A stretch of DNA of 64,000 bases, from positions 124,001 through 188,000 of the forward strand of contig PXQV01000010.1 of the NCBI GenBank assembly GCA_003021175.1, written 5' to 3'. The stretch comes from Halobacteriales archaeon QH_7_66_36 (GTDB lineage: Archaea > Halobacteriota > Halobacteria > Halobacteriales > Haloarculaceae). Under the pieces are notes generated by a model that did not search any database, was not told the origin of the DNA, and saw nothing but the letters and a program-made list of their open reading frames with translations. Shown piece by piece: positions 1 to 64,000 of this stretch (positions within the stretch are counted from its first letter, which is position 1; each line of letters begins with the position of its first letter). The position numbers were made by a program, and so were the translations under genes.

Positions 1-924
1 GACGACGCCCCGCTCGCGGGCCCGCTCGATTAGCGGCGTCGGGTCGCGGCCCACGTCGGCGAGCAGGAACGGCGCGTCGCTCTCCGGGACGCGAAACCGC
101 TTGGACAGGTGCGCGCGCAGATACGCCCGCTCGCTGGCGACGCGTTCGCGCGTCGCGGCGACGAACGCCTCGTCGCGCATCGAGACGCAACCGACCCGCG
201 CGGCCGGCCAGCCGAGCGACCACGCCGGCCGGGCCGTCGCGAGCAGATCGTAGAGGTCGTCGGTCGCGCCGCTCGGTCCGTCGCCAGCCACCGCGAATCC
301 GGCGCGCAGGCCGGGAAAGCCGAACAGCTTCGTCAGCGAGCGCGCGACGACGACGCCCGGTTCGCCAGCCAGCGAGGGCTCGTCGGTGAAGCCGAGAAAC
401 GCCTCGTCCACGAGCAGGGTCGTTTCGGCCGCCCGACAGCGCCGAGCGAACGCTCGGAGCGCGTCGGCGTCGTACGCCTCGCTGGTCGGGTTGTTCGGGT
501 TGCAGACGACCGCCAGCGCGTGGGGCGCGGGGTCGGCGTCGAGAATGTCGTCGTGCGCGACGAAGGCCGGCTCGCCGCCCTGCAGTTTCACCTCGCGAGC
601 GTACTCACCGAAACTCGGAGCGGGGACGAGCGCCGAGTCCTCCGGGCCGATGGTGACGGCGACCGTAAGCCGAATGGTCGCCAGTCCGCCCGGCGTCGGG
701 ACGACCTGCGCCGGGTCACAGCCGACGTAGTCGGCCGCCGCGGCCCGGAAGTCGGGGTAGTCGTCCGGCGGATACGAGCGCGCCTCGTCGAGTGCGGCCT
801 CGTAGGCCGCGCGGACGCCGTCGGGGACGCGCGTGTTGATGTTCGCGGAGAAGTCGAGCACGTCCGGGTCGTCGCTGGAGCCGTGGGGGACGCGCCCCGT
901 CGCACGAACCGCCTCGCGGTTCAT
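1..924 (-). CDS. cobD: CobD-like PLP enzyme, probable threonine-phosphate decarboxylase (3' end outside window)
   Basis: Fold-type I PLP aminotransferase of the HisC/CobD family. The PLP-lysine motif SLTKLFGFPGLRAG lies near residues 196-209 (Lys about 199), with CNPNNPT near 141-147 and LVDEAF near 171-176. CobD makes the aminopropanol-phosphate arm of cobalamin, while HisC works in histidine synthesis. The ATGA overlap with the downstream-shared cobY start region argues for the cobalamin role. The frame is open through base 1, so the C-terminus is missing from this window. ATG start at 924. Family assignment is firm; CobD rather than HisC is inferred from the neighbour. Confidence 0.85.
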   Translation of the reverse strand, partial: MNREAVRATGRVPHGSSDDPDVLDFSANINTRVPDGVRAAYEAALDEARSYPPDDYPDFRAAAADYVGCDPAQVVPTPGGLATIRLTVAVTIGPEDSALVPAPSFGEYAREVKLQGGEPAFVAHDDILDADPAPHALAVVCNPNNPTSEAYDADALRAFARRCRAAETTLLVDEAFLGFTDEPSLAGEPGVVVARSLTKLFGFPGLRAGFAVAGDGPSGATDDLYDLLATARPAWSLGWPAARVGCVSMRDEAFVAATRERVASERAYLRAHLSKRFRVPESDAPFLLADVGRDPTPLIERARERGVV

Positions 925-1487
925 CCGGCCAGCACCTCCGCAGTGGCCGCGTCGTCGGCGTAGTTCACGTTGACCGCGGCGCGGGCGTCCCAGACGCGTT
1001 CGACCCGCTCGTCGGCGTCGTCGGCCGCGACGACGTTCAGTCCGGTCGGCGAGAGTTGCTCGCCGCCCTCGTCGCGCACCGTCTCGGTCGACACGCCGAG
1101 CGACTCCTTCAGCCGCGTCGGGACGCAGACGGTGACGTTCCGGCCGTCGTAGGCCGCGAGCGCGTCGTCCACGACGGCAGGCGCGAGCAGCGGCAGGTCC
1201 GCGACGACGGTGACGACCGGCGGCGAAACCGTCGCCAACGCCCGCCGCAGGTCCGCGACGTACCCCTCGCCCCTCCCCTCGATGACGGTCGCGTCCCGGT
1301 CGTCGAGATACGCCAGCGTGTCGGGCGTGGCCGGCGACGTGACCGCGTGAACCGCGTCCACGGCCGCGCCGTCGAGCGCATCGAGCACGCGGCCGAGCAT
1401 GGGCCGCCCGCCCACCTCGAACAGCGGCTTCTCGGCGTCGGCAGCGAGGCGCGTCCCCTCACCGCCACACATCACGAGTGCGTCCAT
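921..1487 (-). CDS. cobY: Adenosylcobinamide-phosphate guanylyltransferase CobY
   Basis: 188-residue nucleotidyltransferase that transfers GMP to adenosylcobinamide phosphate during nucleotide-loop assembly of cobalamin. The N-terminal CGGEGTRL (residues 7-14) followed by EKPLFEVGGRPML is the NTP-binding signature of the MobA/GlmU-like fold. Archaea use this CobY in place of the bacterial bifunctional CobU. The stop overlaps the ATG of the CobD-like gene by 4 bases, so the two are probably translated from one message. Length is typical for the family. Confidence 0.9.
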   Translation of the reverse strand: MDALVMCGGEGTRLAADAEKPLFEVGGRPMLGRVLDALDGAAVDAVHAVTSPATPDTLAYLDDRDATVIEGRGEGYVADLRRALATVSPPVVTVVADLPLLAPAVVDDALAAYDGRNVTVCVPTRLKESLGVSTETVRDEGGEQLSPTGLNVVAADDADERVERVWDARAAVNVNYADDAATAEVLAG

Positions 1488-1535
1488 TGGCGGGAGGTGG
1501 GGCGGCGACGTGTTCGCTCTTTCGCAGTCGCGCGG

Positions 1536-2225
1536 TCAACAGACGTTCTGCGTGACGTAGACGCCGCCGTCGGTCCCGACGGCGACACCGATCCCCTGTC
1601 GGGAGAAGCCGGGATCGAGCAGCGTCTCGCGGTGGCCGGGTGAGGCGAGCCACTCCTCGACGACCCAGCGGGCGAACGCGCGTTCGGTCACCGACAGCTC
1701 CCCGTTCGGCGTGAAGTAGATGTTCTCGCTCCCGGCACAGCCGAGCCCGAACCGGTCGTAGCGGTCGGCGACTGTCGAGCCGTTCGGCGCGGTGTGGTTC
1801 ACGTAGCCGCGCGCGGCCATGTCCGCGCTGTGCGCGTCCGCGACCCGCGCGAGCGTCGCGTTCGCGTCGAGCGGGGCGAGACCGCGGTCGGCCCGCGCGT
1901 CGTTCACCTCGGAGACGACCAGCCGTTCGACGCGCTCGTCGTCGAACCCGGTCGCACCGCCCGTCACCGAGAGTGCGAGCGCGACGACGAGCGCGATGGC
2001 GACGGCGACCGCCGCGCCGGCCGCGAGCCGCCGCGGATTCGACAGGTCGCGGCCGCCGGTGGCGCGCGGCCGGCCCGCGTCCGGGTCCGTGTACCACGCC
2101 GCCGAGTCGCTCTCGACGCCCGGACAGTCGTGGGCGGCGCGGTGGCGCTCACACACCGGTCGCGCACAGTGCGGACAGGCGTCGCTGACCGCGACGGAGC
2201 CGCCACAGACGGTACACTCGGCCAC
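1536..2225 (-). CDS. Membrane-anchored CAP-domain protein with N-terminal zinc finger
   Basis: About 229 residues in three parts. An N-terminal Cys/His cluster (C4, C7, C17, C20, C25, H28, H32, C34) resembles AN1-type zinc fingers of haloarchaea. One transmembrane helix lies near residues 68-90. The C-terminal CAP/SCP (PR-1-like) domain includes AHSADMAARGYVNH, SENIYF and EEWLASPGHRETLL. CAP proteins are usually extracytoplasmic; the zinc finger would be on the cytoplasmic side. I place the start at GTG 2225 because a TATA-like AATTTTG lies about 27 bases upstream, consistent with a leaderless start. A GTG at 2261 would add 12 residues. Role unknown. Confidence 0.75.
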   Translation of the reverse strand: MAECTVCGGSVAVSDACPHCARPVCERHRAAHDCPGVESDSAAWYTDPDAGRPRATGGRDLSNPRRLAAGAAVAVAIALVVALALSVTGGATGFDDERVERLVVSEVNDARADRGLAPLDANATLARVADAHSADMAARGYVNHTAPNGSTVADRYDRFGLGCAGSENIYFTPNGELSVTERAFARWVVEEWLASPGHRETLLDPGFSRQGIGVAVGTDGGVYVTQNVC

Positions 2226-2349
2226 GTCGTCTGGTACGCGGGTTCCGCGCAAAATTCGCACGGCTCTCGGAACCTAGCACCGGGGCTGGCTGACCCGGAC
2301 AGAAGGAGGTGTACGTGCTGTATGATGACGGGACGGCAGTCGTAGCCGT

Positions 2350-2496
2350 TCAGAGGTCGAGGTCCGCGCCGTCGTAGAGCTCGTCGAAGTCGACCGCTTC
2401 GCCGTGACTCTCTACGGCGCGCTCGATGTCGCGCTTGCGCCGCTGTTCGCGCTTCTCCAGGCCTTTCCGCTCGCGACCTCGTTTCGTATCTCCCAT
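2350..2496 (-). CDS. Small highly charged conserved protein (48 aa)
   Basis: Short gene beginning MGDTKRGRERKGLEKREQ, with a basic N-terminal half and an acidic tail ending in DELYDGADLDL. I recognise this as a type of small protein found in haloarchaea but know no function. The basic/acidic split suggests nucleic-acid or ribosome contact, which is inference only. It lies between the CAP-domain gene and the glutathione-transferase-like gene on the same strand. An ATG 4 bases upstream (2500) is in another frame. Confidence 0.6.
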   Translation of the reverse strand: MGDTKRGRERKGLEKREQRRKRDIERAVESHGEAVDFDELYDGADLDL

Positions 2497-2565
2497 ACAT
2501 TGTGTGTTACTATCTGTCATGGTGATAAGTCTGTCGGCGGTCGCGACGCACCTCGACAGCCCGGG

Positions 2566-3546
2566 TCAGGCCGTCGCGCGAAGCTTCGCCGGCGGCTCGC
2601 CCGGTAGCGCGTCGCGGTCGTGGGGGGCCTCGAAGTCGAGGTCGGGACCGACGGCCACGAACGCAGTCGGGTTGATATCCGTGTGGGTGGTGTAGTAGTG
2701 CTCCGTGATATGGGCCATATTCACTGTTTGGGCGACGCCCGGCGTCTGATAGATGTCGCACACGTACGGCCAGAGGTTGTCGTACTGGCTGATGAGCCGC
2801 TTGTTGCACTTGAAGTGGGTGTGGTACACTTGATCGAAGCGGACGAGCGTGGCGAACATGCGAAGATCCGCGAGGGTGAGCCGCTCGCCAACTATGTAGC
2901 GCTGGTCGGCGAGCACGCCGTCCCAGTGGTCGAGCGCGTCGAACAGCTCCTCGACGGCCGCCTCGTAGGCCGCCTGCGTGCCGGCGAAGCCGGCCCGATA
3001 GACGCCGTTGTTGATCGGATCGTAGATGGCGTCGACCACCTCGTCGGTGTCGTCGCGCAGGCCCTCGGGGTAGAGGTCGACGCCGTTCCCCTCGAAGGCC
3101 GTCGAGAGCTGACGCATGATCTCGATGGACTCGTTGTTGACGATGGTGTCGCGTTCCGTGTCCCAGAGGACGGGCACCGTTACCCGGCCGGTGTAGTCGG
3201 GATCGGCCGCGAGATACGTCTCGCCGAGGTAGTCGACGCCGTTGACCGTGTCGGGCGTGCAGTCGTCCTTCTCGGGGGTGAACTGCCAGCCCCGCTCGTC
3301 GCGGTACGGGTCGACGATGTCCATCGAGATCTCGCCTTCGAGTCCCAGCAGCGACCGGACCATCGCCGCGCCGTGGGCCCACGGACAGGCCCGAGAGACG
3401 TAGAGGTGATACCGGCCCGCCTCGGCGGGGAACCGCTCGGTGCCGACCGCGTCGCGGAACGCCGTCGGGTCGCGGTCGAACTCGCCGTCGTCGGTCGACT
3501 CGTAGGCGTCCGTGCGCCACTCGCCGTCGACGTACATATTGACCAT
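2566..3546 (-). CDS. Glutathionyl-hydroquinone reductase-like protein (Xi-class GST)
   Basis: 326 residues. The N-terminal thioredoxin-fold domain carries the Xi-class motif CPWAH with catalytic Cys at residue 54 (YVSRACPWAHG). The C-terminal all-helical GST domain contains VGERLTLADLRMFATLVRFD. Known members reduce glutathionyl-hydroquinones. Haloarchaea generally use gamma-glutamylcysteine rather than glutathione, so the true thiol partner is uncertain. Start at ATG 3546, with a TATAAG box about 27 bases upstream on this strand, supports a leaderless mRNA. The reading frame is open far upstream, but that part is antisense to the L10e gene. Confidence 0.85.
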   Translation of the reverse strand: MVNMYVDGEWRTDAYESTDDGEFDRDPTAFRDAVGTERFPAEAGRYHLYVSRACPWAHGAAMVRSLLGLEGEISMDIVDPYRDERGWQFTPEKDDCTPDTVNGVDYLGETYLAADPDYTGRVTVPVLWDTERDTIVNNESIEIMRQLSTAFEGNGVDLYPEGLRDDTDEVVDAIYDPINNGVYRAGFAGTQAAYEAAVEELFDALDHWDGVLADQRYIVGERLTLADLRMFATLVRFDQVYHTHFKCNKRLISQYDNLWPYVCDIYQTPGVAQTVNMAHITEHYYTTHTDINPTAFVAVGPDLDFEAPHDRDALPGEPPAKLRATA

Positions 3547-3559
3547 ACCGAACGGTCGG

Positions 3560-3580
3560 TCTCGTGACTTATAGGTTACA
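3560..3580 (-). promoter_or_regulatory. TATA-like box for the GST-like gene
   Basis: Read on the minus strand this stretch has CCTATAAGTC centred about 25 bases before ATG 3546, the usual haloarchaeal distance for a leaderless transcript. Position alone supports it. Confidence 0.45.
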
Positions 3581-3660
3581 GGCGACACGGGTGTCACCCC
3601 GCCGTTCCGACGCGCGCCTTCGAAGCCTTCAAATGCGTCGTCGGCGTCGGTTACGACAAT

Positions 3661-4194
3661 ATGAGTGAGAAGCCTGCCTCGATGTACCGGGACATCGACA
3701 AGCCGTCGTACACCCGGCGGGAGTACATCACGGGCATTCCCGGCTCGAAGATCGCCCAGTACAAGATGGGTCAGACGGAGAAGGACGGAGACGAGTACGC
3801 GGTCCAGATCAGCCTCGTCGTCGAGGAGACGGTCCAGATCCGTCACGGCTCGCTGGAGTCCTCGCGTCTGTCCGCGAACCGCTACCTGCTGAAGGAGCTC
3901 GGCGAGGACGGCGACTACAAGATGATCCTCCGGAAGTTCCCCCATCAGGTGCTCCGCGAGAACAAGCAGGCGACCGGCGCGGGCGCGGACCGTGTCTCCG
4001 ACGGGATGCGCGCCGCCTTCGGGAAGATCGTCGGCACCGCCGCACGCGTCCACGCCGGCGAACGGCTGTTCACCGCGTGGTGTCATCCCGAGGACGCCGA
4101 CCTCGTGAAGGAGGCCTTCCGCCGCGCGTACAACAAGGTGACTCCGCCGTGCCGCGTCAAGGTCGAACGCGGCGAGGAACTGCTCGTCTCCTGA
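3661..4194 (+). CDS. rpl10e: 50S ribosomal protein L16/L10e
   Basis: 177-residue archaeal L10e (universal uL16) of the large ribosomal subunit, near the peptidyl-transferase and A-site tRNA region. Recognisable segments are [23 protein letters not shown] at the N-terminus (family hallmark), the central [12 protein letters not shown], and [15 protein letters not shown] with the conserved Gly/Arg loop. Length is normal. ATG start with a weak AT-rich box (TTCAAAT) about 27 bases upstream. It stands alone here, divergent from the GST-like gene. Confidence 0.97.
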
Positions 4195-4293
4195 TTCCGG
4201 CGTCCACATCCTGCTGTCCGCTTCGGCTTTGAGCATTTGCTCCATCGGGTAGTGTGTGAATTAAGAGTTTGAGTGGTAGTTCGTTGGGGCTGA

Positions 4294-4555
4294 AACTACC
4301 TCGAAAGCCCCGACTCGCTGGCGTCGGGGGCCTCGCTGCGCGCGCTCGCTTCGCTCGCGTGCTTACGTCGGCCACCTTCCGCCAGCGAGTCGCCCCTTTC
4401 AGTCCGCCCGACGGCCGTTTGCCGGCCAGCCGATACGGGCGGGACTGAAAGGGGCCGTCGTCTCAACGAACCCGGACGAAGCAAGCACCGCAACGAAGTG
4501 AGGAGCGCAGCGAGTCCTGGGAGTCGAGACGACGGGGGCTTTCGAGGTGTCCACA
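4294..4555. repeat. Head-to-head pair of structured intergenic elements (type A)
   Basis: Two copies of a dispersed element face away from each other. The left copy, read on the minus strand, runs from GGGACTGAAAGGGGC (about 4393-4407) to GGGGCTTTCGAGGTAG (about 4298-4313). The right copy runs on the plus strand from 4441 to about 4547. In the left copy CGACTCGCTGGCG (4311-4323) pairs perfectly with 4380-4392. In the right copy CCGTCGTCTC pairs perfectly with GAGACGACGG just before the 3' box. In both, GAAAG and CTTTC close the stem. The outer ends, GAAACTACC and GGTGTCCACAGTGGTTTC, are imperfect inverted repeats. It fills most of the gene-free stretch 4195-4628; no coding capacity is seen. 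Confidence 0.7.
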
Positions 4556-4628
4556 GTGGTTTCAATACCGAATCAGATGTAACACGCCGAGCGCGGCCTT
4601 CATATCTCGTCGCCTCTGACCGACAGGC

Positions 4629-5498
4629 GTGAGTGGCGACCTCCGACTCGCGGTGGCGACGGACGCCGAGACGCTCGCCCGCATCCGTGACCCGCTCGCG
4701 GAACGCGGCATTCGGGCCGAACACGTCCGGACGGGCGAGCGAACGCTCCCGCTGGACGGCGACCTCGGCGACTTCGACGCCGGCTTCGTCTATCCGTCGC
4801 GGATCATGGAGGGCGGGGTCGCGGACGCGCTGCTCGACGTGCCGTGGGTGAACGGCCGCGAGGCGGTGCTTCGCTCCCGGAACAAGGCGGGCGCGCTGGC
4901 GCGGCTCTCGCGGGCCGGCGTGCCGACGCCTGACTCAACGCTCGTCTCGAATCCGGTCGACGAGTCGGCGCTCCGCGAGGCGTGGGAGCGGTTCGACTCG
5001 CCCGCAGTCGTGAAGCCGAACTCCACGACCCGGGGGACGGGCATCGCAAAGGTGTCCGATCTGGACTCGTTTCTGGGCGTCACCGACTATCTCGAACTCG
5101 TCCACGACTACCGGGCGGCGGGCGACCGCTCGTATCTCGTACAGGAGTTCCTCCCCGACGCCCGCGACTACCGGGTGATGACCGTTGACGGCGAGTACGT
5201 CGGCGCGGTCGAGCGTCGCCTTCCAGACGAGGCGCTCGCGGCGGGCCAGTGGAAACACAACGTCCACCGCGGCGCGGAGGCGACGGCCGTCGACCTCGAC
5301 TCCGACCTCCGCGCGCTGGCGGAGGAAGCGGCCGCCGTCCTCGACATCGACTGGCTGGGGGTCGACATCCTCGCCACGGACGACCGGGCGGTGGTCAACG
5401 AGACGAACGCCCGCCCGACGGTCGACGCGGCGACGAAGTACGAATCCGACTTCTACGACAGACTGGCGGGGCTCATTCGGTCGCGAGCCGAGAGGTAG
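4629..5498 (+). CDS. RimK-type ATP-grasp family protein
   Basis: 289 residues with a GTG start. The ATP-grasp fold is shown by PAVVKPNSTTRGTGIAK (nucleotide-binding lysine and glycine loop, about 127-143), YLVQEFLPDARDYRVMTVDG, the WKHNVHRGA segment and DWLGVDILATDD...VVNETNARPT with metal-binding Glu/Asn near the C-terminus. Such enzymes ligate an amine to a carboxylate through an acyl phosphate, and RimK relatives add amino acids to proteins or small molecules. The substrate cannot be told from the sequence or neighbours. Confidence 0.85.
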   Translation: MSGDLRLAVATDAETLARIRDPLAERGIRAEHVRTGERTLPLDGDLGDFDAGFVYPSRIMEGGVADALLDVPWVNGREAVLRSRNKAGALARLSRAGVPTPDSTLVSNPVDESALREAWERFDSPAVVKPNSTTRGTGIAKVSDLDSFLGVTDYLELVHDYRAAGDRSYLVQEFLPDARDYRVMTVDGEYVGAVERRLPDEALAAGQWKHNVHRGAEATAVDLDSDLRALAEEAAAVLDIDWLGVDILATDDRAVVNETNARPTVDAATKYESDFYDRLAGLIRSRAER

Positions 5499-5509
5499 AA
5501 GGGCCGAGA

Positions 5510-5893
5510 TTACAGGTCGATGTCGGCGGAGTTGCCGGTACGTTCGAGCGTCACTTCGAGGACGCCGTTGTTGAACGAGGCGCTGGCGGCGTGTTCGTCG
5601 ACGCGGGCCGGGAGGTCGAGTCGCTCCTCGTACTCGCGGCGGTCGGAGCGGGCGGTGACGGTGAGCGTGCGCCCGTCGCACTTGATGTCGATGCCGTCCT
5701 GCTCGATACCGGGGAGGTCACCGACGACTCGGAGGGTGTCGTCGTTCTCGTAGATGCTGAAGTGGGCGTCGTCGCCGAAGCCGGCGTCGGCCTCCGCGCG
5801 GATGTCGACGTCGTTGCCCGTCATCTCCTCCATCATCCGCTCGATCTCGCGGAAGATGTCGTCGAACGGGTCGTCGCGGTCGTCCCTGCGCAT
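5510..5893 (-). CDS. Hsp20/alpha-crystallin family small heat-shock protein
   Basis: 127 residues. An acidic/basic N-terminal arm with FDDIFREIERMMEEM is followed by an alpha-crystallin beta-sandwich (about 44-120), including LRVVGDLPGIEQDGIDI, YEERLDLPARVD and the near-C-terminal FNNGVLEVTLER, which matches the family FxNGVLxVxLP signature. ATP-independent holdase chaperone of the cytoplasm. The C-terminal I-x-I/V oligomerisation motif is not obvious. It converges on the ATP-grasp gene with an 11-base gap. Confidence 0.9.
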   Translation of the reverse strand: MRRDDRDDPFDDIFREIERMMEEMTGNDVDIRAEADAGFGDDAHFSIYENDDTLRVVGDLPGIEQDGIDIKCDGRTLTVTARSDRREYEERLDLPARVDEHAASASFNNGVLEVTLERTGNSADIDL

Positions 5894-5944
5894 GCCAATT
5901 CATAGGTCGGGTCGACCGAAAAGCCTTCTGACCCCGCCAACGGC

Positions 5945-6958
5945 TCAGAAGCCGAGGCCGATGGCCTCGTCCGTGCGCGCCATCGACGCCTCGCGGTCGG
6001 CCTCGCCGAGCACCGCGCGGATCGCGTCGACGTTCTCCGGCACCACGTCCGACTCCTGGTGGATCGCCTGAAACAGATACAGGTCGTCGTCTTCCACCGA
6101 GATCGACCGCTCCCAGACGCAGTTCTCCCAGATGTCCGCGCGCGGCCGCCCGCGGTCCATCGCGAACTCCTTGAGCTTCCCCGCGCCGTCGATGTCGTAC
6201 TCCGGCGGGACGAGGAACAGGCGGTCCTCGTCGGCCAGCAGTCGCTTCACGTCCGCCTCGGACGGCACCTCCGACAGATGCACGTTGACCGAGTGGGTGT
6301 GCATCAGCGTCGCGGGCACCTTCATCCCGAGCGTGTCGATGGCGAGGTCCGGAAAGATGGTGTTCACGTCTGGGCCGTGATGGGAGGGGAGCGTCACCGG
6401 ATTCGGGAGGATGTCGTTGATGGGGCCGCGACCCGTTTGACCGGGGTCGCCGCCGCGCCGGACCAGCGTGACGCGCGCCTTCTCGACGCCGTACGCCTCC
6501 TGTAGCGGGGCGAGGAGCCGCGAGAGGCCCGTCGTGTTACAGGAGACGACGCGGACGTGGTCTGCGCCCTCGGCTTCCGCGAAGTTCGAGCGGGCGTTGA
6601 AGCTCGCGTCCACGAGGTCGGCGTCCTCGCCGCCCTGATACAGCGCGGGCGTGTCGTGGGCCTCGTACAGTGACTTGTTCTCCGCGCCGATGCCGGAGGG
6701 TGTAGCGTCGACGACGACATCGGCCTCGGCCACGAGTTCCTCGACCGGCCCGGCGACCTCGATGCCGGCCTCGTCGAACAGGTCGCGCCGCTCGGCGACG
6801 GCCGCGTAGAGCGGATACCCCTTCGCGACGGCCGTCTCCGCCTCGTGGTTCGGGCTGGTCTTCGCCACGCCGAGCAGTTCCATGTCCGGCTGGGCCGTCA
6901 CCGCGTCCGCGACCCGCTTGCCGATCGTTCCGTAGCCGTTGACCGCGACCCCTATCAT
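5945..6958 (-). CDS. gap: Glyceraldehyde-3-phosphate dehydrogenase, archaeal type II
   Basis: 337 residues. The N-terminal Rossmann motif [13 protein letters not shown] (8-20) and the catalytic-cysteine segment [15 protein letters not shown] (Cys about 140) identify the archaeal class II enzyme, which uses NAD(P) to oxidise glyceraldehyde 3-phosphate. Further support comes from [16 protein letters not shown] and HTHSVNVHL. In haloarchaea this isoform is generally tied to gluconeogenesis, while a bacterial-type GAPDH serves glycolysis; that assignment is from knowledge, not visible here. ATG 6958 chosen; the frame is open upstream but overlaps the divergent aminopeptidase gene. Confidence 0.95.
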
Positions 6959-7075
6959 GCCTGAGGCTCGCGGTGGCCCGGGGTTAACCGTTTCGAGGCC
7001 GCTCGCACGGGATTTACTCACGTTCGAGTAGCCGACGACGACAAGACCTAATCCGGTGCCGGACCACCCTCCCGC

Positions 7076-8017
7076 ATGGCAGACGACCTCGCTTCGCCCG
7101 CCCGAACTGCCGTCGGACAGTGTCTCGCGCTCTCCCCCGAGGAATCGTGTGTGATCGTCACCGACGACGAGCGCGAACCCATCGGCCGCGCGCTGTACGC
7201 GGCGGCGAGCGCAGTCACCGACGACGCGACGCTCCTCCAGATGCCGCCCCGCGACCAGCACGCCGAGGAGCCACCCGCCCCCGTCACGGCGGCCATGCGC
7301 GAGGCCGACGCGTTCCTCGCCCCGACGACGAAATCGCTCTCGCACACACGCGCACGCTCGGCGGCGTGTGATGCCGGCGCGCGCGGCGCGACGCTCCCGG
7401 GCATCACCGAGGACGTGTTCCGCGCCGGTCTCGGTGCCGACTACGAGCGGATCGCGGACGAGTGTGCCGCGATGCTCGAACAGGTGGCCGACGCCGACGA
7501 AATCCGCGTGACGACCTCGCAGGGAACCGACATCACCTTCGGCCTCGGCGACCGGACGTGGCGGGAGGACACCGGCGTCATCCACGACGCGGGCAGCTTC
7601 TCGAATCTCCCCGCCGGCGAGGTGTTCGTCGCCCCCAAAACTGCCGACGGGCGGTTCGTCGTCGACGGGACGATGAGCCCGCACGGGCTGTTGGACCACG
7701 AAATCGAGGTGACGGTCGAGGACGGGTACGTGACGGAGTTCTCGGATTCGGACGTAGCCGCCGAATTCGAGGCGACTGCCGAGGAGGTCGGTCGGGACGC
7801 CTACAACCTCGCGGAACTCGGCATCGGGACGAACGTCGCCGTCACGGAGCTCGCGGGGTCGGTGCTGCTCGACGAGAAGGCCGGCGGGACGGTCCACATC
7901 GCGGTCGGCGACGACGCCTCCATCGGCGGCGACGTGAGCGCGCCCATCCACTCGGACGGCGTCCTGCGTGAGCCGACCGTGTACGCGGAGGTAGACCTCC
8001 CTACGGTCGAGCGGTAA
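7076..8017 (+). CDS. Aminopeptidase T/leucyl aminopeptidase-like (M29-like) protein
   Basis: 313 residues similar to haloarchaeal leucyl-aminopeptidase-type proteins of the thermophilic M29 group. Seen are [13 protein letters not shown]-like strand segments, [14 protein letters not shown] (family motif with metal-binding Glu) and DGTMSPHG. The C-terminal [10 protein letters not shown] and GGTVHIAVG match the C-terminal part of the family, which binds two metal ions. Likely a cytoplasmic peptidase. Divergent from gap with about 117 bases between starts. No neighbour points to a specific peptide substrate. Confidence 0.75.
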
Positions 8018-8043
8018 CACCGCGAGACCGCAGATGAATCGAG

Positions 8044-8445
8044 TCACCACGTCTCGACAGTGACACCCAACCGCTCGAAGTCGTCCACGTTCTCGGTGAG
8101 CACCGGTTCGTCCACCGCGTCCGCCACGGCCGCGATCATCGGGTCGATATCGTCGATTCCGGACTGGCCCGGACCGCCCGCGGCCTCGTCGGCCGCCGCC
8201 ACGAGGGTCGCCGCGTCGGAGGCGAGTTCCTCGTTCAGACGGACGACCGGGTAGAGCCGTGGGAGGTTCCGGACCACTCGCCGTTCGTCCGCGTTGCCTT
8301 TTAGCTCGACCCCGTACCGGAGTTCGTAGAGCACGGGCGACGGGATGCGTTGTGGAATCCCCGATTCGGCGAGGGTCACACCCTTGTCGAACGCGTCCTG
8401 TTCCTGCCGGAGCAGTTCGATAAGGAACGACGAGTCAAGGATCAT
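8044..8445 (-). CDS. VapC-type PIN-domain ribonuclease toxin
   Basis: 133-residue PIN domain. The acidic active-site residues appear as [12 protein letters not shown] (Asp4), ELRYGVEL (Glu about 42), [11 protein letters not shown] (Asp about 98) and [13 protein letters not shown]. VapC toxins cleave RNA, often tRNA, with Mg2+. The start overlaps the upstream antitoxin stop by 4 bases (ATGA), the classic TA arrangement. All four acidic positions look intact, so it should be active. Confidence 0.85.
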
Positions 8446-8669
8446 CGCCGCCCTCGAACAGTTCGCTCACGTCCTCGCGGCTCGTCGCGAGCCTCGATAG
8501 CGTCCCGTATTCCTGCCGCCGTCTCGTCGGACAACGACCCCGCGACGGCACTCGGGTGGGGGCCGCCAGCCAGCCGAATCAGCGCCTCTCCCATCGTCTC
8601 GCCGTCTCGCTTGTTCGCTTTGACGTATGCGTGGAACTTCTCGGGAACCTGAATCGACTTAGTGCCCAT
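8442..8669 (-). CDS. VapB-type antitoxin
   Basis: 75-residue partner of the PIN toxin. The N-terminal TKSIQVPEKFHAYVKANKRDGETMGEAL resembles a ribbon-helix-helix DNA-binding segment; the C-terminal half ([21 protein letters not shown]) is charged and would wrap the toxin. AT-rich ATTATAATCGATTATA around 8672-8688, just upstream, forms an inverted repeat that could be both promoter and operator for autoregulation (inference). Confidence 0.75.
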   Translation of the reverse strand: MGTKSIQVPEKFHAYVKANKRDGETMGEALIRLAGGPHPSAVAGSLSDETAAGIRDAIEARDEPRGRERTVRGRR

Positions 8670-8695
8670 GTTTATAATCGATTATAGCGATACAA
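8670..8695 (-). promoter_or_regulatory. Probable vapBC promoter/operator with TATA and dyad symmetry
   Basis: TATAATCGATTATA is a near-perfect palindrome directly upstream of the antitoxin ATG, in contrast to the GC-rich surroundings. It could serve as TATA box and as the VapB operator; position and symmetry are the only evidence. Confidence 0.45.
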
Positions 8696-8727
8696 AAGGG
8701 CTTCTCCAGTCGTGTAGGTGGCGCGGC

Positions 8728-8934
8728 CTACCTGCGGTGCCACGCGACGTGGCCGAGGAACACGAGCCCGAGCCCCGCGACGATGCCGCCGACCGCGAGG
8801 ACGGCGGTGTCCGGGACCGGCAACCCCGCCAGCAGGAGGAGATAACGGCCGACCGCCGCCAATACGATCCCGGCAAGCACGGCGAGCGCGAGCAGCGCGC
8901 GTCCCTCCGAAAGCGGGCCGATCAGGTCGGTCAC
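8728..8934 (-). CDS. Small two-helix membrane protein
   Basis: About 68 residues from GTG 8934 (MTDLIGPLSEGRALL). Two hydrophobic segments (ALLALAVLAGIVLAAVGRYLLLL and TAVLAVGGIVAGLGLVFLG) are joined by a short Pro-containing loop, ending in a His/Arg tail. No family recognised. An in-frame start at 8991 would add 19 less convincing residues. It lies divergent to the PQQ-propeller lipoprotein gene. Confidence 0.5.
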   Translation of the reverse strand: MTDLIGPLSEGRALLALAVLAGIVLAAVGRYLLLLAGLPVPDTAVLAVGGIVAGLGLVFLGHVAWHRR

Positions 8935-9018
8935 GTCTACACCACCGACATGGACCAGCCTACGCCTTGTGGCTCTCCCCACCGAAGACACTTATCGGTG
9001 CGCGGTCGACCGACCCGT

Positions 9019-10191
9019 ATGTCCGAGCCCTCCCGCAGAGCCCTCCTCGCCGCGCTCGGTACGGCCGCGCTCGCCGGCTGTTCGACCGGGGACCCGCCCG
9101 GCGACACGGCGACCGATACCCCGACACCTGAGCCACCGGAGCCGCCGGCAGCGGTCGAGACCGACTGGCCCGCGCCGGCTTACGACGCGGGACTGAGCAA
9201 CGGGACGGCGGCGGCCGGCCCGGCGGAGCCGGTCGCGGAACTGTGGCGCGTCGAGGCCGACGCGCGCCTCTCCACCCCCGTCGTCGCCGGGAACACCCTC
9301 TACGTCGGCGGGACCGACGGTGTCGTCCGCGCGGTCGACGCGCGGACCGGCGACCGGCGATGGACAGAGTCCGTCGAGGAGGCGGCCGGCGCGCCGCGGG
9401 TCGTCGACGACCGGTTGTTCGTACCGACGGACGGGGCGCTCGTCGCGCTCGGTCCCGACGGCTCGGAGCAGTGGCGCGTCGAGACGCCCGACCGGACGGC
9501 GCTGCTGGCGACCGCCGACAGCGTCTACTGGCTCGCGGACCGGGAACCCCCCGTCGTCATCGCGCTCGCCCGCGACGGGAGCGAGCGGTGGCGGACCGAA
9601 CTGGGAGACCCGTGGGAGCCGCCGCTGTTCGCCGGCGCGGGCCGCGTGTTCGTCTCCAGCGGCCCGTACGACTCGCGGTTCTGGCAACTTGACCCCGACA
9701 CGGGCGAGCGCCTCGGCGACGCGCCCAGAAGTGGGCACGACTTCCCCGCAGAGCAGTTCGCCCGCGACGGGACGGTCTACGCCGCGGAGCCGTTCTTCGG
9801 GGCCGTCAGGGCGACCGATATCGATGGCGACGACGGCTGGAGTCAGGGGACCGCGCCCGCCGGCGGGGCTGGCGGCGGGCTGCTGGCCGGCGACGACGAG
9901 CGGGTCTACTACACCTCGAACGTTGACGACGAGCCGAACGTGTTCGCGCTGTCGGCGACCGACGGCGCGGTCGCGTGGACGGCCACCCTCGACGGCGTCG
10001 TGACCGGACGGCCGATGGCCGCGAGCGAGGCCGTGCTGGTGCCGACCGACGCGGGCGTCGTCTGTCTCGATCCCGACGACGGGACGCCGCTGTGGACCCG
10101 CACTGCGGGCTTCGGCGGACGGTTCGTCGTCGCCGACGACCTCGTGTTCGCGGCCCGCGATGGGACGGTGACGGCGTTCAGACCGCCCTGA
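9019..10191 (+). CDS. PQQ-like beta-propeller lipoprotein
   Basis: 390 residues. The N-terminus has twin Arg (SRRALLAALG) and a lipobox LAGC (Cys about 20), so it is probably Tat-exported and lipid-anchored. A Thr/Pro-rich linker follows (about 23-45), then repeated outer-membrane/PQQ blades such as VAGNTLYVGGTDGVVRAVDA, RVFVSSGPYDS and VVCLDPDDGTPLWTR. PQQ-like repeats in haloarchaeal lipoproteins rarely bind PQQ and probably act as extracellular binding or scaffold modules. The first in-frame ATG with a signal peptide is at 9019; upstream reading is not signal-like. Confidence 0.85.
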   Translation: MSEPSRRALLAALGTAALAGCSTGDPPGDTATDTPTPEPPEPPAAVETDWPAPAYDAGLSNGTAAAGPAEPVAELWRVEADARLSTPVVAGNTLYVGGTDGVVRAVDARTGDRRWTESVEEAAGAPRVVDDRLFVPTDGALVALGPDGSEQWRVETPDRTALLATADSVYWLADREPPVVIALARDGSERWRTELGDPWEPPLFAGAGRVFVSSGPYDSRFWQLDPDTGERLGDAPRSGHDFPAEQFARDGTVYAAEPFFGAVRATDIDGDDGWSQGTAPAGGAGGGLLAGDDERVYYTSNVDDEPNVFALSATDGAVAWTATLDGVVTGRPMAASEAVLVPTDAGVVCLDPDDGTPLWTRTAGFGGRFVVADDLVFAARDGTVTAFRPP

Positions 10192-10237
10192 CCGTCGTGG
10201 TATTCAGACAAGCATGAGGGTGATATCGGAACTCTTG

Positions 10238-10530
10238 CAACTACCTCGAAAGCCCCCGGCGGCTCGACTCCCGGGCCTCGCTACTTGACCGGTCTAGCAT
10301 CGCGGACGGGACTGAAAGGGGCGACGCGTCATCGGGCGGCTCCGCCGCCCGATTGCCCGAGGGAGCTTCGCTCCCTCGCTGCTGGCGGAAGGCGGCCGAC
10401 GCAAGGACCGCAGGCCGACGGCCGAGGACCGCAGCGAGGTCTGAGCGCGGCGGGGCCGCGCCCACGGTCCGAGGCGACTCCGTCGCCTCCGCTACCCCCG
10501 ACGCCAGCGAGTCGGGGCTTTCGAGGTGCC
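10238..10530 (+). repeat. Structured intergenic element (type A), one full copy with a partial inverted partner
   Basis: The full plus-strand copy runs from GGGACTGAAAGGGGC (about 10308) to GGGGCTTTCGAGGTGCC (about 10514-10530). Its interior has strong palindromes (CGGGCGGCTCCGCCGCCCG, GAGGGAGCTTCGCTCCCTC) and shares CTGGCGGAAGG.GGCCGACG and CCCCGACGCCAGCGAGTCGGGG with the left copy at 4.3 kb. A minus-strand fragment (CTACCTCGAAAGCCCCC at 10241) lies immediately left, so this was probably once a head-to-head pair. It occupies most of the gene-free stretch 10192-10622. Translations of it are low-complexity and not credible. Confidence 0.65.
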
Positions 10531-10622
10531 TCCAGCCGTCTCACGAGCAATTCAACCACTTCTCAACGGCACCCTGAGCGTCGGTCCACGCGCTTTTATT
10601 CGCGGGCGCGGAACGTCGGGTA

Positions 10623-11264
10623 ATGAGCAATCCACGCGTCGCGCTCGCGTGTCCGTCCTGTTCGCCGGACGCGCCGACCGCCCACGAGATACTGAAGGAG
10701 GCCGACCCCGCCACCGTCCGCTGTGGCGAGTGCGGCCACACGCACAAGGAATCGCTCCCCGACGACGAGACGGTCGAACGGCAGGTCGTCGTCTCGCAGG
10801 ACGGCGAGTCGTTCACCGCCGGACACGAGGCGGAGCCGGACGAACGGCTCGCGGTCGGCGACGAGTTCCTGCTCGACGCGCCCGAGGCGCTGATGCAGGT
10901 GCGGGTCACGTCGCTGGAGACGGCCGACGGTCGAGTCGAGGAAGCGACCGTCGAGCGCGTGGAGACGGTGTGGACGCGCGCGGTGGAGAACGTCACCGTC
11001 GACGTGACGCTCCATCCACAGGACGGCGGTCGCGAGGAAACCCGCTCGATCACGCTACAGGTGCCCGGCGACGAGCAGTTCATGATCGACGAGACGGTCG
11101 AGTACGGCGACGAGGAGTTCACCGTCGAGGGCATCGTCGTTCGCGACGACGCCGAGAGGTACGACCGCGAACAGTTCGACTACACGGGCGATTCGGCGCT
11201 CGCGAAGGACATCAAGCGGGTGTACGCTCGCGACGAGCAGACCACCGCGTGGTCGGCCTGGTAG
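10623..11264 (+). CDS. HVO_0476-family zinc-finger protein
   Basis: 213 residues. The N-terminal zinc ribbon has Cys pairs CPSC (10-13) and CGEC (34-37), followed by a mainly beta domain, acidic and regular. I recognise it as the haloarchaeal family named after Haloferax HVO_0476. Function not known. It is followed after 4 bases by the isoaspartate methyltransferase gene, and the two are probably one transcript. An AT-rich TTTTATTCGCGGG box lies about 20-27 bases before the ATG. Confidence 0.85.
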   Translation: MSNPRVALACPSCSPDAPTAHEILKEADPATVRCGECGHTHKESLPDDETVERQVVVSQDGESFTAGHEAEPDERLAVGDEFLLDAPEALMQVRVTSLETADGRVEEATVERVETVWTRAVENVTVDVTLHPQDGGREETRSITLQVPGDEQFMIDETVEYGDEEFTVEGIVVRDDAERYDREQFDYTGDSALAKDIKRVYARDEQTTAWSAW

Positions 11265-11268
11265 GCCA

Positions 11269-11892
11269 GTGACCGACCGGGCCGACGACCGCGAGCGCAT
11301 GATCGACCGGCTCCGGAGCCGCACCGACGCGGGCGACCGGGTGCTCGACGCGCTCGGCGCGGTGCCGCGCCACGAGTTCGTCCCCGAGTCGCGCCGGAGT
11401 GACGCGTACGCCGACCGGCCGCTCCCCATCGGCGAGGGACAAACCATCTCCGCGCCGCACATGGTCGCGGTCATGTGCGATCTGCTCGAGCTCGCGCCCG
11501 ACGACCGCGTGCTCGAAATCGGGACCGGCCGTGGCTACCACGCCGCCGTCACCGCCGAACTCTGCGAGGCGGTCTACTCCGTCGAGTACCACGACCGGCT
11601 GGCCCGCGCGGCACGCGAACGCGTCGCCGACCTTGGGTACGACGTCCACGTCTGCGCCGGCGACGGCCGCGAGGGGTGGCCCGAGCACGCTCCCTACGAC
11701 GCCTGCTATCTGGTCTGTGCCGCGGGAGAAGTTCCCGACGCGCTCTTCGAGCAGGTTCGGCCGGGGGGCGTCCTGCTCGCCCCGGTGGGCGACCGCGTCC
11801 AGCATCTCGTCCGATTCGTCGTCGGCGAGAGCGGGGTGCGCGAGCGGAGCGAACACGGCGGCGTCAGGTTCGTGCCGCTGCTGGGCGAGTAG
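11269..11892 (+). CDS. pcm: Protein-L-isoaspartate O-methyltransferase
   Basis: 207 residues with a GTG start. PCMT signature: LGAVPRHEFVPES, GEGQTISAPHMVAVM (substrate/SAM loop), the SAM-binding VLEIGTGRGYHAAVTAE (motif I, about 83-99), and PGGVLLAPVG near the C-terminus. It methylates isoaspartyl residues of aged proteins in the cytoplasm, starting their repair. The C-terminal region after about 185 is shorter than in many bacterial Pcm proteins. Co-oriented and almost contiguous with the zinc-finger gene. Confidence 0.92.
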   Translation: MTDRADDRERMIDRLRSRTDAGDRVLDALGAVPRHEFVPESRRSDAYADRPLPIGEGQTISAPHMVAVMCDLLELAPDDRVLEIGTGRGYHAAVTAELCEAVYSVEYHDRLARAARERVADLGYDVHVCAGDGREGWPEHAPYDACYLVCAAGEVPDALFEQVRPGGVLLAPVGDRVQHLVRFVVGESGVRERSEHGGVRFVPLLGE

Positions 11893-11916
11893 CGCGCGAT
11901 AGCGCCGGCTGTTAGT

Positions 11917-12555
11917 TCAGTCGAACAGCCCCGTCACGTCGTCCTCGCGTGCCTGCCGTCGCTCGACGTGGGACCCGAGCCGCTGGACGACGATGTCGCG
12001 GCGAGTCCCGTCGTCTGTCTCCTGCTCGGCACCCCTGAGAAAGTCGAGGACGAACGTGACGAACGGACTGCCGACCTCGTCGTCGGCGAGATCGGTGAGC
12101 GCGTACGACGCGCCGGCGTCGAGGACGGCCGCGTCGTGGCCGGTCGCGCCCGCGACGAGCGGTGCCGCGACCGCCGCAGCGGGATACGTGAGATCCGACA
12201 ACGACGGACGGTCGCTGTGGCGTTCGAGCGACGGCGGAGTACGACCGGTGACCGCGTCGAAGTCGTCGCGGCAGTTGCGGAGCCACGCACGGACAGGGTC
12301 GAGATCGATACCGCGCGAATCGACGCCGTCGAGATACCCGAGCGCGCTCTCGGCGAGTCCCTGTGCGCCCTCGCGGTTCCCGTCCGTCCCGTGGTGGGCC
12401 GCGGCGGCGTACTGGATGAGTCCCTGCAGGAAGTCGCGTTCCTCCCCCGTCGCATCGCGGTACGGCGGCTCCCACGCGTCGTGGGCGGCGTGATAGTGAC
12501 CGGCGTTGAAGACGGCCGCGCCCGCCCGAAGCCGGGCATCGAGGGGGACATCCAT
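11917..12555 (-). CDS. DUF309 domain-containing protein
   Basis: 212 residues. The N-terminal half carries the DUF309 helical signature FNAGHYHAAHDAWE (16-29) and ERDFLQGLIQYAAAAHH (39-55). The conserved His/Trp/Glu residues suggest a metal- or nucleotide-binding helical bundle, but no activity is established. The C-terminal half is acidic and unassigned. It converges on pcm. Confidence 0.8.
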   Translation of the reverse strand: MDVPLDARLRAGAAVFNAGHYHAAHDAWEPPYRDATGEERDFLQGLIQYAAAAHHGTDGNREGAQGLAESALGYLDGVDSRGIDLDPVRAWLRNCRDDFDAVTGRTPPSLERHSDRPSLSDLTYPAAAVAAPLVAGATGHDAAVLDAGASYALTDLADDEVGSPFVTFVLDFLRGAEQETDDGTRRDIVVQRLGSHVERRQAREDDVTGLFD

Positions 12556-12621
12556 ACCGGCGGGACGCCGTCGAGATGGAAAAGTTCGTCCCGGAACCCC
12601 CGGCCGGACGGGGACGCGCCG

Positions 12622-12843
12622 TCAGTCTCGGACGACGACCAGATAGTAGACGAGGAAGACGACGAGGAACCCGACCAGCGAGAGGAAGAAGGAGGCGGCG
12701 GCCACGACGCCGCCCCACAGCAGCCCGCTCTCGCCGCGGCTCTCGGCGTTCCGATACGTGAAGTAGCCGACGACGACGACGGCCACGGCGAGGTTGAGGA
12801 GGAAGTACTCGATACTCAACTCCGGGATAGCCTGAATTGACAT
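12622..12843 (-). CDS. Small membrane protein with two helices (start overlaps mobile-element end)
   Basis: 73 residues: FLLNLAVAVVVVGYF (helix 1), a short loop with YRNAESRGESG, and a long second hydrophobic segment through SFFLSLVGFLVVFLVYYLVVV. Family unknown. The predicted ATG (12843) and its good ribosome-binding sequence GGGGAGG sit inside what looks like the conserved right end of a TnpB-type element (CCCGGGGAGGATGTCA). The native start may therefore have been replaced or shortened by the insertion. Confidence 0.6.
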   Translation of the reverse strand: MSIQAIPELSIEYFLLNLAVAVVVVGYFTYRNAESRGESGLLWGGVVAAASFFLSLVGFLVVFLVYYLVVVRD

Positions 12844-13365
12844 CCTCCCCGGGCTAAAGCGCGAGGATTCCCCGAAGGGGAGGTCAAGGTTGCGCGTTTC
12901 CTCGGCCCTCAAGTACGCTTTCGCGTGGGGCGTTCGACGGGTGCCGTCCGGTTACGACCCCGGATGTGCGTTCCAGCGCGTATAGCCGCGTCAAAGCGGC
13001 CTTCCGTCCCGGACGCGCCGGGTGTTTCGACGCGACGAATACCGTTCGTCGCTCCACGGCGGGGTATTCAGCCCGCACGGTACCGCCATTCGCGTCCGAC
13101 CCGTGGGGGGAGGGGGACGTGGCGGAGTGGTTCGGAGTCGGCTCCGGATTTCTTCCCACGAGAGAAGTCAGAGCGAGGCTCTGGTGCGGTCGAAGACCGC
13201 GTTTCTCGACGTGGAAACTCCGGTAGGCCACCGTATGAGTGCGAGTGGCATGAACGTGTCGGAGTCATCCCCGTCCCCAGAACGCGAAGCGTTCTGGTGT
13301 GCGAACGAGACGCGAAGCGTCTCGTCAACGCCGTGAACGACGGGGCTTTCTCCTTACACTTCCGT
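12838..13365 (-). mobile_element. Remnant of an IS200/IS605-like (IS1341-type, TnpB) element
   Basis: On the minus strand the end at 12838-12880 reads GGGGAATCCTCGCGCTTTAGCCCGGGGAGGATGTC in segments: a GAATCCTCGCG stem part and CCCGGGGAGGATGTC. This resembles right ends of haloarchaeal TnpB-only elements, where the omega/reRNA scaffold ends. Two hairpins (CAGAACGCGAAGCGTTCTG and GAGACGCGAAGCGTCTC, about 13278-13324) and GACGGGGCTTTCTCC at about 13341 may belong to the other end or to a second nested copy. No tnpB coding frame survives. The assignment rests on remembered end sequences and is tentative. Confidence 0.4.
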
Positions 13366-13453
13366 AACACGGCCGCGCTTCGACGGATCGCCACTTCAGG
13401 CTGCTGGCCGGCACCGTCACAGAATCGAGAGACGCACCGCTCACCGTGTTGAA

Positions 13454-13526
13454 CGTCCGGTCAGCGATTTGAACGCTGGTCCCTGGCTCCGCAAGCCAAG
13501 AGGATAGTCCACTACCCTAACCGGAC
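13454..13526 (-). tRNA. tRNA-Arg (anticodon GCG)
   Basis: A 73-nt cloverleaf on the minus strand. The acceptor stem GTCCGGT/ACCGGAC is perfect. The D arm is GGGTAGTGGACTATCCT. The anticodon stem TTGGC/GCCAG has loop TTGCGGA (anticodon GCG at 13490-13492, reading CGC Arg codons). The variable loop is GGAC, the T arm is CAGCG/CGCTG with TTCAAAT, and the discriminator is G. CCA is not encoded and there is no intron. It is the only tRNA I found in the window. It lies beside mobile-element debris, a common insertion neighbourhood. Confidence 0.95.
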
Positions 13527-13687
13527 TGACTCAGGGTAGCCCAGTCCCGAGTAAAGGGGTTACGGTTCGGATCACACCGAGAGTTGAAGTACCAAGGCGC
13601 GGCCACGCGGCGTATGCCGAACACATCGGACGGTCGACCGCGCCAACGACAACCCTTAATCGGAGCCACGCCGTGCCACCGATAGTA

Positions 13688-15115
13688 ATGAGCGACATCG
13701 AGGCGGTCCACGAGGATCTCGACGCCGACGTCTCGCTGGAGGAGTTCCGCGAGGCGGTCGAGGCCAAGGTCGAGCAGATGGGTGGGCTCGCAGACGAGGA
13801 GACGGCTGCGATGCTCATCGCTCACGAGCTCACCGAAGGGGAGGTCGAAGGTATCGCCGACATCGAACCCGGGATGGAGGAGGTGAAGTTCCTCGCGAAG
13901 GTGCTGTCGGTCGGCGAGGTGCGAACCTTCGAGCGCGACGGCGAGGACGAGGACGGACGGGTGTGTAACATCGAGGTGGCCGACGAGACGGGTCGCGTAC
14001 GCGTCGCGCTGTGGGACGACGACGCCGCGGCGGCACAGGAGGAACTCGACGCCGGACAGGTGCTCCGGGTCGCTGGGCGACCGAAGGAAGGCTACAACGG
14101 ACTGGAGGTGAGCGCCGACCGCGTCGAGGGGGACGCGGAGGCGACAGTCGATGTGGACGTGGGCGACGACTCGAACATCGACGCGCTCACCATCGGCCAG
14201 TCGGACGTGAATCTCGTCGGGCGCGTGCTCGGCACGGACGAGGTGCGCACCTTCGACCGCGACGACGGCAGCGAGGGTCGCGTGGCGAATCTGACGCTGG
14301 GCGACGAGACGGGTCGCGTGCGCGTCACGCTGTGGGACGAGCGCGCCGACCGCGCGACGGAGCTCGCGGAGGGGGTCTCCGTCGAGGTGATCGACGGCTA
14401 CGTCCGCGAGCGCGACGGGTCGCTCGAACTCCACGTCGGCGACCGGGGCGCGGTCGAGGAGCTGGACGAGGAAGTGACGTTCGTGCCGGAGACGACCGAC
14501 ATCGACGGCGTCGAAATCGGCGAGCAGGTGGACATCGCGGGCGTCGTCCGCTCGGCGGACCCGAAGCGAACGTTCGACCGTGACGACGGCAGCGAGGGGC
14601 AGGTGCGCAACGTTCGTGTGCAAGACGGCTCAGGCGACATCCGGGTCGCGCTGTGGGGCGACAAGGCGGATCTGGACATCGCGCCCGGCGACGAGATACT
14701 GTGTGCGGACGTGGAGATACAGGACGGCTGGCAGGACGAACTGGAGGCGTCGGCCGGGTGGCGCGCGACCGTCTCGCCGCTCGACGACGGGACGACGGCG
14801 GCAGCCGACGAGGCCAGCGCGGACGACGAGCCGAGCGAACAGAGCCTCGGCGCGTTCGCCGACGACAGAGGTGACGGGGACGACGGCACGACCACCAGCG
14901 GGAGCGACACGACGACCGACGCCGGGGGCGACACGGCGACGACGGGGACCCGTGAGTTCACCGGAACGGTCGTCCAGACGGACGACCCGGTCATGCTGGA
15001 CGACGGCGAGGAGGCCGTGACCGTCGCGACGAGCGAGGAGGTCCGACTCGGACAGGAGGTGACTGTTCGCGGCGAGATGCGCGACGGCACGCTCCACGCG
15101 GAGGAGCTGTTCTGA
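13688..15115 (+). CDS. rpaC: RpaC-like single-stranded-DNA-binding protein with OB folds
   Basis: 475 residues. An N-terminal helical region (about 1-65) is followed by three OB folds with a repeated pattern, VRTF(E/D)RD..EGRV.N(I/L)...DETGRVRV.LWD (about 75-130, 175-235 and 285-345). Then come a long Asp/Glu/Ser/Thr linker (about 385-430) and a short C-terminal OB-like strand set. It matches the haloarchaeal RPA type called RpaC in Haloferax, a ssDNA binder in replication and repair. ATG 13688 is preceded by ACCCTTAATCGG, a plausible TATA region. An in-frame codon 15 bases upstream is less likely as start. Confidence 0.85.
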   Translation: MSDIEAVHEDLDADVSLEEFREAVEAKVEQMGGLADEETAAMLIAHELTEGEVEGIADIEPGMEEVKFLAKVLSVGEVRTFERDGEDEDGRVCNIEVADETGRVRVALWDDDAAAAQEELDAGQVLRVAGRPKEGYNGLEVSADRVEGDAEATVDVDVGDDSNIDALTIGQSDVNLVGRVLGTDEVRTFDRDDGSEGRVANLTLGDETGRVRVTLWDERADRATELAEGVSVEVIDGYVRERDGSLELHVGDRGAVEELDEEVTFVPETTDIDGVEIGEQVDIAGVVRSADPKRTFDRDDGSEGQVRNVRVQDGSGDIRVALWGDKADLDIAPGDEILCADVEIQDGWQDELEASAGWRATVSPLDDGTTAAADEASADDEPSEQSLGAFADDRGDGDDGTTTSGSDTTTDAGGDTATTGTREFTGTVVQTDDPVMLDDGEEAVTVATSEEVRLGQEVTVRGEMRDGTLHAEELF

Positions 15116-15117
15116 CC

Positions 15118-15837
15118 ATGCGGCTCGACGAGCTATCGTGGACCGACGCCCGCGACGCCGACGCCGACCTCGCGCTCCTCCCGGTCGGCAGCACCGAACA
15201 GCACGGGCCACACGCCCCGCTCGGGGTCGACGTGTTCTCGGCGACGGCCATCGCAGAGGCCGGCGCCGAGGCGTACGACGGTGCGGCCGTCGTCGCGCCG
15301 ACGATCCCGGTCGGCGTCGCCGAGGAACACCGCGCGTTCGACGGCACGATGTGGGTCGGCGAGGACGCCTTCCGCGCGTACGTCGGCGGCAGCCTCCGCT
15401 CGCTGGCCGACACGTTCGACCGGGTCGTCGTCGTTAACGGCCACGGCGGGAACACGAACGCGCTCCGCGAGGTGTGCGCCCGCGTCACCCGCGACGGCGA
15501 CGGCTACGCCGTCCCGTTCACGTGGTTCGACGTGGTCGACCCGGACGTGCCGTTGGGCCACGGCGGCCCGGTCGAGACGGCGCTCATGCTCCACTGTCGG
15601 CCTGACCTCGTGCGAGAAGAGCGGTTCGACGAGGCCGCAGACGGGATGGGAATCGCGTTCGGCGAGTTCGTCGCCGGGACGAATCTCGCGTACGACTTCG
15701 ACGAGTTCTCCGAGAGCGGCAACCTCGGCGACCCGAACGAGGCGAGTGCCGCGCTCGGCGAGGAACTGCTCGACGAGGCGGCCGCGGCACTGGCGGATGT
15801 GATGGACGCGGTGAAAGCGCGGGAACTGCAGTCGTAG
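15118..15837 (+). CDS. Creatininase-family amidohydrolase, possibly ArfB-type formamide hydrolase
   Basis: 239 residues. Creatininase fold shown by LLPVGSTEQHGPHAPLGVD (metal-binding Glu/His/Asp, about 21-39), VVVNGHGGNTNAL (about 104-116) and GHGGPVETALMLHCRP. Archaeal members include ArfB, which deformylates an intermediate of riboflavin and F420 synthesis. That is a reasonable guess here but not proven by context. It follows the SSB gene after 2 bases, so both are likely on one transcript. Confidence 0.8.
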   Translation: MRLDELSWTDARDADADLALLPVGSTEQHGPHAPLGVDVFSATAIAEAGAEAYDGAAVVAPTIPVGVAEEHRAFDGTMWVGEDAFRAYVGGSLRSLADTFDRVVVVNGHGGNTNALREVCARVTRDGDGYAVPFTWFDVVDPDVPLGHGGPVETALMLHCRPDLVREERFDEAADGMGIAFGEFVAGTNLAYDFDEFSESGNLGDPNEASAALGEELLDEAAAALADVMDAVKARELQS

Positions 15838-15845
15838 CGCGGGAG

Positions 15846-16283
15846 CTACGCTTCGGCCTCGTCCGCGCTCTCGGCGTCGTCGGCGCTGGTTTCTTCGGTG
15901 GCGTCCTCCAGACTCCCGCGGAGTCCGGGCAGCGTGGAGGCGAGTTCGGCGGCCTGCTCGTGGGCCGCGTCGACGTCGCCGAGCAGCGCCTCCAGTTCCT
16001 CCAGTTCGGCTTCTAGGTCGTCGCCGTCCTCGAAGGCGTCGGCGCGCTGGGCGATGACGAACTGCTTCTTCGCCTCGCGCAGTTCGGCGGCGGCGTCGCC
16101 GGTGTCGAGCGCACCCTTCAGCGCGTTCATGACGCCCAGCGTGTTGTCCGCCTCGGCGTCCCAGATGTCGTCCGTGTCCGGGAGTTCCGCGCGGGCGGCC
16201 GCGATTGCTTCCTCGACCTCGGTGCGCATCTCCGAGGCCGCCTCGCCGAACAGTTCGTCGTCGTCGAACGTGGACTGACTCAT
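15846..16283 (-). CDS. DUF5790-family acidic helical protein
   Basis: 145 residues, strongly acidic and almost wholly helical. Begins MSQSTFDDDELFGEAASEMR, with coiled-coil-like stretches (AELREAKKQFVIAQRADAFEDGDDLEAELEELEALL in part) and an Asp/Glu/Ala-rich tail. Haloarchaea-specific family with no known role. TATATAAAC about 25 bases upstream of the ATG (16305-16315 on the minus strand) is a clear TATA box. Confidence 0.8.
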   Translation of the reverse strand: MSQSTFDDDELFGEAASEMRTEVEEAIAAARAELPDTDDIWDAEADNTLGVMNALKGALDTGDAAAELREAKKQFVIAQRADAFEDGDDLEAELEELEALLGDVDAAHEQAAELASTLPGLRGSLEDATEETSADDAESADEAEA

Positions 16284-16301
16284 GTGTTCCCATTTGTCGG
16301 C

Positions 16302-16316
16302 CAGCAGTATATAAAC
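16302..16316 (-). promoter_or_regulatory. TATA box upstream of the DUF5790 gene
   Basis: CGTTTATATACT on the minus strand, about 25-28 bases before ATG 16283; a good haloarchaeal TATA element at leaderless distance. Confidence 0.55.
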
Positions 16317-16396
16317 GAGCCCGAAAGTGGAAGTGAAACTGTTCGCACGCTGATGGGCACTCGGGCCCCTCCCGAGTGTGCTGCTGCGTCCGGTTT

Positions 16397-16741
16397 CTAC
16401 TCGTCTATGTCGGCGACGCGCATCAGCGGATAGCCGTCGACCATCCGCATCTCCGTCTGCACCGTCACGCCCTCGTAGTCGATGTGCATGTCCACGTCCA
16501 TCAGCGCGCCCGTGAGTTCAGTGTACCCCTCGTCGTGGCCGATGGCGTCGCGCACGCGGTCCTCGTGAATCTCGACGGTCACGCGCTCGCAGTACGGCTG
16601 ATTCTCGATGGCCTCCGTCATCGCAGTCTCCAGCGAGTCGGTCGAGCCGGGGGCGACTGGCGTCCCCGCGAACTGGTGGTAGAGGCTACCGAACTTTACG
16701 CCGGCTTCGAAGCAGGCCGCCTGCGGGTCGGTCGGGTCCAT
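16397..16741 (-). CDS. mptD: Archaeal dihydroneopterin aldolase (MptD)-family protein
   Basis: 114 residues. CFEAGVKFGSLYHQFAGTPV near residues 9-28 and ENQPYCERVTVEI resemble the archaeal MptD family (7,8-dihydroneopterin aldolase), which makes 6-hydroxymethyl-dihydropterin for the pterin cofactor pathway. The length agrees with the family. It shares a short divergent promoter region with azf. I am fairly confident of the family and less of substrate specificity. Confidence 0.75.
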   Translation of the reverse strand: MDPTDPQAACFEAGVKFGSLYHQFAGTPVAPGSTDSLETAMTEAIENQPYCERVTVEIHEDRVRDAIGHDEGYTELTGALMDVDMHIDYEGVTVQTEMRMVDGYPLMRVADIDE

Positions 16742-16807
16742 ACCCGTGCATGGAGGTCAAACGGCATGAACCGGACGTTTCTTATCTCGGAGCCGCGACC
16801 CGTCGGT

Positions 16808-17575
16808 ATGGACGAGCCCGTCCTGTTGACCGGGGCCGGGGGCCGGGTCGGCGGGGCCATCCTCGACGGACTCGCGGACGACTACGACTGGCGACTGCTG
16901 TTCCACAGCGAACCCGCCGAGGAACCCGCCCACGAGTATCTCGTCGGCGACGTGGTCGACGCCGACCTGATGCGCGAGGCCTGCCAAGGGGTCGACGCCG
17001 TCGTCCACCTCGCCGGCGACCCGCGCCCCGACGCGCCGTGGGACTCCGTGCTCGAAAACAACATCCACGGGACGAAGGTGCTGTACGACGCCGCCATCGA
17101 CGCCGGCGTCGACCGGCTGGTCTACGCCTCCTCGAACCACGCCGTCGGCCACTTCGAGACGGAGCGAAGGCCCGACCTCTACCGCGCGGACGACGATTTC
17201 CGGCTCGACGGGACGGAACTGCCCCAGCCCGGCAACTTTTACGGCGTCTCGAAGGCCGCCGGCGAGACGCTCGGCCGCTTCTACCACGACGAGTACGGCG
17301 TCTCGGTGTGCAACATCCGCATCGGCAATCTCACCGAGGGCCACCCACCTATCGACTACGAGCGCGGGCAGGCGATGTGGCTCTCCCACCGCGACTGTGC
17401 GCATCTCCACGACAGAGCCCTGCAGGCGGAGTACGACCGCGAAATCGTCTACGGCATCTCCGACAACGACCGGAAGTACTACTCGCTGGAACGCGCGAAG
17501 GATGTGTTAGGCTACGAGCCACGGGACAACTCCGCGCACTTCGACGGGGAGGAGCGGGTCGCTGACGACGATTGA
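16808..17575 (+). CDS. azf: NAD-dependent glucose-6-phosphate dehydrogenase (Azf type), extended SDR
   Basis: 255 residues. Rossmann motif LTGAGGRVGGAILDGL (6-21), active-site region YASSNHAVG, and the YxxxK pair in NFYGVSKAAGETLGRFYHD. The overall pattern (HLAGDPRPDAPWDSVL, VYGISDNDRKYYS) matches the haloarchaeal enzyme Azf, which oxidises glucose 6-phosphate with NAD and resembles uronate dehydrogenases. It feeds the oxidative pentose-phosphate route in Haloferax. Start at ATG 16808; upstream frame extension is antisense to mptD. GC falls sharply right after the stop. Confidence 0.85.
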   Translation: MDEPVLLTGAGGRVGGAILDGLADDYDWRLLFHSEPAEEPAHEYLVGDVVDADLMREACQGVDAVVHLAGDPRPDAPWDSVLENNIHGTKVLYDAAIDAGVDRLVYASSNHAVGHFETERRPDLYRADDDFRLDGTELPQPGNFYGVSKAAGETLGRFYHDEYGVSVCNIRIGNLTEGHPPIDYERGQAMWLSHRDCAHLHDRALQAEYDREIVYGISDNDRKYYSLERAKDVLGYEPRDNSAHFDGEERVADDD

Positions 17576-17606
17576 ATCCGCGAGAATTTTTTATTTTAGT
17601 AGGACC

Positions 17607-18445
17607 GTGTCGCCAGCGAGTCGAGATACACCTACGTTCCAAGTCACCGGTCGTATTGGCTTAATCGTGGATATCGACAAGGTGAATCCTTATAATCCCG
17701 CCCGCCACCCTAAGGTAGATACCAGTAACCGTGCCCGTTCCAGCCAGAAGCAGGAACGGATATACAACTTGCTCCAGCGAATGGAAGAGGAAGTTCAAGA
17801 CGGAGAACTTGACCCAACCGACGTTCTTCGACAGACTTTGCAGGCAATTTCGGATTTGGAATCAAAAACCGTCGAGTTCAAGTCTCCATCCGATGCGCCA
17901 TATAACGTACTCGCTCGCAACATTCGAGAGTACCTGAAGCAGTCAGGGAATGGTGAACGCCTGCCCGCTGTCGTTGCAGGCATTATGCAGACATACTACG
18001 AACACGCTGGCGAAGGTGATTGGCAAGTAGACTGCGAACACGCTAACGTCTCGGACGAGTTCTCAAAGGCGGCGGGTGACGTTGAAATCTTTTATCATGG
18101 TGAGTTACAGAAGGCGATGGAAGTCAAGGACAAACCAGCCACTCGGAGTTCAGTTCAGTTCAGCACGCTATTGAGAAAGGTCGGAGGAACGAACTCGGAG
18201 AGTATCTGTACGTCCTTGGTGCGGGATTCGAGCCCGGCGAAGAAGACGGTGCCCGTCAAGAACCCGAAGAAGCACCTATCGAACTCATTTTCATCACTCC
18301 CCACGAGCTTGTTACTACTCTAAAAATCGTTGACGACGCTGAGCGAATTTTCTTTCTCGAATCCGTCGGCGGCTTCTTAAACGATATGCGGGCCAATCAG
18401 TCAAACAAGAACGCCTTCACAGAAATAGTTGAATCGATTAGGTGA
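17607..18445 (+). pseudogene. Frameshifted, N-terminally incomplete restriction-endonuclease-like gene (possibly SacI family)
   Basis: The AT-rich reading frame beginning near 17607 (VNPYNPARHPKVDTSN, LPAVVAGIMQTYYE, VEIFYHGELQKAMEVKDKPAT) is broken near 18145-18165. The natural C-terminus continues in another frame (QHAIEKGRRNELGEYLYVLG ... GFLNDMRANQSN), ending at TGA 18445. Removing one unit of the tandem TTCAG (three copies here) restores one frame. The pattern recalls C-terminal parts of SacI-family type II endonucleases, but I cannot confirm it. No methyltransferase is adjacent. Low GC indicates horizontal origin. Confidence 0.6.
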
Positions 18446-18498
18446 AGGTATATCGGTTTTAGCCGATATAATGCAGTTATGGGATACGGTCAAACCAG

Positions 18499-18753
18499 TT
18501 GCACACTGTGTCCTTGATCGGAGAAACAAAAATGCGGGTTTTGCAGTTACTTAGCGAATCTCCGTCTCACGGCTACAAGATGCACAAGGAGATCGGGGTA
18601 ACCACCTCGACAATATATCAACACCTTGGGGAACTTGAGGAAGCAGGTATGGTCGAGTCCAATTCTATCGAAGACGATACTCGAAACAGGACTGAATACC
18701 AAATCACAGCCGAGGGACAACAACTGCTTGAGTTGCTTGCTGATGAGAGTTAG
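18499..18753 (+). CDS. Small winged-helix transcriptional regulator
   Basis: 84 residues from TTG 18499 (alternatives GTG 18508, ATG 18532). A winged-helix DNA-binding domain of PadR/ArsR-like type is seen: MRVLQLLSESPSHGYKMHKE, VTTSTIYQHLGELEEAGMVES (recognition helix) and TEYQITAEGQQLLELL (wing and last helix). Nothing else is encoded, so it is a bare DNA-binding module. It lies in the same AT-rich patch as the broken nuclease gene, is likely part of the same acquired DNA, and follows a TATA-rich GATATAATGC at 18464-18473. Confidence 0.75.
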   Translation: MHTVSLIGETKMRVLQLLSESPSHGYKMHKEIGVTTSTIYQHLGELEEAGMVESNSIEDDTRNRTEYQITAEGQQLLELLADES

Positions 18754-18917
18754 TCGGTCTGTTCTCGACTGATTACTGACGAAGCGGGAGTGCTACTCGC
18801 CGGAGCGCGCGAGAGACGTGCTGGGCTGTCCCGGCGATACTCGACCGATCAGTAGCACCGGATGGCCCGAAGGGGCGCAACCGAACGTTCCTTATCTGCG
18901 GGAACGACAGCGTGGGT

Positions 18918-19814
18918 ATGGATACCAGACCATTAGGTGAGACGGGACACGACAGCTCGATACTCACGTTCGGAGCTATCGCGCTGGATTCGCTCGACCA
19001 GTCGGCCGCGAACGCGCTCGTCGACGAGGTCGTCGATGCCGGCGTCAACCACCTCGACGTCGCGCCGTCGTACGGAACCGCTGAGGTGAAGCTCCGACCG
19101 GGGCTGGCGAAACACCGCGAGGACGTGTTCCTCGGTTGCAAGACACAGGAGCGGTCGTACTACGGCGCGTGGGGATCGTTAGAGCGGTCGATAGAGCGGC
19201 TCGATGTCGACTACATCGACCTGTTTCAGTTTCACGCGGTCACACGGTACGACCAACTTGACCGCATCGTGGGCGAGTCCGACCGCCGACGAGGCGAGGG
19301 GAGCCACGGCGGTGCGCTCGCGGCACTCACGGAGGCGAAAGAGGAAGGACTCATCGGCCACATCGGGCTGACCAGCCACGGTGACCCGAGCTTCATCCGG
19401 GCGGCGATGGACCGGATTCCGGAGCTGGAGACCGTGATGTTCCCGTTCAACGCGACTATCGACTCCCGGTCGGGCCCGGAGTACGACTACCGGTCGGTGC
19501 TGGCGGACGCCCGCGAGCGCGGCCTCGGAACGCTGTGTATCAAGGCGTTCGCGAAGGGGTCGTGGCCCGAGGAGATGGCGGCTGCCGGCCAGCCGTACGA
19601 CACGTGGTACGAGCCGTACGACGACCCCGACAAGCTGGAGACGTGCCTCCGATACGCCCTCTCGCACGGCATGACCAGCATTCCGAACGCCGGTGACCCG
19701 GCGCTCGTCGAGCCGATCTTGGAGGCGGCGACCCGGTACGAGTCGCTTTCGGAAGCCGAGCGGGAACGGGTGGCCGGGGACACCGACGACGACTCGCCGG
19801 TGCCAGCGCCGTAA
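18918..19814 (+). CDS. Aldo/keto reductase
   Basis: About 298 residues from ATG 18918 (GTG 18912 is also possible). AKR TIM-barrel features: DAGVNHLDVAPSYGTAE with catalytic Asp/Tyr (about 40-55), HREDVFLGCKTQ with catalytic Lys (about 75), and YIDLFQFHAV with catalytic His (about 105). NAD(P)H-dependent reduction of carbonyls; substrate unknown. The C-terminal segment PDKLETCLRYALSHGMTSIPNAG matches the cofactor-binding end. Cytoplasmic, monocistronic, facing pyrE. Confidence 0.88.
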   Translation: MDTRPLGETGHDSSILTFGAIALDSLDQSAANALVDEVVDAGVNHLDVAPSYGTAEVKLRPGLAKHREDVFLGCKTQERSYYGAWGSLERSIERLDVDYIDLFQFHAVTRYDQLDRIVGESDRRRGEGSHGGALAALTEAKEEGLIGHIGLTSHGDPSFIRAAMDRIPELETVMFPFNATIDSRSGPEYDYRSVLADARERGLGTLCIKAFAKGSWPEEMAAAGQPYDTWYEPYDDPDKLETCLRYALSHGMTSIPNAGDPALVEPILEAATRYESLSEAERERVAGDTDDDSPVPAP

Positions 19815-19843
19815 CGTCCTCGGGGAGGGCCCAGCGCCCGACC

Positions 19844-20362
19844 TCAGCGGTCTGCCAGCAATTCGGAGGCAGTCAACAGCGATTCTAATTCCACATCGTG
19901 TTCGGCGAGGTTCTCCCCGGCACCCTCCTCGCGGTCGACGACGACGAGGACACGGTCCACGACAGCCCCGGCCTCGCGGAGCGCTTCCACCGCGTTGACG
20001 GCGGACTGGCCGGTCGTGGCGATGTCTTCGAGGACGACGACTTCCTCACCGGCGTCGAAGCGGCCCTCGATGCGGTTGCCGGTGCCGTACTCCTTGGCCT
20101 GCTTGCGGACGATGACGTAGGGGTTGTCCGTCCGGACGCTGGTGGCGGCGACGAGCGGGACGGCCCCGAGCGCGACGCCCGCGAGCTTCGTATCACCGAC
20201 TCGCTCCGCGAACGCGTCGGCGATGTGCTCCAGACATCGCGGGTCCGTCTCGAAGAGATACTTGTCGACGTAGTAGTCTGAGGTGCCGCCGTGGGAGAGT
20301 TCGAACTCGCCGAACTGGACGGCGTCGACCGCGCGCAGCGCCGCCGTGAGGTCGTCGCTCAT
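19844..20362 (-). CDS. pyrE: Orotate phosphoribosyltransferase
   Basis: 172 residues. Type I PRTase. The PRPP-binding motif is [21 protein letters not shown] (about 106-126); [19 protein letters not shown] holds the flexible loop lysines, and [13 protein letters not shown] is the N-terminal orotate site. It converts orotate and PRPP to OMP in de novo pyrimidine synthesis. Length is typical for haloarchaea. A separate gene, not clustered with other pyr genes here. Confidence 0.95.
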
Positions 20363-20416
20363 ACGCGCGAGTCGGCGGCGACGGGGAATAAACGCGCCGA
20401 AACGGGAAGCGCCGGC

Positions 20417-22105
20417 TCAGACCGCCTCGGGGCCGGTCTTGCCCGTCCGGATCTGGTGGGCACCCTCGACGGGGAGGACGAACACCTTGCCGTCACCCTT
20501 CTCGCCGGTCTTCGCTCCCTCGGAGATCGCTTCGGCCACGTCCGTGGCGGGGATGTCGGCGACGACGCACTCAACCTTCACCTTCTGGTGGAGGTCGACG
20601 GTGTACTCCTCGCCGCGCCACTGGCCCGTCTTCGCGGGCTGAGTGCCACGGCCCGACACGTCCGTCACCGTGATGGAGGGGGCACCGACCTCGGCGAGCT
20701 TCTCCTTCACGCCGGGGAGCTTGTCCGGGCGGATGAACGCCATCACGAGCTTGATGTTCCCGTCGTTCGGCCGGCCGCCGTCCGAGCGGAGCGACCGACC
20801 GCGGTCGCTCCAGCCACCGTCGGCGACGGCGTCCGGGCTGCCGAACTCGGGGTAGGTGTCGACGCCGTGTTCGGAGATGTCGAGTCCCTCGATCTCGTGT
20901 TCGCGGGAGACGCGGATCTGCCCGGCGGCCTTCAGCGCGCCGAAGACGGCGGCCGTCGCGAGCACGGTCCAGCCGCCGATGACGACGACGCCCGCCACCT
21001 GTGCGACGGGGTCGACACTCACGCTCGGGACCGTCAGTCCCGGGACTGCGACGAGTAGCGCGCCGAGCACGCCCGCGCTCCCGTGGACCGGGAAGACGGC
21101 ACACACGTCGTCGATGTTGAGCCGCTTCTCGACGAACTCGAAGACGACCGGCAGCTGTGCGCCGGCGAGCCCGCCGATGAGCAGCGCGGCGGGCCACGTG
21201 ATGATGTTCGTGTTCGAGGTGATTCCGACGAGTCCCGCAAGCATCCCGTTCGCGACGTACAGTGTGTCGACCTTGCCGGTCTTGTACCACGCGAGCGCGC
21301 CGGCCCCCATCGCGCCGGCGGCCATCCCGAGCGTGGTCGTCAGCGCGACGCGACCGACGACGGCGAACGAGGCTAGTTCCGCGGCTCCATCCGCGAGCGG
21401 TGCCGCGGCGGTGCCGACGTTGAAGCCGTACCAGCCGAAGGCGAGGATGAGCGTCCCGAGCACCGCGAACGTGATCGAGTGGCCGGGGATGACGTTCACG
21501 CTCCCGTTGCCATCGAAGCGGTCGATGCGCGGGCCGACGATGTACGCCGCGGTCAGGCCGGCGATGCCACCCATCCCGTGGACGATCATGCCGCCCGCGA
21601 AGTCGGCGAAGCCGAGCGTGGAGAGGAAGCCGCCCGCCCACGTGAAGCCGACGACGACCGGATAGATGACGCCCGCGAGCGTGATGGTGTAAGTCACGTA
21701 GGCGCGCAGTTTCATGCGCCCCGCGACGGCCCCGGAGACGATTGTGGCGGCGGTCATCGCGAACACCGCGCCGAACAGCCACGTCACCCAGCCGCCGCCG
21801 TTGGCGACGCTCGCGTTCCCGGCGTCGAAGACGGCGAACAGCTCGTAGCCGCCACCGCCCGTGAGCCCGCCGACGACCGCCGAGACGGTCGCGCCGACGA
21901 GGAAGAAGACGGTGACACCGACGCTCCACGTCAGCATGTTCTTCGTCAACTGGTTGGCGACGTTCTTCGAGCGCACCTGCCCGGCCTCTAACATTGCGAA
22001 GCCGGCGTGCATGAAGAAGATGAGGAACGTCGCGGTCAACACCCACACGTAGTTCACCGCGCTCGTCACTGCGGCCGGATCGACCTGTAGCGGTAGCCCC
22101 GTCAT
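20417..22105 (-). CDS. amt: Ammonium transporter Amt fused to a C-terminal PII (GlnK) domain
   Basis: 562 residues. Residues about 15-415 are an Amt/Mep channel with about 11 membrane helices, including the pore histidines in [14 protein letters not shown] and [14 protein letters not shown]. After a linker (about 416-449), residues 450-562 form a full PII domain: [19 protein letters not shown]-loop [18 protein letters not shown] with the Tyr equivalent to PII Y51 at about 501, then [18 protein letters not shown] (ATP/2-oxoglutarate site). PII proteins normally block Amt in trans; here sensor and channel are one chain. The frame is continuous. Confidence 0.93.
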
Positions 22106-22399
22106 ATTTCCCCCGCGTATTCTGGATTTTTGTCCAGCTTTACTCTCGATTCTACCGTGTTCTGACTCCCAAGCACGTCTGAGCGTCTCGATTTTCTATC
22201 GTATAAGCGTTCGCTTGAATTCTATAAATTTCTTCGTGGAATCGGCGGCGCGCGTCCAAAATTGGGTAGTTTATTACGTGTATAAGGCGTTTGTTCGGTC
22301 GAAAAGCGGACGCTCGGCCAGTCGGTTTCTGACACGTGTAAGCCCGTTGTCGACCGAGCGTCCGGGCGGCGAGCGGGTGCGCGCGACAGATATTGCCGC
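22106..22399. promoter_or_regulatory. Gene-free AT-rich control region upstream of amt
   Basis: About 290 bases between amt and hemB, much richer in A/T than the surroundings. On the minus strand CTTATACGATAG (about 22198-22209) and TTTATAGAATTC (about 22219-22230) are TATA-like and sit 95-125 bases before amt, leaving a 5' leader. TTTATTACGTGTATAAGG around 22271-22288 could serve either strand. A GGACGCTCGGCC/CGAGCGTCC inverted repeat is seen at about 22308-22362. No coding frame is convincing. Confidence 0.4.
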
Positions 22400-23380
22400 T
22401 TACAGGGTCCGGGCGACCCGCTCGCCGAAGTACGTGATGATGAGATCCGCGCCGGCACGCTTGATCGACAACAGCGACTCGCGGGCCACCGCGTCGAGGT
22501 CGAGCCACCCCTTCTCGGCGGCGGCGTGCAACATCGCGTACTCGCCGGAAACGTTGTACGCCGCGACCGGCAGGTCGAACCCGTCTCGCACGTCACGCAC
22601 CACGTCCAGATACGGAAGCGCCGGCTTCACCATCAGCGCGTCCGCCCCCTGCTCGACATCGAGTGCCACCTCGCGGGCCGCCTCGCGGCTGTTCGCGGGG
22701 TCCATCTGGTAGTGCCGGCGGTCGCCGAAGGCCGGCGCACCGTCCGCGGCGTCGCGGAATGGGCCGTAGAACGCCGACTCGTACTTCGCGGCGTAGGCCA
22801 TGACCGGCACGCCCTCGAAGCCGGCCGCGTCGAGTCCCTCCCTTATTACGCCGACCTGTCCGTCCATCATCCCCGAGGGAGCGATCATGTCGGCACCGGC
22901 GGCCGCGTGGGACTGCGCTATCGACGCGTAGCGCTCCAGCGTCTCGTCGTTGCGGACGGTCAGGTGCGCGTCGTCGTCAGCCCCCTCCTCCAACATGCCG
23001 CAGTGGCCGTGGTCGGTGTACTCACACAGACACAGGTCGGTCAGCACGTATGCGTCCGTCTCGGCCTTCACGCGGCGGGTCGCCCGCTGGACGACGCCGT
23101 CCTCAGCGTCGGCCCGCGACCCCTCGCTGTCCTTCGATTCCGGCACGCCGAAGAGGATGACCGCCTCGACGCCCGTCGCGGTTATCTCGCGCACGCGCTC
23201 GGCGGCCTGTTCGACCGGGACACGCTCGTGGCCGGGCATCGACTCGATGAGTCGCCGCTCGTCGGTCGTCGCGTCAACGAAGATGGGGACGACGAAATCC
23301 GACGGCGAGAGGCGCGTCTCGCGGACGAGACTGCGCACGCCGTCCGCGCGGAGCCGTCGCGGCCGGTCGGTGAGATCCAT
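22400..23380 (-). CDS. hemB: Delta-aminolevulinic acid dehydratase (porphobilinogen synthase)
   Basis: 326 residues. It condenses two 5-aminolevulinate molecules to porphobilinogen. Active-site lysines lie in VMAYAAKYESAFYGPFR and ALMVKPALPYLDVV; zinc-type Cys residues are in LTDLCLCEYTDHGHCG. It shares the tetrapyrrole pathway with hemL about 3 kb away. ATG 23380 fits the family N-terminus (MDLTDRPRRLR); an in-frame ATG 27 bases upstream is less likely. Confidence 0.96.
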   Translation of the reverse strand: MDLTDRPRRLRADGVRSLVRETRLSPSDFVVPIFVDATTDERRLIESMPGHERVPVEQAAERVREITATGVEAVILFGVPESKDSEGSRADAEDGVVQRATRRVKAETDAYVLTDLCLCEYTDHGHCGMLEEGADDDAHLTVRNDETLERYASIAQSHAAAGADMIAPSGMMDGQVGVIREGLDAAGFEGVPVMAYAAKYESAFYGPFRDAADGAPAFGDRRHYQMDPANSREAAREVALDVEQGADALMVKPALPYLDVVRDVRDGFDLPVAAYNVSGEYAMLHAAAEKGWLDLDAVARESLLSIKRAGADLIITYFGERVARTL

Positions 23381-23470
23381 ACCTGTCCGTGGGGATTCGC
23401 GGCTCAAAACCGCGTCGCTCGTGGCGACCCGGACGACAGGGATTTACCGAGTGCCCGGCAAGCCGGTGGC

Positions 23471-24016
23471 GTGCTGCCGGCGCAGGTCGACGTGGGTGCG
23501 TTCCTCCGGGGAGCAGTGACCGAAGCGGAGCCGGTCGTGCGGTCGGTGTTCGACTCGGAACTCGGGCCGCTCGTCCTGCTCGGCGTCTTCCTGCTGGAGG
23601 GCGCGATGCTCCTCTACTTCGTCCCGAGCGAGGGTATCGTCCCCGCGGCCGTCCTGCTGCTCGGCACGGAGCCGACCGACCTCGCGCTCATCCTCGGCGT
23701 GGCCGTGGTCGGCGCGACCGTCGGCCAGTTCGCGCTGTTCTCGGCCGCGAAGCGACTCGGCCGCGAACGCCTCCTGCAAAAGCGGTGGTTCCGCGTCGAC
23801 GACGACACCCTCGCCCGCTTCGACGGCTGGTTCGACCGCTGGGGGCCGGTCGCCGTCCCCGTCGCCAACACCCTCCTGTTCACCCGCGGGATGCTCACCG
23901 TCCCCGCCGGCCTCGCCAAGATGGACGACCGCGAGTTCGTCGCCCTCTCGGCGGTCGGCACCCTCTCCTTCGAGTGTCTGCTCGCCGCGCTCACCGTGGT
24001 GTTGCTGGGCGTGTGA
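23471..24016 (+). CDS. DedA-like (SNARE-associated/VTT) membrane protein
   Basis: About 181 residues from GTG 23471 (GTG 23516 also possible). Membrane helices include LLGVFLLEGAMLLYFVPSEGIVPAA and ALILGVAVVGATVGQFALFSAA. The DedA-type hallmark is WFDRWGPVAVPVANTLLFTRGMLTVPAGLAKM. Some DedA proteins move lipids or affect proton-motive force. A TTTACC box about 27 bases upstream supports leaderless translation from 23471. Its C-terminal end is shorter than bacterial DedA. Confidence 0.75.
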   Translation: MLPAQVDVGAFLRGAVTEAEPVVRSVFDSELGPLVLLGVFLLEGAMLLYFVPSEGIVPAAVLLLGTEPTDLALILGVAVVGATVGQFALFSAAKRLGRERLLQKRWFRVDDDTLARFDGWFDRWGPVAVPVANTLLFTRGMLTVPAGLAKMDDREFVALSAVGTLSFECLLAALTVVLLGV

Positions 24017-24054
24017 GCGGTGTAGAGGACGCTCCGGGGTGCGATAGGCCCGCG

Positions 24055-24597
24055 TCAGTACGGCTCCTCCTTCAGCCCGAGCAGATACGCGCCGGCGTTC
24101 GTCGACAGATGAAGCACGGGCGTGACGACGAGCACGACGACGACCACCGGGAGCGTGAACACGCGACCGACCCACGCGGGCGCGACGACGGCGGTCGAGA
24201 GGAGCGCGACGACCACGAAGTCCAGTTGGTCGAAACCGGGGAAGGCGGCCCCGCGCTCGCGGCCGGCCCGTCGCTTGAGGAACGAGGCGAGGATGTCACC
24301 GAGCAGCGCGCCGGCCGCCAGCGCGACCGCGGCGGAGAGCGGGAACCCCGGTAGGTCGAGACCGGTCGCGGCGACGACGGCCGGCCGGACGGCGTCGAGC
24401 GCGACGGCCAGCAGGACGCCGGCGACGATACCGCCCGCGGTGCCGCGCCACGTCTTCCCGTCGCCGAGGAGTCGCCGTCCGCCGTAGGTTCGCCCGCCGT
24501 CGATTGGAGGGCCACCGCCAACGAGCACTGCCGCGTTGTTCGGCACGTACGCGGGCAGCATCGCCCACACCGCGACGGCGAGCGTCTCGACGACCAT
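24055..24597 (-). CDS. carS: CDP-2,3-bis-(O-geranylgeranyl)-sn-glycerol synthase (CDP-archaeol synthase)
   Basis: 180 residues, about five membrane helices. It activates unsaturated archaeol with CTP before polar head groups are added, the archaeal version of CdsA. Motifs: [26 protein letters not shown] (Asp/Lys/Trp cytoplasmic loop, about 41-53) and [30 protein letters not shown] (active-site region, quoted in part). Typical archaeal membrane-lipid enzyme. ATG 24597 gives the family N-terminus. Confidence 0.93.
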
Positions 24598-24689
24598 ACT
24601 CGCGGGTCGACCCCCCGGGGTAAAGTCGCCGCGGTCTCGCGGCCCGACCATGGACGGCCGCCCGACTTAATGAGATGACACCTGTATGT

Positions 24690-25529
24690 ATGCGTGTGAT
24701 CCCACCTATCGCCAACAACTTCGTCGCCGGCGAGGACGTGCCCGCGGTGCTCGACCACGCGCGGGACCTGCACGACGGAGGCGTGGGAGCCATCATCAAT
24801 CTACTCGGCGAACACTACGACGACGCGGCGAACGCCGCGGCCGACGCCGCCGTCTACACACGGCTCTTAGAGGAGTTTGCCGACGCTGGTCTCGACGGCC
24901 GCGTGTCGGTCAAGCCGAGCCAACTCGGACTCGACGTGAGCGAGGAGACGTTCCGCGAGAACCTCGCTGAGGTCGTCGCGGTCGCGGCGGCCAACGACCG
25001 CTTCGTCTGGGTCGACATGGAAGACCACACGACCATCGACGCGACGCTCGACGCCTTCGAGGCGAACGTCACCGACTACCCGGAGATGGGCGTCTGCATT
25101 CAGGCGAACATGCGGCGGACGCCCGACGACCTCCGCCGGCTGGTCGACCTGCCGGGAACAGTGCGGCTGGTGAAAGGCGCATACGACCCGCCGACCGATC
25201 TCGCGTACACCGAGAAGGCACGCGTGAACGACGCGTACCGCGAGAACCTCGCGTATCTGTTCGAGCACGCCGACCACCTCGCGGTCGGGAGTCACGACCC
25301 GGCGATGATCGACTACGCGAAGCAGCTACACGAGGAGTTCGGGACGGAGTTCGAGGTGCAGATGCTGATGGGCGTCCGCGAGGCCGCGCAGTTCGACCTC
25401 GCGAGCGAGGGATACGACGCGTACCAGTACGTCCCGTTCGGCGAGAAGTGGCTCTCCTACTTTTATCGGCGTGTCCGCGAGCGAAAGGAGAACGCGCTGT
25501 TCGCGCTTCGCGCGGTCGTCTCCGGCTAA
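24690..25529 (+). CDS. Proline dehydrogenase (PutA N-terminal type)
   Basis: 279 residues from ATG 24690 (ATG 24675 also possible). FAD-dependent TIM barrel oxidising proline to pyrroline-5-carboxylate. Seen are VSVKPSQLGLDVS, FVWVDMEDHTTIDATL, VRLVKGAYDPPTDLAYTEK, the SHDPAMIDYA segment and the substrate-binding YVPFGEKWLSYFYRRVRER near the C-terminus. A TTAATG box about 25 bases upstream favours 24690. The P5C dehydrogenase is not nearby. Its stop overlaps that of the convergent DUF502 gene by 4 bases. Confidence 0.9.
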   Translation: MRVIPPIANNFVAGEDVPAVLDHARDLHDGGVGAIINLLGEHYDDAANAAADAAVYTRLLEEFADAGLDGRVSVKPSQLGLDVSEETFRENLAEVVAVAAANDRFVWVDMEDHTTIDATLDAFEANVTDYPEMGVCIQANMRRTPDDLRRLVDLPGTVRLVKGAYDPPTDLAYTEKARVNDAYRENLAYLFEHADHLAVGSHDPAMIDYAKQLHEEFGTEFEVQMLMGVREAAQFDLASEGYDAYQYVPFGEKWLSYFYRRVRERKENALFALRAVVSG

Positions 25530-26134
25530 TCCTCGCCGTCGACGAAGCCCGCCGGCACCGTCGTCTCCTGCGAGTCACCGAAGCCGGCGGAGAGAACCCG
25601 GGTGAGCGCGTCCTCGACGCTCTCGTCGATTTGTTCGTACCGATCCGGCTCCACCTCGATGACGTAGCCCGTCGTGATGTTCGGTGAGGTGGGCAGAAAG
25701 AGCACGTCACGGCCGTCTTCGGTCGTTTTGCCCGTCTTGAACGCCGTCATCCGGAGACCGTTCCACGCCTCCAGCTTCACCGGGGCCTGCAATTCGTCGG
25801 TGCCGGAGAGCGCGGTTTCGGCGGCCATCTTCGACGCGTTGTAGACGATACGGAGCACCGGCAGTCGGTTGAACACGTCGTCGAGTCCGCGCTCGATGAT
25901 GTCGCCGACCGTCGTGCGCATCAGGTAGCCGATGGCGAGCACGAGCAGCGCGAACACGAGCAGCGTCACGAGGACGACGACCGGCCGCGGCGTCTCGGGC
26001 GGGAACACCTGCGAGGAGAGCGCGAGCCGCAGGATGAACGAGTAGACGTAGGCGACGACGAACGCCGTCGCGAGCACGGGAACGAGCACGACCAGCCCGC
26101 TGGCGAAGTCCCGCTTCCACGAGGAGGGCAACAT
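25526..26134 (-). CDS. DUF502 family membrane protein
   Basis: 202 residues. Two membrane helices (LVVLVPVLATAFVVAYVYSF and VVLVTLLVFALLVLAIGYL) are followed by a cytoplasmic domain with GDIIERGLDDVFNRLPVLRIVYNASK, FLPTSPNITTGYVIEVE and a Gly/Asp acidic tail. DUF502 relatives include plant COV1-like proteins; no biochemical role is established. It converges on the proline dehydrogenase gene with overlapping stop codons. Confidence 0.85.
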   Translation of the reverse strand: MLPSSWKRDFASGLVVLVPVLATAFVVAYVYSFILRLALSSQVFPPETPRPVVVLVTLLVFALLVLAIGYLMRTTVGDIIERGLDDVFNRLPVLRIVYNASKMAAETALSGTDELQAPVKLEAWNGLRMTAFKTGKTTEDGRDVLFLPTSPNITTGYVIEVEPDRYEQIDESVEDALTRVLSAGFGDSQETTVPAGFVDGED

Positions 26135-26240
26135 CTACCCCCACACTGACGCTCGTATCTAATCAGCGTGTCGAACGTTCGACGCCCGCGCCCTCGCGCG
26201 AACGGACAACTACTAACCGCGTCCCGAATCAAGAACGGGT

Positions 26241-27575
26241 ATGAGCCACGAGCGGTCCCGCGACGCCTACGACCGGGCGCTGTCCGTCATGCCGGGCGGG
26301 GTGAACTCCGCGGTTCGCGCGGCACCACAGCCGTACCCCGTGTTCGCACGGAAGGGCGAGGGAGGCCACGTCATCGACGCGGACGGCAACCGATACGTCG
26401 ACTGGATTCAGGGGCTCGGCCCGCTGCTGTACGGCCACGATCCCCCCGAGTCGGTGACTGCGGCGGTCCAACAGCACGTCGCCGAGGGGCCCGTGTTCGG
26501 GATGCCGACCGAACTCGAGGTGGAACACGCGGAGTTCGTCACCCGACACGTCCCCTCCGTGGAGATGCTTCGCTTCGTCAACAGCGGCACCGAGGCGACC
26601 GTCTCCGCGGTCCGACTGGCTCGCGCGGTGACGGAGCGCAACAAGGTCGTCGTGATGCAGGGCGGCTACCACGGCGCACAGGAGTCGACGCTCGTGGAGG
26701 GCGACGCTGACCACCCGAAACCCTCGACCGACGGCATCCCGCAGTCGTTCGTCGAACACACGCTCCCGGTGCCGTTCAACGACGCCGAGGCCGCGAAAGG
26801 GGTGTTCGAGGACCACGGCGACGACATCGCCGCGGTGATGGTCGAACCGGTGCAGGCGAACTCCGGCGTCGCCTACCCCGTCGACGGCTACCACGAGACG
26901 CTCCGCGAACTGTGCGACGACCACGGCGCGCTGCTCATCTGGGACGAAGTCATCACGGGATTCCGGGTCGGCGGGCTGGGCTGTGCACAGTCGAAGTTCG
27001 GCATCGATCCCGACGTGACCACGTTCGGCAAGATCATCGGCGGCGGCTTCCCCGTCGGCGCTATCGGCGGCAAGACGGAGTACGTCGAGCAGTTCACGCC
27101 CTCCGGCGACGTGTTTCAGGCGGGGACGTTCTCCGGGCATCCAGCGACGATGGCCGCCGGGCTCGAGGGACTCAAGTACGCCGCCGAGAACGACGTGTAC
27201 GAGCACGTGAACGACCTCGGCCGACAGCTCCGCGAGGGACTGGCCGAGATACTCGCCGAGCGCGCGCCGGAGTACACCGTCGTCGGCACGGACTCCATCT
27301 TCAAGGTGGCGTTCACGCGGAGCGACGCGCCACAGCAGGCGTGTTCGAACGGCTGTCGACAGAATCCCGAGTGTCCCCGCTTCGGCGACTGCCCCAAGCG
27401 CGGGACCGACGCGGCCCACATGGAGACCGACCGGTACGCGCGGCTGTTCCGGCCGGCGATGCGCGAGGAAGGTGTGCTCGTCTCGCAGAATCAGTTCGAG
27501 GCGAACTTCGTCTCCTACGCCCACACCGAGGAGGACGTGGAGCAGACGCTGTCGGCGTACCGCGACTGTCTCTGA
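26241..27575 (+). CDS. hemL: Glutamate-1-semialdehyde 2,1-aminomutase
   Basis: 444 residues. Class III PLP aminotransferase making 5-aminolevulinate in the C5 tetrapyrrole pathway. Markers: [13 protein letters not shown] at the N-terminus, [31 protein letters not shown], and the PLP lysine in [14 protein letters not shown] (about 270). A Cys-rich insertion ([18 protein letters not shown], about 368-385) seems to be a haloarchaeal feature and may bind metal. hemB lies about 3 kb away. Confidence 0.95.
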
Positions 27576-27576
27576 G

Positions 27577-27741
27577 TTAGCGCCCGTAGGTGATGCGGGT
27601 CGCCCACGCGTCGATGCGCCGTTTCAGACCGGCGAGCCACGCGGCCGGCGAGACGGCCCGCGCCTCCGACTCGTCGACCTCGATACGGTCGCCCTCGAAC
27701 GGGTCGCGCGGCTCCTCGATCAGTTCGCTCGTGGAGCTCAT
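27577..27741 (-). CDS. Short conserved-looking protein of unknown function (54 aa)
   Basis: 54 residues from ATG 27741: MSSTSELIEEPRDPFEGD, then acidic residues and a basic C-terminal amphipathic helix (AAWLAGLKRRIDAWATRI). An in-frame start at 27780 would add MGGKKAESCGRCA with a CxxC motif. It converges on hemL with one base between stops. No family recognised with certainty. Confidence 0.5.
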   Translation of the reverse strand: MSSTSELIEEPRDPFEGDRIEVDESEARAVSPAAWLAGLKRRIDAWATRITYGR

Positions 27742-27851
27742 CGCGCACCGTCCGCAGGATTCAGCCTTCTTACCGCCCATACCCGAGCCTGTGGCTCCGG
27801 TTGGTTAACTCTTGTCGTGGGTGTTTTGACCACGGGTGCCACAGCGTGCGC

Positions 27852-28232
27852 ATGGGCTATCACCACGTCGACGTTGCCGACATCGAACCGACGCCGGACC
27901 GCCCCTCGACGAAACGCTCTATCAGCGACGCCTGTGGTCTCGACCGCCTCGCGGCCCATGTGTACGACGTGGTCCCCGGCGAGAAGATACCGCTCGCCTA
28001 CCACTACCACGACGAGCAGGAGGAGGTGTTCTACGTGACCGTGGGCGAACTCCACGTCCAGACGCCCGACGCCGAGTACGCGGTGCCGGCGGGCGACGCG
28101 TTCGTCTGTGAGCCGGAGAGCCCGCAGTTCGCGTTCGTCCCCGAGGACGGCCAGCAGACGACCGTGTTCGTCGTCGGTGCGCCGGCGGTCGACGACGTCC
28201 ACCCGTACGAGCCGGACGCAGAGGAGCCGTGA
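27852..28232 (+). CDS. Cupin-domain protein
   Basis: 126 residues. Conserved cupin barrel: AYHYHDEQEEVFYVTVGELHV (metal-binding His/His/Glu, about 45-65) and PAGDAFVCEPESPQFAFVPE (second cupin motif with a modified metal ligand). Cytoplasmic; substrate unknown. The stop overlaps the GTG of the next gene (GTGA), indicating translational coupling. ATG 27852 chosen because upstream residues are not cupin-like. Confidence 0.85.
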   Translation: MGYHHVDVADIEPTPDRPSTKRSISDACGLDRLAAHVYDVVPGEKIPLAYHYHDEQEEVFYVTVGELHVQTPDAEYAVPAGDAFVCEPESPQFAFVPEDGQQTTVFVVGAPAVDDVHPYEPDAEEP

Positions 28233-28825
28233 GCGACGCGCCGGCTTCCGACGCCGAGCCCGACCGCCCGGAGTGGGACGACCAGTATCTCGACGATGTC
28301 GCCGCCAGACTCCAGTACAACTACGACCTCGAACGCGACAAACGAGCGGGCGACGACCGCTTCGAGCTGTACGGACGCCTCCTCATCGAGAGCCGCAAGC
28401 AGTTCCTCCACCAGTCGGTCCGGTACGCCCACCAGAGCGTCCACGAACACCTGTTCGCGACCCGACGCGAGAGCGTGGGCGTCGCCGAGTTGGGCCAGTT
28501 CGTCGATCTGGGTCACCGACTCGCGGATACGTGGGTCGACCCCGACGAGACGCACAAGCGCACGGACTTCACGTTCGTCGTCGTCTCGGACGACCTGTCG
28601 GATGGGGTGCGCGACCGCGTCGCCGGCTTCCGCGACCGCACGCTCCTCCGCTACGGCTACTACGGTCACTACGAGGTGAACCTCGTCGTCGTCGCCCCGG
28701 ACCGGGAGGCGTACGTCGCCAGCCAAGAGGCGGACGTCTGGCGCGCCTTCGCTCTGTGGACCGACACCGACCCCGACGCCGAGCCGGGGCTGCTCGACCG
28801 GCTGAAAGGGCTGTTCGGGGGATAG
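28229..28825 (+). CDS. Conserved haloarchaeal protein of unknown function
   Basis: 198 residues, GTG start in a 4-base overlap with the cupin gene. The middle is alpha/beta (ELYGRLLIESRKQFLHQSVRYAHQSVHEHLF, quoted in part; TFVVVSDDLSDGVRDRVAGF; YEVNLVVVAP). The C-terminus has LLDRLKGLFGG. No catalytic motif or signal peptide is visible. The cupin partner suggests a shared small-molecule role, but that is only context. Confidence 0.7.
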   Translation: MSDAPASDAEPDRPEWDDQYLDDVAARLQYNYDLERDKRAGDDRFELYGRLLIESRKQFLHQSVRYAHQSVHEHLFATRRESVGVAELGQFVDLGHRLADTWVDPDETHKRTDFTFVVVSDDLSDGVRDRVAGFRDRTLLRYGYYGHYEVNLVVVAPDREAYVASQEADVWRAFALWTDTDPDAEPGLLDRLKGLFGG

Positions 28826-28865
28826 CTGTCGTTCGGGCCGGATAGTAGAAATTGAAACTACTCAT

Positions 28866-29250
28866 ACGTCGAAGGGTCGTGATCACATAAGGGCAATTCA
28901 GGTGGATGAGCAAGCAACAAGGTGGAGAAAGCCCCCGGTCGCTGCGGTCGCGCGCAGCGTGGAGCGAAGCTCCACGGGCCGTGCGAGCGGCCGTCGGCCG
29001 CAAGCAGACCTCGCTGTGCTCCGCAGCCTCCCTCCGGTCGGCTTCCGGTGTCCTCGCGCGGCACAGCCGCGCGAGCGGGCCGAGGCGACGCAGTCGCCTC
29101 GCGGCTTGCGTCACCGGGCTTCCCGCAGCGACCACCGGGAGAGCGGCGCTCTCCCAAGCAATCGGCGGCGAAGCCGCCGATAACGGCACCTTTCAGTCCC
29201 GCCCAGCACGGGTTTGGCCGAGCGACGACCCGCGTATCTGAACACCGCCC
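28866..29250 (-). repeat. Structured intergenic element (type B), minus orientation
   Basis: Read on the minus strand: the 5' terminal repeat GTGTTCAGATACGCGGGTC (about 29239), then GGCGGGACTGAAAGG (about 29192-29206), TATCGGCGGCTTCGCCGCCGA, a GGGAGAGCGCCGCTCTCCC hairpin, further palindromes, and GGGGGCTTTCTCCACC (about 28921-28936). It ends near GCCCTTATGTGATCAC, a worn version of the other terminal repeat. TCGAAGGGT occurs on both sides (28870 and 29248) and could be a target duplication, though spacing differs. No coding capacity seen. Confidence 0.65.
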
Positions 29251-29466
29251 ATCGAAGGGTACGCGGAGCCATCCGAGTGAGTCCCTGCGTTCAGTTGCTA
29301 CCGTAGGTTGTCGTACCGCGAGCGAACGAAGTGAGCGAGCGGTAGCGGCGACCGACTAACGCCGAGCGAAGCGAGGCGGCTGGAGGGAGCCGCGCATATT
29401 TTCCCCAAGTTTTTGCCTGAGTGAGGCGCGGCTCCGCCGCGCCGAGCGAAGTGCAAAAAGTGGGTT
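29251..29466. other. Gene-free low-complexity spacer before cstA
   Basis: Contains short inverted motifs rich in GCGAGCGAA/TTCGCTCGC (about 29316-29370) and GGCGCGGCTCCGCCGCGCC at about 29426-29444, a strong hairpin just past the cstA stop that could end its minus-strand transcript. No gene or tRNA is seen. Confidence 0.4.
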
Positions 29467-31302
29467 TCAGTCGTCCGCAGGCGCGCCGGTGTAGCTATCT
29501 CGGACTTCGCTGATGTTCTTGTACCCCATGTAGCTGATGCCGCCGGCCAGCCCGGTGAGCACAATCGCCAGCACGGAGCGCAGCGCCGCCGAAGCCGTGG
29601 CGAACAGCCCTGTATCGGGGTTGTTGAGCGACGCAATGGTCTCGGAGGGGAACCGGTACAGCCCGAGGATGAGCAGCGCCGTCGTCGTGACGCCGAGCAT
29701 CAGCGCCATCGGGAGGCCGGTGGACATGAGCTGTTTGCTGTCGTCCCAGTTGGCGAGCCACAGCGTCGCGGCCAGCAGCGCCAGCGCTGCGAGCGTCTGG
29801 TTGGCGGCACCGAACAGCGGCCACAGGCTTCCCCACGCACCGGAGCCGACGAGGACGTACGCCGGTATGCACAGCAGCACACCGGAAGAGACGTATCGGT
29901 TCGTTGCGATTTCTTGGGTCTGTGTCTCCGGGACGCCGACGATTTCGTCCAGCATATACCGGCCCAGCCGAACGGCGGTGTCGGTCGAGGTCAGCAGGAA
30001 GCTGACGAACACCAGCCCGATGAACGCCGCGCCGGCCTCGACACCGAGCCCGAACACCGAAACCATCGCCGCCCCGCCGGCCGGGAAGTTCGCCAGCGCG
30101 CCGACGACGCCGGCGTCGAAGTTGGTGAAGCCGATGAGCGCGAATCCGCCGATGGCCGTCGTCGCGAGCAGGCCCTCGCCGAGCATCGCCCCGTAGCCGA
30201 TGGCACGGGCGTCGGTCTCCTTATCGAGTTGCTTGGCAGTCGTTCCCGATGAGACCAGTGAGTGGAACCCAGAGATGGTCCCGCAGGCGATGGTGACGAA
30301 CAGGAACGGGAAGATTGGTCCGATGGAGCTAGTGACCCCGCGGAACGCCGGGTATTGCACTTCCAGCGAGGAGATGGTCGCGCTGTTACCGAGCACACTC
30401 ACCTCGACCGGCGAGAAGCCGAAGACGGCGGCGACGATTGCGCCGAGGAGCATCGCGCCGACGCCCGTGTACAGCAGGCTCGACGTAAGGAAGTCACGCG
30501 GCTGGAGCAACACCCACACCGGGAGCACGCTCGCGACGAAGCCGTAGACAACGACGACCGGCACCCACGCGGCGACGTTCGCGCCGAAGGCGTCCGCCAG
30601 CGGGAGCCAACCCCACGCATCCGGACTGCCCAGCAGAACGATGGCGTCAGCAGAGGCCTCGCCGACGAGCACGATGGGGAACTCGAGACCGACCCAGACG
30701 CCGGCGAACACCATCGCGACGAACGAGACGGCGCCAGGTATGAACGGGAGGTCCAGCTGGTAGAGATACACTCCGAAGACGACCGCCAACCCGAGATACA
30801 CCATGCTTGCGGTCGCCGACGACGGGTAGGCGTTGAATACGACGCCGACGACGAGCGCGAAGACGGCGATAACGAGGATGATGGTCAGGAACGCGAACCA
30901 CAGCAGCATGTCCTTCCCCCGGTCACCGACGTACTCGCCGATGATGAAGCCGATGGACTTCCCCTCGTGACGGACGCTCGCGGACAGCGACATGAAGTCG
31001 TGGACGGCCCCCATCAGCGGGTTGCCGATGGCTATCCACGCGACGGCGGGCAGCCAGCCGAACGCCGCGCCGGCGGTGATCGGCCCGACTATCGGTGCCC
31101 CGCCCGCGATACTCGAGTAGTGATGCCCCAAGAGGACGGGCTTCTTCGACGGAACGTACTCCTGTCCGTCCTCGTACTTGTGTGCTGGCGTCTCTGCCCC
31201 CTCATCGAGTTCCACGAACTGCGCGAGGTATCGCGAGTACGCGAGATACCCCACCGTGAACGTGAGAAGAGTGACAAGGACTATCGCGGCTATCTGTGTC
31301 AT
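29467..31302 (-). CDS. cstA: CstA-family transporter (carbon starvation protein A)
   Basis: 611 residues with about 15-16 membrane helices, first one IAAIVLVTLLTFTVGYLAYSRYL. Family markers: KKPVLLGHHYSSIAGGAPIVGPI, MGAVHDFMSLSASVRHEGKSIG, CGTISGFHSLVSSGTTAKQL. CstA proteins take up peptides or pyruvate in bacteria when carbon is scarce. The substrate here is unknown. On the minus strand, AATATTTAATATGAATATT at about 31323-31341 is a strong AT box 20-40 bases before the ATG. A strong hairpin follows the stop. Confidence 0.92.
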   Translation of the reverse strand: MTQIAAIVLVTLLTFTVGYLAYSRYLAQFVELDEGAETPAHKYEDGQEYVPSKKPVLLGHHYSSIAGGAPIVGPITAGAAFGWLPAVAWIAIGNPLMGAVHDFMSLSASVRHEGKSIGFIIGEYVGDRGKDMLLWFAFLTIILVIAVFALVVGVVFNAYPSSATASMVYLGLAVVFGVYLYQLDLPFIPGAVSFVAMVFAGVWVGLEFPIVLVGEASADAIVLLGSPDAWGWLPLADAFGANVAAWVPVVVVYGFVASVLPVWVLLQPRDFLTSSLLYTGVGAMLLGAIVAAVFGFSPVEVSVLGNSATISSLEVQYPAFRGVTSSIGPIFPFLFVTIACGTISGFHSLVSSGTTAKQLDKETDARAIGYGAMLGEGLLATTAIGGFALIGFTNFDAGVVGALANFPAGGAAMVSVFGLGVEAGAAFIGLVFVSFLLTSTDTAVRLGRYMLDEIVGVPETQTQEIATNRYVSSGVLLCIPAYVLVGSGAWGSLWPLFGAANQTLAALALLAATLWLANWDDSKQLMSTGLPMALMLGVTTTALLILGLYRFPSETIASLNNPDTGLFATASAALRSVLAIVLTGLAGGISYMGYKNISEVRDSYTGAPADD

Positions 31303-31319
31303 AGTACGGTCTGGTATGG

Positions 31320-31345
31320 TAGAATATTCATATTAAATATTTCCT
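31320..31345 (-). promoter_or_regulatory. AT-rich promoter box of cstA
   Basis: AATATTTAATATGAATATTC is self-complementary and about 20-40 bases upstream of the cstA start; it fits a TATA element and may double as an operator by its symmetry. Confidence 0.45.
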
Positions 31346-31432
31346 TCCGAGCAGGGAATCTGTGACCCAATCGACCGATCTGTCGTGTCACGCTGCCGAT
31401 TCTCAGGGGGTGGTGCCACGGGCCCACAAGGA

Positions 31433-32386
31433 TTATACCGTAATACTCACATCGAGGTCCTCGGCCACGTCGTCGAGGAACGACCCCTTGATCTCGGAGA
31501 CGCGCGTCTCGATGGTCGCGAGGACGGGCGGATCGAGCGATGTCTCCAGTTCGCGGAGGCGTTCCCGTTCCGTCTGGACGCGCTCGCGGAGATACCGGGC
31601 ACCCCGGCCGTCTTCCTCCGGTTCCGGCTCCGGGGTGAGCCGGTTCACGACGAGGCCGGCGACCTGTAGCTCGTAGTCCTGCAGGCTGTCGAGGGCGCGC
31701 GCCGTCTCGCGGACGGACAACTCGTCGGGGTTGGTGACGAGGACGAAGGTGGCCGACTCGCGGAGCGTCTCGCGGGCGAACTCGAACCGCTCCCGACGAC
31801 CCTGCAGGCGGGCGAGGATCGGGTCGCCGAGCGCCGTCCGCCGGGGTTCGCGGTCGCCGATTGCCGCCCGCTCGTAGAGGTCGATGCTCGCCTCCCGTTT
31901 TTCGATGAGCCGGTCGATCCAGCCACCGAGATACTCCGGCAGCGACAACAGGCGGAGCGTGCCGCCCGTCGGCGAGGTGTCGAAGACGACCCGGTCGTGG
32001 TCGGACTCCTGCATGATGTCGATGAAGCGGTCGAACAGCGCCGCTTCGTGCGCGCCGGGGGTCTGGTGTGACAGCTCGATCTGCCGGTCGATCTCGTTGA
32101 CGACGCTCGCGCTCACCTGATCGCCCAGCGCGCGTTTCGTCTCCATCAGGTGCTCGGTCACCTCCTGTTCCGGGTCGGTCTCCAGCACTTCGAGCGAGTC
32201 GTAGCCGTCGACGGGGGTCGGCGTGTCGTCGAACGCCTGATCGAACACGTCCGCGGTGCTGTGGGCTGGGTCGGTCGACACGAGCAGCGTCTCCGCGCCC
32301 GCCCGTGCGCACTTGTGGGCGTACGCGGCGGAGATGGACGTTTTCCCGACGCCGCCCTTGCCGCCGAAGAAGACGAACCGCTCCAT
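31433..32386 (-). CDS. ArsA/GET3-family anion-transporting ATPase
   Basis: 317 residues. N-terminal deviant Walker A FFGGKGGVGKTSISAAYA (5-22), TLLVSTDPAHSTADVF (switch/ADP-binding), and Walker B-like VVFDTSPTGGTLRLLSLP. Single-domain ArsA relatives act in tail-anchored-protein targeting (GET3) or as soluble ATPases. No arsenite genes are nearby and no CxxC pair is seen, so a GET3-like or regulatory role seems more likely than arsenite efflux. It starts in a 1-base overlap with the stop of the 98-residue gene, which suggests a functional pair. Earlier frame extension overlaps that gene. Confidence 0.85.
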   Translation of the reverse strand: MERFVFFGGKGGVGKTSISAAYAHKCARAGAETLLVSTDPAHSTADVFDQAFDDTPTPVDGYDSLEVLETDPEQEVTEHLMETKRALGDQVSASVVNEIDRQIELSHQTPGAHEAALFDRFIDIMQESDHDRVVFDTSPTGGTLRLLSLPEYLGGWIDRLIEKREASIDLYERAAIGDREPRRTALGDPILARLQGRRERFEFARETLRESATFVLVTNPDELSVRETARALDSLQDYELQVAGLVVNRLTPEPEPEEDGRGARYLRERVQTERERLRELETSLDPPVLATIETRVSEIKGSFLDDVAEDLDVSITV

Positions 32387-32682
32387 CAGAAGTGGTACTG
32401 CTCGCCTTTCCGCTGGAGCATCGACCCCCGGTTCCACATCCGCCGCTCCCACTGCGAGAACTCCTCGGCGAGATACGGGAGCAGTTCGGCGGTGTAGTAC
32501 GACACCGGACTCGGGATGCCGAACGCGTCCGGGAAACACGCGAGCAGGAAGGCGTCCTCCCGGTCCTCGGCCTCCTTCTCGATGAGTTCGTACGCCGGAT
32601 GCGACACCATTCCGTGGTAGAGTCCCCGGAGCCATTCCTCGACGGTCTCGCGGAACGACGCGACACGCGCTGGCAGGTCCAT
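32386..32682 (-). CDS. Small conserved protein coupled to the ArsA-type ATPase
   Basis: 98 residues, no signal peptide. Helical, with MDLPARVASFRETVEEWLRGLYHGM, YELIEKEAEDREDAFLLACF and SYYTAELLPYLAEEFSQWERRMW (quoted in part). TGATG links its stop with the ATPase start. Family not known to me by name. The pairing suggests an adaptor or regulator of the ATPase (inference). Confidence 0.7.
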   Translation of the reverse strand: MDLPARVASFRETVEEWLRGLYHGMVSHPAYELIEKEAEDREDAFLLACFPDAFGIPSPVSYYTAELLPYLAEEFSQWERRMWNRGSMLQRKGEQYHF

Positions 32683-32732
32683 ATCGCTGTTTCGTGGCCT
32701 TGAAGGTCATAAACTCCGGGCCTACGCGACGA

Positions 32733-33176
32733 GTGGTGTTCGAATAAGGGTGAGTCCGGAGATGAGTCAGCAACAGAGTGTAGAAAGCCCCCGGTCGGTA
32801 CGGTCGCACGCAGCGTGGACCGTCGGTCCACGGGCCGTGTGAGCGGCGGTGCCGCGAACAGACGGCCCACGGCCGCGAGAGACCTCGCTGCGCTTCTCGC
32901 TCACTTCGTTCGCTGCGGTGTCCTCGCGCAGCTGTGCCGCGCGAGCGGGCCGAGGCGACGCCGTCGCCTCGCGGCTTACGTCGTCCGCAGAAATCGCAGA
33001 TTGCTGCTGGGCTGCGGAAGACGCTCCGCGTCTTCCGAACGCCGGGCTTCCCGTACCGCCCACCGGGAGAGCGACGCTCTCCCGAGCAATCGGCGGCGAA
33101 GCCGCCGATAACGGTCCCTTTCAGTCCCGCCTACTGCGGTTTCTCGGCCGAGCGATGACCCACCAATCTGAACATC
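32733..33176 (-). repeat. Structured intergenic element (type B), longest copy
   Basis: Minus orientation: 5' end GATGTTCAGATTGGTGGGTC (about 33172), CGGGACTGAAAGGG (about 33116-33130), TATCGGCGGCTTCGCCGCCGA, GGGAGAGCGTCGCTCTCCC, GGAAGACGCGGAGCGTCTTCC, further inverted repeats, then GGGGGCTTTCTACAC (about 32781-32795) and ACCCTTATTCGAACACC at the 3' end (about 32733-32750). Interior segments are shared with the 28.9 and 59.3 kb copies but arranged at different lengths. It fills the 32683-33215 gap. Frames across it are low-complexity. Confidence 0.7.
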
Positions 33177-33215
33177 GCCACGAGACGATGGTCGGTCGCC
33201 CGCTCGACGCTCGGG

Positions 33216-33998
33216 CTACATGTCCGCGACGGCGACGTGAAAGGGCACGGTTTCGCGGCGCTCGTACTCGCCGGCACGCGCCTGCGCGAGCGCCTCGCGG
33301 CCCATCTCGCGCCACGCGCTCCGGAGCGCGTCGAGCGCGTCATCGTCGCCCGCCATCTCCTCGCGTCGCTCGCCGATGGCCGTCGCGCGCGCTTTCCGGC
33401 CGACGGCTTCCAACTCGCGCTCGGAGTACGGCGGAGCGAGCGTCCGGACGTGGTCGCGGCGAGCCGTCTGCACGTCGCCGAGACCAGCGCGAGCGAACAG
33501 CGCGGGCAGGTCGCTCCCGAGCGCCACGTCCGTCTCGACCCCCTCGATGTAGCGGGTTCGCGCCTCCCGCGCGAGGCGTGCCTCCGCGTCCATCGTCGAT
33601 TCGACCGTCACGCCGGCGTTGTCCGGTTCGATTGCCGCGACCGCGCCGCGTGCGACGCGGGCGAACTCACGGAGCGCCCGCTCGGGGTCCGGGAGATTGA
33701 TCAGCAGCGCCTGACACACGACCAACTCGACGCTGTCGTCGGCGAAGGGCAGGGCGTAGGCGTCCCCGCGCACGGCATCCACCGCTGCAGGCAGGTGTGC
33801 GAGCAGCGCGGGGTCGCGGTCCGCGCCGACGACCCGACCCGGCGACTCCTCGCGGCAGACCCGCGCCAACTCGCCGGTGCCACAGCCCACGTCGAGCACC
33901 GAGTCGCGCTCGGGCAAGCGGAGCGGCGCGAGCGCGGCCCGGTCGGCCCACAGCCCCTCGCGCGTCCGGTCGAGGTAGTCGGCGCTGAAGCGACGCAC
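33216..33998 (-). CDS. Class I SAM-dependent methyltransferase
   Basis: 260 residues, GTG start. SAM motif I VLDVGCGTGELARVC (35-49), motif II RVVGADRDPALLAHL, motif IV VELVVCQALLINLPDPERAL. UbiE/Methyltransf_11-type fold. The C-terminal half (TRYIEGVETDVALGSDLPAL onward) is family-variable and probably binds substrate. The substrate is unknown. It is preceded by a 200-base GC-rich spacer. Confidence 0.82.
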   Translation of the reverse strand: MRRFSADYLDRTREGLWADRAALAPLRLPERDSVLDVGCGTGELARVCREESPGRVVGADRDPALLAHLPAAVDAVRGDAYALPFADDSVELVVCQALLINLPDPERALREFARVARGAVAAIEPDNAGVTVESTMDAEARLAREARTRYIEGVETDVALGSDLPALFARAGLGDVQTARRDHVRTLAPPYSERELEAVGRKARATAIGERREEMAGDDDALDALRSAWREMGREALAQARAGEYERRETVPFHVAVADM

Positions 33999-34209
33999 GC
34001 CCTCCGTAGTGTGGCGCGGTAAAAAAGCGACCCGTCTACCGCTTACGGATCCGACGACTCACTCTCGATAGAGTGAACGGGCGTGCTCACGGCTCCGCCG
34101 CTCGACCTACCGTCCGCTCACTCTCCGTGGCTCACGTGTCGCTCGCATCCGGGGACTCACTTCGTTCGTCCCCGCGTTCGCTCCCCCTCGCCCGTGTCGC
34201 GGCCTCGGT
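33999..34209. other. Gene-free spacer with short inverted motifs
   Basis: About 210 bases between the methyltransferase start and the nfo stop. Contains CACTCTCGATAGAGTG (about 34061-34076, perfect hairpin) and GGGGACTCACTTCGTTCGTCCCC (about 34153-34175, imperfect hairpin). These may terminate the nfo message. Nothing coding seen. Confidence 0.35.
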
Positions 34210-35076
34210 TCACTCGGCCGCGTGCAGTTCGCGGGCGCGCTCGATGTTCCACTCGAAGGATTTGCCGCCCTCCGTCGGCGTCTCCAGCGCCATCGGAACG
34301 CCCTCCGCCGCAGTGCGCCGGATGAACGCCCGCATCCCCTCGACGCCGATCTCGCCTTCGCCGATGTGGGCGTGTTCGTCCTTGTTCGTCCCGCAGCCGT
34401 GTTTGGAGTCGTTGAGGTGGACGTAGGCGAGCCGGTCGAGACCGACTACGTCGTCGAACTCATCGAACGTCTCCGTGACGCCCGACTCGGTGGAGATGTC
34501 GTAGCCCGCCCCCCAGACGTGTGCGGTGTCGAGACAGAACTCGATGTCCAGCGAAGTCTCGTCGGCGACGGTGGCGAGGTGTTCGAACTGTCCGCCGAGT
34601 TTCGTCCCCGACCCCGCGTCCGACTCGACGAGCACCGTCACGCCGTCGGGCACGTCGAGGTCGTCCAGCACGGAGCCGGCGTTCCGGAGGCCGCCCTCGA
34701 CGCCCGCGCCGGTGTGTGCCCCGAGGTGGACGTTCACGTACGGAACGTCGAGCGTGGCGGCGGCGTCGACCTCCTCCTGCATCGAGGTGAGCGACTTCTC
34801 GCGGAGGTCGTCTTTCGGCGTACAGAGGTTGACGAGATACGACGTGTGGATGACCCACGGGCCGACGTCGTGCTCGTCGGCGAGGTCGGTGAACTGCGCG
34901 GCCGCCTCGTCGCCGATGTCGGGCGACTGCCACACCTGCGGCGAGTGGCTGAAGATCTGCCCGCAGTTGCCGCCGTACTCCATCTGCTGGTGGACGGCGT
35001 TCGCCGGGCCGTCGTACGGACCGGCCGACTTGGCGATGGACGTGTGCGCGCCGACTCGGATGTCGTCCGTGCTCAT
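34210..35076 (-). CDS. nfo: Endonuclease IV (AP endonuclease)
   Basis: 288 residues. Zn-dependent TIM-barrel AP endonuclease. Seen are [54 protein letters not shown], the metal-binding [15 protein letters not shown], and [27 protein letters not shown] (quoted in part). Cleaves DNA at abasic sites during base-excision repair. It sits next to nucS, another repair nuclease, on the same strand with a 51-base gap. Confidence 0.95.
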
Positions 35077-35127
35077 ACGCCCACGTGGGGCAGGGGGCGC
35101 AAAGCCGTATCGGAACGCGGTGCAGGA

Positions 35128-35853
35128 CTACTCGCTCGGCGTCGGGTCGACGGCGACGAACTCCAACCCTTCCTCCGCCAGCAGTTCGCGGGCCCGGTCG
35201 GTCACGGAGGGCGCGACCAGTATCCCCCGGATGGACGCCCCGTCGTGGCTGTCGCGGCGGAGCGCGTCCACGTACCGTCCGAGTTGACCGACGGCGTCCG
35301 GGCCGACGCGCCGCCGTTTCAACTCCACGACGACCGTGCGCCCATCGCTGTCGACGCCGTAGATGTCCACCGCGCCCGCGGGGGTGTCCCGCTCCGTCGC
35401 GCGGGGTTCGAAGCCGGGTTCGACGAGCGCCGGGTCCGCGAGCACGCGCTGGCGGAGGTCCTCCTCGGTGCCCTCGACAGAGAGCGTCGACTCGTCGGTG
35501 ACCGCGTAGCGCGACACCTGTTCGACCGCCTCGAAGCGGACGGACAACTCCTCGTCGGGCGTCGACCGACTGCTGTGGACGACCAGTTCGCCGTCGGCGA
35601 CGGCCGCCGTATGGTCGCAGTCAGGGGGTTGCCAGTTCACCGGCTGATGGCCCTCGTCGGTGTGGACGAGCGCGGTCCCGTCCGGCTTCAGGAGGAGGAG
35701 TCGGTCGCCGGCACCGAGCGTGGAACTGGCGCGCCCGTCGTACGTCACCCGACAGCGGCCGAAGACGCTCACCACGTCGCCGGCGTCGAGTCCGGCGCGG
35801 ACGACGTCGCAGGCCGTCTCGACGCCCGGCTCGGAGACAACGGTCGCATCCAT
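35128..35853 (-). CDS. nucS: Mismatch-specific endonuclease NucS/EndoMS
   Basis: 241 residues from ATG 35853 (GTG 35859 also in frame). An N-terminal beta dimerisation domain (SVFGRCRVTYDGRASS, DRLLLLKPDGTALVHT) precedes the nuclease domain with AVDIYGVDSDGRTVVVELKRR (PD-(D/E)xK active site, about 165-185) and VGQLGRYVDALRRD. NucS cuts both strands at mismatches in archaea and actinobacteria without MutS/MutL. It neighbours nfo. Confidence 0.93.
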   Translation of the reverse strand: MDATVVSEPGVETACDVVRAGLDAGDVVSVFGRCRVTYDGRASSTLGAGDRLLLLKPDGTALVHTDEGHQPVNWQPPDCDHTAAVADGELVVHSSRSTPDEELSVRFEAVEQVSRYAVTDESTLSVEGTEEDLRQRVLADPALVEPGFEPRATERDTPAGAVDIYGVDSDGRTVVVELKRRRVGPDAVGQLGRYVDALRRDSHDGASIRGILVAPSVTDRARELLAEEGLEFVAVDPTPSE

Positions 35854-35889
35854 ACCCACCGCACGCCGCCGACGGGGTAAAAGCCGCCG

Positions 35890-36447
35890 CTACGCGCCGA
35901 CGTACGCCGTGCGGTCGCCGGCGAACGCGCGGACACGACCGGCCATGTACGAGCGGGCATCGCGTTCGTCGCGGACGCCACACCGAACGCTGTCGGCGAC
36001 GGTCGACTTTATCCCCTCGAACCAACCGCGGGCGAACGCCTCCTCGCCCGGCTCGACGGGGAGGAGCGCGCCGTCGCCCCGCGCGTCGCGGTCCGTGCCG
36101 CCGCGGTCCCCGAGACCGAAGAAGCAAGCCAGAAACCGGTCGACAGCCCACGAGTCGTCGACGCGGAGCACGCGGTCGTACGCGCGGTAGTCGAGCGTCG
36201 CGACGACCCGACTCCACGAGCGGTCGGTCGCGAGCGGCGTCGGGTCGACGGCAGTGCGGGCCCCTGCCGCGTCGTCGATGTCGACGCCGAGCGGTTCAAG
36301 CCGGTCGCGGACGCGCGCGAGGTCACGCTCCGTCGGCCCGCCGAAGGGCGTCTCGGGACCGAGCGCGTCCGGGTGGACGCCCTCGTGTGCGTAGTGGAGG
36401 TCGTAGCCGTCGTCGCGGGCGTACGCGACGAGCGTGCGGTCAGCCAT
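35890..36447 (-). CDS. DUF6735 family protein
   Basis: 185 residues, acidic and soluble. Begins MADRTLVAYARDDGYDLHYAHEG, with later FLACFFGLGDRGG and AFARGWFEGIKSTVADS. I recognise it as a haloarchaeal DUF6735-type protein; function unknown. Same strand as nucS, 36 bases upstream of it, so possibly one transcript. Confidence 0.75.
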   Translation of the reverse strand: MADRTLVAYARDDGYDLHYAHEGVHPDALGPETPFGGPTERDLARVRDRLEPLGVDIDDAAGARTAVDPTPLATDRSWSRVVATLDYRAYDRVLRVDDSWAVDRFLACFFGLGDRGGTDRDARGDGALLPVEPGEEAFARGWFEGIKSTVADSVRCGVRDERDARSYMAGRVRAFAGDRTAYVGA

Positions 36448-36497
36448 GCGCGGGCTGGCCGCGCCATCGGATATGAACCTGCGGTCGAGCGCGACGG

Positions 36498-36905
36498 CTA
36501 TCGGTACGCCTCGCGGAGGAAGGCGAGCGCGGCCCCGAACATCGCGAGGTTGCCGAAGAAGGCGAGCCGCTCGCCGCTGGCGTCACCCTCCTCGTTCCAG
36601 AAGTCGTGCATCGTCGGCGTCACGACGGCGAGGAAGGCCGCGACCGCGCCCGTCGCGACCCGCGGAACCCGCCACAGCGCGACGCCCAATCCGCCGACGA
36701 ACATCATCCCCGACGCGAACGGTGCCAGCAGTTCCGGCATCGGCACGCCCGCCGACTCCGCGTACTCTATCGAATCCTCCGGGTCGCGGAAATCCTCCGA
36801 CGCCTGTAGCGCCAGTCCAAGCCCGAACAGCACGCGGCCGAGCGTCGACGGCGAGACGCGTCCCGATTCCTTCCCGGTCTCCATTCGGTCGATGTCGTCT
36901 CCCAT
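36498..36905 (-). CDS. DoxX-like membrane protein
   Basis: 135 residues with four hydrophobic segments (LGRVLFGLGLALQASEDF; LLAPFASGMMFVGGLGVALW; ATGAVAAFLAVVTPTMHDFW; LAFFGNLAMFGAALAFL). The pattern, with HDFWN and GNLAM, fits the DoxX/DoxD family of small four-helix proteins. The role is uncertain; relatives act with oxidoreductases. ATG 36905 chosen; the N-terminal 20 residues are hydrophilic. Confidence 0.75.
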   Translation of the reverse strand: MGDDIDRMETGKESGRVSPSTLGRVLFGLGLALQASEDFRDPEDSIEYAESAGVPMPELLAPFASGMMFVGGLGVALWRVPRVATGAVAAFLAVVTPTMHDFWNEEGDASGERLAFFGNLAMFGAALAFLREAYR

Positions 36906-36957
36906 GCGCGGATGCACGCTCGGTGGGCGCTTAAAGATACGCAGACGGGCGGCGATA

Positions 36958-37090
36958 GTGTTCAAACAAGACCGAGTGAGCCGCCCCAGATAGTGTGAAT
37001 AGCTTGGAAGCCTCCGCCGGCTCGACATCTGCTCGCGGCCGGATTCGTTGAGCCGTCGGTCCCTTCCAGTCCCACCCAACCGCAGTTATA
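36958..37090 (-). repeat. Decayed copy of the type B intergenic element
   Basis: On the minus strand it reads AACTGCGGTTGGGTGGGACTGGAAGGGACCG (in parts), matching the 5' box of other copies with substitutions. Toward the other end come GGCGGAGGCTTCC (worn 3' box) and GTTTGAACAC (worn terminal repeat). The internal hairpins are mostly lost. It precedes gene debris at 37.1-37.4 kb. Confidence 0.5.
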
Positions 37091-37227
37091 TGATCGGGGG
37101 CGATCTGCCCGTCCCCGTCGAGGAACTCGACCACGCCGTCCTTCACGGCAACCTAGTCGTTCAGGGCGGTGGCTCCGACGAGCGTCTGCGGTCGGATGAC
37201 TGGCGGTATCTGCTCAGCTGGCAGTGA
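37090..37227 (+). CDS. Possible small orphan protein (45 aa)
   Basis: ATG 37090 to TGA 37227 encodes MIGGDLPVPVEELDHAVLHG, then a short Gly/Ser/Asp stretch and DDWRYLLSWQ. Codon use is GC-rich in third position, as in real genes, but no family is recognised. It abuts a decayed repeat and a broken toxin, so it may be a gene fragment. Confidence 0.3.
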   Translation: MIGGDLPVPVEELDHAVLHGNLVVQGGGSDERLRSDDWRYLLSWQ

Positions 37228-37246
37228 CGCGAATACGACTCCCTCC

Positions 37247-37394
37247 TTATCGAAGCCAGCTACGACCGACAGTCTGAAACCCGCTCAGCGCCGTCGCGTC
37301 GTAGTACGTCGAGATTTCATGGACGATGTCCGAGAGTTGAGTGGCAGATAGGGAAAATCTCCGTCTCAAGATTCTCGTCGAGCAGTAGCTTCAT
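37247..37394 (-). pseudogene. Internally deleted DUF5615 PIN-like toxin
   Basis: The toxin start overlaps the antitoxin stop (ATGA). It begins normally with MKLLLDENLETEIF, whose Asp-Glu-Asn is the PIN-like active-site start. It then jumps, out of frame, to a normal family C-terminus, TQLSDIVHEISTYYDATALS, followed by GFQTVGRSWLR and TAA at 37247. Roughly the middle half of a typical toxin of about 115 residues is gone. Product inactive. Evidence is my comparison with the remembered family pattern. Confidence 0.65.
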
Positions 37395-37669
37395 TCGGGC
37401 CGTTCGAGCGTGTCAGCCTCAGCTGTGATACGGTCGCGACGTTGCTCGATCTCCCGCATCTCCTCGGGATGCCGGTGGTAGTAGGCCAGTGCCTCGTACA
37501 CGTCGGCGACATCGAGTCCCAACCGGTCAGCGACCGTCTCCGGCCGTAGTCCACGCCCCTCGACACGAGCGTGGACATGCTGGACCGTCACGCGGCTCCC
37601 CTTGATGTGGGGCTCGTCGTGAATCTCGGACTCGTCGCCGGTGACTATCTTCGACTCCGTAACGGCCAT
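37391..37669 (-). CDS. DUF433 antitoxin-like protein
   Basis: 92 residues. DUF433 helix-turn-helix: DEPHIKGSRVTVQHVHARVEG, LRPETVADRLGLDVADVYEALAYYHRHPEEM. DUF433 proteins are DNA-binding antitoxins paired with DUF5615 PIN-like toxins. The N-terminal MAVTESKIVTGDESE is typical of the haloarchaeal version. The antitoxin is whole although its toxin is internally deleted. Confidence 0.85.
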   Translation of the reverse strand: MAVTESKIVTGDESEIHDEPHIKGSRVTVQHVHARVEGRGLRPETVADRLGLDVADVYEALAYYHRHPEEMREIEQRRDRITAEADTLERPE

Positions 37670-37914
37670 GCTAGGGTGTGAGATGCCGATCCGTGTAAGC
37701 TATTGGGTGGCTACACCCGCATTCGGTGACTGGCCGTCCCTCTTCGGATTTGGCCGTGTATCTCGGCTCCGTTCGGTAATCGCGTCACACGTGGCTACGA
37801 TACTCGCCGACCATCTCCCGAGACGTCACCCAGACAGCCATCGCGCATCTGAACATTACCCGGACTGCTCGCCGACCGTGATCCGTAAAAACCAGAATCG
37901 AAACGTCGGCCGCG
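37670..37914. other. Gene-free stretch between antitoxin and L15e genes
   Basis: Nothing convincing is coded. It holds an ATCTGAACATTACCC segment at about 37846 resembling a terminal repeat of the type B element, and a GTGTAAGC TATTGGG region near the antitoxin start that may be its promoter. The L15e message ends here. Confidence 0.3.
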
Positions 37915-38505
37915 CTACTTCCCGCGGTTGTCGTTCGAGCGGACGGAGGGACGGGTGTTTTCCGCGCCGGTGCCGCGCGTGTCGAGGCCGCGGCCCTGCT
38001 GGCCGGCGCTGGTCTTACCGCGGAACGCGCGGCCGCGCTGGCTGTCCGCACAGAGCCAGTTCAGGTCGTCGTCGTTCTCGATTGCGCCGTGTTCGGGGTC
38101 GACGAGGATGACCTCGAACCACTTGCGCGACCCGTCCTCGCCCACCCAGTAGGAGTTGAGGACGCGCAGGTTGCGGAACTTCCGCGAGGCGCGCTCCTCG
38201 CCGATGCGCTGGATGGATTTCCGGCGCGTGATGCGGTTGACGCCCTGCCGCTTGGAGCGGCGGCCGGCCTTGAACCGCTGTTTGCGCGCGCTGCCCTTGC
38301 GGACGGCGACCCGCGCGACGACGACGCCCTGCTTGGCCTTGTAGCCGAGCGAGCGCGCCTTGTCGAGCCGGGTCGGACGCTCGATGCGCTCGATGGCGCC
38401 CTGTTTCCGCCACTCCTGCTGTCGCTGCCACTGTAGCTCGGCGAGCTTCCCCTCCTTCGGGGTCTCCCAAGCCTCGCTGATGTGCGAGTAGAAGCTTCGT
38501 GCCAT
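37915..38505 (-). CDS. rpl15e: 50S ribosomal protein L15e
   Basis: 196 residues. Eukaryote/archaea-specific L15e of the large subunit. Markers: MARSFYSHISEAWETPKEGK, GYKAKQGVVVARVAVRKGSARKQ and RKFRNLRVLNSYWVGEDGSRKWFEVILVDPEHG (quoted in part). Very basic central region, with an Arg/Gly/Asn tail. ATG 38505 gives the family N-terminus; in-frame upstream residues are not conserved. Monocistronic here. Confidence 0.97.
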   Translation of the reverse strand: MARSFYSHISEAWETPKEGKLAELQWQRQQEWRKQGAIERIERPTRLDKARSLGYKAKQGVVVARVAVRKGSARKQRFKAGRRSKRQGVNRITRRKSIQRIGEERASRKFRNLRVLNSYWVGEDGSRKWFEVILVDPEHGAIENDDDLNWLCADSQRGRAFRGKTSAGQQGRGLDTRGTGAENTRPSVRSNDNRGK

Positions 38506-38657
38506 TGTTGTCACCGCGGGCGTCGAGTGGTTCAACACGCCGAGTCACCCCGCGTGTCACATTCCAGCCTGCCGTAGCAGGTGCCCGCCGGTGCCCGCCC
38601 TCCGACGTGCTTGCCACACCTTCCGCGTTCGCCGTAAAAAGAGCGTCGAATCGCCGG

Positions 38658-39608
38658 CTACACCACCTCGTTCGCCAGTGACTCGCCGGCCTGCCGTCGC
38701 AGGACGTTCTCGCGGACGATGTCGGCGATACGCTCGACGTACGAGACGGTGAACGCGGCACAGTGTGGCGTGACGAGCACCTCGTCGAAGTCCCACAGCG
38801 GCGACGACTCTGGCAGTGGCTCCGTCTCGAAGGTGTCGAGAGCCGCGCCCGCGATGTCGCCAGCGCCGAGCGCATCCACGAGCGCCGCCTCGTCGATGAC
38901 GGCTCCGCGCGCGACGTTGACGAGGTACGCGTCCGACCGCATCGTGTCGAGTTCGGCCGCACCCACCAGCCCGCGTGTCGCGTCGGTGAGCGGCACCGTC
39001 ACGACGACGAACCGTGCGTCCGCGATAGCCTCGCCGAGCCGGTCGGTCGTGTACGTCTCCCGAACGTGCTCGACTGGAAGCGGCGACCGCCGGACGCCGA
39101 CCACGTCCATCCCAAGTGCGTCCGCGCGCCGGGCGATGCCCCGACCGAGCGTTCCCAGTCCGACTACGCACACCTGTTCGCCAGCGAGCGTGAACGCCTC
39201 GTCCCAGTCCGGCTTCGACCACCGGCCCTCGTTCTGCGCGTCGCGGTGGCGGTGGAGACGGCGTGCGAACGACAGCATGTAACCGGCGACCGTCTCACCG
39301 ACGCTCTCGGCGTGGATGCCCGTGCTGTTGGTGAGTGTCACCCCGGCCTCGCGGAGTCGGGCGAAGGGGAACCGGTCGACGCCGGCCTGAATCGAGTGTA
39401 TCCAGTCGGTTTCGAGCAGCGACTCCTCGTGGGCGAACGTGACGACCCCGTCACAGTCGGCCGAATCGGAGACAACCGACAGTTCCGCGTCCAGCCCGGC
39501 GAGCGCCGATTCGAGTCGCCCGGGCGGAAACACCGCCCCGACCGACCCGTGGATGCCGACGTGCATATCCGGGCGTCTCGACGCCGCGGCGATAACTCCA
39601 CCGCTCAT
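38658..39608 (-). CDS. D-2-hydroxyacid dehydrogenase
   Basis: 316 residues from ATG 39608 (ATG 39566, MHVGIHG, also plausible). NAD-binding Rossmann motif VVGLGTLGRGIARRADALG and catalytic Arg/Glu/His segments: VNVARGAVIDEAALVDAL, ALDTFETEPLPESSPLW, VLVTPHCAAFT. N-terminal lid includes TNSTGIHAESVGETVAGYML. The family includes glyoxylate/hydroxypyruvate and phosphoglycerate dehydrogenase-like enzymes; the substrate is unknown. Confidence 0.88.
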   Translation of the reverse strand: MSGGVIAAASRRPDMHVGIHGSVGAVFPPGRLESALAGLDAELSVVSDSADCDGVVTFAHEESLLETDWIHSIQAGVDRFPFARLREAGVTLTNSTGIHAESVGETVAGYMLSFARRLHRHRDAQNEGRWSKPDWDEAFTLAGEQVCVVGLGTLGRGIARRADALGMDVVGVRRSPLPVEHVRETYTTDRLGEAIADARFVVVTVPLTDATRGLVGAAELDTMRSDAYLVNVARGAVIDEAALVDALGAGDIAGAALDTFETEPLPESSPLWDFDEVLVTPHCAAFTVSYVERIADIVRENVLRRQAGESLANEVV

Positions 39609-39712
39609 ATTTGCCCCGTCCAGTCTGGAATTTCGTGAAACGGCACAGTGGGTACGCGAGAAACTAACCTCAACGTATTCTTGGCATTGCACCTGCTTGA
39701 CGGCCTATCTCG

Positions 39713-39895
39713 CTACCGCCTTTGATGCCTCGCGTATGCCTCTCGGAATATCGTAGCGATGGCAACTGCCAGTACGTACGTGTACAGCAGAAATAAGGAC
39801 AGAATCAGCGGAACACACGATAACGATCCACATCCGCCGACTCTGCCTGTCCTGACGGCCAACTCCCAAGTTGGAGCGGCCCACGAATCAAACAA
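39713..39895 (-). CDS. Doubtful small membrane protein
   Basis: A frame of about 60 codons from TTG 39895 ends in a clear hydrophobic helix, VPLILSLFLLYTYVLAVAIA, followed by a basic tail REAYARHQRR. No good start codon lies close to the helix and no ribosome-binding site is seen. It may be the end of a broken gene rather than an active one. Confidence 0.25.
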   Translation of the reverse strand: MFDSWAAPTWELAVRTGRVGGCGSLSCVPLILSLFLLYTYVLAVAIATIFREAYARHQRR

Positions 39896-40105
39896 CAGTT
39901 GTGACCCGGTGAGAAGCGGCGGTGAACCGCCTCGGGGTCAAGTGGTTCGAGACGCCGGAGACGTCTCGTCATCACGGAAATCTCCGATTTCCGTACGACC
40001 CCGAGGCACTCGGCCTGCTCCGCCTGTAGAAAGTAGACTATCGAGAGTCCCGCAAGGCAATCAACACGTGTCGATTGAAGAACCCCTTCCGGAGGGGTCG
40101 TAGCT
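39895..40105 (+). mobile_element. Probable remnant of an insertion element (non-coding end)
   Basis: Contains GGCGGTGAACCGCC and GGAAATCTCCGATTTCC hairpins (about 39919, 39977), CGACCCCGAGGCACTCGGCC, CAATCAACACGTGTCGATTG (palindromic core ACACGTGT at about 40063-40070) and a terminal hairpin CCCCTTCCGGAGGGG at about 40082-40096. The arrangement resembles the structured 3' ends of haloarchaeal TnpB-type elements. No transposase remains. Assignment is from pattern memory only. Confidence 0.35.
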
Positions 40106-40257
40106 CCAGGTGATTCGACGACTGATTCACTCGGGTGAATACTTTCATGCAAAATTGGAACTATAGCCGACAATTCTCTATCGCGGTGTATGGTTTATCC
40201 AGAACTCCGGACTCGTCACGCGAGGGTTGATTCGGCGCACGTGCCGCGAAACGAGCC

Positions 40258-41163
40258 TCAGGCGAGCGCGCGAACCCCGTCGAAATCGCCGGACTCGACG
40301 GCCTCGGCGAGCGTGCCGATGTCGATGTCGGGCGTGTGGCTCGGATACTTCCGGCGGAAGTAGCCGACGACGTTCTCGCAGTCGCGTTCGAGAAACTCAG
40401 CGGCGTTCTCGTGGTCGGTCGGCACGGCCTGCGGCCAGTCGAAGACGGTGACGCCGTCGCTGTCGACGAAGACGTTGTACTCGGACATGTCGGCGTGGAC
40501 GTACCCCTGTTCGTAGGCGGTGTCGACCTCGTCGAGTACCAGATCGAGGACGCCGACGGCCTGCTCGGGGTCGAGTTCGGCCCGCGACAGTTCAACGCCG
40601 TCCAGTTTCTCCATCACGATGCCGTGGCGGTTGTGGCCGAGCGGCCGGGGAACGGACACCTCCGGATACACCGTCTGGAGCGCCTCGTGTTCCCGTTCGG
40701 CCGCCTTGCGCGCGGTGTAGAACCACGAGATGTGGTCCTTTTCGGCCGTGTACTCGCGTTCCTTCTGCACCTCGCGGAAGTTCGTGTATCCCTCGCGGTG
40801 GAACTTCAGCGCGAGCGGCTTGTACGAGCGGGCCTCGTACACGTCCGACTCCTTGCCGACGCCCAGCGGCGCGCCGACGCCCTCGATGGTGTCCCGCTCG
40901 GAGAAGGTTCGCAGCGCCAGCGCGTCGTACCCCTCGAAGGTGAGCCGGAACCCGGTGTACTGGATCGTCTTCCGCTCGACCAGCCCGCGCTTCTCACACC
41001 GGTCGAGTCGGTAGTCCATCTCCTCGCCGTCGAGCCGCGAGAACTCCGCTATCTTCCCGCGCGCGACCCACCGCGAGAACCGCATCCCCTGTTCCAGCCC
41101 GGAGAGCAGATAGAAGTCCTCGGACTCCAGCTCCGCCATCAGCGGAGCGACGTTCTCGACCAT
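40258..41163 (-). CDS. rio2: Rio2-type serine/threonine kinase
   Basis: 301 residues. N-terminal winged-helix domain (about 1-85, LESEDFYLLSGLEQGMRFSR, DYRLDRCEKRGLV) followed by the RIO kinase fold: P-loop GVGKESDVYEA (about 101), ATP-lysine in LALKFHREG, catalytic HADMSEYNVFV and metal-binding VFDWPQAV. Rio2 acts in maturation of the small ribosomal subunit in archaea and eukaryotes. ATG 41163 fits the family start. Confidence 0.95.
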   Translation of the reverse strand: MVENVAPLMAELESEDFYLLSGLEQGMRFSRWVARGKIAEFSRLDGEEMDYRLDRCEKRGLVERKTIQYTGFRLTFEGYDALALRTFSERDTIEGVGAPLGVGKESDVYEARSYKPLALKFHREGYTNFREVQKEREYTAEKDHISWFYTARKAAEREHEALQTVYPEVSVPRPLGHNRHGIVMEKLDGVELSRAELDPEQAVGVLDLVLDEVDTAYEQGYVHADMSEYNVFVDSDGVTVFDWPQAVPTDHENAAEFLERDCENVVGYFRRKYPSHTPDIDIGTLAEAVESGDFDGVRALA

Positions 41164-41427
41164 GCCGCCCGCTACCGCCCGGAGACGCAAAAGGAACTCG
41201 TGACCCGGAAGGTAGCAGTAAACTGTATGTTACGATACCAAATCGAGTTCCAATCCGCCTCCCTCTGCTGGTAGGCACGCACTAGAATTCTGCTCTCTCA
41301 ACCCGTGTAAGACGTGAATTACTTCGACTGGTTAGAATCCTGTAAAAGAGTTAGATGACGCATCCGTGTGCTGGCATCTCACTTGGTCACAAGACTTATT
41401 CTCGTCTCAAACTGACTGAAATAACGC
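41164..41427. other. Gene-free region holding a recurring 26-bp motif
   Basis: At 41222-41248 is TAAACTGTATGTTACGATAC followed by CAAATC, which recurs with few changes at about 47415 (reverse) and 49540. The rest is AT-richer than average and probably carries the promoter of the lipoprotein gene (ACTTATTCTCGTC at about 41394). No coding frame. Confidence 0.4.
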
Positions 41428-41811
41428 ATGACAGTATCAAGACATAGATTCATCGGCGTCCTCTCCGTGGGCATCTGTGGGCTCGCGGGGTGTGCAAATA
41501 ATAGTTTAGCTGATCTTGAGATTATTAACTACGCGATGCGTGAACGTACTGTGATGATTCGCGTCGCCCGTTCCTCTGACGGTGAGCAAGTCCTCGACGA
41601 GTCGTTTACTTTGCGCCCAGCCGAGTCGGAGGGCACCAATCCTGCGAAGACGTACGATGAGGTAGCCGGAGATGGAGAGACGGTCCAAATTGATGTCACT
41701 GTCGAAGACGGACCGGAAGGGACACACGAATTCACCGATTCGATGGATACGGAACGTATGCAGGTAGACATCTATTCGAATACCATAGAATTCAGTAGAA
41801 TTGTTGCCTGA
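41428..41811 (+). CDS. Small secreted lipoprotein
   Basis: 127 residues. N-terminal signal with Arg/His, a hydrophobic core and lipobox GLAGC (Cys about 22), then ANNSLADLEIINYAMRERTV and a beta-rich domain (VMIRVARSSDGEQVLDESFTL, VQIDVTVEDG). Reminiscent of small haloarchaeal lipoproteins with an immunoglobulin-like fold. GC is lower than neighbours. Function unknown. Confidence 0.75.
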   Translation: MTVSRHRFIGVLSVGICGLAGCANNSLADLEIINYAMRERTVMIRVARSSDGEQVLDESFTLRPAESEGTNPAKTYDEVAGDGETVQIDVTVEDGPEGTHEFTDSMDTERMQVDIYSNTIEFSRIVA

Positions 41812-41938
41812 TGTTTTATTTGACGATATAAGATTAATTGTCGCGCAGGCGTCCTCGACTCTGACGTGGAAATGGAGCGACAAGCTTCATGTCAGGTCGC
41901 TGTATATCGAACGGAAAATCACCGACTACGGTGCCCGC

Positions 41939-42850
41939 TCAGAGCCACCCCGCCCCGTCGTCCATCGCTCCGTCGGCCACTGCACTGTCGTCGGTCAGCG
42001 AGAGGAAGCCGTGTGGCATCGACGGGAAGTGGCGGTGCTCGCAGTCGACCCCCGCCGCGGCGAGCCGCTCGGCGTACGCGACGCCCTCGTCGCGCAACGG
42101 GTCGTGGCCGGCCGTCACGACCAGCGCGGGCGCGAGTCCGTCCTGCTCGCCTCGGAGCGGCGCGACGTACGGATTCGCGCGGTCGACCGGCGAGCGGACG
42201 TACTCGCCCCAGAAGTGTTCGACCGCACCGCGAGTGAGCAGCGGACCGTCGCCGTGTTCGCGGTAGGATTCGCGGTCGAACTCGTCGTCGATCATCGGGT
42301 ACAGCAGCGCCTGTCGGTCCGGTGCGGGCAGGTCGTGGTCGCGACAGTAGCGGGCCACGCCAGCCGCGAGGTTCCCCCCGGCGCTCGTCCCTACGACGCT
42401 CACGCGGCCGTCGCCCCCGAACGCGTCGGCGTGTGCTCGTGCCCACGCGTACGTGGCGACACAGTCGTCCAAGCCGGCGGGGAAGGGGTGTTCGGGCGCG
42501 AGTCGGTAATCGACCGCTACCACGAGCGCCGGCGTTCGGTCGGCGAGCGCCCGACAGATGTCCTCCGCCGAGTCCAGTGTGCCGAGCGCCCACAGGCCGC
42601 CGTGGTAGAAGACGACCGTCGGAAGCGGTCCCTCGACTTCCGGTCGAACGACCCGGATCGGTATCTCGTTGCCGTCCGGTCCGTCGATGGCGATGTCGCG
42701 CGTGTACGCCACCGTCGTCGTTCGGTCAGCACCGAACAGATCTGTCTCCAGTCGGCGGGCGCTCTCGACAGACACCGAGTGCCACTGCGGGACGCCCGAC
42801 AGCGCGTCGACGACTCGGGCGACCTCCGGGTCGAGGCCCGCTTCGGCCAT
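41939..42850 (-). CDS. Alpha/beta hydrolase, hormone-sensitive-lipase-like esterase
   Basis: 303 residues. Oxyanion-hole motif FYHGGLWALG (HGGG variant, about 81-90), nucleophile elbow VGTSAGGNLAAG (Ser about 152), acid in HDPLRDEGVAYAERL and catalytic His in HFPSMPHGFLSL (about 282). HSL-family esterases cleave short-chain esters. No signal peptide, so cytoplasmic. The final Gly of the usual HGGG box is replaced by Leu. Confidence 0.88.
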   Translation of the reverse strand: MAEAGLDPEVARVVDALSGVPQWHSVSVESARRLETDLFGADRTTTVAYTRDIAIDGPDGNEIPIRVVRPEVEGPLPTVVFYHGGLWALGTLDSAEDICRALADRTPALVVAVDYRLAPEHPFPAGLDDCVATYAWARAHADAFGGDGRVSVVGTSAGGNLAAGVARYCRDHDLPAPDRQALLYPMIDDEFDRESYREHGDGPLLTRGAVEHFWGEYVRSPVDRANPYVAPLRGEQDGLAPALVVTAGHDPLRDEGVAYAERLAAAGVDCEHRHFPSMPHGFLSLTDDSAVADGAMDDGAGWL

Positions 42851-42947
42851 GCGCTGTGGTCGGCCGCCGGGATGCTGAACCTTCCGGGGTCGTCGCCCGA
42901 ACTGGTTCGGGGGTTCGACTACACCACATGCTGCTCAACCCACACGC

Positions 42948-43181
42948 ATGCGACGATGGCTCGCCGCAGTCCTCGCCGTCGCGGTGCTCACGCTCGCCGT
43001 CGGTGGGGGCGTCGCGGCCACCGACCCGGCGACACCGACGCCCGGGACGGACCACGACACCGACCGTACGCCGGACCACACCTCCGACGACTGCGACTGC
43101 CCGCGTCACGGCCACGGTGACCACGAGGGCGGCGGTCACCGTCACCACGGCCACGGGCACGAGCACGGACACGGCCGCTAA
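42948..43181 (+). CDS. Small secreted His-rich protein
   Basis: 77 residues. Signal peptide RRWLAAVLAVAVLTLAVGGGVAAT (cleavage near 24-26), then a Pro/Thr/Asp linker, a CDC motif at about 49-51, and a C-terminal tail with about 12 His alternating with Gly/Glu/Asp. It looks like an extracellular metal binder (Ni, Zn or Cu) or metal-storage peptide. It lies next to a metal-oxyanion ABC transporter on the other strand. Family not recognised. Confidence 0.6.
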   Translation: MRRWLAAVLAVAVLTLAVGGGVAATDPATPTPGTDHDTDRTPDHTSDDCDCPRHGHGDHEGGGHRHHGHGHEHGHGR

Positions 43182-43270
43182 TCCGGATCACTTCTGCGCG
43201 GCGAGGGGCAATGGGGGTCGCCTGACCCGTCGTCGCGAGGTCGATCCGAGATTCGCGTCCGAGCACGGTC

Positions 43271-44089
43271 CTACGACGGTGACTCCGACGCAGATGTCGG
43301 TAGCGCGTTCTCGTCGTCCACCTCGTACAGCAGGTCGCCGGCGACGAACCGCTTCGTCCGCTGGTCGCGCGGATCGTCGAAGATCCGTTCCGGCGGTCCG
43401 CTCTCGACGACGCGGCCGTCGTAGACGAACGCTATCCGGTCGGAGATGCGTTCGGCTTGGTTCATGTCGTGGGTCGCGACTACGACGCCGACGCCGCGCG
43501 CCTTCGCCCGAAGGATCGCCTCCTCGAGGACGGCGGTGTTTCGCGGGTCGAGATTCGATGACGGCTCGTCGAGCAACATGATCTCCGGGTCCACGGCGAG
43601 CGCCCGGGCGAAGGCGACCCGCTGGGCTTCCCCACCCGAGAGCGAGAGCGCATTTCGATCCCGTTTGTCGAGGAGGCCGACCGTCTCCAGTGCTGTGTGT
43701 GCCGCTTCGGTCATCGAATGGTCGCCAACGGCGTTTCGTACGCGGCGTCGAACGCGCTCGCGCCACGAGTGCCGCACTCGTCGCCCGTACAGCACGTTCC
43801 GAGCGACGGGCGCGTTGAACAGACTCGGCTCCTGGAACACCATGCTGATCTGCCGGCGAACGGCGAGCCGTTCCTCGTCCGAGAGCCTCCAGACGTCGGT
43901 GCCGTGCCACGCGACCGTGCCCGCGTTCGGCCGACGGAACATCGAAAGCAGGCGAAGTAGCGTCGTCTTCCCCGTCCCCGACGGGCCGACGACGGTGAGA
44001 ACCTCGCCGCTGTCGACGCCGATCGAGACGTCGTCCAACACGGTTTCGTCGCCGTACCCGAGCGAGACGCCGTCCGTCGTGAGCGTCAT
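43271..44089 (-). CDS. tupC: Tungstate-type ABC transporter, ATP-binding protein
   Basis: 272 residues. Walker [12 protein letters not shown] (about 35-45), Q-loop MVFQEPSLF, signature [17 protein letters not shown], Walker [15 protein letters not shown]-loop [14 protein letters not shown]. Belongs with the adjacent permease and TupA-like binding protein; ATGA overlaps the permease stop. An Arg-rich insert [18 protein letters not shown] (about 105-122) between the Q-loop and signature is unusual. An extra C-terminal segment of about 30 residues follows. Confidence 0.88.
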
Positions 44090-44793
44090 GCCGACCGCTC
44101 ACCCCGGCCCTTGCTCCGGATCCACGACCCCAGCCAGTTGACCCCGAGAACGAGAACCAACAGGATAGTCCCGAGCACGAGACCGACTTCGTAGCGACCC
44201 TGTCTGGCCTCGACCGTAATCGCCGTCGTCAGGGTCCGCGTGTACGACTGCCCGTCGCTGAACACGATGTTGCCGCCGACGATGAGGATCGACCCGACCT
44301 CGCTGATCGCGCGACCGAAGCCGGCGAGGACGGCAGTGACGATGCCGTACCGGGCCTCCTTGATGACGACGATGCCGACGTCGAGGTCGGTGCCGCCCAT
44401 CGCGAACGCGGCGTCGCGCACGGACTGTTCGACGCTCTCGACCGCCGAGAGGCTGACGCTCATGATCACCGGCGTCGCGAGGACGAACTGCGAGGCGATC
44501 ATCGCCTGTGGGGTGAAGGCGCGGTCGAACGTTCCGAGCGGGCCGCTGTTCGAGAGCAGCATCAGGACGAGGAGCCCGACGACGACGCTCGGGAACCCCA
44601 TCCCGGTGTTGATCACTGCCGTCACGATGTGTTTCCCGGGGAAGTCGGTGAAGCCGACGAAGAGCGCGATGGGGAGGCTGAACAGCGTGCTCAGCCCGAC
44701 GGCGGTGAGACTCACCTCCAATGAGATCAGGATAATGCTGACGACGTACGTCCAGCCGCCGTCCGGGAGCTGCAGCTGAAGCTGAAAGAACAC
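44086..44793 (-). CDS. tupB: Tungstate-type ABC transporter, permease
   Basis: 235 residues from GTG 44793. Five or six membrane helices ([18 protein letters not shown] onward) and the EAA-like loop [35 protein letters not shown] (quoted in part). The C-terminal [20 protein letters not shown] is followed by a basic tail. The start follows the TAA of the binding-protein gene by 2 bases. In-frame upstream extension overlaps that gene and is not membrane-like. Confidence 0.9.
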
Positions 44794-44795
44794 CG

Positions 44796-45806
44796 TTAGT
44801 AGTCGGCAGGCATCTCGTTCTCGACCCAGTAACGGAACTGCTTGTCCCGCGTCGAGAGGGCGTTGGCCTGCTGTGTGGAGTACCCCTGCGGGACGAACTG
44901 CTCGAAGTTCGGCTCCTCGGAAAGTGCGTTCGGGAAGAACAGCTGTGACCCGTTCGCGGTGTAGCCTTCGATCATCGACTGGCCCTGCGGGCTGGTGAGA
45001 AAGCCGATGTACGCCGTCGCGGCTTGGTAGTTCACGTCGGCGTATTTCGCGGGGTTCACCGCCATCACGCCGTAGGGGTTCTTCAGGATGACCGGGCCAT
45101 CCCTGAGCGGCCCCTGCACGCGGATCGCGAGGTCGATCCTGTCTCGCATCGAGAGGTACGTCCCGCGGTCCGCGAGGGTGTAGGCCCCGGTCTGGCTGGC
45201 CTGTACGAGCGTGTCGCCCATCCCTTTGCCGACCTCGCGGTACCACTCCCCGCTCGGGTCGACGCCGGCCGCCTCCCAGACGACGAGTTCCTTCTTATTG
45301 GTCCCCGAGTCGTCACCGCGAGAGACGAACGTCGACTGCGTCTCTGCGATTTTGACGAACGCGTCGGTCGCGCTCGTCGTGCCGTCGATCCCGGCCGGGT
45401 CGTCCTCGGGACCGACGACGACGAAGTCGTTGAACATGACGTCGCGGCGATTCACGCCGAATCCGTCCTGCATGAACTGGTCTTCGGCGTTCCGAGCGTG
45501 GACGAGGATGGCGTCCGCGTCGCCGTCACGGGCAGTGCGGAGACTCGCACCCGTGCCCTTGGGGATCGTCTTGACCGTGATGCCGTAGGTCTCCTCGAAC
45601 GTCGGATGGATCGCGTCGAGCAGCCCCGTGTCGTACGTGCTGGTGGTGGTTGCGAGGACGAGTTCACCGTCACCGATCTGTCCAGCGCCCGGCGTCTCGC
45701 CCTGATCTTGCCCTTGTCCCGCGGTCTGTCTCTGACTCCGAGAACAACCGGCGAGTCCAGCGAGCGAGCTTACACCGGCTGCGCACAGGAAGGTCCGGCG
45801 TTGCAT
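44796..45806 (-). CDS. tupA: Tungstate-type ABC transporter, substrate-binding lipoprotein
   Basis: 336 residues from ATG 45806. Signal with [21 protein letters not shown] (twin Arg, lipobox LAGC, Cys about 21) and a Gln/Gly linker. The PBP2 domain begins [18 protein letters not shown], the signature of TupA-type tungstate binding proteins, with [23 protein letters not shown] as a ligand-loop region (quoted in part). The complete tupABC set in one operon suggests oxyanion uptake for tungsto- or molybdoenzymes; tungstate versus molybdate cannot be settled. Confidence 0.92.
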
Positions 45807-46200
45807 CGTAGTGGATACAACGATAGCGCAGACCGACAAAAGTGTTCTCATGGTCGAGTAACCACTGTCAGTTACCGAGCCGTAGCCGCGAGGAGAGATC
45901 GCCGTTCTGAAATACTCCTTACGTGTGGCTATGTGCGGTCTCACGGCGGAGTCGGTCCGAAATTGCCACGCCGTCTGATGAGTTTGCTCTCCGACGGACC
46001 GCCGAAGTGTTAGTATATTCAGTTACGAACGTCGCGTGGCCGGCGGTCGCTTTCGACGCTCAGCGCGTGCCATGGCGGGAGGGCATCAACGACTCCGGCA
46101 AGTCCGCATCAAGCGTGTCACTGGTCACACGACGGGTTCGACGCCGGGTCGAGTTAAGCTTCTGACGGGGCTTTTTGAGGCCGAGCGACGACCGGTTCCC
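45807..46200. other. Gene-free region between tupA and the DUF4177-like gene
   Basis: About 390 bases. The minus strand close to tupA has GTGTTCTCATGGTC and a weak AT box near 45835; CTTTTTGAGGCC at about 46170-46181 is a possible TATA-like region for the plus-strand gene. TTAGTATATTCAGTTACG at about 46010-46027 is AT-rich. No tRNA or convincing coding frame. Confidence 0.35.
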
Positions 46201-46335
46201 ATGGCAGACGCATGGGAGTACGAGACGCTGCGGCCGCCCCGTGGCGCGACAAAGAAGGAGGCGACCGACCCGAAGGCGGCGCTGAACCGGCTGGGCTCGG
46301 ACGGCTGGGAGCTGGTCGACACCGTCGACCCGTGA
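46201..46335 (+). CDS. Short DUF4177-like protein, possibly C-terminally truncated (44 aa)
   Basis: 44 residues: MADAWEYETLRPPRGATKKE, then ATDPKAALNRLGSDGWELVD and TVDP. Family members usually continue with a GGGTKYLVFKRP-type strand, absent here, so this copy seems to lack the last beta strand. Its stop overlaps the GTG of the frameshifted membrane gene (GTGA). A CTTTTTGAGG box lies about 25 bases upstream. Confidence 0.6.
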   Translation: MADAWEYETLRPPRGATKKEATDPKAALNRLGSDGWELVDTVDP

Positions 46336-47373
46336 GCGACGGTGGTTCGGCATCGGACGTCGCGGCTTCGGGTGGCTCCGACGACGCGTCGACCGCGGAC
46401 ACGATGGGCGAGCGGGCCGGAAAGAACCGCTTCAAGCTGTGGCTCCTGCTCGACGCGAATCGGCTGGTCGTCGCCGCCGTCCTCGCGGTCGCGACCTTCG
46501 CGGCACTCGTCACCGTCGGCCAGTCCGGGGCCGTCGACCTCGCGGCCGCGCTCCAGCGCGGCGACACGAAGGCGACGGTGTTCTCGACGCTCCTCGGGGC
46601 CATCATCACCGCCACGACGCTCGTCGTCACATCAGTCAGGTCGTCATCTCGCAGGAGAACGGCCCGCTCGGCGACCAGCACGAGCGGATGAGCGACACGC
46701 TGGAGGTCCGCGAGTACGCCAGCGAGCTCACCGGCGAGCCGGGTCCTTCCGACCCCGCGGCGTTCCTCGGCGCGCTCGTCGATGAGACCGACCGCCGGGC
46801 ACGGGCACTACAGGCGGCGGCCGAGGAGAGCGACGCCGCGTTCCGAGGGTCGGTCGCCGCGTTCGTCGACGGCGTCACCGACAACGCAGACGCGGTAAAC
46901 GACCGTCTCGCCGGCGCGCAGTTCGGGAACTTCGATGTGCTGTCGGCCGCACTGGACTTCAACTACGGGGCGAAGATAATCGAAGTCGAACAGCTGGCGA
47001 CTACACAGCTGCAATCGACGACGAGACCGACCGACTGCTCTCCGATCTTCGTACCGTGCTCTCGCTGTTCGGGCCCGTCCGCGAACACGTCAAAACCCTC
47101 TACTTCCAGTGGGCGCTGGTCGACCTTTCGCAACTCATCCTCTATGCAGCGGTGCCCGCGCTCGTCGTCGCCGGCGGGATGCTGGCGTTCTTGGGGAGCG
47201 CGCCGATTCCGGGGACGACGCTCGGTGTCGCGAACGTGCTGTGGGTCGTCGCCGCCGGTTTCACCGTCTGCGTCTTTCCGTTTCTCCTGCTCGTCTCGTA
47301 CGTCACCCGCATCGTAACGGTGGCGAAATGGACGCTCGCCATCGGCCCGCTCGTGCTCCGCGACTCCAACTAA
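46332..47373 (+). pseudogene. Twice-frameshifted multi-pass membrane protein gene
   Basis: Three frames together make a normal haloarchaeal protein of about 345 residues. The first covers FKLWLLLDANRLVVAAVLAV and AIITATTLVVT. The frame changes near 46630 (VVT then ISQVVISQENGPLGDQ). The middle covers QFGNFDVLSAALDFNYG. A second change near 46993 restores DYTAAIDDETDRLLSDL and then FGPVREHVKTLYFQWALV, two more helices and a C-terminal VAKWTLAIGPLVLRDSN. One missing base at each site explains both. Function unknown. Either a true pseudogene or two assembly errors. Confidence 0.7.
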
Positions 47374-47477
47374 CGAGCCGCCTCCGAACCCGTCCACGAT
47401 CCCGGGATTTGTTATCGCAGCATACAGTTTATAGCCAAACCCGAAAGAACCCTGACCCTACCGGCCGTGGAGAGAGT

Positions 47478-48827
47478 ATGGAGCCACCGCGCGTCGCCGA
47501 ATCGCCCACCGAGACCCGCGAGCGAGCCCGTGCGGCCGACGCTCGCGACCCGCTCGCGTCGTTCGCTGACCGCTTCGACGCCCCCGGCACGTACATGGAT
47601 GGCAACTCGCTCGGCCCGCTCTCCGAGGACAGCGAGGCCGCGCTGGACCGCGTCGTCGAAGAGTGGCGCGACCACGCCGTCGAGGGGTGGACCGAGGGCG
47701 ACCCGGACTGGTTCCACTACGGCGAGCGGCTCGGCGCAAAGGTCAGTCCGCTGGTCGGCGCCCGCGAGGCGGAGGTCGCCGTCTGCGGCTCCACGACGGC
47801 CAACATCCACACACTGGTGGGGACGTTCTACGACGAGGCGAACGGAGGCGCGGACGTGTCCGCGGGAGATGCGAACAGTGTGAGCGGTGCGGCGACGGCC
47901 GACGACCCCGGCAGCATCCTCGTCAACGACCTCGATTTCCCGACCGACCACTACGCGATCCGCGCACAGCTCCGGCAACGCGGGCTTAACCCGGACGACC
48001 ACCTGACGGTCGTCGAATCGCGGGACGGACGGACGATAGCACGCGAAGATGTCGAGCGTGCCCTCCGCGAGGAGAACGTGGACCTGCTGTTCTTCCCCGC
48101 CGTGCTCTACCGCTCGGGGCAGCTGTTCGACATCGAGGCGCTCACCGACCTCGCACACGAGCACGGGGCGCTCGCGGGGTTCGACCTCGCCCACTCCGTC
48201 GGCGTCGTGCCCCACGACCTCCACAGCGCGGGCGTCGACTTCGCCGTCTGGTGTCACTACAAGTATCTCAACGCCGGACCGGGCGCGGTCGCGGGGCTGT
48301 ACTGTCACGAGGACCACTTCGGGATACGGCCCGCGCTGGCCGGCTGGTGGGGCCACGAGAAGGAGACGCAGTTCGAGATGCGCCGGACGTTCACCCCCGC
48401 AGAGAGCGCCGGCGCGTTCCAGATCGGTACCGTGCCCGTCCTCGCGGCCGCGCCGCTGGACGGCGCGCTCGACGTGACCCGCGAGGCCGGCATCGACGCG
48501 ATACGGGCCAAGAGCGTCGCGCTCACCGACTATCTCGTCGCGCTCGTCGACCGTCTGCCCGACGCGTTCGCGGTCGGATCGCCGCGCGATTCCGACCGGC
48601 GCGGCGGCCACGTCGCCGTCGAACACCCGGAGGCGTACCGACTGACGCAGGCGCTGAAGGACCGCGACGTGGTCGTCGACTTCCGGCCGCCGAACGTGGT
48701 TCGCGTCGCGCCCGCACCGCTGTACACCGGCTTCGAGGACGTGTTCGACGTGGCCGAGACGCTCCGCGCGCTCCACGAATCGGGCGCGTACGAGGAGCAC
48801 GAACCGCGCTCCGGCGGCGTGACCTGA
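47478..48827 (+). CDS. kynU: Kynureninase
   Basis: 449 residues. PLP-dependent cleavage of kynurenine to anthranilate and alanine. N-terminal YMDGNSLGPLSEDSEAAL, DWFHYGERLG, CGSTTANIHTLVGTFYD and LLFFPAVLYRSGQLFD. The PLP lysine is in WCHYKYLNAGPGAVAGLY (about 257). C-terminal RPALAGWWGHEKETQFEM and VVDFRPPNVVRVAPAPLYTGFEDV are diagnostic. A low-complexity insert (about 130-150) precedes the conserved NDLDFPTDHY. No other kynurenine genes are nearby. Confidence 0.95.
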   Translation: MEPPRVAESPTETRERARAADARDPLASFADRFDAPGTYMDGNSLGPLSEDSEAALDRVVEEWRDHAVEGWTEGDPDWFHYGERLGAKVSPLVGAREAEVAVCGSTTANIHTLVGTFYDEANGGADVSAGDANSVSGAATADDPGSILVNDLDFPTDHYAIRAQLRQRGLNPDDHLTVVESRDGRTIAREDVERALREENVDLLFFPAVLYRSGQLFDIEALTDLAHEHGALAGFDLAHSVGVVPHDLHSAGVDFAVWCHYKYLNAGPGAVAGLYCHEDHFGIRPALAGWWGHEKETQFEMRRTFTPAESAGAFQIGTVPVLAAAPLDGALDVTREAGIDAIRAKSVALTDYLVALVDRLPDAFAVGSPRDSDRRGGHVAVEHPEAYRLTQALKDRDVVVDFRPPNVVRVAPAPLYTGFEDVFDVAETLRALHESGAYEEHEPRSGGVT

Positions 48828-48872
48828 GGGCCGGACCCGAAGGCTCAATCGCACGCCGGCTGAGACCTCGGT

Positions 48873-49475
48873 GTGGAAATCGAGATCCCATGTTACGACG
48901 GCTTCGACGAACTGGACGCCATCGGTCCCTACGAGGTGTTGGCGAACGGGTTCAAAGACGGCGACCGCGACGGACGCGTCCGCATGGTGACCCGCGACGG
49001 CCGCGAGGAGGTGACCGCGAGCCACGGACTCCGGGTGGGCGCGGACGGTCGCCTCGGCGACAGCGACCCGGATCTGGTCGTCGTCCCCGGCGGCGGGTGG
49101 GCCGACCGGTCGCCTGCGGGTACGCGCGCCGAGTACGACGACGGTCGGATTCCGGCCCGCCTCGCCGACCTCCACAGCGCGGGGACGACCATCGCGTCGG
49201 TCTGCACCGGGGGGATGCTCGTCGCGAAGGCGGGTCTCTTCGACGGGGTGAAGGCCGTCACCCACGCCAGCGCGCTCGACGACCTCGCTGCCGACGGCGC
49301 AGACGTACAGGACGCTCGCGTGGTTGACGCCGGCGACCTGCTGTCGGCGGGCGGCGTCACCGCCGGTCTCGATCTGGCCTTTCACCTCCTCGACCGCGAG
49401 TTCGGGGACGGCGTGGCCGAGCGCGTCGCCGAGCGGATGGAGTACGAGCCGAGCGGGGACATACTCGTCGCCTGA
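48873..49475 (+). CDS. DJ-1/PfpI family protein
   Basis: 200 residues, GTG start. Class I glutamine-amidotransferase-like fold: IEIPCYDGFDELDAIGPYEVL at the N-terminus, VVVPGGGWADRS, the nucleophile elbow ASVCTGGMLVAKAG (Cys about 112), and THASALDDLAADG. Relatives act as chaperones, glyoxalases or AraC-like amidase domains. There is no C-terminal DNA-binding part, so it is a stand-alone enzyme or regulator. Same orientation as kynU, 45 bases downstream. Confidence 0.85.
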   Translation: MEIEIPCYDGFDELDAIGPYEVLANGFKDGDRDGRVRMVTRDGREEVTASHGLRVGADGRLGDSDPDLVVVPGGGWADRSPAGTRAEYDDGRIPARLADLHSAGTTIASVCTGGMLVAKAGLFDGVKAVTHASALDDLAADGADVQDARVVDAGDLLSAGGVTAGLDLAFHLLDREFGDGVAERVAERMEYEPSGDILVA

Positions 49476-49649
49476 CGGACGCTCGTGGCTGTTTTCGTTG
49501 GGTTTCTGTGTACAGGCGATAATGCTTGATTCGCGTCGGTAAATCGTATGTTGCGATACCAAATCTCTGCCGCGTCGTCTTGGCGGTCCCCCACCTTCCG
49601 TGCCGAGGGTGAACGAGAGGTTTTAGCCGCGCCGGCGGTAGCCTCGGGT

Positions 49650-50384
49650 ATGCGCATCGAGAACAGTTTCATCCCCGTGCACGGGGTCGGGGAGAAGACC
49701 GAGCGCGCGCTCTGGCGCGAGGGGGTGACCCACTGGGACGCGTTCGACCCCGCACACGTCGGCGCGAAGACGGGCAAGCGGGTCGCCTCGTTCATCGACG
49801 AGGCGCGCGACCGACTCGACGCGGGCGACGCGCACTTCTTCGGCGAGCGGTTCCCGAACCGGGAGCTGTGGCGCTGTTACGAGAACTTCCGGTCCGACAC
49901 CGTCTTCTTCGACATCGAGACGACCGGGCTCTCCAAGACACACGACGACGTGACCACCGTCTCCTTCCACCGGGGCGGCGACACGACGACGCTTGTGCGC
50001 GGTGACGACCTCACCCGGGAGAATCTCCGGCGGGAACTCGACGGCTCGCTGCTCGTCACGTTCAACGGGAGTTCCTTCGACGTGCCGTTCCTCGAACGGT
50101 CGTTCGGCCTCGACATCGACACGCCACACCTCGACGCGATGCACGCCGCGAGACGCGTCGGACTCTCGGGCGGGCTGAAGGCGGTCGAACGGCAGGTCGG
50201 CGTCGAGCGCGACCGCCCAGACATCTCCGGCCGGGACGCGGTTCGGCTCTGGCACGAACACGAGCGGGGCGTCGACGGCGCGCTCGACACGCTCGTCTCG
50301 TACAACCGGGAGGACGCCGTCCACCTGCGCGATCTGATGGACACCGTGACCGAGCGCCTCCACGCGGAGACGTTCGTCGAATGA
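49650..50384 (+). CDS. RNase H-like (YprB type) exonuclease-domain protein
   Basis: 244 residues. DEDD-like core: VFFDIETTGLSKTHDDVTTVSFHRGG (Asp-Glu, about 86), LLVTFNGSSFDVPFLERSFG (second motif) and SYNREDAVHLRDLMD (third/fourth motif). Matches the YprB RNase H-like family of 3'-5' exonucleases. N-terminal PVHGVGEKTERALWREGVT is helix-hairpin-helix-like. ATG 49650 chosen. Its stop overlaps the start of the lipoate ligase (ATGA). Confidence 0.85.
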   Translation: MRIENSFIPVHGVGEKTERALWREGVTHWDAFDPAHVGAKTGKRVASFIDEARDRLDAGDAHFFGERFPNRELWRCYENFRSDTVFFDIETTGLSKTHDDVTTVSFHRGGDTTTLVRGDDLTRENLRRELDGSLLVTFNGSSFDVPFLERSFGLDIDTPHLDAMHAARRVGLSGGLKAVERQVGVERDRPDISGRDAVRLWHEHERGVDGALDTLVSYNREDAVHLRDLMDTVTERLHAETFVE

Positions 50385-51187
50385 CCGACCGCGAGTGGCG
50401 GCTGATCCGCGAACAGACGCTCCCCGGTCCGGAGGCGATGGCGTACGACGAGGCGGCGGCTCGAACCGCCGCCGAGGGTGGGCCGCGCACCGTCCGGCTC
50501 TACCGCTGGCGGCCGAGCACGCTCTCGTTGGGCTACCGGCAGGCCACGGACAGCGTCGACTGGGACGCCTGCGAGCGGGCGGGCGTCGACGTGGTCCGGC
50601 GGAACACGGGCGGCGGCGGCATCTACCACGACACCGACGGCGACATCTCCTACTCCATCATCGCGCCCGCCGACGAGGTGCCGGGTGACCTCCTCGAAAC
50701 GTACGAGCAGTTCTGTGAGCCGCTGTTCGACGCCTTCGAGACGCTCGGCGTCGACGCCCGCTTCGTCGGCGCGGAGCAGGCGGCGATCCACGAGCCGGCG
50801 TGTTATCTCCGCGCGCTCCACCCCGCCCACGACATCGTCGCCGGTGACGGGCGCAAGCTCTCGGGCAACGCCCAGTACCGCCAGCAGGACGCCGTCATCC
50901 AGCACGGCTCCATCACCTTCCGCGCGGAGCCGGAGCGACACGTCGACTGCTTCGCGGGCGAGGTGACGCCCGCCGACTTCGCGGAGCGCGTGACGGGCCT
51001 CCACGAGCAGAACCCCGACCTGACGCGCCGCGAGGTCGTTGCGACGCTGGAAGAGGCGCTGGCCGACTGGGCCGGCGCGACGGAGGGTGAGTGGACCGAC
51101 GCGGAGCGAGAGTTCGCGGAGCGGCGGGCCGACGAAAAGTACCGCAGCGAGGCGTGGAACCGCGACCGCGAGGACCCGACCGCGTAA
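50381..51187 (+). CDS. lplA: Lipoate-protein ligase A-like enzyme
   Basis: 268 residues. BPL/LplA fold: RLYRWRPSTLSLGYRQ, VRRNTGGGGIYHDTDGDISYS (lipoate-binding loop, about 73-93), and the lysine motif KLSGNAQYRQQDAVIQHGS (about 165-183). It transfers lipoate to lipoyl domains of 2-oxoacid dehydrogenases or GcvH. C-terminal part is longer than the isolated catalytic domain. Coupled to the upstream RNase H-like gene, an unusual partner. Confidence 0.88.
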   Translation: MTDREWRLIREQTLPGPEAMAYDEAAARTAAEGGPRTVRLYRWRPSTLSLGYRQATDSVDWDACERAGVDVVRRNTGGGGIYHDTDGDISYSIIAPADEVPGDLLETYEQFCEPLFDAFETLGVDARFVGAEQAAIHEPACYLRALHPAHDIVAGDGRKLSGNAQYRQQDAVIQHGSITFRAEPERHVDCFAGEVTPADFAERVTGLHEQNPDLTRREVVATLEEALADWAGATEGEWTDAEREFAERRADEKYRSEAWNRDREDPTA

Positions 51188-51222
51188 TCGGGCTCGCATC
51201 AGCGAGCGGAACCGTGCGTGGA

Positions 51223-52095
51223 TCAGCCGAACTTGCCGGTGATGTAGTCCTCGACGCGGTCGGAGTCGGGATCCTGGAAGACCCGGTCGGTGTCGCCGAA
51301 CTCGACGAGTTCGCCGCCGGTGAGGAAGACGGCCGTCTTGTCGGAGATCCGGGCCGCCTGCTGCATGTTGTGGGTGACGATGACGACGGTGTACTCCGTC
51401 GCGAGCTCGTCGATGAGGTCCTCGATCTTCGAGGTAGCGATGGGGTCGAGCGCGCTCGCCGGCTCGTCCATCAGGATCACCTCCGGGTCGACGGCGATGG
51501 CGCGGGCGATACAGAGCCGCTGTTGTTGGCCGCCCGAGAGGTCGAGCCCGGACTTGTCGAGTTGGTCGCTCACCTCGTCCCAGAGTGCGGCCCGCCGGAG
51601 CGCCTGCTCGACGGCCTCGTCCATGTTCTCGTCCATCCCTTGGATCCGCCGGCCGTAGGCGACGTTGTCGTAGATGCTCTTGGGGAACGGGTTCGGCTCC
51701 TGAAACACCATGCCGACGCGGCGACGGAGCGCGACGGGGTCGACGTCGTCGTCGTACACGTCCTTGCCGCGCAGGCGGAGTTCACCCTCGAACCGGGCGA
51801 TGTCGATGAGGTCGTTCATGCGGTTGATACACCGCAGGAACGTCGACTTGCCACACCCCGACGGGCCGATCATGGCGGTGACCTTCCCCTCGGGGATCGA
51901 CAGCGAGACGTCGTTCAGGGCCTGAACGTCGTCGTAGTAGAAGTCAACGTTCCGCGCCTCGATCATCGTCCGGGACGAGTCAGTCGCTGCCGCCGATCCC
52001 TCGTCGAGACCTGCGGTCACGTCCGTCGTGATGAGCCGCTCGTCGGTTCCGGGATTCGATTCGCCGTCGGCCATGGTGTCCTCGTTTCGCGCCAT
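51223..52095 (-). CDS. pstB: Phosphate ABC transporter, ATP-binding protein
   Basis: 290 residues. An acidic/Ser/Thr-rich N-terminal extension (about 1-43) precedes the ABC core: Walker [47 protein letters not shown], Walker [14 protein letters not shown] and [13 protein letters not shown]. Typical PstB. TGATG links it to pstA. No phoU follows within the window portion downstream. Confidence 0.97.
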
Positions 52096-53717
52096 CAGTA
52101 ATCACCTCGTTCGAACTCGTTTCGCAGCAGGATCGCGACGGAGTTCATCGTCAACAGGACGATGAGCAGCGTCACCACGCCCGCGGCGACGACGCCGTGC
52201 TGGAACGCCTCGCTCGGATACGACGACCACGTGAACACCTGCATCGGCATCGCGGTCATCTTCCCGAACAGCCCGCTTGGGGGACTGAACTTCGTCGTCG
52301 CCACGCCGATCATGATGAGCGGCGCGGTTTCGCCTATCGCCCGCCCCAGTGCGAGTATCGTCCCCGTCAGGATACCGGGGATAGCTCGCGGCATGATGAC
52401 GTTCTTGATCGTCTGCCACCGCGTCGCGCCCATCCCGTAGGAGGCCTCGCGGAGCGAATCGGGCACCGACCGGATCGCCTCCCGCGCCGAGATGATGACG
52501 ATGGGCAAGATCAGAAGCGAGAGCGTGAACGCCGCCGTGATGACCGTCCCGAACCCGAACTGGAGCGTGTTGGCGAACACGGCCAACCCGAGGATACCGT
52601 ACACGACAGACGGGACGCCGGCGAGATTCGAGATGTTGATCCGGATGAGCTGTGTCACGGCCCCCGCCGGCCCACTGGACGGGGCGTACTCCTCCAGATA
52701 CAACGCCGCCCCCACCCCGAGCACGAGCGTCAACAGCGCCACCAGCACGATCATGAATATCGAGCCGATGATCGCCGGATACAGTCCGGCCTGCTCGGCC
52801 GTCTGGGAGGGGGCCGAGGTCACGTACTGCCAGTCGAACCACGGCGACGGGCCGGTGATGCCGAGCAGGTCGGGGACGACGGCGAGGAGTCCGACGCCGA
52901 GCGCGAACGCGAGCGGTCCCACGACCCCGACCCGCCGACCGGGCGCGGCGAGGTTCCTGCCCGCGACGATGCTGAACGGGACGACGAGCGTCGGGAAGAA
53001 CAGGAGCCACACCGAGCGTGACAGCACGGCCACCGTGTCGACCGCCGGGACCGCGAGTATCGGGACGACGAGCGTCGCGAGCGCGACGTAGTTCCCGTTC
53101 GGGCCGTCGAGATACCCGTCGACGACGTGCCGGGCGACGAGCGCCGTCGGGGCGATGACCGACAGGTAGTAGACGCCCGGGCCGCCGAGGACCCCGCCGA
53201 TCCGTGACAGCGGACCGAGCAGGACCGTCCCGGCCACCGGGCCGGCGACGAGCACGCCGAGGACGGCGAGTCCCGTCCACGACGCCTCGACGCGTCGGCC
53301 GTACAGGTACAGCGCCCCGAGCGGGACGCCCACCGCGAGGAAGTAGGCGAACCACAGTCCCGAACCGGCGATGACCTCGAGGACGACAACCAGCGCGAAG
53401 CCGCTCAGGACCCCTCCCGTCGCCGTCGCAGCGAGTTCGAGGGCCGTCCGGCCGGCGAGCGGGTTCCGGCGGGCGTACAGGAGGAACCCGGCGACCGGCA
53501 GCACGACGGTGACGACCATCGTCGCGTACCACGCCGATTCGGCCGTTTCGAGCCCGAACGCGTCCCAGAACACGTAGCCGAGCAGGACGGCGAGCGAGAG
53601 GATACCGAACAGCGACGCGGCGAAGGTGACGTACTGGAAGACGACCCCTCTGAGCCGACTCACCCCGCCGAACGCCGCCGTTCCGTCTGTCCCCTGTCGC
53701 TCGGTTCCCGTCGCCAT
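52095..53717 (-). CDS. pstA: Phosphate ABC transporter permease PstA with long N-terminal membrane extension
   Basis: 540 residues, much longer than the usual 280-300. The last 250 or so residues are Pst[79 protein letters not shown] (EAA loop), [14 protein letters not shown] (all quoted in part). The first 290 residues add about seven or eight hydrophobic helices (e.g. [21 protein letters not shown]). Overlaps pstC and pstB by one base each (TGATG). Confidence 0.92.
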
Positions 53718-54664
53718 CAGTCGTAGTCCTCCTGGTAGTGTTGTACGAGCAGGTCGCTGATCACGTTCAGCACGAGTGTCATGACGAACAGCGTGAGCCC
53801 GATCGCGAACAGCGCCCGGTAGGCGGTCGTGCCCCCCGAGAGGTCACTCAGACCGAGCTGGATGATGGCGCTCGTCATCGTCTGTGTCGACTTGAAAAAC
53901 GAGGTCAGTAGCTCCGGGACGCTTCCCGGGAACCGTGCGGTCTGTCCGGCCGCGACGACGACGATCATCGTCTCGCCGATGGCCCGCGAGAGCGCGAGGA
54001 CGAACGAGGAGGCGATCCCCGACGCCGCCGAGGGGATGACCACGCCGGTCGAGACGTCGAACTTCGTCGCGCCGAGACCGTAGGACGCCTCCCGCAGCGA
54101 GTCGGGCACCGCGCTCATCGCGTCCTCGCTGATCGAGGAGACCATCGGGATTATCATGACACCCATGATGATCGACGCCGAGAGGGCGTTGAACGTCCCG
54201 AGTTCGAGCCCCGGAATCGCGTTCAGCAGCGGCGTCACGTAGACGAGCGCGAAGTAGCCGTAGACGACCGTCGGCACCCCGGCGAGCACCTCCAACATCG
54301 GTTTCAGGACCGCGCGCCGGCCGGCCGAGGCGTACTCCGCGAGATACGTGGCGGTGAGCAGGCCGAACGGCAACGCGACGGCCGCCGCCCCGGCCGTAAT
54401 GACCAGTGTACCGAACACGAGCGGTAACACGCCGAACACCTTTGGCCGGATCGCGGGACTGAACTGTGTGCCGAGCAGGAACTCGCCGAGAGAGACGTTC
54501 TGGAAGAAGCCGACCGCCGGCACCGCAAGCGAGAGGACGATGCCGACCGTGGCTAGCACCGATATCACCGCGCAGGCGAGGAACGCCACCTGATAGATGC
54601 GCTCGCGGAGATCCTGAAAGCCGCGGTCGCCGCGGAGATCGATTGGTGCTGACTCGTTGCTCAT
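53717..54664 (-). CDS. pstC: Phosphate ABC transporter permease PstC
   Basis: 315 residues, six membrane helices. N-terminal FLACAVISVLATVGIVLSLAV; TQFSPAIRPKVFGVLPLVFGTLVIT, AGVPTVVYGYFALVYVTPLL and EAA loop [21 protein letters not shown], then ALSRAIGETMIVVVAAGQTA. Normal PstC length. It forms the channel with PstA for inorganic phosphate. Downstream genes overlap by single bases, so they are co-translated. Confidence 0.95.
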   Translation of the reverse strand: MSNESAPIDLRGDRGFQDLRERIYQVAFLACAVISVLATVGIVLSLAVPAVGFFQNVSLGEFLLGTQFSPAIRPKVFGVLPLVFGTLVITAGAAAVALPFGLLTATYLAEYASAGRRAVLKPMLEVLAGVPTVVYGYFALVYVTPLLNAIPGLELGTFNALSASIIMGVMIIPMVSSISEDAMSAVPDSLREASYGLGATKFDVSTGVVIPSAASGIASSFVLALSRAIGETMIVVVAAGQTARFPGSVPELLTSFFKSTQTMTSAIIQLGLSDLSGGTTAYRALFAIGLTLFVMTLVLNVISDLLVQHYQEDYD

Positions 54665-54748
54665 CTCCTACGATGGATTCGGTGGGTGGTGGAATTAAAT
54701 TGCGGGGATACGCGCTCCCTTCGGTCCCCGGTTCAGGGGACACTCAGT

Positions 54749-55771
54749 TCAGCCCATCTCTTCGATGGCCGCGTTCAGCTCATCGAGTTCCTTCTGGGCC
54801 TGCTCGTCGCTCCGCGGCACGTAGCCGACCTGCTCGGCGACGACCTCCTCACTCGTCGACTGCTCGATGAAGTATCGCATGAACTCCGCGATGTGGTCCT
54901 CCGAGAGCCGATTCTCGTTGGGGTAGGTGAACAGCGGCCGCGACAGCGGCGTGTACTCGCCCGAAGCGGCCGTCTCCAGCGACGGCTTGACCGGGCCGTC
55001 GCCGTCGTCGATGGCGACCGCAGTCACCTGGTCGGGGTTCTGGAAGAAGTACGCGAAGCCGAAGTAACCGATGGCGTACGGGCTCCCCTGGACACCTTGG
55101 ACGATGGTGCGGTCGGTCTCCGTCGGCTCGTAGTCCTGCGTGTGGGCACCCTCCTCGCCCATGATGGTCTCGGTGAAGTAGTCGAACGTCCCGGAGGTCT
55201 CCGCGGCACCGAACCGCTCGATCTCCTCGTCGGGCCACTGGTCGTTCACGTCCGCCCACGTCTGGTCGGCCGACGCGTCGGGGCCCCAGATCTGTTCGAG
55301 TTCCTCGACGGTCATCTCCGTCGCCCAGTCGTTCTCGTTGTTGATGACCACCGTCAGCGCGTCCGTCGCCACCACGACCTCGTGGGAGACGACGTCGTTG
55401 CTCATGCAGTTCTCCTTCTCGCTGTCCTTGATCGGCCGCGAGGCGTTGTTGATGTCCGACTCGCCCGGACAGAAGAAGTTCTCGAAGCCACCGCCGGAGC
55501 CGGTCGACTGGATACTGATATCGACCTCGGAGTTGTCCTTCCGGAACTGCTCCGCGACCGCCGTGGCGAGCGGGAACACCGTCGAGGAGCCGGTGATGTC
55601 GATCTCTCCCGAGAGTTCCGTCGAGGTGCCCGTGTCCTCGCTGCCGCCGCTCTCGCCGTTACCATTCCCAGATTCCTCGGTGCAGCCGGCCAGCCCGACG
55701 GCACCGACGGCGCCGGCAGTCGTGAGGAAACTCCGCCGCGAAGCCGTTCTCGCCCTGTCGTCTGTCATCAC
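54749..55771 (-). CDS. pstS: Phosphate-binding lipoprotein PstS
   Basis: 340 residues (ATG 55771; ATG 55768 equally possible). Signal with SRRSFLTTAGAVGAVGLAGC (twin Arg, lipobox LAGC, Cys about 30), a Gly/Asn/Ser linker, then the PBP domain: ITGSSTVFPLATAVAEQF, SIQSTGSGGGFENFFCPGESDINNASRPI (phosphate-binding Ser/Gly, quoted in part), GAAETSGTFDYFTET. First gene of pstSCAB, separated from pstC by 84 bases. A TTTAGTTCGG region about 27 bases upstream may be the promoter. Confidence 0.95.
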   Translation of the reverse strand: MMTDDRARTASRRSFLTTAGAVGAVGLAGCTEESGNGNGESGGSEDTGTSTELSGEIDITGSSTVFPLATAVAEQFRKDNSEVDISIQSTGSGGGFENFFCPGESDINNASRPIKDSEKENCMSNDVVSHEVVVATDALTVVINNENDWATEMTVEELEQIWGPDASADQTWADVNDQWPDEEIERFGAAETSGTFDYFTETIMGEEGAHTQDYEPTETDRTIVQGVQGSPYAIGYFGFAYFFQNPDQVTAVAIDDGDGPVKPSLETAASGEYTPLSRPLFTYPNENRLSEDHIAEFMRYFIEQSTSEEVVAEQVGYVPRSDEQAQKELDELNAAIEEMG

Positions 55772-55784
55772 CTACGGATTCTCC

Positions 55785-55805
55785 GACCGAACTAAAGGGG
55801 TTGCT
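55785..55805 (-). promoter_or_regulatory. Putative pstS core promoter
   Basis: On the minus strand CCCCTTTAGTTCGG lies about 20-30 bases before the pstS ATG, in TATA position. GGTATTAGC just upstream of it might be part of a phosphate-response element; this is a guess from position. Confidence 0.3.
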
Positions 55806-55921
55806 AATACCGTTTCCCTCCGCTCCGGACCCCCGCCGACCGAACTGTTCTCATGTGCATGTCTATATAGCACACGCACTGGGTCCGCAATCCCTTTCGG
55901 GGTGGCACGCGCACGCCGGGT

Positions 55922-56371
55922 ATGCTCGAAGCCGGCGATACTGCCCCCGAGTTCAGCACACCGAATCAACACGGCGAGACGGTCGCGCCCGACTTCGACG
56001 GCGCGACAGTCGTCTACTTCTACCCGAAAGATTTCACCGGCGGCTGTACCATCGAGGCCAACGAGTTTCAGGACGCGCTCCCCGAGTACCGTGACGCCGA
56101 CGTCACGGTGTACGGCGTCTCGAAGGACGACCGCGAGACGCACGCCGACTTCGCCGGCGAGGAAGGCATCGACTTCGAACTGCTCGCTGACCCCGACGGC
56201 GAGATAGCCGACGCGTTCGGCGTCTCCCTGCTCGACAGCGGCGTGACCGACCGCGTGACCTTCCTCGTCGTCGACGGAGAGGTCGTCGCCACCTACGATC
56301 CCGAACTCGCCGAGCCCGTCGGTCACGCCCGCGAGGTCCTCGACGACGCGAAGGAGCACACCGCAGCCTGA
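55922..56371 (+). CDS. Peroxiredoxin, Bcp/AhpC-TSA type
   Basis: 149 residues. Thioredoxin fold with peroxidatic Cys in FYPKDFTGGCTIEANEF (about 45, with Thr two before as expected). VYGVSKDDRETHADFA and ELLADPDGEIADAFGV follow. Only one Cys is present, so a 1-Cys mechanism with an external thiol is expected. Reduces hydroperoxides in the cytoplasm. The promoter may be TCTATATAGC at 55863-55872. Confidence 0.9.
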   Translation: MLEAGDTAPEFSTPNQHGETVAPDFDGATVVYFYPKDFTGGCTIEANEFQDALPEYRDADVTVYGVSKDDRETHADFAGEEGIDFELLADPDGEIADAFGVSLLDSGVTDRVTFLVVDGEVVATYDPELAEPVGHAREVLDDAKEHTAA

Positions 56372-56416
56372 CGCGGGAGCCGAGACGCATTTATCACCGC
56401 GGCGACAAGGCCGCTC

Positions 56417-56509
56417 ATGAGCGGTGCCGACCGGTTCATGTTCTACGGGTTGCTGCTCGTGTTCGCGCTCGTGCTGGTGGGGCTGGTCGTCGCATTCGTC
56501 GTCGGGTGA
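56417..56509 (+). CDS. Tiny single-helix membrane protein (30 aa)
   Basis: 30 residues: MSGADRFMFYGLLLVFALVL then VGLVVAFVVG. A single hydrophobic helix with a short polar N-terminus. ATTTATCACCG about 25 bases before the ATG gives a good leaderless promoter. Haloarchaea have many such tiny membrane proteins. Too short for ordinary gene finders. Confidence 0.55.
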   Translation: MSGADRFMFYGLLLVFALVLVGLVVAFVVG

Positions 56510-56535
56510 CGCTCGGAGGCAGCGGTGTCGCCGCC

Positions 56536-56928
56536 TCAGAGGTCGGGAAACTCCTCTTGATACGCCGTTCCGTGGAGTCGGTCCTCGCGGAGCGGCCAGA
56601 ACGCCAACAGCGTCGCGGTCTCGCCCTCGACCGTGCGTGAGGTGTGTGGCACCTCCGGCGGGATCGTCACCGCGTCGTACGGCGTGAGTTCGAGTCGCTC
56701 GCCGTCGACCAGAAAGTCGAGTCGCCCCTCGACGAGCATGTTCATCTGCTCGTAGGGGTGGGTGTGCGGTTCGCCGTCTTCCTTCTCGGGGGTGATCTGC
56801 GAGAACCCGAGCAGCTGGTCGACGCCGCGGAAGACGACCTGTCTGAAGCCGGGTTCGTCGCGAACCGCCGGGGCGTCCGCTAAGTCGTACACCGACGGCA
56901 CCTCGCTCTCGTCGTACGCGCGCACCAT
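56536..56928 (-). CDS. Cupin-domain protein
   Basis: 130 residues. Conserved cupin motif 1 PHTHPYEQMNMLVEGRLDFLVDGE (metal His/His/Glu, quoted in part) and motif 2 IPPEVPHTSRTVEGE with the second His. N-terminal region FRQVVFRGVDQLLGFSQITPE. Single-domain cytoplasmic cupin; the substrate is unknown. Confidence 0.85.
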   Translation of the reverse strand: MVRAYDESEVPSVYDLADAPAVRDEPGFRQVVFRGVDQLLGFSQITPEKEDGEPHTHPYEQMNMLVEGRLDFLVDGERLELTPYDAVTIPPEVPHTSRTVEGETATLLAFWPLREDRLHGTAYQEEFPDL

Positions 56929-56931
56929 CGG

Positions 56932-57372
56932 TTACCTCTCTTGGCGACCGCGGGCATAAGTGTGCGCGTCGGGCCACCACGCGTTGCCGACGCCGAGCAC
57001 GAACCCGTCGGGGAGCGCGTACTGGTGGTCGACTTCGTCCGTGACGGGGTAGCCGATCGGATCGAGGTCGCCGTCGCCGGAGTTCCCGAGGACGACGCAC
57101 CCGTCGTTGAGGTTGTCGTACTCGTCGCCCTGCGCGTCAGCGTGGACCGCCTGCACGCCGATGGTGTCACGGTTGGAGGTGATGGTTCCGTCGTAGGCGT
57201 CGAACAGCGGGGAGGAGGTGTCGAACGCCGTCGTCGTGAGCACCGCCGGGTCGTCGTTCACGGTGTTCGTCGCGTCCGTGACCTGGTCGTCGTCGAGTCG
57301 CAGGCCGGCTCGACCCGAAGCGGTGGCATTCAACTGTGGAGCGAGGTGTCTGTGCTCCGACGGGAAAACATA
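56932..57372 (-). CDS. Unrecognised protein or gene remnant
   Basis: A long frame ends at 56932 with IGYPVTDEVDHQYALPDGF and LGVGNAWWPDAHTYARGRQ. It contains DTSSPLFDAYDGTITSNRD, then IGVQAVHADAQGDEYDN. The only in-frame ATG (57408) shares its CATG palindrome with the ATG of the plus-strand gene, so that start is unlikely. A later GTG around 57378 or 57258 is possible. The sequence is protein-like (acidic, structured), but the N-terminus may be lost. I do not recognise the family. Confidence 0.45.
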   Translation of the reverse strand, partial: YVFPSEHRHLAPQLNATASGRAGLRLDDDQVTDATNTVNDDPAVLTTTAFDTSSPLFDAYDGTITSNRDTIGVQAVHADAQGDEYDNLNDGCVVLGNSGDGDLDPIGYPVTDEVDHQYALPDGFVLGVGNAWWPDAHTYARGRQER

Positions 57373-57378
57373 TATCAC
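57364..57378 (+). promoter_or_regulatory. TATA box of the 106-residue gene
   Basis: AAACATATATCACTT lies about 29-40 bases before ATG 57407, AT-rich in a GC-rich background. Confidence 0.5.
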
Positions 57379-57406
57379 TTGAGGCGTTTTCCTGTGTCGA
57401 GATACC

Positions 57407-57727
57407 ATGACACAGCCTACCGAAACGGCGAGTCGTTCGCTGGTCCGGTCGCTCTACGCCGTCGGCGCTGCGGGTCCAGTCGCAGTCAGCGTCGCCGACG
57501 GTCCGACCGTCGTCGGCCACTCCTCGCGCATCGACCGCGACGAGGCGGGCATTCGGGTTGAGGTGTGTCCCTACGAGGGCGACGCGCCGCAGTACCGCGT
57601 GCGAGCACACCGGACGCCCGCAGGCTGGCAGCCACCGCACGTCGAGCGACGGTCGCTGACGGAGTCGTGGACCCGGTGTGGCCGTCTCGCCGACGTGACT
57701 CCCGCTCCCCGCACGCCCGAGGAGTGA
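57407..57727 (+). CDS. Small haloarchaeal protein of unknown function (106 aa)
   Basis: 106 residues: SRSLVRSLYAVGAAGPVAVSVADG, then GIRVEVCPYEGDAPQYRVRAHR and a C-terminal RSLTESWTRCGRLADV. Two Cys, no signal peptide or metal cluster. CATATATCAC at about 57367-57376 is a clear TATA box 30 bases before the ATG, which supports this gene over the overlapping reverse frame. Confidence 0.65.
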   Translation: MTQPTETASRSLVRSLYAVGAAGPVAVSVADGPTVVGHSSRIDRDEAGIRVEVCPYEGDAPQYRVRAHRTPAGWQPPHVERRSLTESWTRCGRLADVTPAPRTPEE

Positions 57728-57861
57728 GCGCCGGCCGCACGTTCCGAGCGTGCGTTCGTTCCCCCACGACACCCCCTGTCTTGGGGCGGTGACGCAGGGG
57801 ACATCACCGGACGCATATGTTAGCGAACAGCTATACGGCGGTGGCCCGGAGAGCTGCGTAC

Positions 57862-58518
57862 ATGTCTTCTGAACCCGACGTGGAAGTCGTAACCGACGTC
57901 GTGTATCCGACCGCACTCGAAGCGCTTCGAACCCGGCGCTCGGGCCACAACTTCGACCCGACGACAGACATCGACGACAAGACGCTGCGCGGCCTCGTCG
58001 AGGACGCCACGCTCGCGCCCTCCTCGTACAATCTCCAGCCGTGGGAGTTCGTCGCCGTGCAGGACGACGACCGCCTCGACGAAATCGTCGAACTCGCCTA
58101 CGGCCAACAGCACGTCAAGGAGGCCGGCACGGCCATCCTCGTCGTCGGCCACACGGCCCCCGAAACTGCCGACCGCGTCTTCGAGGAGTGGGTCGAGGGT
58201 GATCGCATGGACGAGGAGACGGCCGCACAGACCAAAGAGCAGACGCTCGGCATGTACGCCGACGACCGCATGGGCCGCGACTACGGCATCCGCAACGCCA
58301 GTCTGGCCGCGCAGAATCTCCTGCTGTCCGCGCACGCTCGCGGGCTGACCGCCACCCCCATGATCGGCTTCGACGCCGAGGGCATCGCGGAGTTCCTCGG
58401 CCTGCCGGACGACAAGATTCCGGTCGTGCTCATCGCCGTCGGGCCGAGCGGCGGCGAGGAACCCGAACGACTTCCTCGCCGCGACGTGGACGAAGTCCTC
58501 CACCGCGAGGAGTACTGA
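57862..58518 (+). CDS. Nitroreductase-family flavoprotein
   Basis: 218 residues from ATG 57862 (an in-frame ATG at 57817 is less likely). FMN-dependent fold: EALRTRRSGHNFDPT (FMN-binding Arg/Ser), EDATLAPSSYNLQPWEFVAV, ASLAAQNLLLSAHARGLTATPMIGFD and the C-terminal RLPRRDVDEVLH. Reduces nitro or quinone compounds with NAD(P)H; substrate unknown. Neighbours include an AhpD-like gene, so a redox role fits. Confidence 0.88.
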   Translation: MSSEPDVEVVTDVVYPTALEALRTRRSGHNFDPTTDIDDKTLRGLVEDATLAPSSYNLQPWEFVAVQDDDRLDEIVELAYGQQHVKEAGTAILVVGHTAPETADRVFEEWVEGDRMDEETAAQTKEQTLGMYADDRMGRDYGIRNASLAAQNLLLSAHARGLTATPMIGFDAEGIAEFLGLPDDKIPVVLIAVGPSGGEEPERLPRRDVDEVLHREEY

Positions 58519-58637
58519 TACGCGTTTCACGCACACCTCGTCTCTATTTTCACGAAACGGTTATCGCGAGTCGCCAGCGGCGGCGCTCTGACCGGCAGGG
58601 CGGCGGGATTTTTGTGCGCCTCGGGCGATATGCGGCC

Positions 58638-59183
58638 ATGGAATCAGCGGCGCGCGTCCCGTTGCTCGACCGCGAGGACCTTCCCGAGGAGTACCGGTAT
58701 CTCTTCGACGAGGACGTGCTCGGCGAACTGAACCTGTTTCGGGCGATGGGCCACGTCCCGCGGACGATGCAGGCGTACATGCGGTTCGGCACGGCACAGT
58801 GGAACGCCGGCGATCTGTCCACCCACGAACGCGAACTCGCCATCCTCGCGGTCGCCCGGTCGGTCCGCTCGCGGTACGAGTGGCACCAACACGTCGACAT
58901 CGGCCGGGACGCCGGCATCTCGGCCGAGGAACTCCGACACGTCGCCCGGAGCGACTACACACCGTTTCCGGAGCGAGAGCAGGCGATCATGCGATACGCC
59001 GAGGCCGTCGCCGGCGGCGCGGTCACCGGACCGCTGTTCGAGGCCGCCGCGACCGTCACCGACACCGAGACGGTCGTCGGGCTGACGCTGCTCGCCGGCC
59101 ACTATCTGCTGACGGCACGGTTCCTCGACGCGCTCGCGGTGCCTATCGAGGGCTCCTTCGCCGGCTGGCACCCCGACGCCTGA
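58638..59183 (+). CDS. Carboxymuconolactone decarboxylase (AhpD-like) family protein
   Basis: 181 residues from ATG 58638. CMD helical fold: HVPRTMQAYMRFGTAQWNAG, LSTHERELAILAVARSVRSRYEWHQHVDIGRDAGIS (family core with Glu/His, quoted in part) and TVVGLTLLAGHYLLTARFLDALAV. No CxxC pair, so it is not a canonical AhpD peroxidase partner. Same strand as the nitroreductase gene. Possibly a decarboxylase-like or redox protein. Confidence 0.85.
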   Translation: MESAARVPLLDREDLPEEYRYLFDEDVLGELNLFRAMGHVPRTMQAYMRFGTAQWNAGDLSTHERELAILAVARSVRSRYEWHQHVDIGRDAGISAEELRHVARSDYTPFPEREQAIMRYAEAVAGGAVTGPLFEAAATVTDTETVVGLTLLAGHYLLTARFLDALAVPIEGSFAGWHPDA

Positions 59184-59238
59184 GTTCGCGAACGCGAGCA
59201 GGAAGGGCGTCGACGCGAACCGGGTGTCCGGGACCCAA

Positions 59239-59518
59239 GGCGATGTTCAGATGCGCGGGTCGTCGCTCGGCCGAGCAACCGTGCTGGGCGGGACTGAAAG
59301 GGGCCGTTATCGGCGGCTTCGCCGCCGATTGCTCGGGAGAGCGTCGCTCTCCCGGTGGGCGGTCGATCCGGCCCCCGCGTTCGGAAGACGCTCCGCGTCT
59401 TCCGCAGCCCAGCAGCAATCTGCGATTTCTGCGGGCTGGTCCACGCTGCGCGCGACCGTACCGACCGGGGGCTTTCTACACCCCTTGGCTGGCTAGTCGC
59501 CGAATTCACCCTTATCTG
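59239..59518 (+). repeat. Structured intergenic element (type B), plus orientation, most complete ends
   Basis: Begins GATGTTCAGATGCGCGGGTC and ends CACCCTTATCTGAACACT, an imperfect inverted terminal repeat. Between them are GGCGGGACTGAAAGGGGCC (about 59288), the hairpins CGGCGGCTTCGCCGCCG and GGGAGAGCGTCGCTCTCCC, then CGGAAGACGCTCCGCGTCTTCCG, and the 3' box GGGGGCTTTCTACACC (about 59466-59481). It fills the gap between the AhpD-like gene and the Cys-rich gene. Confidence 0.75.
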
Positions 59519-59552
59519 AACACTATCGATTCCGACGCCCCACGACTTACCT

Positions 59553-59993
59553 GTGTCCCGCTCCGACAAGTGCACACACGGAATGGTTCCGAGAGACGTT
59601 CGACAACGGCCGGACGCCGAGCAGCCGCCGGTCCCGTGTGCTGCGTGTCGGGCCGTCTTCGAGTCGCCCGACCGAGATGCTGCCGCGTTCCTGCTCGTCG
59701 ACCAGCTGACGATCCCCGTCGTCGGCTGTGCCGACCACCTCGACGAGTTCCGCGCCGTCTGCGGCCACACGACCGACGGGACGGCCGACCTCCTCGACCA
59801 TCGGCCGGCCGGCGGCATCGCGTGTCCGGGCTGTCGGCTCGCTCCCCGTAGCCACGAGCATCCGCTGATTCCAGTCGAGCGGGGTGGCGTCGTCGTGCTC
59901 GCGTGTCCGACTCACCGGTCGCAGATCGTCGGCCGCTTCCAAACGGGACTGGAGACGCGTCGGCAGATCACCTCGCCGCTCGACACGTCGTAG
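59553..59993 (+). CDS. Cys-rich zinc-binding-like protein of unknown function
   Basis: 146 residues from GTG 59553 (ATG 59583 also possible). Three Cys/His clusters: PCAACRAVF (about 28-36), VVGCADHLDEF with AVCGH (about 57-72), and IACPGCRLAPRSHEH plus LACPTHRSQ later. Spacing suggests two or three zinc sites. It follows the type B repeat. Not recognised as a named family. Confidence 0.6.
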   Translation: MSRSDKCTHGMVPRDVRQRPDAEQPPVPCAACRAVFESPDRDAAAFLLVDQLTIPVVGCADHLDEFRAVCGHTTDGTADLLDHRPAGGIACPGCRLAPRSHEHPLIPVERGGVVVLACPTHRSQIVGRFQTGLETRRQITSPLDTS

Positions 59994-60006
59994 CGGCGCG
60001 TCGGCG

Positions 60007-60456
60007 TCAGTCGTAGTAGCTCAGTCGCTCCACCACGTCGGCGAAGGCGACGTTCTCCTGCACGTCGGCGATCTCGATGCGCACGCGCTCACCCTCCTCG
60101 GCGTCCGGCACGATGACGACGAAACCCCGCTCGACGCGGGTCAGGCCGTCGCCCTGATCGCCCGTGTCCTCGATCTCGACGGTGCGCTGTTCTCCCTCAT
60201 CGACCGGCGGACTGGGCGGACTGGAGGGGTCGCGGTCACGCGTCGGCTGCGGGGTCGTCGCCTCGCGCTCGTCGCCGGACGCGTCGGCCGTCTCGCCGTC
60301 GGTCGACGGCGACCGGAAGATCGCCACGCGGTACGTCTCGTCTTCCCGTAGCTCGCCGAGTTCGAGCTCCCGAGCCGGCACGTCGATAACGTACGAATCG
60401 TCTCGGGTTTCTACCTCCGCGGAGAACAGACAACGTAACTGGTCAGAAATATCCAT
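60007..60456 (-). CDS. TRAM-domain protein
   Basis: 149 residues. N-terminal strand MDISDQLRCLFSAEVETRDD, then an acidic, Ser/Pro-rich linker (about 55-90), and a C-terminal TRAM domain (GDQGDGLTRVERGFVVIVPDAEEGERVRIEI, quoted in part, plus ENVAFADVVERL). TRAM is an RNA-binding OB-type fold; stand-alone haloarchaeal TRAM proteins are thought to act as RNA chaperones. The linker makes this one longer than the single-domain type. Confidence 0.88.
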   Translation of the reverse strand: MDISDQLRCLFSAEVETRDDSYVIDVPARELELGELREDETYRVAIFRSPSTDGETADASGDEREATTPQPTRDRDPSSPPSPPVDEGEQRTVEIEDTGDQGDGLTRVERGFVVIVPDAEEGERVRIEIADVQENVAFADVVERLSYYD

Positions 60457-60569
60457 CAGTTGGGCCTCTACGGCATGATACGCGAGGGGAGGTACTTTAC
60501 TTTATCTGTAGACAGCCGAGAGCCGCGTCAGCGCGGGCAACACGCCGGTCGCGCGTCGACGCCGCTCCC

Positions 60570-60857
60570 TCACCGGCGTGACCGCCGTGCCGCACAGCGA
60601 CGGCTCGGTCCCACGCCCTCACACTTGACGAGCTCGTACTGCTCCAGCTTCCGGAGATACGTCCGGACGGTCCGCTTCGTCTTCGGCTCGTCAGCCCGCC
60701 GCGCGTAGCGGTCGTAGAGGTCCTTCGGCATCGACGGTCCCGACTCCAAGAGCACGTCGTACACCAGCCGCTGGTCGTCGGTGAGCTTGCCGAGGCTTCG
60801 CTGTCGGAGTTCGAGATCCGGCGGACGCGTGGGCCCGTCTCTGTGGTCGTAACTGCT
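60570..60857 (-). pseudogene. Winged-helix fragment, probable C-terminal remnant of a larger gene
   Basis: About 90 codons without a convincing start: LRQRSLGKLTDDQRLVYDVL, then SGPSMPKDLYDRYARRADEP and KTKRTVRTYLRKLEQYELVK, ending in a basic tail. This is a complete winged helix and resembles C-terminal domains of Orc1/Cdc6-type or related AAA ATPases in haloarchaea. The sequence before it is antisense to the start of the RNase HI gene and has no ATPase motif. Either a remnant or a gene with an unusual start. Confidence 0.45.
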
Positions 60858-60947
60858 CCCCGGCCACCGATACAGATACGCCGCGCCGGCACGTAACGCC
60901 GATATGTCGCCGAGAGGGCTACGGCAACTCGCCGGCCGGTGGGTCCC

Positions 60948-61622
60948 GTGAGCGACCGCCCCGGATCCGCGCTGGTGTGTGCGGAGTCGCTGTCGCCGCT
61001 CGCGACGGCGACCGAGCGCGTCCTCGCCAGATACGACTACGAGATCGCGGCGGCGACCGACGCGATCGACGCGGCCGTCCCCGGCTTCGGTGGGCTGTTC
61101 GACCCGGAAACATCGGCGGACGAACTCGCCGACGCACTCGAACGCGTGCTCGACGCGACCGACGAGACGCCGGTCCGCGATCAGCCACCGAGTGCCGGAA
61201 GCTCGGTGTGTCTCTACGTCGACGGCAGTTCGCGCGGCAACCCCGGTCCGGCGGGAGCGGGGGCCGTGCTCGTGGCCGACGACGGGGAGACGCTGGCCCG
61301 CCTCGGCCGGCCGGTCGGGTCGCGGGCGGGCAACAACACGGCCGAACACGCCGCGCTCCACCTCGGAATCTCGCAGCTTCTCGCCCGCTGTGACCCGGAG
61401 CGTGTCGAGATACGCCTCGACTCGCGGACCGTCATCCGCGGCGTGTGGGGCGACCCGGACTCGCCAGCCGAGGAGTTCGGCGCGTATCGGCGCGCGATCG
61501 ACGACCTGCTGGCGCACGTGCCGGAGCACGACTGGCAACATCTCGTCGACAGCGACCCGAATCCGGCCGACGCGCTCGCGACCGTCAGCGCCGACATCGC
61601 GGCCCTCGGCCCGGGCGACTGA
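60948..61622 (+). CDS. rnhA: Ribonuclease HI family protein with N-terminal extension
   Basis: About 224 residues from GTG 60948 (GTG 60939 also in frame). The C-terminal RNase HI fold carries all acidic residues: LYVDGSSRGNPGPAGAGAVL (first Asp about 92), NNTAEHAALHLG (Glu), IRLDSRTVI (Asp) and a late acidic DSDPNPADALA. An N-terminal helical domain (1-85) is extra; haloarchaeal RNase HI proteins often have such extensions. It removes RNA from RNA/DNA hybrids. Confidence 0.88.
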   Translation: MSDRPGSALVCAESLSPLATATERVLARYDYEIAAATDAIDAAVPGFGGLFDPETSADELADALERVLDATDETPVRDQPPSAGSSVCLYVDGSSRGNPGPAGAGAVLVADDGETLARLGRPVGSRAGNNTAEHAALHLGISQLLARCDPERVEIRLDSRTVIRGVWGDPDSPAEEFGAYRRAIDDLLAHVPEHDWQHLVDSDPNPADALATVSADIAALGPGD

Positions 61623-61771
61623 ACGACGGCACGAGGGACACTCGTCCGGTCGGGTTCGGTGTGCCGTGGTGATCCGCCTCGTGAAACGCCGTCTCACGGG
61701 ACTCCGTCTCGCGCAGGGCTCTTAGGCCTGTAACCCCTCGATTGGGTAATGAGAAACACGTCGCTGAGCGG

Positions 61772-62788
61772 GTGGTGTCCCTGACCCGGACAGGCCTCGT
61801 TCCGTCGCTACCGACCCTGCCGACAGTTCCGACACGCTACCGTGACGCCGCGCTGTTCGTGCTGCTCGCCGTCCTCTTCGGCGGCGCGTTCGTCGCGATC
61901 AAGACCGGCCTCCGCGAACTGCCGCCGGTGCTGTTCGCCAGCCTCCGGTTCGACATCGCGGCGGTCGCGCTGTTGGCCTACGTCGCGGCCACGCGCCCTC
62001 GGTCGACGTGGCTCCCGAGCAGTCGCGGCGACCTGCTCGGTATCGGCGTGGCGGCGGTGTTCCTCGTCGCCATCAACAACGGGCTGTTGTTCCTCGGACA
62101 GGAGGCGACGACGCCCGCGACGGCCTCGGTCATGTACGGGCTGAATCCGGTGCTCGCACCGGTGTTCGCCCTGTGGCTGCTGAACGACCGGCTCTCTCGG
62201 GTCGGCGCGCTCGGCATCGGCGTCGCGCTGAGCGGCGTGGTGATCATCGTCCGGCCGTCGCCCTCCGCCTTCGCCGACGCGAGTTCGGTCGGACAACTGC
62301 TCGTGTTGGGCGCGGCGGCGGCCGTCGCGCTCGGGAGCGTCCTGCTCCGTCGCATCGGCCCGCGGGTGGACAGCGTCCCGCTGACGGCGTGGGCGATGGC
62401 CGGCGGCGCGCTCCTGCTCCACGGCGGGAGCCTCGCGGCCGGCGAGTCGTTAGCGAGCGTGGCGGCCATCGGCCCGGCGACCGTCGCGAGCCTGTTCGTC
62501 GTCGCCGTTCCGTCGACGGCCGTCGCGTACGCGATCCACTTCGGCCTCATCGAGCGGGCCGGCCCGGTTCGCGCCAACATGGTCGCGTACGCCGTCCCCG
62601 TGTTCGCGGCGCTGTTGGGGTGGCTCCTGCTCGGCGCGCCGGTGTCACGCTGGACGATGATCGGCTTCCCGGTCGTCGTCACTGGCTTCACCTTGGTCGA
62701 GCGTGAGACGCTCCGGCGCGAACTGTGTCGGCTCCGCCGGCGGACGACCGACCAGACGCCGTCGGCGGCACCGCCCTGCGACGACTGA
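61772..62788 (+). CDS. EamA/DMT-family transporter
   Basis: About 338 residues from GTG 61772 (GTG 61775 and TTG 61742 are alternatives). Ten predicted membrane helices in two EamA repeats: AALFVLLAVLFGGAFVAIKTGL through SGVVIIVRPSP, and LLVLGAAAAVALGSVLLRRIG through GFPVVVTGFTLVER. Basic C-terminal tail. Drug/metabolite transporter with unknown substrate, probably an exporter. Faces glpC with an 11-base gap. Confidence 0.85.
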   Translation: MVSLTRTGLVPSLPTLPTVPTRYRDAALFVLLAVLFGGAFVAIKTGLRELPPVLFASLRFDIAAVALLAYVAATRPRSTWLPSSRGDLLGIGVAAVFLVAINNGLLFLGQEATTPATASVMYGLNPVLAPVFALWLLNDRLSRVGALGIGVALSGVVIIVRPSPSAFADASSVGQLLVLGAAAAVALGSVLLRRIGPRVDSVPLTAWAMAGGALLLHGGSLAAGESLASVAAIGPATVASLFVVAVPSTAVAYAIHFGLIERAGPVRANMVAYAVPVFAALLGWLLLGAPVSRWTMIGFPVVVTGFTLVERETLRRELCRLRRRTTDQTPSAAPPCDD

Positions 62789-62799
62789 CCGTCAGAAGA

Positions 62800-64000
62800 T
62801 CACGCGACGAGTGCGGCGTCGAGCAGTTCGAGCGGATGGCGAACCTCGTAGCCCGTGCCGTGTTCCATCTGCATCGCGCAGGTGGGACACTCCGTCATGC
62901 CGGTTTGTCCCTCGGCGGCCTCCATGTGGTCGAACATCTCGTCGCCGATTGCCATCGACGTGTTGTACTTCTCCTCCTTCCAGCCGTAGGTGCCGGAGAT
63001 ACCGGAACAGGAGTCGCCGACATCCGTGACGCCGACATCGTCGAGGTCGCGGAACAGCTCCACGGCCTGTCGCTCTAACCCCTGATTGCGTGCGTGACAC
63101 GGAGCGTGGTAGGCGAACTCCTCGGCGAGGGCACCGTCGATCTCAGCGTCGGCGAGCGCGCCGCGGAGATCCTCGTGGACGCGGAGATACTCGACGGCTT
63201 CGAAGGTGTGGGCGGCCACCTCGTCGACGCCCTCGATGTCGAACAGCTCCGGATACTCCTGACGGAGCGCCATCGAACAGGAGGTGCACGACGCGATGGC
63301 GTCGTACCCCTGGTCGACGAGGTCAGCCATCGAGGAGACGTTCACCTCGGCGTGGCGGCGGGCGTCGTCGAGCATCCCGTTGGCGAACATCGGCGTGCCG
63401 GAACACTTCTGGTCGGGGACGACCACCTCGTAGCCGAACTGCTCGAACACCCGGACCATCGCCTTCCCGACCTCCGTCGTGTTGTAGTTGGCGTAACAGC
63501 CGTGGAAGTACGCGACCTTCTTGTCGGCGTCGCGGGGGTCGCCGCGGGCCGCGCGCCGCTCTCGTGCACGGCGGCGGGAGCCGTCGGCTCCGCCCCGCCG
63601 CGTCCACCACTCGCGGAACGTCTCCGTCGCGAACGCGGGGAACTCACGCTCGCTGGTGATACCCATCGTCTTTTCCAACAGCCAGCGGGCGGGCCCGAAG
63701 TTCATCGCGGCGTTGGCGAGGCGGGGGGCCTTGCTGGCGAGGAACGCCGAGGTGCGGTAGTTCGCGAGCAGGCGATTGCGCCAGTACTTCACCGAGAGCT
63801 TCGACATCCCGTCGACGTACTCCCCGCGGGCGGCGTTGTGCATCTGCGAGAGCGGCACGTCGGCGGGACAGGCCTCGTCACACCGCATGCAGTTCGAGCA
63901 GTCCATCACCGACTCGTCGACGGTGTGCTCGTCGTCACGCTGTTTCAGCCGCCACTGCTCCGGGCCTTGGAACTTCGGGCCGGGGAAGTCGTCGTCGACC
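62800..64000 (-). CDS. glpC: Anaerobic-type glycerol-3-phosphate dehydrogenase, subunit C (start outside window)
   Basis: C-terminal 400 residues of GlpC. A ferredoxin-like Cys cluster CSNCMRCDEACP lies near 63890, followed by two CCG-type heterodisulfide-reductase-like segments: FHGCYANYNTTEVGK...CSGTPMF and HAPCHARNQGLERQ...DSCSGISGTYG. Haloarchaeal GlpABC oxidises glycerol 3-phosphate and passes electrons to the chain. The first Fe-S cluster and N-terminus are beyond base 64000. An Arg/Gly/Asp-rich insert ([20 protein letters not shown]) lies before the first CCG segment. Confidence 0.9.
   Translation of the reverse strand, partial: VDDDFPGPKFQGPEQWRLKQRDDEHTVDESVMDCSNCMRCDEACPADVPLSQMHNAARGEYVDGMSKLSVKYWRNRLLANYRTSAFLASKAPRLANAAMNFGPARWLLEKTMGITSEREFPAFATETFREWWTRRGGADGSRRRARERRAARGDPRDADKKVAYFHGCYANYNTTEVGKAMVRVFEQFGYEVVVPDQKCSGTPMFANGMLDDARRHAEVNVSSMADLVDQGYDAIASCTSCSMALRQEYPELFDIEGVDEVAAHTFEAVEYLRVHEDLRGALADAEIDGALAEEFAYHAPCHARNQGLERQAVELFRDLDDVGVTDVGDSCSGISGTYGWKEEKYNTSMAIGDEMFDHMEAAEGQTGMTECPTCAMQMEHGTGYEVRHPLELLDAALVA

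Follow-up and report, generated by a model that had tools for sequence, protein, structure and literature searches.

Positions 4296-4550 of the window (the whole 64,000-nucleotide stretch of the Halobacteriales archaeon QH_7_66_36 analyzed here) contain two opposite-strand copies of one repeat arranged head to head, which are probably two copies of a haloarchaeal structured RNA module that has been spread by transposons. Most copies of this element share a common plan, namely a GAAAG/CTTTC helix, a 3x3 GGG loop, a freely varying and perfect stem, and conserved inner loops. The folded molecule is most likely an RNA read from the box that opens each copy (box A) to the one that closes it (box B), such that the window pair would supply one sense copy on each strand.

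The pair lies between two genes, one encoding ribosomal protein L10e (3661-4194; PF00252) and the other an ATP-grasp protein resembling RimK (4629-5498; PF08443). Read from A to B, the R1-modelled left copy spans 4296-4411 on the minus strand (102.7 bits; contig 128296-128411) and the right copy 4435-4550 on the plus strand (122.6 bits; contig 128435-128550), the training rows of the covariance model being in part these two copies themselves. The right copy begins with box A (GGGYGGGACTGAAAGGGGC), continues through the variable stem and the inner domain, and terminates at box B (GGGGCTTTC). The 12-mer GACTGAAAGGGG of box A occupies 4393-4404 (minus strand) in the left copy and 4443-4454 (plus strand) in the right one. 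Helix P1 joins the CTTTC within box B (4303-4307, minus, and 4539-4543, plus) to GAAAG (4396-4400 and 4447-4451, respectively), and is followed by the conserved 3x3 GGG/GGG internal loop, with its halves at 4393-4395 and 4308-4310 (minus) in the left copy and at 4452-4454 and 4536-4538 (plus) in the right. Next comes P2, in which CGCCAGCGAGTCG (4380-4392) pairs with CGACTCGCTGGCG (4311-4323) over 13 bp on the minus strand, and CCGTCGTCTC (4455-4464) with GAGACGACGG (4526-4535) over 10 bp on the plus strand, the first-named arm being the 5' one in each case. Further inside the right copy, two conserved inner boxes, GAAGCAAGCACC (4478-4489, plus) and GAGCGCAGCGAG (4503-4514, plus), form the 5' and 3' sides of the loops between P3 and P5. 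The outer boxes ACCTCGAAAGCCCC and GGGGCTTTCGAGGT are 100% complementary over 14 bp. Both P2 stems are present base for base where an earlier note on this DNA had placed them. The head-to-head arrangement that it described also stands, and among the loci compared it recurs as 15 distinct pairs, the boxes of which are 27-39 nt apart; the separation of the two 12-mers in the window is 38 nt (4405-4442) and not the approximately 33 bases that it gave.

The window pair is best read, on comparison of the sequences, as an insertion, because in one congener (G392, locus L235) the gap between L10e and RimK is only ~110 bp and free of the element, with similar sequence just 5' of the RimK gene; four relatives had an L10e match and only this one has the same right-hand gene. 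A conserved position of the pair among congeners was considered and rejected: loci L233 and L234 have other sequence downstream, and the L10e end is unplaced in L232. The gap after L10e in L233 contains other repeats (GGCTTGAAAGCC-like), which are apparently unrelated to the hairpin-element family. No target duplication was found flanking the window pair, nor in the 11 head-to-head pairs with both ends placed. To its left, GGTAGTGT (4248-4255, plus) might tentatively be a decayed left terminal repeat resembling those of the miniature inverted-repeat elements (MITEs) of this genome.

The evidence for a conserved fold comes from comparison of many copies. Box A was located at 237 distinct places, in the genome under study, in 30 others, in named contigs and, by chance, in four viral sequences; with box B chosen at each as the best-pairing candidate, the complementary bases adjoining the boxes number 8 or more of 12 at 173 places and fewer at 36, and 28 are without box B. 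From these, 91 class-1 cores with at least 9/12 complementary bases and the inner motif were reduced to 75 by removal of near-identicals, and 54 were used as the alignment A1. RNAalifold renders A1 as one long hairpin: P1 (GAAAG/CTTTC) leads through the 3x3 GGG/GGG loop to a P2 of 10-13 bp and on to P3, beyond which lie two loops rich in purines, the short helix P4 and a terminal hairpin. In these 54 cores 92.9% of the cells are paired as against 70.9% in shuffled alignments, the pairing of P1 and P2 stemming in part from selection since rows had to match box A exactly and to have a well-paired P2. However, P3-P5 lay outside the row selection and covary nonetheless, with double change in five of the six pairs of helix 4. 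Across A1, changes on both sides are seen at 22 of 29 pairs; the cells with double change number 319 (shuffled, 104.6 +- 8.9; slid versions, 47-100), and the covariation score is 0.520 as opposed to 0.149 for shuffled alignments and 0.064-0.101 with partners slid. The 19 cores of class 2, which have another inner domain, display double change in 15 of 32 pairs. The inner domain is thus of two kinds or more, and these are interchangeable. P1 itself has changed on both sides in a variant-box copy of the own genome (L222; GGAAG/CTTCC). The unpaired loops are invariant across many genera. This comparison over many copies shows that pairing is maintained by compensatory change, bearing out what the earlier note had suspected from the differing stems. 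Thermodynamic folding of both strands, which it had proposed as a check, also beats shuffled sequences (z of -2.7 and -4.9 for the A-to-B strands and -4.5 and -5.8 for their complements); as inverted repeats fold from either strand, folding energy alone does not pick one.

The strand can instead be distinguished by the mismatches that the stems tolerate. Among P2 stems from 159 copies read from A to B, 1924 of 2045 pairs are Watson-Crick, 59 are G.T and 11 A.C (p=4e-9), and the inner helices of A1 contain 42 G.T against 14 A.C; these p-values are too small because the copies are related, but the direction is alike in the own and the named genomes. The flanks of the own copies present no matching mutational strand bias (C>T 89, G>A 77). 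Either a cruciform in double-stranded DNA or a symmetric copying of arm onto arm would equalize G.T and A.C; hence, folding takes place on the A-to-B strand, be it RNA or single-stranded DNA. G.T tolerance is also possible in single-stranded DNA, from which the same asymmetry could result.

This asymmetry bears directly on whether the hairpin is merely inert palindromic filling of MITEs, the stems of which are kept perfect by replication slippage or template switching that copies one arm onto the other. The great regularity of the stems would be expected from such a process, the terminal repeats of the MITEs suffice to account for mobility in this genome, and there are copies from which the hairpin is absent, with box A joined almost directly to box B (e.g. 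L001, L012, L014, L020 and L047). The existence of the latter implies that copies of the element can endure without the hairpin. That these hairpin-less copies constitute a single transposed subfamily was explored and dropped, as a tree of 47 flanks was ambiguous (three changes, two forced); one of its seven MIN rows, L006, had been mislabelled owing to a wrong end. Arm-copying, however, is strand-symmetric and would not yield 59 G.T against 11 A.C, and inert filling leaves the invariant unpaired loops, the interchangeable inner domains and the fixed promoter-linked copies (see below) unexplained. We therefore regard it as improbable and favor the structured RNA module.

The element is abundant and phylogenetically bounded. 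The exact string GACTGAAAGGGG occurs 71 times in the 2.6-Mb genome (reversed control, 0), and within the window six matches with at most one mismatch compare with 0.18 expected. Across the order, GACTGAAAGGGGC is found in 220 of 392 sampled genomes and 64 of 95 genera, at 0-83 copies each, with the control near zero; outside it, 14 of 311 genomes in a phylum sample of 392 have one or two matches, which is approximately the control level. The carriers among the matches listed include Haloarcula, Haloparvum, Natrinema, Halorussus, Halobaculum and Natronococcus. Copy numbers are sharply unlike even between congeners (71, 7, 2 and 1). Viral spread was rejected as an explanation, since the four matches in viral contigs are chance boxes without stem or box B. 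When 610 neighboring proteins were clustered by sequence, the recurrent neighbors proved to be mostly unrelated housekeeping genes, the exception being a plasmid locus of Haloarcula. In tandem gaps the element shows a weak sense bias relative to its neighbors (56 sense, 38 antisense; p=0.08).

In the genome under study, most copies lie in MITEs. Terminal inverted repeats, GGTAGTGTTCAG...CTGAACACTACC, are present at both ends of 56 of the 70 own copies, and the 8-bp sequences flanking these match at 6 or more of 8 bases in 22 of the 56, against 22 of 1959 cross-pairings. The terminal inverted repeats together with the 8-bp target duplication show that these MITEs were moved by a DDE-type mechanism. 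A+T-rich positions are placed symmetrically, ~20 bp outside both ends of the MITE; the A+T peak upstream of own copies had raised the possibility that the MITE contains a promoter or is directly preceded by one, which was rejected because the peak is mirrored downstream and so points to a target preference. At further places with the terminal repeats, every stretch inspected (11 from nine loci, and L217) again contains the element, its boxes altered or partial. The two boxes and the stem are also kept in other genera, amid different flanks. The 8-bp duplications and the pattern of the terminal repeats suggested a possible IS6 parentage; a profile search for the IS6 transposase (PF13610) found none in the genome and a single match among six congeners. 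No transposase with matching ends was recovered in this search, which covered PF13610.

At the Haloarcula plasmid locus, the recurrent neighbor of the element is a gene for a 383-aa protein with a match in 25 of 32 genomes of the genus. A class-2 element lies upstream of this gene, on the opposite strand, in 22 of the 30 loci examined. In 19 of these 22 orthologous loci a TATA box, (A/G)GTATATAA, is present on the strand of the element, ~230-280 nt upstream of box A; no TATA box stands at this position in L248, and the corresponding sequence is different in L254 and L255. In the 14 of 22 loci aligned, dense conservation extends from just past the TATA box to just past box B and then declines. 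The plasmid relative of the element is thus the 3' part of a conserved unit of ~350 nt behind the TATA box, at a fixed site. In L248 both sides have changed in P1 (GCAAG/CTTGC) and in P2, and L252 is a G.T intermediate, which is vertical evidence for compensatory change at a single locus. The locus resides on plasmids, among them pNG500 (H. marismortui) and pHH126 (H. hispanica; 4228-4829 of L266 in strain N601), with no annotated CDS in the stretch; these plasmids are typed with an MPF_T mating-pair system, and one has a type IV secretion gene nearby. The adjoining gene is annotated as a SOSS complex subunit B family protein, and a Pfam search with the 383-aa protein returned no family. The strand served by this candidate promoter is the one predicted by the G.T count, which supports the assignment of that strand. 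Upstream of other lone copy types, or of long 5' domains in other genera, the search for a TATA box gave no clear peak.

These observations also bear on the fuller version of the shared promoter tentatively raised in the earlier note, namely a bidirectional transcription unit fired from a single promoter between the boxes. The geometry and the constrained spacing of 27-39 nt would be consistent with such a unit, but the spacer at 4405-4442 is GC-rich and without a TATA-like sequence, and the sole promoter seen for a relative is placed ~230-280 nt upstream of box A. We hence consider a shared promoter very improbable.

A further reading, which we hold to be unlikely but somewhat less so than inert filling, is that the hairpin is recognized as single-stranded DNA on one strand by an HUH enzyme (Y1 or relaxase-like), in the manner of REP sequences or the ends of IS200/IS605, with the head-to-head pairs corresponding to BIMEs. 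It would accommodate the conserved 5' foot of the hairpin (GGGTGGGACT) with its constant mismatched loop, the strand asymmetry and the recurring inverted pairs; moreover, the genome has one Y1_Tnp gene, and the fixed locus lies on MPF_T plasmids, with a type IV secretion gene near one of them. Yet HUH transposition does not produce the terminal inverted repeats and 8-bp duplications seen in the own copies, the 3.3-kb locus of the Y1 gene (L229) is without an element box, and no recurrent transposase-like neighbor emerged among the 610 clustered proteins, of which the Haloarcula gene alone was followed up. A DNA hairpin would also not require a TATA box and a conserved leader of ~200 nt. REP sequences and BIMEs, which are associated with the RAYT transposase, likewise combine a hairpin having a conserved foot with head-to-head pairs; the haloarchaeal copies differ from them in having terminal inverted repeats, an 8-bp duplication and a much larger inner structure, and no linked RAYT (Y1) transposase was found for them.

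Returning to the structured RNA module, we posit an architecture in which the short helix P1 is constant, the 3x3 internal loop consists of guanines, P2 is free in sequence but paired, and the inner domain is conserved, with purine-rich loops. Its constant loops might serve as a binding platform for a putative protein, leaving P2 free to drift as long as it pairs. The plasmid unit is likely transcribed and resembles a gene for a longer RNA, with an RNA of ~350 nt predicted to begin ~25 nt past GTATATAA and to end after GGGGCTTTCAAGG. The dispersed copies, for their part, would be transposon-borne versions of the RNA domain, transcribed mainly by read-through. Weighing against this reading are the lack of a TATA peak upstream of the other long copies, the weakness of the sense bias toward neighboring genes, the copies without a hairpin, and the capacity of single-stranded DNA to produce the same G.T asymmetry. 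More tentatively, and with considerable doubt, one might envisage a large multi-domain RNA, encoded by a promoter-driven gene beside that for an RPA/SOSS-B-like ssDNA-binding protein on pNG500-type plasmids, the 3' domain of which is a self-contained module that was captured by transposons in several lineages, reaching dozens of copies per genome with varied 5' and interchangeable inner domains, and possibly acting with the ssDNA-binding protein of the plasmid. Few structured RNAs with firm support are known from archaea. If the proposal holds, the element would be a mobile RNA domain. The element also provides a case in which the transposition-driven spread of a structured nucleic-acid module can be traced across an order. 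The strong covariation, the strand prediction, the candidate promoter and the fixed single-locus form in cultured Haloarcula make it directly testable.

The element seems to be absent from RNA family databases: neither the pair nor 13 further carrier loci scored at or above the gathering cut-off of any Rfam 15 family, and the weak matches were not credible. In open-access text, to which the search was confined, the box strings matched only an irrelevant microRNA paper. The nearest described kinds of repeat, namely BOX, MITE, PATE and SMR elements, can be set apart from it by their descriptions rather than by sequence comparison. First, the BOX elements of Streptococcus pneumoniae (PMC3049150) are similarly interspersed and modular, with a predicted RNA fold and an inner module that is absent or variable, and some are transcribed together with neighboring genes. 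Unlike them, the haloarchaeal boxes occur in 64 of the 95 sampled genera of an archaeal order, and the element has a stem free in sequence yet paired, 8-bp target duplications and a promoter-linked fixed form. Second, prokaryotic MITEs such as Correia and ERIC share with it terminal inverted repeats, target duplication and a non-coding, multicopy and intergenic nature (PMC10969869); unlike in those, the haloarchaeal core covaries strongly across genera amid several unrelated flanks. Third, the MITEs, PATEs and SMRs of Haloquadratum (PMC3119063) are also transposase-free haloarchaeal repeats, though PATEs and SMRs are without target duplications. SMR-type elements nest in others, as do double-hairpin inserts here.

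These inserts form modules of the type GTTCG-hairpin-GTCATC or GTGATGAC-hairpin-GAACCAC, nested in both orientations at several element sites (L092, L145, L163, L189, L212 and own copies), and look like mobile mini-elements in their own right. In the window, further copies at 29187 (minus), 33115 (minus) and 59291-59472 (plus) have a GTTCAGAT-type 5' end and large double-hairpin inserts, CGGCGGC..GCCGCCG and GGGAGAGC..GCTCTCCC. Another copy at 10244-10526 (box A at 10310 and box B at 10513, plus strand), with an orphan inverted box B at 10244, lies upstream of a CPSCSP zinc-finger-like gene, a homolog of which is also near an element in Natronobiforma (L155). In several genera a shared long 5' domain, GCGCGCTGGC..GCGAGGGATGAG..TCGGCTGGGGAGG, is joined to the core (L103, L108, L114, L117, L136, L148 and L209), and this domain is unlike the 5' domain of the Haloarcula plasmid locus. 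Finally, the sole Rfam match in the window is an eL15-Euryarchaeota ribosomal leader at 38524-38581 on the minus strand (RF03144, 36.8 bits).

Follow-up and report, generated by a model that had tools for sequence, protein, structure and literature searches.

Ammonium channel and PII regulator encoded as one polypeptide in Halobacteriales

The window, a stretch of 64,000 nucleotides from contig PXQV01000010.1 of Halobacteriales archaeon QH_7_66_36, carries on its reverse strand, as do all features located below, a gene (20417-22105) in which an ammonium channel (Amt) and a PII protein share a single reading frame. The frame starts with ATG and comprises 562 codons plus the stop, with no internal stop codon. 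The Amt channel domain (residues 1-418; 20852-22105) gave a full-length match to PF00909 (Ammonium_transp) in hmmscan, covering positions 1-399 of the 399 of the profile at residues 20-418 (E 1.9e-93; 313.8 bits against a cut-off of 23.2). It runs into the cytosolic C-terminal region of Amt (residues 398-421; 20843-20914), which could be aligned to that of AmtB, and is followed by an acidic, Gly-rich linker of about 30 residues (422-450; 20756-20842) that contains DGG twice and ends in PNDG. The remainder is a GlnK-type PII domain (residues 451-562; 20420-20755), matched by PF00543 (P-II) at residues 452-556 over profile positions 2-102 of 102 (E 1.9e-23; 83.2 bits, cut-off 25). Its closest solved relative is PDB 4ozj (E 6.4e-54), to which it aligns without gaps; residue n of PII is residue 450+n of the fusion protein. 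The sequence-only reading had proposed a full PII domain at about residues 450-562 joined in frame to Amt, and one PII subunit for each channel subunit. Both proposals are borne out by the PF00543 match and by the presence of the two domains in one frame. Repeats near the gene and tRNAs revealed nothing relevant.

Both parts retain their signature residues. The channel residues F115, F228, W156, D168, H176 and H341 are kept; they correspond to the Phe gate, the selectivity-filter Trp, the Asp of the D160 position and the twin histidines. The two pore histidines, His176 (21578-21580) and His341 (21083-21085), are invariant in all groups tabulated, and the C-terminal region of Amt shows several invariant columns among 26 fusions. 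In the PII part, the T-loop (residues 487-505; 20591-20647) is of standard length and includes Arg497 (equivalent to Arg47), Tyr501 (Tyr51) and, at its base, Gln489 (Gln39); Lys508 (Lys58) and a B-loop of the form TGxxGDGK are also present. Among 51 haloarchaeal fusions Gly35, Gly37, Gln39, Arg47, Lys58, Thr83, Gly87-Asp88-Gly89-Lys90 and Arg103 are identical or nearly so. The residues for MgATP and 2-oxoglutarate (Gln39, Lys58, the B-loop and Arg103) and Arg47 are found in 50 or 51 of them, Arg47 itself in all 51. Most of these residues also occur in six independent fusions from Bacillota, Arg47 again without exception (6/6). Judged by these residues, the fusion is predicted to transport ammonium, to form a PII trimer and to bind ATP, ADP and 2-oxoglutarate. 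At position 101, however, Gln takes the place of Arg in all 51 haloarchaeal fusions, as it does in 47 of 50 free haloarchaeal PIIs; the nucleotide contacts therefore differ from those of E. coli PII. No clear difference was seen between the T-loops of fused and free PII.

The emphasis that had been placed on the T-loop Tyr at position 51 stands only in part. The residue is present as Tyr501, as the gap-free alignment shows, but it seems to matter less than had been supposed: Tyr is found in 50/50 free haloarchaeal PIIs, whereas the haloarchaeal fusions have 45 Tyr and 6 Phe, and the six Bacillota fusions have Val or Ile throughout and never Tyr. Moreover, PF08335, the profile of GlnD-type uridylyltransferases, had no match in the genome of the window, although GlnD controls did give matches. 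Uridylylation by GlnD seems unlikely here; another enzyme might act on Tyr501.

An AlphaFold2 model of one chain, computed from 27 aligned fusions (24 from haloarchaea, 3 from Clostridia), had a mean pLDDT of 78.5. The membrane helices of Amt were confident (mostly 85-98) and the C-terminal part was modelled with the PII fold in blocks mostly between 60 and 88, with low values in the T-loop, as expected of a mobile loop. The stretch 414-447, which includes most of the linker, had a pLDDT below 50 and is predicted to be disordered. The Foldseek matches of the model were Amt structures, including AmtB from the AmtB-GlnK complex; the closest solved relatives of the Amt part were 6eu6, 8qj3 and 8qpf, followed by Af-Amt1 and AmtB.

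Could the joined frame be an artefact, two genes united by a frameshift or an assembly error? Free amt and glnK genes overlap by 4 or 8 nt, mostly in different frames, and a single indel could join them. However, a full-length search in the genomes around that of the window gave a match in 51 of 59, and frames read in these genomes contained Amt and PII uninterrupted and identical in plan in 27 of the 59, including the window's own. The same fused frame was found in at least 142 of the 293 genomes of the order, counted once per genome and distributed over nine family codes. This figure rests on the stop counts of the search tool, with part of the rows checked frame by frame; among the 150 matches listed in this order-wide protein search, 142 were uninterrupted, seven had one in-frame stop and one was ended by a contig edge. 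Named isolate genomes show it as well, among them Halorubrum aquaticum, Natrinema altunense, Natronomonas gomsonensis, Haladaptatus halobius, Halonotius pteroides and Haloarcula pellucida, while Haloferax gibbonsii, Haloarcula vallismortis and Halomicrobium katesii have separate amt and PII genes. Furthermore, linker sequence stands in the fusions where free GlnK has its Met-Ser start, and RefSeq carries single Amt-PII proteins from Bacillota. Comparison of the window's gene with five fused relatives (NG86) gave dN/dS values of 0.19-0.34 for the Amt part and 0.09-0.25 for the PII part, against 0.48-0.78 for the linker, indicating that the two domains are under similar purifying selection while the linker drifts. 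Because relatives share the same uninterrupted frame and both domains are under selection, the frameshift or read error that would have undone the sequence-only reading is excluded, and we regard an artefact as hardly conceivable. In a sample of the phylum, an uninterrupted full-length match was present in 27 of 196 genomes, all 27 of them from the window's own order; beyond this order none of the 120 genomes having a match contained an uninterrupted fusion.

In the genome of the window the fusion gene is the only match to PF00543 and likewise the only match to PF00909. A separate glnK or amt, whose existence had been raised as a point to check, was thus not found in the assembly (18 contigs, 96.7% complete, which leaves a small chance of a further copy). 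PII is widespread in the order (PF00543 matches in 279 of 293 genomes), and the fusion is the sole PF00543 match in at least 122 of the 142 genomes mentioned above. Similarly, 19 of the 27 fused genomes around that of the window had no other PII match, unlike the remaining eight. The gene neighbourhood suggests how this came about. Three congeners show the gene order hemB, amtB, glnK, fusion gene, pyrE, whereas the window has hemB, fusion, pyrE; the free amtB-glnK pair, located in the congeners between hemB and the region upstream of the fusion, is missing. The 294-nt gap upstream of the window's fusion gene (22106-22399) resembles in its 3' part (positions 84-292 of the query) the sequence directly before the fused gene in one congener (E 5e-9). 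Because of this resemblance, it is most likely that the fusion has its own promoter and that the separate amtB-glnK pair was lost.

The junctions of free and fused genes show that the step between the two states may be small. Two kinds of overlap occur in free pairs, one of 8 nt (GATGACTGA type) and one of 4 nt (ATGA type). An acidic tail with DGG motifs is already present at the end of free Amts, and several free GlnKs start with MS...PNDGG; the fused linker reads as a DGG tail of the Amt kind that passes into the GlnK PNDGG, minus the GlnK start codon. From these sequences, one small indel together with loss of the start codon can suffice for joining, and one stop codon for splitting. In seven genomes of one genus (G275, G308, G138, G305, G280, G237 and G200) one TAA or TGA interrupts what is otherwise a continuous frame from Amt to PII, as though one codon had divided a fused gene. 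Linker length ranged from 17 to 63 residues in 49 distinct haloarchaeal fusions, of which 48 had at least one DGG and 43 at least two; the net charge was negative in all 49 (1-10, median 4). The linkers of the Bacillota fusions are longer (42-74 residues) and unrelated.

Exposed and disordered linkers, as in the model, raise the question whether free PII is still produced, by an internal start or by cleavage, and acts in the usual way. A C-terminal fragment of AmtB1 has indeed been observed in Haloferax, according to the available text of PMC3831643. On the other hand, the start codon used by free GlnK is missing and the window's linker contains no in-frame ATG, GTG or TTG, a property shared by the linkers of 32 of 55 distinct fusions. 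The first in-frame start-type codons, GTG and ATG, are at residues 454-455, within the first PII strand, and a search with four Shine-Dalgarno-like motifs gave no match for an internal start. An internal start was therefore rejected for the window's gene, and we consider the release of free PII by either route very unlikely.

Phylogenetic analysis placed the fusions in several parts of the Amt tree. In a tree of 119 rows, 58 of them fused, the Bacillota fusions formed a clade of their own (support 97) far from those of haloarchaea. The haloarchaeal Amts fell into a clade A with 52 fused and 27 free rows and a clade B whose 21 sampled rows were all free; nevertheless, clade-B Amt is joined to PII by long DGG linkers in two genomes of one genus (L163 and L164, in G059 and G080). 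A further tree was confined to clade A (80 rows: 49 fused and 31 free, the latter including five clade-B outgroup rows; the near-identical named twins L079, L080, L103 and L107 were left out). It required at least 13 changes between the joined and the split state, seven of which were forced by well supported branches; joining, splitting and gene transfer are counted together in these numbers, and neither the root nor the direction of change was inferred. One row, L100, had a very long branch. A single clade of all fused rows was rejected (AU test, p 5.7e-5), and together with the forced state changes this rules out a single origin of the fusion. Because the Bacillota clade stands apart and fusions occur in both clade A and clade B, the sequences indicate at least three independent origins: in clade A, in one genus of clade B, and in Bacillota (Enterococcus, Ruminococcus). 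Within clade A joining or splitting appears to have been repeated, possibly with transfer between lineages. These several origins show that tethering was favoured by selection more than once.

Domain databases list the architecture Ammonium_transp plus P-II, and Tremblay and Hallenbeck 2009 are reportedly the source for Amt modules with other domains. A literature search that covered few subscription papers did not turn up any description of a natural Amt-PII fusion. Enterococcus raffinosus WP_222227351.1, Ruminococcus albus WP_013483901.1 and Monoglobus WP_320691151.1 have the Pfam domain order of the window's fusion, and all three RefSeq records are annotated merely as ammonium transporter. 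The Bacillota proteins share Arg47 and the B-loop with the haloarchaeal fusions but differ in Amt clade, in linkers and by Val or Ile at position 51. Another close counterpart is the AmtB-GlnK pair of E. coli, Archaeoglobus and Haloferax, which resembles the fusion in domains, channel residues, T-loop Arg and ligand-loop residues. The pair consists of two proteins, whereas the fusion is one polypeptide with a flexible linker, in a genome with no separate match to either domain. GlnK/GlnB-type PIIs are separate soluble proteins; here PII was matched nowhere but in the C-terminal part of an Amt. The combination of Amt modules with other domains has been noticed earlier, as the available text of PMC5764959 mentions. 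Both domains and their partnership are thus textbook knowledge and Amts with other C-terminal domains are known; what stands out is the breadth of the fusion and the apparent loss of free PII.

Three further frames encountered in the searches deserve mention. L064 (448-1045, forward strand, in G023), just upstream of the fused amt-PII gene of that genome, is a 199-codon frame with a likely transmembrane helix, judged by eye, a DGG linker and PII; in this one genome PII might be anchored to the membrane in a second way. L066 (G031:C50; 624 codons) encodes a clade-B Amt whose C-terminus is much extended; by eye the extension resembles PAS, and the protein is perhaps another Amt receptor fusion. 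L119 from Halanaerobacter jeridensis (995 codons) is an Amt frame double the usual length in which PII gave no match.

Ks-Amt5, as described in the available text of PMC5764959, also combines an Amt with a C-terminal signalling domain, and it raises the possibility of an ammonium receptor role for the fusion: instead of transporting ammonium, the Amt part would bind it and pass a signal on to PII, which would take the place of the Ks-Amt5 kinase. The nearest solved structures are indeed those of Ks-Amt5 (6eu6) and Sd-Amt1 (8qj3 and 8qpf, titled Receptor). The intramembrane ammonium ligands of Ks-Amt5 are Q24, E31, N47, D50, T51, T109 and T112, according to the same text. Three of these seven are identical in the fusion (Glu31, Asn47 and Thr109, as E40, N56 and T121) and one is conservatively replaced (Thr112 by Ser124), but three are changed: Gln24 to His33, Asp50 to Thr59 and Thr51 to Trp60. 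Of the pore-blocking residues F27, Y30 and F34 the first alone is kept (F36, L39 and Q43 in the fusion). The output also differs, a histidine kinase in Ks-Amt5 and PII here. The changed ligands and the two changed blocking residues weaken the analogy, the same His/Thr pair is present in free clade-A Amts, and no Amt besides the fusion was matched in its assembly. A receptor role is accordingly improbable in our judgement. The situation differs in other groups. All 21 tabulated clade-B Amts (e.g. L060 and L062) have the Gln/Glu/Asn/Asp set of Ks-Amt5, the Asp of which is missing in all 79 clade-A Amts; among the Bacillota fusions the Gln is found in five of six, and Glu, Asn and Asp are kept too. 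Going by these residues, the clade A and clade B paralogues may differ in sensing and transport.

We consider it rather likely that the tethered PII acts as a reversible plug of its own channel under ligand control. The Amt subunits would trimerise and the three tethered PII domains would form one PII trimer beneath the same channel. At low 2-oxoglutarate or high ADP, that is when nitrogen is plentiful or energy low, the T-loops would face the cytosolic ends of the pores, each of which would be plugged by the Arg497 of one subunit. Binding of MgATP and 2-oxoglutarate through Gln489, Lys508 and the B-loop would change the shape of the T-loop, and the PII trimer would lift off yet stay on its flexible tether, opening the channel without a diffusing regulator. 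The trimer in cis, the plugging and the release by 2-oxoglutarate are modelled on free systems. For Archaeoglobus, the available text of PMC3198391 reports that ADP promotes an Amt-binding state of the T-loop, and MgATP with 2-oxoglutarate the non-binding state; in Haloferax, GlnK associates with AmtB upon ammonium shock (available text of PMC3831643). The single frame, the intact channel and PII residues, the kept C-terminal region of Amt and the long disordered linker argue for plugging, as does the convergent appearance of the fusion in both haloarchaeal clades and in Bacillota. Variation at position 51 among the fusions, the Gln at position 101 and the fact that the closest solved Amts, Ks-Amt5 and Sd-Amt1, are receptors argue against it; the model, being that of a monomer, is silent on docking.

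Two elements of the sequence-only reading are not supported as worded. It had suggested that the fusion replaces association and dissociation by a conformational gate, for which the length range, the dN/dS and the low pLDDT of the linker offer no support. Because the tether is long and flexible, reversible docking would persist, now within one molecule. It had also suggested that the fusion fixes the stoichiometry. The free AmtB-GlnK complex is already 3:3, so the tether leaves the stoichiometry unchanged; what it fixes is proximity. A simple chain estimate gives an effective PII concentration at its own channel of about 0.5-5 mM for a span of 3-4 nm.

Plugging might, however, be secondary, and PII might be parked at the channel mouth in order to recruit glutamine synthetase to the incoming ammonium. 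The genome of the window has one glutamine synthetase gene and no free PII match, the fusion gene of Monoglobus lies directly after glutamine synthetase III, and GlnK of Haloferax activates glutamine synthetase in vitro, as stated in the available text of PMC3831643. Against this, the glutamine synthetase gene is on a different contig (C15), and the T-loops of fused and free PII show no clear difference, as noted above. Recruitment as the main function seems to us unlikely.

PII is usually a soluble hub which leaves the membrane to reach its targets. We tentatively raise the possibility that in many haloarchaea it has instead become a permanent channel subunit, with sensing, gating and glutamine synthetase control at one membrane site. 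If this is true, glutamine synthetase would have to come to the channel rather than PII to the enzyme, and the textbook soluble messenger would be a membrane-bound one. The fused protein offers a ready-made 1:1 complex for structural work on channel gating. With PII confined to the channel in so many haloarchaeal genomes, the need for free PII in signalling becomes testable, and the interconversion of the joined and the split state is a series of natural experiments on this very question.
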